14,441 bases of DNA, taken from Candidatus Tectimicrobiota bacterium (lineage in GTDB: Bacteria > JACPUC01). The notes below the pieces were generated by a model, which saw only the letters and a list, made by a program, of their open reading frames with translations, had not been told where the DNA came from and searched no databases. The first letter of the stretch is position 1, and every line of letters starts with the position of its first letter. This document shows positions 1 to 14,441 of this stretch, one piece after another. The DNA lies in assembly GCA_016192455.1 (NCBI GenBank), contig JACPUC010000031.1, positions 1 to 14,441 of the forward strand, in the 5' to 3' direction. Both the position numbers and the translations under genes were made by a program.

Positions 1-547
1 CGCAGGCAACGCCCGTCTCGGCGCCGAGGCGTTGCTTCTGCCGCGGCTCCGCCACCACCGCATCCACGGTCAGGGAGGCGCCGCGCCTCCATGGCAGGGC
101 AAGGCGGCGAGCCAGGCGCTCCGCCGCGGCGAGGAGCGCCGCATCGCTCTTCAGCCAGGCGCGGTACTTTTCGGGAGCTGGAGCATCGTCCGGGCTGCCG
201 CTCGGACCGGCGTCCAGGCTGTGCCGCCGCACGCTCTCCACGCCGATGAGGTCGCCGACGCGGAGGTGAGGCTGCAGCGCTCCGGCATAGCCGATGGAGA
301 GCAGGGTGGAGATCGGCCAGCGCGCCAGCACCGCCTCGGCGCTTGCCGCCGCCGCGGCGGGTCCCACGCCGGTGAGCACGAGGAGCACCCGCGCCTCGCC
401 TCGGGCGACGTAGCGCACGCTGCAGGCAGCCAGCCGTTTCTCCCAGACCGTGGTGACGCCCTGAGAGATGGGCCGGAGCTCCGGCGCAATGGCCGCGAGG
501 ATTGCAGCGCAGCCGCTCGGCGCGGCGAGATCACCCGGCGCGATCAT
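1..547 (-). CDS. Phosphorylase-superfamily nucleosidase (MTA/SAH nucleosidase or HpnG-like), partial
   Basis: This gene reads leftward and is cut by the window edge after 182 codons, so its C-terminus is not visible. The ATG at 547 follows a strong Shine-Dalgarno (GGGAGGAG, 8-nt spacer), which fixes the start. The visible protein shows the nucleoside phosphorylase fold: a TGVGP loop at residues 59-63, then STLLSIGYAGAL at 80-91 and the RVGDL stretch at 96-100 that follows the central strand in MTA/SAH nucleosidases, futalosine hydrolase and the hopanoid phosphorylase HpnG. A TVDAVVAEP segment lies at 160-168 and the cut-off ETGVAC at 177-182 should lead into the catalytic V(D/E)MES motif. Family members cleave or phosphorolyse the N-glycosidic bond of purine nucleosides in the cytoplasm. 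The substrate cannot be told from this fragment. It is transcribed divergently from xseA. Confidence 0.8.
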   Translation of the reverse strand, partial: MIAPGDLAAPSGCAAILAAIAPELRPISQGVTTVWEKRLAACSVRYVARGEARVLLVLTGVGPAAAAASAEAVLARWPISTLLSIGYAGALQPHLRVGDLIGVESVRRHSLDAGPSGSPDDAPAPEKYRAWLKSDAALLAAAERLARRLALPWRRGASLTVDAVVAEPRQKQRLGAETGVAC

Positions 548-676
548 CGCTGCGACTCCTCCCTTTGCCGGGCGCAGCCGCTCGGCTCGGCGGCCGGTCT
601 GGCCGGTGTCCCCGCGCTTTGGGACGTCGCTCCTGCAGGGCGCTCTCCGGCAGCCGCCATGGGACCCCGAAGAGCC

Positions 677-705
677 TTGACAGGTGGGGTGCCGGCGAGT
701 ACATT
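677..705 (+). promoter_or_regulatory. Sigma-70-type promoter of the xseA operon
   Basis: A perfect -35 box TTGACA (677-682) and a -10 box TACATT (700-705) are separated by exactly 17 bases. Transcription would start near 712, giving a leader of about 35-55 nt before xseA. In such GC-rich sequence this match is unlikely to be accidental, and it lies in the gap between two divergent genes. Confidence 0.65.
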
Positions 706-766
706 CACCCCAGCGTACGCCTGCCGAACGTCAGCTCTCTGGTCGATGCATCCCGGTAGAAGAATC

Positions 767-2146
767 GTGGCCACGCAGCTCGAGTTCAATCTTGCAACGC
801 ATGTGCATATCTTCACCGTCACCGAGCTCACCAAGGCGATCAAGGAGCGGCTCGAGGGCGAGTTCGCCGATCTCTGGATTGAAGGTGAAATCTCCAACCT
901 GCGTCATCCCTCCTCGGGGCACTACTATTTTACGTTGAAGGATGCGGCTGGGCAAATCCGAGCGGTCCTTTTCAAGGCGCAGCGCCGCCTCATCCAGTTT
1001 GAACCGGAGGACGGGCTGGCGGTGATCCTGCGGGGTCGCCTTTCCGTCTACGAGGCGCGCGGCGAGTACCAGATCATCGCCGACTACCTGGAACCGAAGG
1101 GGGTCGGCGCGCTGCAGCTTGCCTTCGAGCAGCTCAAGAATCGGCTGGCCGCGGAAGGGCTCTTTGATGCGGCGCACAAGCAACCCCTCCCCCTGGTGCC
1201 GCGCCGCATCGGCGTGGTGACCTCGCCGACCGGGGCGGCCATCCGCGACATCCTGCGCGTGCTCGAGCGCCGCTTCGCCACCCTGGAGGTGCAGATTTTC
1301 CCCGCCGTGGTGCAGGGCGAGGAGGCGCCGCGCAGCCTCATGGCCGGGCTGGAGACCTTCAATCGTCGCGGCGAGGTGGAGGTGATCATCCTGACGCGGG
1401 GCGGGGGCTCGATGGAGGACCTCTGGGCTTTCAACGACGAAAGATTGGTGCGGGCGATCTTCGCCTCCCGCATCCCCGTCATCTCTGCGGTGGGGCACGA
1501 GATCGACTTCACGCTGGCGGACTTCGTGGCGGATGTGCGGGCGCCCACCCCTTCCGCCGCGGCGGAAATGGTAGTGCGGGAGAAGGAGGAGCTGCGGCGC
1601 CACATCGCAACGTACCGGAAGCGGCTTCGTGCAGCCTTGCAGCGGCGCGCGGGCGAGCTGCGGGCGCATCTTCAGGGGTTGGTGCGGCGGCGCGTCTTCA
1701 CCGACCCAACGGCGCGCCTGCGTGAGGCGCGGGTGTACCTCGACGACCTCGCCGGCGAGGCGCAGGGGGCGGTGCGGCGCCGGCTCGACGGACGCCGGCA
1801 GCGGCTGCAGCACGCGCAGAGGACGCTCGCCTCCCTGAGCCCGCTGGCCCAGGTGGGGCGATTCCGTAGGCTTCTGGCGCGGCGGCAGTGGGAGCTGGCG
1901 GCGGCGGGGCGACATCGCGTGGCCCAGGCCCACGCCCGCTTCCAGGGCCTGGCGGGGCGCCTCCAGGCGCTCAGTCCCCTGGCGGTGCTGGGGCGGGGGT
2001 ACAGCATCTGCACCCGACCGCCCTTGGGAGCCGTGGTGCGAGATGCGGCCGAGGTGCGGGTTGGGGAGGCGGTCGACGTGCTCCTCCAGCGCGGCGCCCT
2101 GGGCTGCCGTGTCGAGGAGGTCCGCCCGCGGCCGCCGGTGAGCTGA
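767..2146 (+). CDS. xseA: Exodeoxyribonuclease VII large subunit
   Basis: This is the large catalytic subunit of exonuclease VII, which degrades single-stranded DNA to oligonucleotides in the cytoplasm together with several copies of XseB. From the GTG start it is 459 residues, the usual length (E. coli about 456). The N-terminal OB-fold covers about 15-108, with WIEGEISNLRHPSSGHYYFTLKD at its core. The catalytic region follows: GVVTSPTGAAIRDI at 149-162, RGGGSMEDLWAFNDE at 211-225 and ISAVGHEIDFTLADFVADVRAPTPSAAAE at 239-267. A long Arg/Glu/Leu-rich helical region and the C-terminal LSPLAVLGRGYSI (402-414) complete it. The GTG at 767 has a weak AGAAG Shine-Dalgarno; the ATG at 746 is an alternative giving 466 residues. 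The open frame continues upstream to 32, but that part has no family similarity and overlaps the divergent gene. Confidence 0.95.
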   Translation: MATQLEFNLATHVHIFTVTELTKAIKERLEGEFADLWIEGEISNLRHPSSGHYYFTLKDAAGQIRAVLFKAQRRLIQFEPEDGLAVILRGRLSVYEARGEYQIIADYLEPKGVGALQLAFEQLKNRLAAEGLFDAAHKQPLPLVPRRIGVVTSPTGAAIRDILRVLERRFATLEVQIFPAVVQGEEAPRSLMAGLETFNRRGEVEVIILTRGGGSMEDLWAFNDERLVRAIFASRIPVISAVGHEIDFTLADFVADVRAPTPSAAAEMVVREKEELRRHIATYRKRLRAALQRRAGELRAHLQGLVRRRVFTDPTARLREARVYLDDLAGEAQGAVRRRLDGRRQRLQHAQRTLASLSPLAQVGRFRRLLARRQWELAAAGRHRVAQAHARFQGLAGRLQALSPLAVLGRGYSICTRPPLGAVVRDAAEVRVGEAVDVLLQRGALGCRVEEVRPRPPVS

Positions 2147-2259
2147 GACGGGAGCGGGGCCCTTGGGGGCGGCGGGCCTTGCGCAGGGGAGCGCCGCCGC
2201 CAGGCGATGAGACCGCGGCGGGGGCAGCGCATCCTTACCTTTCCGACAGCGGAGCGGCC

Positions 2260-2508
2260 ATGGAGAAGGTGAAGTTTGAAGATGCGCTGCAGCGCCTGGA
2301 AGAGATTGTGGAGGCGCTCGAGCAGCAGGAGCTGAGCCTCGATGCCTCGCTGGCGATCTTCGAGGAGGGGGTGAAGCTGTCGCGGGCCTGCATGCAACAG
2401 CTTGATGAAGCCGAGCGCAAGATCGAAATTCTGGTGCAGAAGAACGGCGGCGAGTACGAGCCGCAGTCGTTCTCCCCACCGGCAGCCGAGAAGAGTCCCG
2501 ACGAGTAG
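2260..2508 (+). CDS. xseB: Exodeoxyribonuclease VII small subunit
   Basis: This 82-residue helical protein is the small subunit of exonuclease VII and binds the C-terminal helical region of XseA. The family signature FEDALQRLEEIVEALEQQELSLDASLAIFEEGVKLSRAC runs from residue 6 to 44, followed by a second helix (QQLDEAERKIEIL) and a charged, Pro/Ser-rich tail typical of the family. The ATG follows GGAG with a 6-nt spacer. It lies 113 nt after xseA rather than overlapping it as in many genomes, but is clearly in the same transcription unit. A longer in-frame reading back to 1888 overlaps xseA and has no support. Confidence 0.95.
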   Translation: MEKVKFEDALQRLEEIVEALEQQELSLDASLAIFEEGVKLSRACMQQLDEAERKIEILVQKNGGEYEPQSFSPPAAEKSPDE

Positions 2509-2618
2509 GGCGGGAGCAACGCCCAGCCAGGACCACTCGCCGACTGGGGGCAAGGGGTGGGGCCGGGAGGGCCGCCTCCAACACGCCGAGGACCGAACGC
2601 TAGGGAGCCGTCAGCCGC

Positions 2619-3524
2619 GTGAACGCCACCATGCAGCACCTGGAAGCGAGTCTCCAGCAGAAGCGCGAGCTCATTGAAGCAGCATTGCGCGAGGAGCTGC
2701 CGGGGCGCGACACGTACCCGGAAGTCCTCTTTGAGTCCATCCACTACAGCCTTTTCGATGGCGGCAAGCGGCTGCGCCCGATCCTCGTGCTGGCGGCGGC
2801 GGAGGCCGTGGGGGGGAAGCTGGAGACAGTCTTGCCGGTGGCCTGCGCCCTGGAGTGCATCCACACCTACTCCCTCATCCATGATGACCTGCCGAGCATC
2901 GACAACCACGCCTATCGCCGGGGCAAGCTTGCCAATCACCGCAAGTTCGGCCCGGCCACGGCGCTGCTCACCGGCGATGCGCTGCAGAGCCTGGCGTTCG
3001 AGGTGCTGACGCATCCGCGCCATGCGGCGACGGTCAACCCGGAGCGCCTGTTGCAGGTGGTCTACGAGGTGGCGCAGGCGGTCGGCCCGCAGGGAATGGT
3101 GGGAGGGCAGGTCGTTGATACGATCTCCGATCTCTTCCAGGAAGACCTGAAGACACTCGAGTACATCCACCACCACAAGACCGGCGCGCTCATCGAGGTC
3201 TCGGTGCGCGCCGGCGCGCTCCTCAGCGACGCCGCGGAGGAGCAGATCGAGCAGCTCGGACGGTACGCCCGCGCCCTGGGCCTGGCCTTCCAGATCGTCG
3301 ACGACATCCTGGACGTGGTGGGGCAGGCGGAGGAGCTGGGCAAACCGGTGGGGGAGGACGAGAAGCTCTCGAAGATGACCTACCCGGCGCTCCTCGGCCT
3401 GGAACAGTCGCGCCGGCTCGCCCAGCAGCTCGGCCAGGAGGCCCTGGAGACGCTGCGGGGCTTTGGTCCCATGGCCGAGACCTTGCGCGGCCTGGCGCAC
3501 TACGTCGTGGCGCGCACCCACTGA
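2619..3524 (+). CDS. ispA: Short-chain polyprenyl diphosphate synthase (farnesyl/geranylgeranyl diphosphate synthase)
   Basis: This 301-residue all-helical prenyltransferase condenses isopentenyl diphosphate with allylic diphosphates to give farnesyl or geranylgeranyl diphosphate. The first Asp-rich motif is DDLPSID at 89-95 (DDx4D), preceded by YSLIH as in bacterial IspA. The second is DDILD at 228-232, within FQIVDDILD. GGKRLRP (48-54) supplies the isopentenyl diphosphate-binding residues, and HKTGAL (186-191) is conserved. The stretch after the first motif reads NHAYRRGKLANH where IspA proteins usually have an acidic NDDLRRGKPTNH-like sequence, a modest divergence. Chain length is not certain from motifs alone. 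GTG at 2619 was chosen because GGGAG lies about 11 nt upstream; ATG at 2631 is possible. It sits between xseB and dxs, the usual place. Confidence 0.92.
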   Translation: MNATMQHLEASLQQKRELIEAALREELPGRDTYPEVLFESIHYSLFDGGKRLRPILVLAAAEAVGGKLETVLPVACALECIHTYSLIHDDLPSIDNHAYRRGKLANHRKFGPATALLTGDALQSLAFEVLTHPRHAATVNPERLLQVVYEVAQAVGPQGMVGGQVVDTISDLFQEDLKTLEYIHHHKTGALIEVSVRAGALLSDAAEEQIEQLGRYARALGLAFQIVDDILDVVGQAEELGKPVGEDEKLSKMTYPALLGLEQSRRLAQQLGQEALETLRGFGPMAETLRGLAHYVVARTH

Positions 3525-3690
3525 GGAGGCCGCCGAGCGAGGTGAGGATGCGCGCAAGCGGAACGACAACGGATGCCGGCGCGACGATGGCGCGGGCGTG
3601 GCGGGTGAAGCGGCCGCAACCATTCTGTGAAGGCAAGCGCAAACTCATGGCCCGCAGGGGATGCGGGCAGGTTGGGAGCAAGCCAGGATA

Positions 3691-5574
3691 ATGAGGGACG
3701 CACACCTCTCCTCCATTCAGTCGCCCAAGGACCTCAAACAACTCCCCCGCCAGGCCTTGCCGAACCTAGCCCTGGAGATTCGGGAGTACCTCCTTGAAGT
3801 GCTGTCGCAGACCGGCGGGCACCTGGCCTCCAACCTCGGCGCCGTGGAGCTGAGCCTTGCCCTGCACTACGTCTTCGACTCGCCGACCGACCGTATCGTC
3901 TGGGACGTGGGACACCAGGGTTACGTGCACAAGATGCTCACCGGGCGCGCCGAGCGCCTGCCGACCATCCGCCAGTACGGTGGCCTGAGCGGCTTCCTGC
4001 GCCGCGAGGAGAGCCCGCACGACGCCTTCAACGCCGGGCACGGCGGCACCTCCATCTCCGCCGCCCTGGGCATGACGATGGCGCGCGACTTCGCCGGCGA
4101 TTCGCACAAGGTGGTGGCGGTCATCGGCGACGGCTCGCTGACGGCCGGCATGGCCTTCGAGGCGCTCAACCATGCCGGCGTGACGAAGCGCGACTTCATC
4201 GTGGTGCTCAACGATAACTCCATGGGCATCTCGCCGAACGTCGGCGCCCTCTCCGCCTACCTCAACCGCATCATCAGCGGGCAGTTCTACAACCGCATGC
4301 GGCGCGACGTCGAAGCTCTGCTGGAGAACATCCCGACGATCGGCACGCCGATGCACAAGGTGGCCTTGCGCTTCAAGGAGGCGGTGAAGGGCTTCCTGGT
4401 GCCCGGGCGCATCTTCGAGGACCTCGGCTTCCGCTACTTCGGGCCGATCGACGGGCATCACCTCGACTCGCTCATTGACACCTTCGACAACATCAAGCAC
4501 CTGAGCGGCTGCAACCTCGTGCACGTCATCACCACCAAGGGGAAGGGCTACCACCCCGCGGAGCAGAAGCAGGTGACGTACCACGGGGTCAGCCCCTTCG
4601 ACGTGAAAACCGGGGCGTTCCACCAGAAAAAGTCAGCGGCGCCCTCCTACACGTCGGTGTTCGTGGATGCGCTCATCCACCTGGCGGAACGCGACGAGCG
4701 CGTCGTCGGCATCACCGCGGCGATGGCGGAGGGGACCGGCCTGGCGAAGTTCGCCGAACGCTTTCCGGGGCGTTTCTTCGACGTGGGCATGGCGGAGCAG
4801 CATGCCGTGACCTTCGCCGCCGGGCTTGCCGCCGAGGGGTACAAGCCGGTGGCGGCCATCTACTCGACGTTCCTGCAGCGCGCCTACGACCAGGTCATCC
4901 ACGACGTCTGCATCATGAACCTGCCGGTCACCTTCGCCCTGGATCGCGCCGGCCTGGCGGGCGAGGACGGGCCGACCCACCACGGCGCCTTCGATCTCAC
5001 CTACCTGCGCGCCTTGCCGAACATGGTGGTGATGGCGCCGAAGGATGAGAACGAGCTGCGCCACCTGCTGAAGACGGCGCTCGACCATCCGGGGCCGGCG
5101 GCCGTGCGTTTTCCGCGTGGGGCCGGCGTGGGGGTGGCGCTGGACGAGGAGGTGCGGTGCATCCCCATCGGCGAGGCGGAGCCTCTGGTTGACGGCTCGG
5201 AGGTGGCGCTGCTGGCCGTCGGCGGCATCGTCTCCCCGGCCCTCGAGGCGGCGCGGCTGCTCGCCGGGCACGGCATCAGCGCGGCGGTCGTGAACATGCG
5301 CTTCATCAAACCCCTTGATGAGAAGCTCCTGGGGCGCCTGGCGGAGCGCCGCCTGCCGCTCGTCACCATTGAAGACAACACGCGCCTTGGCGGTTTCGGC
5401 TCGGCCGTCCTGGAGTTCCTCGCCGATCACGGCTACGCCGGCATCCCGGTGTTGCGCCTTGGCCTGCCCGATGCCTTCATCGAGCATGGGGCGCAGAACC
5501 TCCTGCGCAGCCTCTGCGGACTTGACAGCCAGGGGATCGCGGCGAGCACCCGCGCATGGCTCAGGCGCTCCTAA
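3691..5574 (+). CDS. dxs: 1-deoxy-D-xylulose-5-phosphate synthase
   Basis: Dxs condenses pyruvate with glyceraldehyde 3-phosphate, using thiamine diphosphate, to start the MEP isoprenoid pathway. The predicted protein is 627 residues (E. coli 620). The N-terminal region carries SQTGGHLASNLG (39-50) and WDVGHQGYVHKMLTGR (71-86). The thiamine diphosphate/Mg site is GDG at 146-148 with NDN at 174-176. The middle transketolase-like domain has VGMAEQHAVTFAAGLA with the catalytic Glu369, and GEDGPTHHGAFDLTYLR at 424-440. A C-terminal transketolase domain follows. The start at ATG 3691 matches the family N-terminus (SPKDLKQLPRQALPNLALEIREYLL) and has AGG a few bases upstream. ATG 3661 would add ten residues without family support. 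The 166-nt gap after ispA shows no clear signal. It supplies precursors to the synthase encoded just upstream. Confidence 0.97.
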   Translation: MRDAHLSSIQSPKDLKQLPRQALPNLALEIREYLLEVLSQTGGHLASNLGAVELSLALHYVFDSPTDRIVWDVGHQGYVHKMLTGRAERLPTIRQYGGLSGFLRREESPHDAFNAGHGGTSISAALGMTMARDFAGDSHKVVAVIGDGSLTAGMAFEALNHAGVTKRDFIVVLNDNSMGISPNVGALSAYLNRIISGQFYNRMRRDVEALLENIPTIGTPMHKVALRFKEAVKGFLVPGRIFEDLGFRYFGPIDGHHLDSLIDTFDNIKHLSGCNLVHVITTKGKGYHPAEQKQVTYHGVSPFDVKTGAFHQKKSAAPSYTSVFVDALIHLAERDERVVGITAAMAEGTGLAKFAERFPGRFFDVGMAEQHAVTFAAGLAAEGYKPVAAIYSTFLQRAYDQVIHDVCIMNLPVTFALDRAGLAGEDGPTHHGAFDLTYLRALPNMVVMAPKDENELRHLLKTALDHPGPAAVRFPRGAGVGVALDEEVRCIPIGEAEPLVDGSEVALLAVGGIVSPALEAARLLAGHGISAAVVNMRFIKPLDEKLLGRLAERRLPLVTIEDNTRLGGFGSAVLEFLADHGYAGIPVLRLGLPDAFIEHGAQNLLRSLCGLDSQGIAASTRAWLRRS

Positions 5575-5617
5575 GCCTGCCGAGCCGCCGCTTCCCAGCA
5601 CCCCTGCCCAGCCCTGC

Positions 5618-6529
5618 ATGGCCGCATCATCCCCACCACCGCCCCAGGGGCCGGAGGAGAGCGGAATCCGCCGGCCCGCCCGACGCCGCCTCGACGCCCT
5701 CCTCGTCGAGCGTGGCCTGGCCCCCAGCCGCGCCAAGGCCCAGGCGCTGATCCTCGCCGGGCAGGTGCTGGTGAACGGGGTCCCCGTCGGCAAGCCCGGC
5801 TCGCTCTACGCCACGGACAGCGCGCTGGCTCTGCGGCAAACAGGCAGCACCTACGTGAGTCGCGGCGGCGAGAAGCTGGCCGGAGCGCTGCGGGACTTCG
5901 GCGTCAACCCCGAGGGCCGGCGCGTCCTCGACCTGGGCGCCTCCACCGGCGGCTTCACGGATTGTCTCCTGCGGCACGGCGCCCGCCAGGTCGTCGCCGT
6001 TGATGTGGGGCATGGCCAGCTCGCCTGGGAGCTGCGCCAGGACCCCCGCGTGGAGGTGCGCGAGCGGACCAACGCGCGCCTGCTCCGCGCCGCCGACTTC
6101 GACCTCCCCTTCGACCTTGCCACGGTCGATCTCTCCTTCATCTCCGTGCGCCTCGTCCTGCCCGTCCTGGCGGCCCTCCTTACCCCCGCGGCAGAGGCGC
6201 TCATCCTCGTCAAGCCGCAGTTCGAGGTCGGCAAGGGAGAGGTGGGGAAGGGGGGGGTGGTGCGCCACCCGGCGCAGCATGAGACCGTGCTGCGCCGCGT
6301 TGCGGCGGCCGCCGCCGAGGCGGGCTTCCACCTCCGCCGCGTGGCCCTCTCTTGCCTGCGGGGCCCGAAAGGCAACCGCGAGTTCTTCCTGCACCTGGCG
6401 CGGCGGCCTGCGCCGGGCCCCTCGCCCGCCGACATCCTGGAAGCATTCCTGGCGCGCTTCCTCTCTCCTGGAATCGAGCCTCCCGGCGGCAAGCAACACC
6501 CGGCGCCGCCGGGCACGGCGGCGGACTGA
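5618..6529 (+). CDS. tlyA: TlyA-family rRNA 2'-O-methyltransferase (S4 domain plus FtsJ-like)
   Basis: This is a TlyA/hemolysin-A-type S-adenosylmethionine-dependent RNA methyltransferase of 303 residues; characterised members 2'-O-methylate cytidines of 16S and 23S rRNA. An S4 RNA-binding domain occupies about 23-70 (RRRLDALLVERGLAPSRAKAQALI). The linker motif YVSRGGEKL is at 79-87 and the SAM-binding motif LDLGASTGGFTDCLL at 104-118. Further motifs are VDLSFISV (170-177), LVKPQFEVG (197-205) and GNREFFLHL (252-260). Lys87, Asp171, Lys199 and Glu255 form the K-D-K-E tetrad expected of this family. A Pro/Ala-rich N-terminal extension of about 20 residues and a roughly 40-residue low-complexity tail make it longer than typical members. 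No clear Shine-Dalgarno precedes the ATG, which lies 43 nt after dxs, so translation may depend on the upstream gene. Confidence 0.93.
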   Translation: MAASSPPPPQGPEESGIRRPARRRLDALLVERGLAPSRAKAQALILAGQVLVNGVPVGKPGSLYATDSALALRQTGSTYVSRGGEKLAGALRDFGVNPEGRRVLDLGASTGGFTDCLLRHGARQVVAVDVGHGQLAWELRQDPRVEVRERTNARLLRAADFDLPFDLATVDLSFISVRLVLPVLAALLTPAAEALILVKPQFEVGKGEVGKGGVVRHPAQHETVLRRVAAAAAEAGFHLRRVALSCLRGPKGNREFFLHLARRPAPGPSPADILEAFLARFLSPGIEPPGGKQHPAPPGTAAD

Positions 6530-6545
6530 CGCCGCGTTGATTTTT
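6518..6545 (+). terminator. Probable intrinsic terminator of the xseA-tlyA operon
   Basis: GCGGCG (6518-6523) pairs with CGCCGC (6530-6535) around a 6-nt loop that contains the tlyA stop codon. Five bases later a TTTTT run (6541-6545) follows. The stem is short but all G-C, and its place at the end of the operon fits termination. Confidence 0.5.
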
Positions 6546-6603
6546 GGCTCCCGGCATGCTAGAGACGGCTTCTAGGAGGAACGGCATCAGCCGCCGCGCA
6601 CGG

Positions 6604-6617
6604 GGTGTTCGAACACC
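6604..6617. promoter_or_regulatory. 14-bp perfect palindrome, possible operator
   Basis: GGTGTTCGAACACC is a perfect inverted repeat centred on TTCGAA, lying 52 bases before the ATG of the ferritin-like gene. Its position fits binding of a dimeric regulator, but I do not recognise the factor, and no strong promoter is visible around it. Confidence 0.3.
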
Positions 6618-6669
6618 ACGGGGGCGGCTGGCGGGTTCCTGGCACGGAGGGGAAATCGGGGGGCAAACC

Positions 6670-7491
6670 ATGGCACAAGTCGACAGCGAACGGGTTCGCG
6701 AGGAGATCATCAGCATTCTCGACACCTACACCGCGGCCGTGTGCAAGGTGACCGAAGCCTACGCCGGCAGGCGCACGAAGGAGCGTGATATCAATTGGCT
6801 GGCGCTGCAGGCGGCCAAAGAGTACGGGGCGGCCAGGGTGCATGCCGGCATCATGCTGGACAAGGCGAAAGCCATGGCCGCGCTGGAGGATATCGAGAAA
6901 TCACATGGCGACGCCTTCGAGGAGGTGGAGCACTACCACGGCTACATGAAGGTGCTGGCCTGGCTCCTGCAGGGTGAGCCGATACCCGTGCCGGACTTCT
7001 GGGGCTACGGCGATTTCCAGGCGCCCACCTTCCTGCCGGGCCCGGGCCTGCGGCGGGAGCGCTGGCCTTGGAACCACGCCTTCTTCAGCACCGGCATGGA
7101 CTACCTGCTGCACGCCTCATCCCCGTGGATTCGCAGGGCCATGATCACCAGCATCGAAGGAGCCGCCGTGGGGTTCCACTACGCCATGAGCCGCCTGCCC
7201 CGGAGCGATGGTCTGCTGGAGCGCATCCACGTGCTCGAGCAGTCGGTCGTCGATGACGAGCTGCACCATGGTCCCGAGGTGATCGACGAGATCGCCGCCG
7301 AGCCACCCCGGGAAGCGGTGTTCAACGAGGCGCTGGAGAAAATCTGGCACCTGCGCGAACTGGAGCTCTACCAGCGGAACGAGCAGTTCCTCCAGCCGAT
7401 GACCGAGGACGAGGTTCGAGACCTGGCGCGGGCCATGCGGGCGAAGGCCATCGCGCCGGTCGATCTCTATCGCAGCGCCTTGCGCTCCTGA
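6670..7491 (+). CDS. Ferritin-like di-iron protein, unnamed family
   Basis: I do not recognise this 273-residue protein by name. It is soluble, with no signal peptide, and looks largely helical. Four acidic/His sites are spaced as in ferritin-like di-iron four-helix bundles: Glu51 in a first helix (AAKEYGAARVHAG), an ExxH at Glu87-His90 (EEVEHYHGYM), Glu163 in a third helix (SIEGAAVGFHYAM), and a second ExxH at Glu197-His200 (VVDDELHHGPEVIDE). Between helices 2 and 3 is a roughly 45-residue Pro/Gly/Trp-rich stretch (PDFWGYGDFQAPTF, then RWPWNHAFFSTGMDYLL). Such proteins act as oxidases, oxygenases, peroxide scavengers or iron stores; which applies here is unknown. The ATG has a G-rich run (GGGGGG) ending six bases upstream. 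It is bracketed by the tlyA terminator and the cytochrome promoter, so it is probably expressed on its own. Confidence 0.7.
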   Translation: MAQVDSERVREEIISILDTYTAAVCKVTEAYAGRRTKERDINWLALQAAKEYGAARVHAGIMLDKAKAMAALEDIEKSHGDAFEEVEHYHGYMKVLAWLLQGEPIPVPDFWGYGDFQAPTFLPGPGLRRERWPWNHAFFSTGMDYLLHASSPWIRRAMITSIEGAAVGFHYAMSRLPRSDGLLERIHVLEQSVVDDELHHGPEVIDEIAAEPPREAVFNEALEKIWHLRELELYQRNEQFLQPMTEDEVRDLARAMRAKAIAPVDLYRSALRS

Positions 7492-7506
7492 GAGGCGCGC
7501 CGGTGC

Positions 7507-7524
7507 ATGTTCCACGTGGAACAT
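7507..7524. promoter_or_regulatory. parS-like ParB-binding site
   Basis: ATGTTCCACGTGGAACAT is a perfect 18-bp palindrome. Its inner 16 bp, TGTTCCACGTGGAACA, matches the chromosomal parS consensus TGTTTCACGTGAAACA except for one symmetric substitution that is common in GC-rich bacteria. It lies between the ferritin-like gene and the promoter of the cytochrome operon, ending 13 bases before the -35 box. Known parS sites cluster near the replication origin, so this may place the window in the origin-proximal part of the chromosome. Confidence 0.75.
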
Positions 7525-7537
7525 TCGGGAGAACCGC

Positions 7538-7566
7538 TTGACACGCCGACGGGGCTGAGATATAGA
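7538..7566 (+). promoter_or_regulatory. Sigma-70-type promoter of the cytochrome operon
   Basis: A perfect -35 box TTGACA (7538-7543) is followed after exactly 17 bases by TATAGA (7561-7566). Transcription would begin near 7573, giving a leader of roughly 87 nt before the CydA-like gene. No FNR-type or other redox-regulator box is evident. Confidence 0.65.
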
Positions 7567-7649
7567 AGGTGCCGCGCCGCGAGCGCCAGGCGTCGGCACA
7601 CCCCTGCGTTTCCCTGAAGATTTTGCGTCCCTTCCCTTCCATCGCCCAT

Positions 7650-7654
7650 GGAGG
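7650..7654 (+). promoter_or_regulatory. Ribosome binding site deciding the CydA-like start
   Basis: GGAGG lies five bases before ATG 7660 and overlaps the competing ATG at 7648. The upstream ATG has no Shine-Dalgarno of its own, so 7660 is the better start. Confidence 0.7.
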
Positions 7655-7659
7655 CGTCC

Positions 7660-9477
7660 ATGAGGTGGAGACTGTTCCGAACGAGGTTGCGATTTGCCGC
7701 TCGGCTGTGGCCACGGCGCCTGCCGGGCTGGCTGCTTGCGGCTGCGGCGCTGGCCAGCCTCGTGGTTGCCGAGGCCGCCTTCGCCGAGGCGCCGAAGCAG
7801 ATGGTCTACCGGGAGTTCCCGCTCATCGGCAGCCGGGTTGCCGTCTGGGTGGTGGCGCAGCTCCACCTCATGTTCGCCGCCTTCGTGCTCGGCGTGCCGA
7901 TGTTCGCCGTCATCGTGGAGATCATCGGGTCGGCCTCGAAGGACCCCGCGCAGGGACAACGCCTCGATAACCTGTCGCGCGAGTTCACCAAGCTCCTCCT
8001 GGTGGCCTTCTCGGCGACGGCCATCCTGGGGGCGCTCCTCCTCTTCCTGTTCATCGGCCTCTACCCCACCTTCTTCACCTACCTGACGAGCATCTTCTTC
8101 CCGACCATGGCGGCCTACGCGGTGCTCTTTTTCGGCGAGTCCTTCACCCTCTACCTCTACTGGTACGGCTGGGACTCGCTGAAGCACCGCAAAGGGGTGC
8201 ACATCGGCCTCGGCGTTCTGCTCAATCTCTTCGGCATCTCCCTGATGTTCATCTCCGATTCCTGGCTCACCTTCATGAGCAGCCCGAACGGCATCGACGA
8301 CGCCGGCAACCTGGTGAGCCTGTGGGGAGCGGTGAACAATTTCACCTGGATGCCGATCAACATCCACCGCTTCATCGCCAACATTGCCTTCGGCGGCTCC
8401 ATCGTTGCCGCCTACGCCGCCTTCCGCTTCCTTGTGTCGAGCACCGAGGAGGAGCGGGCGCATTACGACTGGATGGGTTACATCGGCAACTTTATCGCCA
8501 TCTCCGGCTTCATCCCGCTCCCCTTCGCCGGCTACTGGCTGGGGCGCGAAATCTACAGCTTCAGCCAGCAGATGGGGCTGACGATGATGGGGGGCGTCTT
8601 CTCCTGGCTGTTCATTGTGCAGGCGGTGCTCATCGGCGCCCTCTTCCTGGGCGCCAACTACTACCTCTGGCTGGCGATGGGGCGCATCGAGGGGGGCGAG
8701 CGCTACCAGAAGTACACGAAGTACCTCCTGCTCATCTTGACGGCCTGTTTCCTTATCTGGATGACGCCGCACAGCCTCGTCGCCAGCCTCGAGGAGGCGC
8801 GCAAGATGGGCGGGGCGCACCACCCGCTCCTCGGCGTGCTGGGGGTGATGTCGGCGAAGAACACCGTGGTCAACATCATGATCCTGACGACCTTCCTCAG
8901 CTTCACCCTCTACCGGCGGGCGAACAAGGTCTCGGTGCACCCGCGGCGCCGCCTCCTGAAGACCATCCAGGCGCTGGTGTTCCTGGCGGCGGCCTTCATC
9001 GTCATCTTCTACGGCATCTACGGCTACTATGTGGAAGCCATCGTGCGCATCGGCTTCTCGGTGTATCAGGTGTCGGCGGTGCTCATCACCTTCATCGTGG
9101 TCATCGCGCTCGATGTGCCACTCTTCCGCAAGGCGCGGGCAACGGGGGTGATCCGCTGGGGGAAGGTGCCGGTGCGTTCGCAGTATACGCTCTTTTTGGT
9201 GGCGACTTCGTTCACCTGGCTCATGGGGTTGATGGGCTATGCGCGCTCCGGCCTGCGGCTGCACTGGCACATCTGGGGCGTGCTGCGCGACACCTCGGCG
9301 CACGCCTTCACCCCCACGCTCGGCTACGCGACGCTCGTCATCTCCATCATTGTGGCGATCTTCCTCGGCTTCATCGGTTTCATCTTCTGGGTCGGTCATC
9401 TCGGCGAAGAGAAGAAGCACCCCACGCCGGAAGCCGCCGGCATGCTGCCTGCCGCGATGGAGCCAGCCACCGTCTAG
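7660..9477 (+). CDS. Cytochrome bd-like oxidase subunit I homologue lacking the Q-loop
   Basis: This 605-residue protein has about 13 membrane helices plus an N-terminal signal-like helix (22-42, ending AFA-EAP). The first five helices align with E. coli CydA: QLHLMFAAFVLGVP places His69 at CydA His19; FPTMAAYAVLFFGESFTLYLYWYGWDSL (147-174) aligns without gaps to the CydA Glu99-Glu107 region, giving Glu160 for Glu107 but Ala152 for Glu99; NIHRFIAN puts His236 at CydA His186. Helices 6 and 7 are joined by only about 16 residues, so the quinol-binding Q-loop is missing, and there is no GRQPW; instead IWMTPHSLVASLEEA occurs at 366-380. Extra C-terminal helices carry GLRLHWHIWGVLRD (531-544). Automatic annotation would call it a ubiquinol oxidase, but quinol use is not supported. 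It heads a cytochrome c cluster without CydB and is probably a cytochrome c-linked bd-like reductase. Confidence 0.85.
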   Translation: MRWRLFRTRLRFAARLWPRRLPGWLLAAAALASLVVAEAAFAEAPKQMVYREFPLIGSRVAVWVVAQLHLMFAAFVLGVPMFAVIVEIIGSASKDPAQGQRLDNLSREFTKLLLVAFSATAILGALLLFLFIGLYPTFFTYLTSIFFPTMAAYAVLFFGESFTLYLYWYGWDSLKHRKGVHIGLGVLLNLFGISLMFISDSWLTFMSSPNGIDDAGNLVSLWGAVNNFTWMPINIHRFIANIAFGGSIVAAYAAFRFLVSSTEEERAHYDWMGYIGNFIAISGFIPLPFAGYWLGREIYSFSQQMGLTMMGGVFSWLFIVQAVLIGALFLGANYYLWLAMGRIEGGERYQKYTKYLLLILTACFLIWMTPHSLVASLEEARKMGGAHHPLLGVLGVMSAKNTVVNIMILTTFLSFTLYRRANKVSVHPRRRLLKTIQALVFLAAAFIVIFYGIYGYYVEAIVRIGFSVYQVSAVLITFIVVIALDVPLFRKARATGVIRWGKVPVRSQYTLFLVATSFTWLMGLMGYARSGLRLHWHIWGVLRDTSAHAFTPTLGYATLVISIIVAIFLGFIGFIFWVGHLGEEKKHPTPEAAGMLPAAMEPATV

Positions 9478-9522
9478 CGCCTGCCGCTGCGAAGGGGACC
9501 CGCGGGTCGTCGTGGGAGCGTC

Positions 9523-10344
9523 ATGAAAAAGGTCGTCTTCAAGGTCATTCTTTTCAACGTGCTGGTCATCCTGTTCTACATGTACGTCGGGCAGATCATT
9601 CCGCAGATCGAGAGCCATCCCCCCAAAGAGATCACCATCGCGGCCGGCATGTCCGCCACCGAGCTCGCCGCCGTCGGCAAGGAGCTCTTCTACAGCAAGG
9701 GGACCTGCGTCCTCTGTCACGCCATCGGCGAGAAAGGCCAGCGCGCTCCGGACCTGGCGGGGGTGGGCGAGCGCGCCAAGACGCGCAAGGAGGGGATGAA
9801 GGATTTCGAGTACCTGGCCGAGTCCCTCTACAACCCCACCGCCTACGTGGTCGAGGGCTGGCAGCCGATCATGCCGGTCATCAACAAGCCGCCGATCAAC
9901 CTCTCGGATGACGAGATCCATGCCGTCGTCGCCTACCTGCAAACCCTGGGGGGAACGCCGACGGTGACGCTGGAGACGAAGTTCGCCGCCGCCACGGCCC
10001 CGGCGGCTGCCGCGGCGCCGGCCGCGGCGATGAAGGTGGAAGGGGCGGACGCGGCGAGCCGCGCCAAGTCCATCCTCGCCCAAGGCGGCTGCATCGCCTG
10101 CCACAGCCTCGACAAGCCCGACCGCCTCATCGGCCCCAGCCTCTTCGACATCGGCAAGCGCAAGGACAGGGCCTACATCCTCGAATCCATCCTGGAGCCG
10201 GACAAGGTGATCGCCCAGGGCACCCCGCCCTACCCACCGGGCTTGATGCTGGGCACCCTGCAAGGGATCGGCTTCTACCAGAAAGTGACCGCGGAAAACC
10301 TCCTGACGCTGGTCGATTACCTCAGCACCCTGAAGGGGAAGTGA
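9523..10344 (+). CDS. Membrane-anchored diheme cytochrome c
   Basis: This 273-residue protein has an uncleaved N-terminal membrane helix (4-25, KVILFNVLVILFYMYVGQII), which places two cytochrome c domains in the periplasm. The first heme motif is CVLCH (62-66) with Met117 (QPIMPVI) as likely distal ligand. The second is CIACH (190-194) with Met242 (PGLMLGT) the likely ligand. An Ala/Pro-rich linker (about 155-169) joins the domains. The domain ends (DEIHAVVAYLQTL and ENLLTLVDYLSTLKG) are typical of class I cytochromes c. The ATG follows GGGAG with a 4-nt spacer. It begins 45 nt after the CydA-like gene and ends 16 nt before the next cytochrome gene. It probably carries electrons to or from the bd-like subunit. 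Confidence 0.9.
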   Translation: MKKVVFKVILFNVLVILFYMYVGQIIPQIESHPPKEITIAAGMSATELAAVGKELFYSKGTCVLCHAIGEKGQRAPDLAGVGERAKTRKEGMKDFEYLAESLYNPTAYVVEGWQPIMPVINKPPINLSDDEIHAVVAYLQTLGGTPTVTLETKFAAATAPAAAAAPAAAMKVEGADAASRAKSILAQGGCIACHSLDKPDRLIGPSLFDIGKRKDRAYILESILEPDKVIAQGTPPYPPGLMLGTLQGIGFYQKVTAENLLTLVDYLSTLKGK

Positions 10345-10360
10345 GCAGGAGAGGCCCATC

Positions 10361-11143
10361 GTGAAGAAGAGACAGCCGCCCGTCTTCTTTCTCGCCGTCG
10401 TCGCCTTCATCGTCTCCCTGCTGATCTTCCGCTTCGGCATTCGGCCGCCCATCCCTTCCAGCCTCTTCTATACTTACGTCGCTGCCACCCTCGGAGCGAT
10501 CCTGCTCTGGGCCACCTCGAGCGAGGAGGCGCTGGCGGAGTTCGTGCGTCCCATCAAGGCGACCATCGTGAAGGATGACCTGCGCTGGCTGCGCCTTCTT
10601 TTCATCCTCCTGCTGCCGATCGTCATGGGCTATGTGGCGTATTCCCAGGCGAGTGTCGAAATTCAACCGCCGGCGGAGCTGCGCGTCATCCATCCGGCCC
10701 CGCCCGCCTCGATCACCGTACACGGCAAGCAGTTGGCCATCGAGGGGCTGCGCAACCCCTTGCGCGCCGCCAAGGACTTCCAGGCGAAGAAGGCCGAGTA
10801 TCTCGCCGAGGGGCGGCGCATCTACTTCCAGAACTGCTTCTTCTGCCACGGCGATAAGTTTGCCGGCGAGGGGCACTTCGCCCAGGGCTTCAACCCATCC
10901 CCCGCCAATCTTGCCGACCCTGGAACCATTGCGCAGCTTCAGGAATCCTACGTCTTTTGGCGCATCAGCAAGGGGGGGCCGGGCTTGCCCGACCAATCGA
11001 CCCCCTGGAACTCAGCCATGCCGGCGTGGGAGAACATGCTCAGCACGGACGAAATCTGGAAGGTAGTCCTTTACATTTACGAGGCGACCGACCAGCAGCC
11101 GCGCACCTGGGAAGCCGGCCACGGGCAGGAGGCGTCGAAGTGA
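10361..11143 (+). CDS. Membrane cytochrome c, monoheme
   Basis: This 260-residue protein begins with two membrane helices (about 8-28 and 35-52), followed after a short charged loop by a third (about 77-95). A periplasmic domain then carries one heme c site, CFFCH at 159-163, in the context EGRRIYFQNCFFCHGDKFAGEGHFAQGF. Met220 (WNSAMPAW) is the likely distal ligand and DEIWKVVLYIYEAT the closing helix. The N-terminal three-helix part has no family I can name and may dock onto the CydA-like subunit. Translation starts at GTG with AGGAGAGG just upstream, 16 nt after the previous gene, so the two are almost certainly co-transcribed. The stop codon overlaps a possible GTG start (11140) of the following gene. 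Confidence 0.88.
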   Translation: MKKRQPPVFFLAVVAFIVSLLIFRFGIRPPIPSSLFYTYVAATLGAILLWATSSEEALAEFVRPIKATIVKDDLRWLRLLFILLLPIVMGYVAYSQASVEIQPPAELRVIHPAPPASITVHGKQLAIEGLRNPLRAAKDFQAKKAEYLAEGRRIYFQNCFFCHGDKFAGEGHFAQGFNPSPANLADPGTIAQLQESYVFWRISKGGPGLPDQSTPWNSAMPAWENMLSTDEIWKVVLYIYEATDQQPRTWEAGHGQEASK

Positions 11144-11241
11144 GAACCGCCGTGGGCGCCCATGCTCGGGCCGCGGGCATCCTGCCGCCGGCGCCGTTGC
11201 GGCGCAGCAGGGAGCAGGAGGGGAGAGGAGTGGAGAGGAGC

Positions 11242-12861
11242 GTGAACCCGACGCCGGCGGCTTTGACCGGGAGAGAAGCGTCGCTCAAGCTGCGTGGCGG
11301 CCAGTGGGCGCCTCTGCTCGCGGGGCTCGTCGTGGGCGCTCTGGCGCTGCTGGGTCGGCCCGCGCCGTCGTTCGCCCAGGGGAGCGCCGAAGCCGGCAAA
11401 CCCGTCTACGAACGGCGCTGCTCCCACTGCCATGGACCGGAGGGGAAGGGAGACGGACCGGCGGCCGAGCGTCTTCGCCCTCGCCCTCGTGACTTCACCC
11501 AGGGATGGTTCAAGTTCCGCTCCACGCCAAGCGGCTCACTCCCCAGCGATGCCGATCTCCTCCGCACCATCTCCGAGGGCATCCCGGGCACCTCCATGCC
11601 GGGCTGGAACGATCTGCTCTCGGAGAAGCAGCGGCGCGACGTCGTCGCCTACCTGAAAACCTTCTCCGCCCGCTTCAAGGAGGAGAAGATTCCTCCCCCC
11701 GTCGCCTTCAAGCCGGAGATCGCGGTCTCGCAGGAGAGCGTGGAGCGCGGCAAGAAGCTCTTCCTCGACATCGAATGCTGGAAGTGTCACGGCAATTCGG
11801 GACGGGCCGATGGTCCCTCGGCTCCCACCCTAAAGGATGAGTGGGACCAACCGATTTCGCCGGCCAACCTCACGAAACCTTGGCTCTTCCGCAGTGGGGG
11901 AACGCGCCGCGACATCTACCGGGCCATCATGACGGGCCTCACCGGGTCGCCCATGCCCTCCTTTGCCGATACCTTCAACCTCCCCGAGGAGGAGCTGAAG
12001 GCGATGGAAAAGGACGGCGTCTTCCTCAATCCCTGGCACCTGGTGAACTACGTTGACTCGCTGCGCCGGCAGCGTCCCCCCGGCGTCCTCCTTGTCGTCA
12101 AGCGGATGGAGGGGGAGCTGCCGACACGCTACGATGATCCCGCCTGGGAGCAGGCGCCGCTCCTCGAGTTCGCCCTCGTCGGACAGGTGATCGAGGATCC
12201 GCGCTGGTTTACGCCAGCCGTCGACAGCGTCTTCATCAAGGGCCTGTATAACGAGCGCGACATCGCCTTCCGGCTGGACTGGGATGATTCCACCAACAGT
12301 AAGAAGGATACCCCGAAGGATGCGGGCGGCACCGGCGTCGTTGACAGGTTCGCCCTGCAGTTCCCGGCGAAGAACCCGGAGGGGGGGGAGCGTCCCTACT
12401 TTTTGGGAGGTACCCCGCAAGCGCCGGTCTATCTCTGGGCTTCTGCCTCGGACCCCGCCGCGATCAAGGAGAAGAATGCCGCCGGCCTGACGAATGAGAA
12501 GGAGCAGCCAGAGGCAAGCCAGGCGCTCAGTGGGCAGGTGGAGTACGTGGAAGGGCAGTACCGCATGGTCGTCAAACGCGCCCTGACCACCAACGACAAA
12601 GAGAATGACGTGCAATTCGAGCCCGGAAAGTTCTTCCCCATCGCCTTCTCGGCTTGGGACGGGGGCAACCATGAGGAGGGGGCGAAGCGCGCGCTGAGCG
12701 CCTGGTACCTTATGTTCCTGCAACCTCCCGAGTCCGCCGCCAGGGTCTCTTACCCCCTGCTTGCCATCGTGCTCACCCTGCTCGTCGAGATGTACATCGT
12801 CCGCGCCGTGCGGCGGAAGGTGCGTCGCGAAAGGGCCCTGGCCCGGCGCGGCAGAGCCTAG
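11242..12861 (+). CDS. Diheme cytochrome c fused to an ethylbenzene-dehydrogenase-type heme domain
   Basis: This 539-residue exported protein starts with a signal-like segment (h-region about 22-38, PSFAQG at 42-47). Two cytochrome c domains follow: CSHCH at 60-64 with Met119 (GTSMPGW), and CWKCH at 179-183 with Met238 (GSPMPSF). From about 283 to 495 the protein resembles the ethylbenzene-dehydrogenase/DMSO-reductase-family gamma subunit domain that binds heme b, with YFLGGTPQAPVYLWASASDP (386-405) and GKFFPIAFSAWDGGNHEEGAKRALSAWYLMF (462-492). Leu388 stands where a Met heme ligand is often found, so heme b binding is unproven. A C-terminal membrane helix (about 503-521) and a basic tail anchor it. 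GTG 11242 has GGAG six bases upstream; GTG 11230 and the overlapping GTG 11140 are alternatives. It ends the cytochrome operon and probably accepts or delivers periplasmic electrons. Confidence 0.85.
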   Translation: MNPTPAALTGREASLKLRGGQWAPLLAGLVVGALALLGRPAPSFAQGSAEAGKPVYERRCSHCHGPEGKGDGPAAERLRPRPRDFTQGWFKFRSTPSGSLPSDADLLRTISEGIPGTSMPGWNDLLSEKQRRDVVAYLKTFSARFKEEKIPPPVAFKPEIAVSQESVERGKKLFLDIECWKCHGNSGRADGPSAPTLKDEWDQPISPANLTKPWLFRSGGTRRDIYRAIMTGLTGSPMPSFADTFNLPEEELKAMEKDGVFLNPWHLVNYVDSLRRQRPPGVLLVVKRMEGELPTRYDDPAWEQAPLLEFALVGQVIEDPRWFTPAVDSVFIKGLYNERDIAFRLDWDDSTNSKKDTPKDAGGTGVVDRFALQFPAKNPEGGERPYFLGGTPQAPVYLWASASDPAAIKEKNAAGLTNEKEQPEASQALSGQVEYVEGQYRMVVKRALTTNDKENDVQFEPGKFFPIAFSAWDGGNHEEGAKRALSAWYLMFLQPPESAARVSYPLLAIVLTLLVEMYIVRAVRRKVRRERALARRGRA

Positions 12862-12903
12862 CGGCGGCCCTGCGGCTCCGCGCGCCGCCCGCGGGCTGGG
12901 AGG

Positions 12904-12922
12904 CGCCGCCGAGTCAGCGGCG
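12904..12922 (+). terminator. Weak GC hairpin after the cytochrome operon
   Basis: CGCCGC (12904-12909) pairs with GCGGCG (12917-12922) around a 7-nt loop, 42 bases after the last cytochrome stop codon. No T-run follows, so an intrinsic terminator role is doubtful. Confidence 0.25.
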
Positions 12923-12987
12923 TCTCGGTGTGGATGCCGCCTCTCCTCCTGATGAGCGTCCGATGCTGCGCGCGGAGGGAGCCGCCC

Positions 12988-14304
12988 ATGGACGCGCCCT
13001 ACCTCCATCCCGACGTTGAGACCCTGCCGCGCCAGGAGCGCCGCCGTAGTCAAGCTGCCGCCTTCGCGCGGCAGCTCGCCGCGGTGGCCGCTTCGAGCCC
13101 GTTCTACCAGCGGAAGTTTGCGGCGGTCGGCATCCACCCTTCGCGTCTGCCGCTAGAGCGCCTCACTGATCTTCCCTTCACCACCAAGGATGAGCTGAAA
13201 GCGGACCAGGAGGTCCACGCGCCGTGGGGCGAGTTCCTGGCCGCGCCGCTGACCGCCTGCGTGCGCCTGCACCAGACCTCGGCCACCACAGGTCGACCGC
13301 TCCTCATCCTGGAGAGCCGGCGCGACTGGCAGGACCTCAGCCGCATCTACGCGCGGGCCCTCTACGCCATGGGGGTGCGGAGCACGGACATGGTGCTGCC
13401 GGCCTTCAGCTTCGGGCCGTGGGTGGGATTCTGGGGCGGGGTGTTCGCCATCCAGGAGCTGGGCGCGCTTTTTTTCCCCAGCGGCGGCATGAGCACCGAG
13501 CAGCGCATCGACACTCTGCTGAGCTATCCCATCACCGTGCTCGGCTGCACGCCCTCCTACGGGCTGCACCTTGCCGAAGCCGCGGCCAAGCGCGGCATCG
13601 ACCTCGCCACGCGGAGCCGGCTTCGCCTCTCCTGGCACACCGGCGAGCCCGGCGCCAGCATCCCCACCACGCGCGCGCTGCTCGCCCGCCGGCTTGGCAC
13701 GAGGGTCTTCGATCTCCCCGGGCTGACGGAGATCGCGCCCTGGGGGTTTAGCTGCGCCGCCGAATCAGGCCAGGTGCACCTGCATGAGGACGTGATCTAC
13801 GCCGAGGTTCTGGATGTCGAGAGCGAGCGCCCCGTCGGGCCGGGGGAGCGTGGCGAGCTCATCCTGACCCACCTGCGCCGCGAGGCCATGCCCTTCATTC
13901 GCTACCGCACCCGCGACCTCGTGGAGGTGGCGCGGCGCCCCTGCCCCTGCGGGCGCACCTTCCTGTCGTTTCAAGGCGGCGTGCTCGGCAGGCTTGATGA
14001 CCTGAAGAAAATCCGCGGCGTCCTCATCTCCCCGGCGCACATCGAGGAGGTGGTGCGCGGCGCGCCCGCGGTGAGCGAGTTCGAGATCGTCCTGCGACGC
14101 CTGCAAGGGCTGGATGATATCCTGGTGCGGCTGGAGGCGCCGGAGCAGGCGCTCAGGGAAGGGTTGCTGACGGAGCTGGCGGCGAACTTGCGGTTGCGTC
14201 TTGGGTTGCGCGTCACCGTGGAGGCCGCGCCCTCCGGCAGTCTGCGGCGCTGGGATCACAAGGCGCGCCGCCTGCGCGACGAACGCCAGGAGGTGCCCTT
14301 CTAG
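12988..14304 (+). CDS. Phenylacetate-CoA ligase-like adenylate-forming enzyme (PaaK family)
   Basis: The predicted protein is 438 residues, the length of PaaK-type ligases, which activate an aryl or other carboxylic acid as an acyl-adenylate and then form the CoA thioester in the cytoplasm. The N-terminus (SPFYQRKFAAVGI, LPFTTKDEL) is typical. The phosphate-binding loop is HQTSATTGRPLLI (95-107), with Ala99 where PaaK has Gly. HTGEPGASIP (217-226), LPGLTEIAPWGF (243-254) and FIRYRTRDLVEV (303-314) match the nucleotide-binding motifs. CPCGRTF lies at 319-325. The C-terminal WDHKARRLRDER (422-433) provides the candidate catalytic Lys425. The start is fixed by GGAGGGA seven bases before the ATG. 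The substrate is not predictable: no phenylacetate-pathway genes are in the window. It lies 126 nt after the cytochrome operon and may be independent of it. Confidence 0.85.
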   Translation: MDAPYLHPDVETLPRQERRRSQAAAFARQLAAVAASSPFYQRKFAAVGIHPSRLPLERLTDLPFTTKDELKADQEVHAPWGEFLAAPLTACVRLHQTSATTGRPLLILESRRDWQDLSRIYARALYAMGVRSTDMVLPAFSFGPWVGFWGGVFAIQELGALFFPSGGMSTEQRIDTLLSYPITVLGCTPSYGLHLAEAAAKRGIDLATRSRLRLSWHTGEPGASIPTTRALLARRLGTRVFDLPGLTEIAPWGFSCAAESGQVHLHEDVIYAEVLDVESERPVGPGERGELILTHLRREAMPFIRYRTRDLVEVARRPCPCGRTFLSFQGGVLGRLDDLKKIRGVLISPAHIEEVVRGAPAVSEFEIVLRRLQGLDDILVRLEAPEQALREGLLTELAANLRLRLGLRVTVEAAPSGSLRRWDHKARRLRDERQEVPF

Positions 14305-14395
14305 GAGCCTGTCGGGGTAATGGTTCCCGGCAGGGGTGATAGGTCAGGGTGCGGGGGTCGTCGTCCTGGTGCGTCGGGTTCAGGAAGCTGGACGA

Positions 14396-14415
14396 CGCCT
14401 GCCTGCCCGCAGGCG
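14396..14415. repeat. Short inverted repeat near the right edge
   Basis: CGCCTGC (14396-14402) pairs with GCAGGCG (14409-14415) around a 6-nt loop. It lies about 90 bases after the ligase gene in otherwise non-coding sequence and lacks a T-run. It could be a terminator-like hairpin or one copy of an interspersed palindromic repeat; the rest of 14305-14441 shows nothing recognisable. Confidence 0.35.
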
Positions 14416-14441
14416 CCTGTCTGCGTCAACGGAGAGGGAGA

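Follow-up and report, generated by a model that had tools for sequence, protein, structure and literature searches.

A CydA-like protein without a quinol site and its cytochrome c partners as a candidate cytochrome c:O2 oxidoreductase of the OR-N kind

Analysis of a 14,441-base window, which comprises an entire contig of a Candidatus Tectimicrobiota genome, revealed a four-gene set (A–D) that matches, when compared by descriptions, the published bd-like oxidase/OR-N cluster of Nitrospira, Nitrospina and anammox bacteria. We propose, with a probability of roughly 55%, that its products form one membrane respiratory complex of the OR-N or "bd-like oxidase" kind, which would act as a cytochrome c:O2 oxidoreductase. 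Gene content, conservation, loss of the quinol motifs and association with accessory genes were observed directly; that the products form a complex, how electrons move through it, that O2 is what it reduces and what the accessory genes do are inferred. What is new here is the wide spread of the set beyond nitrite-oxidising and anammox bacteria and its association, unreported in the literature found, with a group of haem-modification-like genes.

A divergent bd-type subunit and its cytochrome partners

The open reading frames and their Pfam matches placed a CydA-like gene ahead of three cytochrome c genes on one strand, in the order given by a previous sequence-only reading, and the five c-heme motifs that it had listed were all found in frame within B, C and D, being the sole CXXCH motifs across the six frames of the window (Table 1). 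Its heme-b-type domain was likewise recovered, as the EB_dh domain of D. Gene A starts at ATG 7660, preceded by GGAGG, and its product scored 48.1 bits against the Pfam family Cyt_bd_oxida_I (cut-off 26.2). Gene D starts at a GTG that overlaps the stop of C and is preceded by CAGGAGG, with GTG 11230 as an alternative start; its product carries a C-terminal hydrophobic segment according to hydropathy and aligned to the NCBIfam profile of the DMSO-reductase type II heme-b subunit (TIGR03477) at 87.9 bits, below the cut-off of 169.85.

Table 1. Genes and c-heme motifs of the four-gene set within the window.
Feature	Position	Strand	Evidence
A: CydA-like membrane subunit (bd-like, OR-N-type), 605 aa	7660..9477	+	PF01654
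B: diheme cytochrome c, membrane-anchored, 273 aa	9523..10344	+	PF00034 58 bits; one N-terminal hydrophobic segment
B heme motif CVLCH	9706-9720	+	motif scan
B heme motif CIACH	10090-10104	+	motif scan
C: monoheme cytochrome c, membrane-anchored, 260 aa	10361..11143	+	PF13442 and PF00034; two N-terminal hydrophobic segments
C heme motif CFFCH	10835-10849	+	motif scan
D: "alternative NxrC" type, diheme c and heme-b EB_dh	11140..12861	+	PF00034 75.3 bits; PF09459 60.2 bits
D heme motif CSHCH	11419-11433	+	motif scan
D heme motif CWKCH	11776-11790	+	motif scan

Structure prediction of A yielded a model (pLDDT 84) that resembles the CydA structures (PDB 6rko and 5doq; Z 31–34) and contains about 13 long helices and no Q-loop-like insert, simple hydropathy giving only 9 helices; a bd-like/OR-N subunit is expected to span the membrane about 14 times, with three helices in place of the Q-loop. 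Alignments to canonical CydA equated His73, Glu164 and His240 of A, which are present in 87 of 87 aligned sequences, with E. coli His19, Glu107 and His186, and placed an invariant tyrosine (Tyr157) at the position of the O2-site Glu99. The profile comparison with canonical CydA covered residues 70–261 only and so placed neither the Glu445 equivalent nor the second axial ligand to the low-spin haem; no E445/GRQPW equivalent was found. In the tree, which sets A apart from canonical CydA only, a long branch lies between the two, and Nitrospinota relatives share 54–55% identity with A. Tree, alignments and model agree with the earlier view that A is a divergent subunit I of the bd type and does not belong to canonical CydA.

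The sequence-only reading had further held that the complex is independent of quinol and that no CydB is encoded nearby. In support of the former, the quinol-site motifs KLAAxE and GRQPW were each detected in 0 of 94 relatives of A, both canonical CydA controls carrying them, and the latter was borne out genome-wide, as the best match to the CydB profile (PF02322) reached 19.8 bits against a cut-off of 35.6 in this 88% complete genome, where A is the only PF01654 protein. Compared with canonical cytochrome bd (CydAB; 6rko, 5doq), A thus shares the subunit I fold and the three equivalents named above but has neither quinol loop motif nor GRQPW, carries tyrosine in place of Glu99, and is accompanied by three cytochrome partners instead of CydB. 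These partners were retained at 66 of the 67 testable loci, as expected from the proposed link between relatives of A and the cytochrome genes.

Published relatives, spread and the link to nitrite oxidoreductase

A 2013 paper already described a bd-like oxidase combined with mono- and diheme cytochromes c and an alternative NxrC, which bears two c-hemes and a heme-b domain, as conserved between Nitrospira, Nitrospina and Kuenenia, and remarked on the loss of the quinol site (PMC3578206), and the cluster was reported again in 2019 as highly transcribed (PMC6606698). The view that this partner set is poorly characterised therefore does not hold. According to two further papers (PMC10839748, PMC12342949), the CydA-like proteins of these clusters are now named OR-N, and the CydA of Nitrospinota fall almost entirely in OR-N1 and OR-N2; the former proposes OR-N as cytochrome c-oxidising O2 reductases, and neither paper was found to demonstrate O2 reduction by an OR-N enzyme. 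Several properties of A and its partners are those of OR-N and its clusters: homology to bd subunit I with the N-terminal haem ligands, a missing quinol loop, no CydB, and mono- and diheme cytochromes c and an alternative NxrC as neighbours. The likeness extends to a presumed cytochrome c donor.

The counterpart in Nitrospira moscoviensis consists of bd-like_3, alt_NxrC_2 and two cytochromes c (PMC6606698), and Nitrospina gracilis and Kuenenia stuttgartiensis carry a matching cluster (PMC3578206). As in these clusters, the bd-like subunit has no quinol loop, and the alternative NxrC joins two c-hemes to a heme-b domain of the DMSO-reductase type. Unlike in these clusters, the NXR genes lie on a separate contig, and the set is found in MAGs of more than 10 phylum labels, mostly without NXR, which makes it a respiratory module of general use and not one peculiar to nitrifiers.

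The genome itself encodes the alpha, beta and gamma subunits of an NXR-type nitrite oxidoreductase (contig C12, L124:8744-15611), the alpha subunit sharing 58% identity over 1167 aa with that of genome G005, whose CydA-like protein groups with Nitrospinota in the tree. No physical linkage between NXR and the module was seen, the two lying on different contigs (C12 and C29) of a MAG that is split into 31. Of 192 sampled genomes, 15 have the CydA-like protein; 5 of these encode a close NXR beta, against 8 of the 177 without the protein (Fisher p 0.0013), and the other 10 have none. A purely NXR-bound role is not supported, as a close NXR beta is enriched in, but missing from most of, the genomes that bear the protein.

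Haem-maturation-like genes that accompany the module

A NirJ2/AhbD-like radical-SAM protein with a BchB-type PCP_red domain was identified in 12 of 15 module genomes and in 1 of 177 others. In most relatives it is encoded next to the module, as are an Mrp-type ATPase and proteins of the Usp-PCP_red and zinc-ribbon-PCP_red types; in the window's genome, the PCP_red, Usp and Mrp-type genes are located away from the module. This co-occurrence, together with the adjacent PCP_red and Mrp-type ATPase genes, suggests a putative haem-maturation set dedicated to the module. Somewhat more tentatively, and at well under even odds, the OR-N-type complex may carry a modified tetrapyrrole or need its own haem-loading pathway, supplied by the radical-SAM-PCP_red, Usp-PCP_red and zinc-ribbon-PCP_red proteins and the Mrp-type ATPase. 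We found no paper that reports the association between PCP_red and the module, although a literature search does not prove that none exists.

Proposed electron path and alternative roles

As an oxidase, the complex would draw electrons from a soluble periplasmic cytochrome c, probably reduced here by the NXR-type enzyme or by a bc complex. Electrons would first arrive at D, on its c-hemes and its heme b, then travel by way of C and B, on the c-hemes of these two, to the low-spin b-heme in A (at His240, the His186 equivalent), and from there reach two active-site haems held by helices 1–4 of A (with His73, the His19 equivalent), where O2 would be reduced to water without any use of quinol. The PCP_red, Usp and Mrp-type proteins would probably make or insert the haems of the complex.

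The oxidase reading is favoured by the CydA fold and N-terminal haem-ligand positions retained in A, by the loss of KLAAxE and GRQPW (0/94) with CydB not found and B–D kept (66/67), and by the genome's own NXR-type genes for alpha, beta and gamma subunits. At five long-flanked loci, where COX genes were looked for and not found, genes for homologues of the pentaheme ActA and of ActB of alternative complex III (ActABCDEF) lead into the module; since an oxygen reductase usually follows alternative complex III genes (PMC12342949), the module occupies the usual position of the oxygen reductase. Against this reading stand the replacement of Glu99 by the invariant Tyr157, the E445/GRQPW equivalent that was not found, the 10 of 15 protein-bearing genomes without close NXR beta, and the 26 of 41 long-flanked loci that carry COX2 and COX3 next to the module (19 with COX1). 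The genome also encodes aa3- and cbb3-type oxidases of its own, so that the need for a second oxidase is not obvious.

Because haem-copper oxidase genes adjoin the module so frequently, the main rival, which we hold less likely than the oxidase, is a complex III-like role: A would hold an alternative quinone site, and the complex would link quinone with cytochrome c, sending electrons forward to a neighbouring caa3 oxidase or returning them from nitrite-derived cytochrome c to quinone. Such a role is consistent with four loci (L048, L053, L070 and L072) in which genes for ActA, ActB and an ActE-like cytochrome stand directly before A with no NrfD subunit between. The predicted fold of A also has a likeness to those of ActC (Z about 20) and of PsrC (Z 15.2), at scores below those for CydA, but the likeness to ActC lacks a usable control, the canonical CydA model having a pLDDT of 46. 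Unlike ActC, A is a PF01654 protein and not NrfD, and no ActA, ActB or NrfD-type ActC was identified among the larger genes of the window by ORF and Pfam analysis. Three genomes that are 98–100% complete (G060, G084 and G190) have the CydA-like protein and no cytochrome b, whereas 12 of the 15 protein-bearing genomes also have a cytochrome b gene, and the loss of the canonical quinol-site motifs further argues against a quinone-linked function. In the literature, Gemmatimonadota are often without bc1 (petB 23%) and alternative complex III (<10%) (PMC9426454), and a role in reverse electron transport was proposed earlier (PMC3578206).

That the complex, fed by cytochrome c, reduces or scavenges NO or some other small molecule appears improbable; this reading draws only on analogy with canonical cytochrome bd, which can aid NO detoxification (PMC10839748), and the recurrent neighbours (haem-copper oxidase, alternative complex III and haem-maturation-like genes) include no NO-metabolism gene. 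An ordinary quinol-oxidising cytochrome bd with its CydB encoded elsewhere, which membership of A in the bd superfamily and the 88% completeness of the genome might permit, was rejected as extremely unlikely on the CydB search and the motif loss in 94 of 94 relatives, and the long branch to canonical CydA and the conserved cytochromes in place of CydB speak against it as well.

OR-N enzymes are regarded as a main terminal oxidase in Nitrospira and Nitrospina, with their substrate, subunits and haems unproven, and the adjacency of haem-copper oxidase and alternative complex III genes makes the choice between the oxidase and a complex III-like function directly testable. The broad spread of the set adds organisms in which the module could be studied. 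If the proposed maturation role is true, the accessory genes would represent a haem-maturation system absent from any paper found, and their tight link to the module offers a handle on which haem the complex carries.

Composition of the module and identity of its CydA-like subunit

Genes A to D of the window, which is one whole contig (C29) of the 4.46-Mb, 31-contig, 88% complete genome G000, are closely spaced downstream of xseA, xseB, ispA, dxs and tlyA-like genes and of a gene for a 273-residue protein without a family. The CydA-like gene and three cytochrome c genes recognized in the sequence-only reading were present as described, and the window has just five CXXCH motifs across its six frames, all of them in frame within B, C and D. 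D scored 60.2 bits against Pfam EB_dh, over the cut-off, and 87.9 bits against TIGR03477, under that model's cut-off. The claim that no CydB lies nearby held for the whole of G000 (88% complete), where nothing matched CydB over cut-off and A is the sole bd subunit I.

A PDB search with a profile of 40 A relatives returned canonical CydA chains only (best 5doq, E 1.8e-17), and the AlphaFold2 model of A (pLDDT 84) matched CydA structures with Z of 31–34 across 337–359 residues. His73, Glu164 and His240, the alignment counterparts of E. coli CydA His19, Glu107 and His186, were found in 87/87 aligned sequences, and the position of E. coli Glu99 is an invariant Tyr157 in the A family. The quinol-loop motif KLAAxE and GRQPW were carried by both canonical controls and by none of the 94 relatives. 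The suggested phylogenetic check, a quick tree of 97 rows that resolves only the separation from canonical CydA, placed A outside the latter in a large, well-separated group, where its top identity is 64% (to a MAG at locus L022). In an uncontrolled comparison, the model of A also resembled PsrC (Z 15.2) and ActC, the NrfD-type subunit of alternative complex III (ACIII; Z about 20), hinting at a possibly wider CydA–NrfD fold kinship.

The module is of an already known, biochemically uncharacterized kind. Although the sequence-only reading regarded the partner set as poorly characterized, Lucker et al. (2013; PMC3578206) had described the same kind of cluster, comprising a bd-like oxidase, an alternative NxrC and mono- and diheme cytochromes c and shared by Nitrospira, Nitrospina and Kuenenia, and in N. 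moscoviensis it (bd-like_3, alt_NxrC_2) was among the 40 most transcribed genes in a 2019 study (PMC6606698). Such CydA proteins have been assigned to the OR-N family with cytochrome c as the proposed donor, experimental proof of composition and function being lacking according to the authors (PMC10839748; PMC12342949). Our match is based on gene content, on Nitrospinota relatives (54–55% identical to A, among the best 80 of 556) and on the described quinol-site loss, with the Nitrospira clusters compared by description.

Coordinates of the module and of related features
Feature	Location	Strand	Remarks
A, CydA-like protein	window, 7660-9477	+	
B, diheme cytochrome c	window, 9523-10344	+	N-terminal anchor
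C, monoheme cytochrome c	window, 10361-11143	+	
D, diheme cytochrome c	window, 11140-12861	+	fused to DMSO-reductase type II heme-b (EB_dh) domain
273-residue protein	window, 6670-7491	+	directly 5' of module; no Pfam/NCBIfam match over cut-off
Zinc-ribbon-PCP_red, triple-PCP_red protein, Mrp-type ATPase	G000 contig C30, L149:8153-11437		
Usp-PCP_red(-rubredoxin-like) protein	G000 contig C27, L150:8804-12532		
NXR-type alpha, beta, gamma	G000 contig C12, L124:8744-15611		Tat-like signal on alpha; preceded by two large PKD/BiPBP_C-domain proteins
ActA, ActB, ActE-like cytochrome c	L048, L053, L070, L072, about 5.4-15 kb		directly upstream of A-B-C-D; no NrfD gene between
CydA-like protein, fused cytochrome c motif	L008:739-2184		C-terminal CVSCH
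Second divergent bd-like protein, 706 residues	L020:8380-11781 (G005)		adjoins single diheme cytochrome c

Conservation of the set and its accessory genes

A scan of species genomes recovered 556 encoded A relatives, and by record title (MAG labels) the best 80 of these, which were retained, belong to Rokubacteria, NC10, Gemmatimonadetes, Acidobacteria, Bacteroidetes, Rhodothermales, Calditrichia, Myxococcota, Chloroflexi, Nitrospinae, Fibrobacteres, Poribacteria, Hydrogenedentota, SAR324 and others. The partner linkage that had been proposed for checking was borne out, with B, C and D following A in order in 66 of the 67 loci whose sequence extends 3.5 kb or more past A (L091 being the lone exception); since the scan retains close relatives, this figure is valid for A's subfamily alone. 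The c-haem motif pattern of the 66 was usually 2+1+2, and two of them have a C–D fusion. Two loci hold two copies of the set, divergent in L023 and tandem in L086, whose second copies of A have diverged further and cluster together in the tree. The CydA-like protein of L008 carries neither KLAAxE nor GRQPW. The 706-residue protein of G005, a genome whose CydA-like protein groups with Nitrospinota, may be the partner subunit that has been put forward for CydAA' in that phylum.

Among 41 loci flanked by long stretches of sequence on either side, many of them from Gemmatimonadota and hence not independent counts, the module adjoined genes for Usp+PCP_red (32/41), a radical-SAM/SPASM protein usually ending in PCP_red (29/41), a NUBPL/Mrp-type ATPase (28/41), a cupredoxin/carboxypeptidase-regulatory-like protein (28/41), zinc-ribbon+PCP_red (27/41), the haem-copper oxidase subunits COX2 and COX3 (26/41 each) and COX1 (19/41). 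Outside this setting, PCP_red is familiar from subunit B of dark protochlorophyllide reductase; the top-scoring models for the radical-SAM neighbour, NirJ2 and AhbD (both under cut-off), represent families of tetrapyrrole modification. In a sample of 192 diverse genomes, 15 with and 177 without the OR-type (A-like) protein, PCP_red over cut-off occurred in 13/15 versus 7/177 (p 1.5e-13) and the close radical-SAM form in 12/15 versus 1/177 (p 1.6e-15), both p values staying below 1e-11 after collapse to one per family. Other, weaker CydA matches in this sample showed no link to either marker (p 1.0). The OR-type genomes without the markers (G000, G031 and G056) are all incomplete or fragmented. 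The PCP_red proteins of G000 stand in a non-phototroph context on C30 and C27, the latter also encoding a cupredoxin-like protein; the close radical-SAM form was not found in this 88% complete genome. Judging from domain content, we infer that the accessory genes serve haem synthesis or insertion. None of the papers found in our literature search mentions a PCP_red or radical-SAM link to the OR-type module, and this association appears to be new.

Proposed function and genomic setting

The directly observed part of the mechanism comprises the composition, the partner conservation, the missing quinol motifs and the kept N-terminal haem ligands. In the proposed remainder, electrons of periplasmic donors would enter at D, pass on through C and B, and reduce O2 at A. 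We assign this cytochrome c:O2 oxidase reading a probability of roughly 0.55. In some loci ActA/ActB genes lead straight into the module with no COX genes found there, which counts for an oxygen reductase, whereas the haem-copper oxidase often adjoining the module and the tyrosine replacing Glu99 of the O2 site in A speak against it. The adjoining COX genes, present in many loci, would suit a complex-III-like quinone:cytochrome c enzyme, an alternative we consider less likely than the oxidase. It is also favoured by the ActA-ActB-ActE-like genes that, in four acidobacterial loci, run up to A with no NrfD subunit intervening (a possible ACIII–bd hybrid), by three near-complete genomes with the OR-type protein and no cytochrome b, by the finding that Gemmatimonadota seldom encode bc1 or ACIII (PMC9426454) and by the likeness of the A model to ActC in the uncontrolled comparison.

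G000, whose nearest relation among the genomes compared is at the level of the same domain, also encodes aa3- and cbb3-type oxidases and cytochrome b genes. Its NXR-type alpha and beta proteins share 58% (over 1167 residues) and 64% identity, respectively, with those of G005. The C12 locus is a possible nitrite oxidoreductase, and G000 may be able to oxidize nitrite; NXR-type enzymes can act as nitrate reductases too. A close NXR beta was found in 5/15 genomes with the OR-type protein versus 8/177 others (p 0.0013), so that NXR is enriched among OR-type genomes yet missing from most. The module is of interest for its breadth across MAG labels and for its accessory genes, whose association with it opens the haem content and function of OR-N enzymes to testing.
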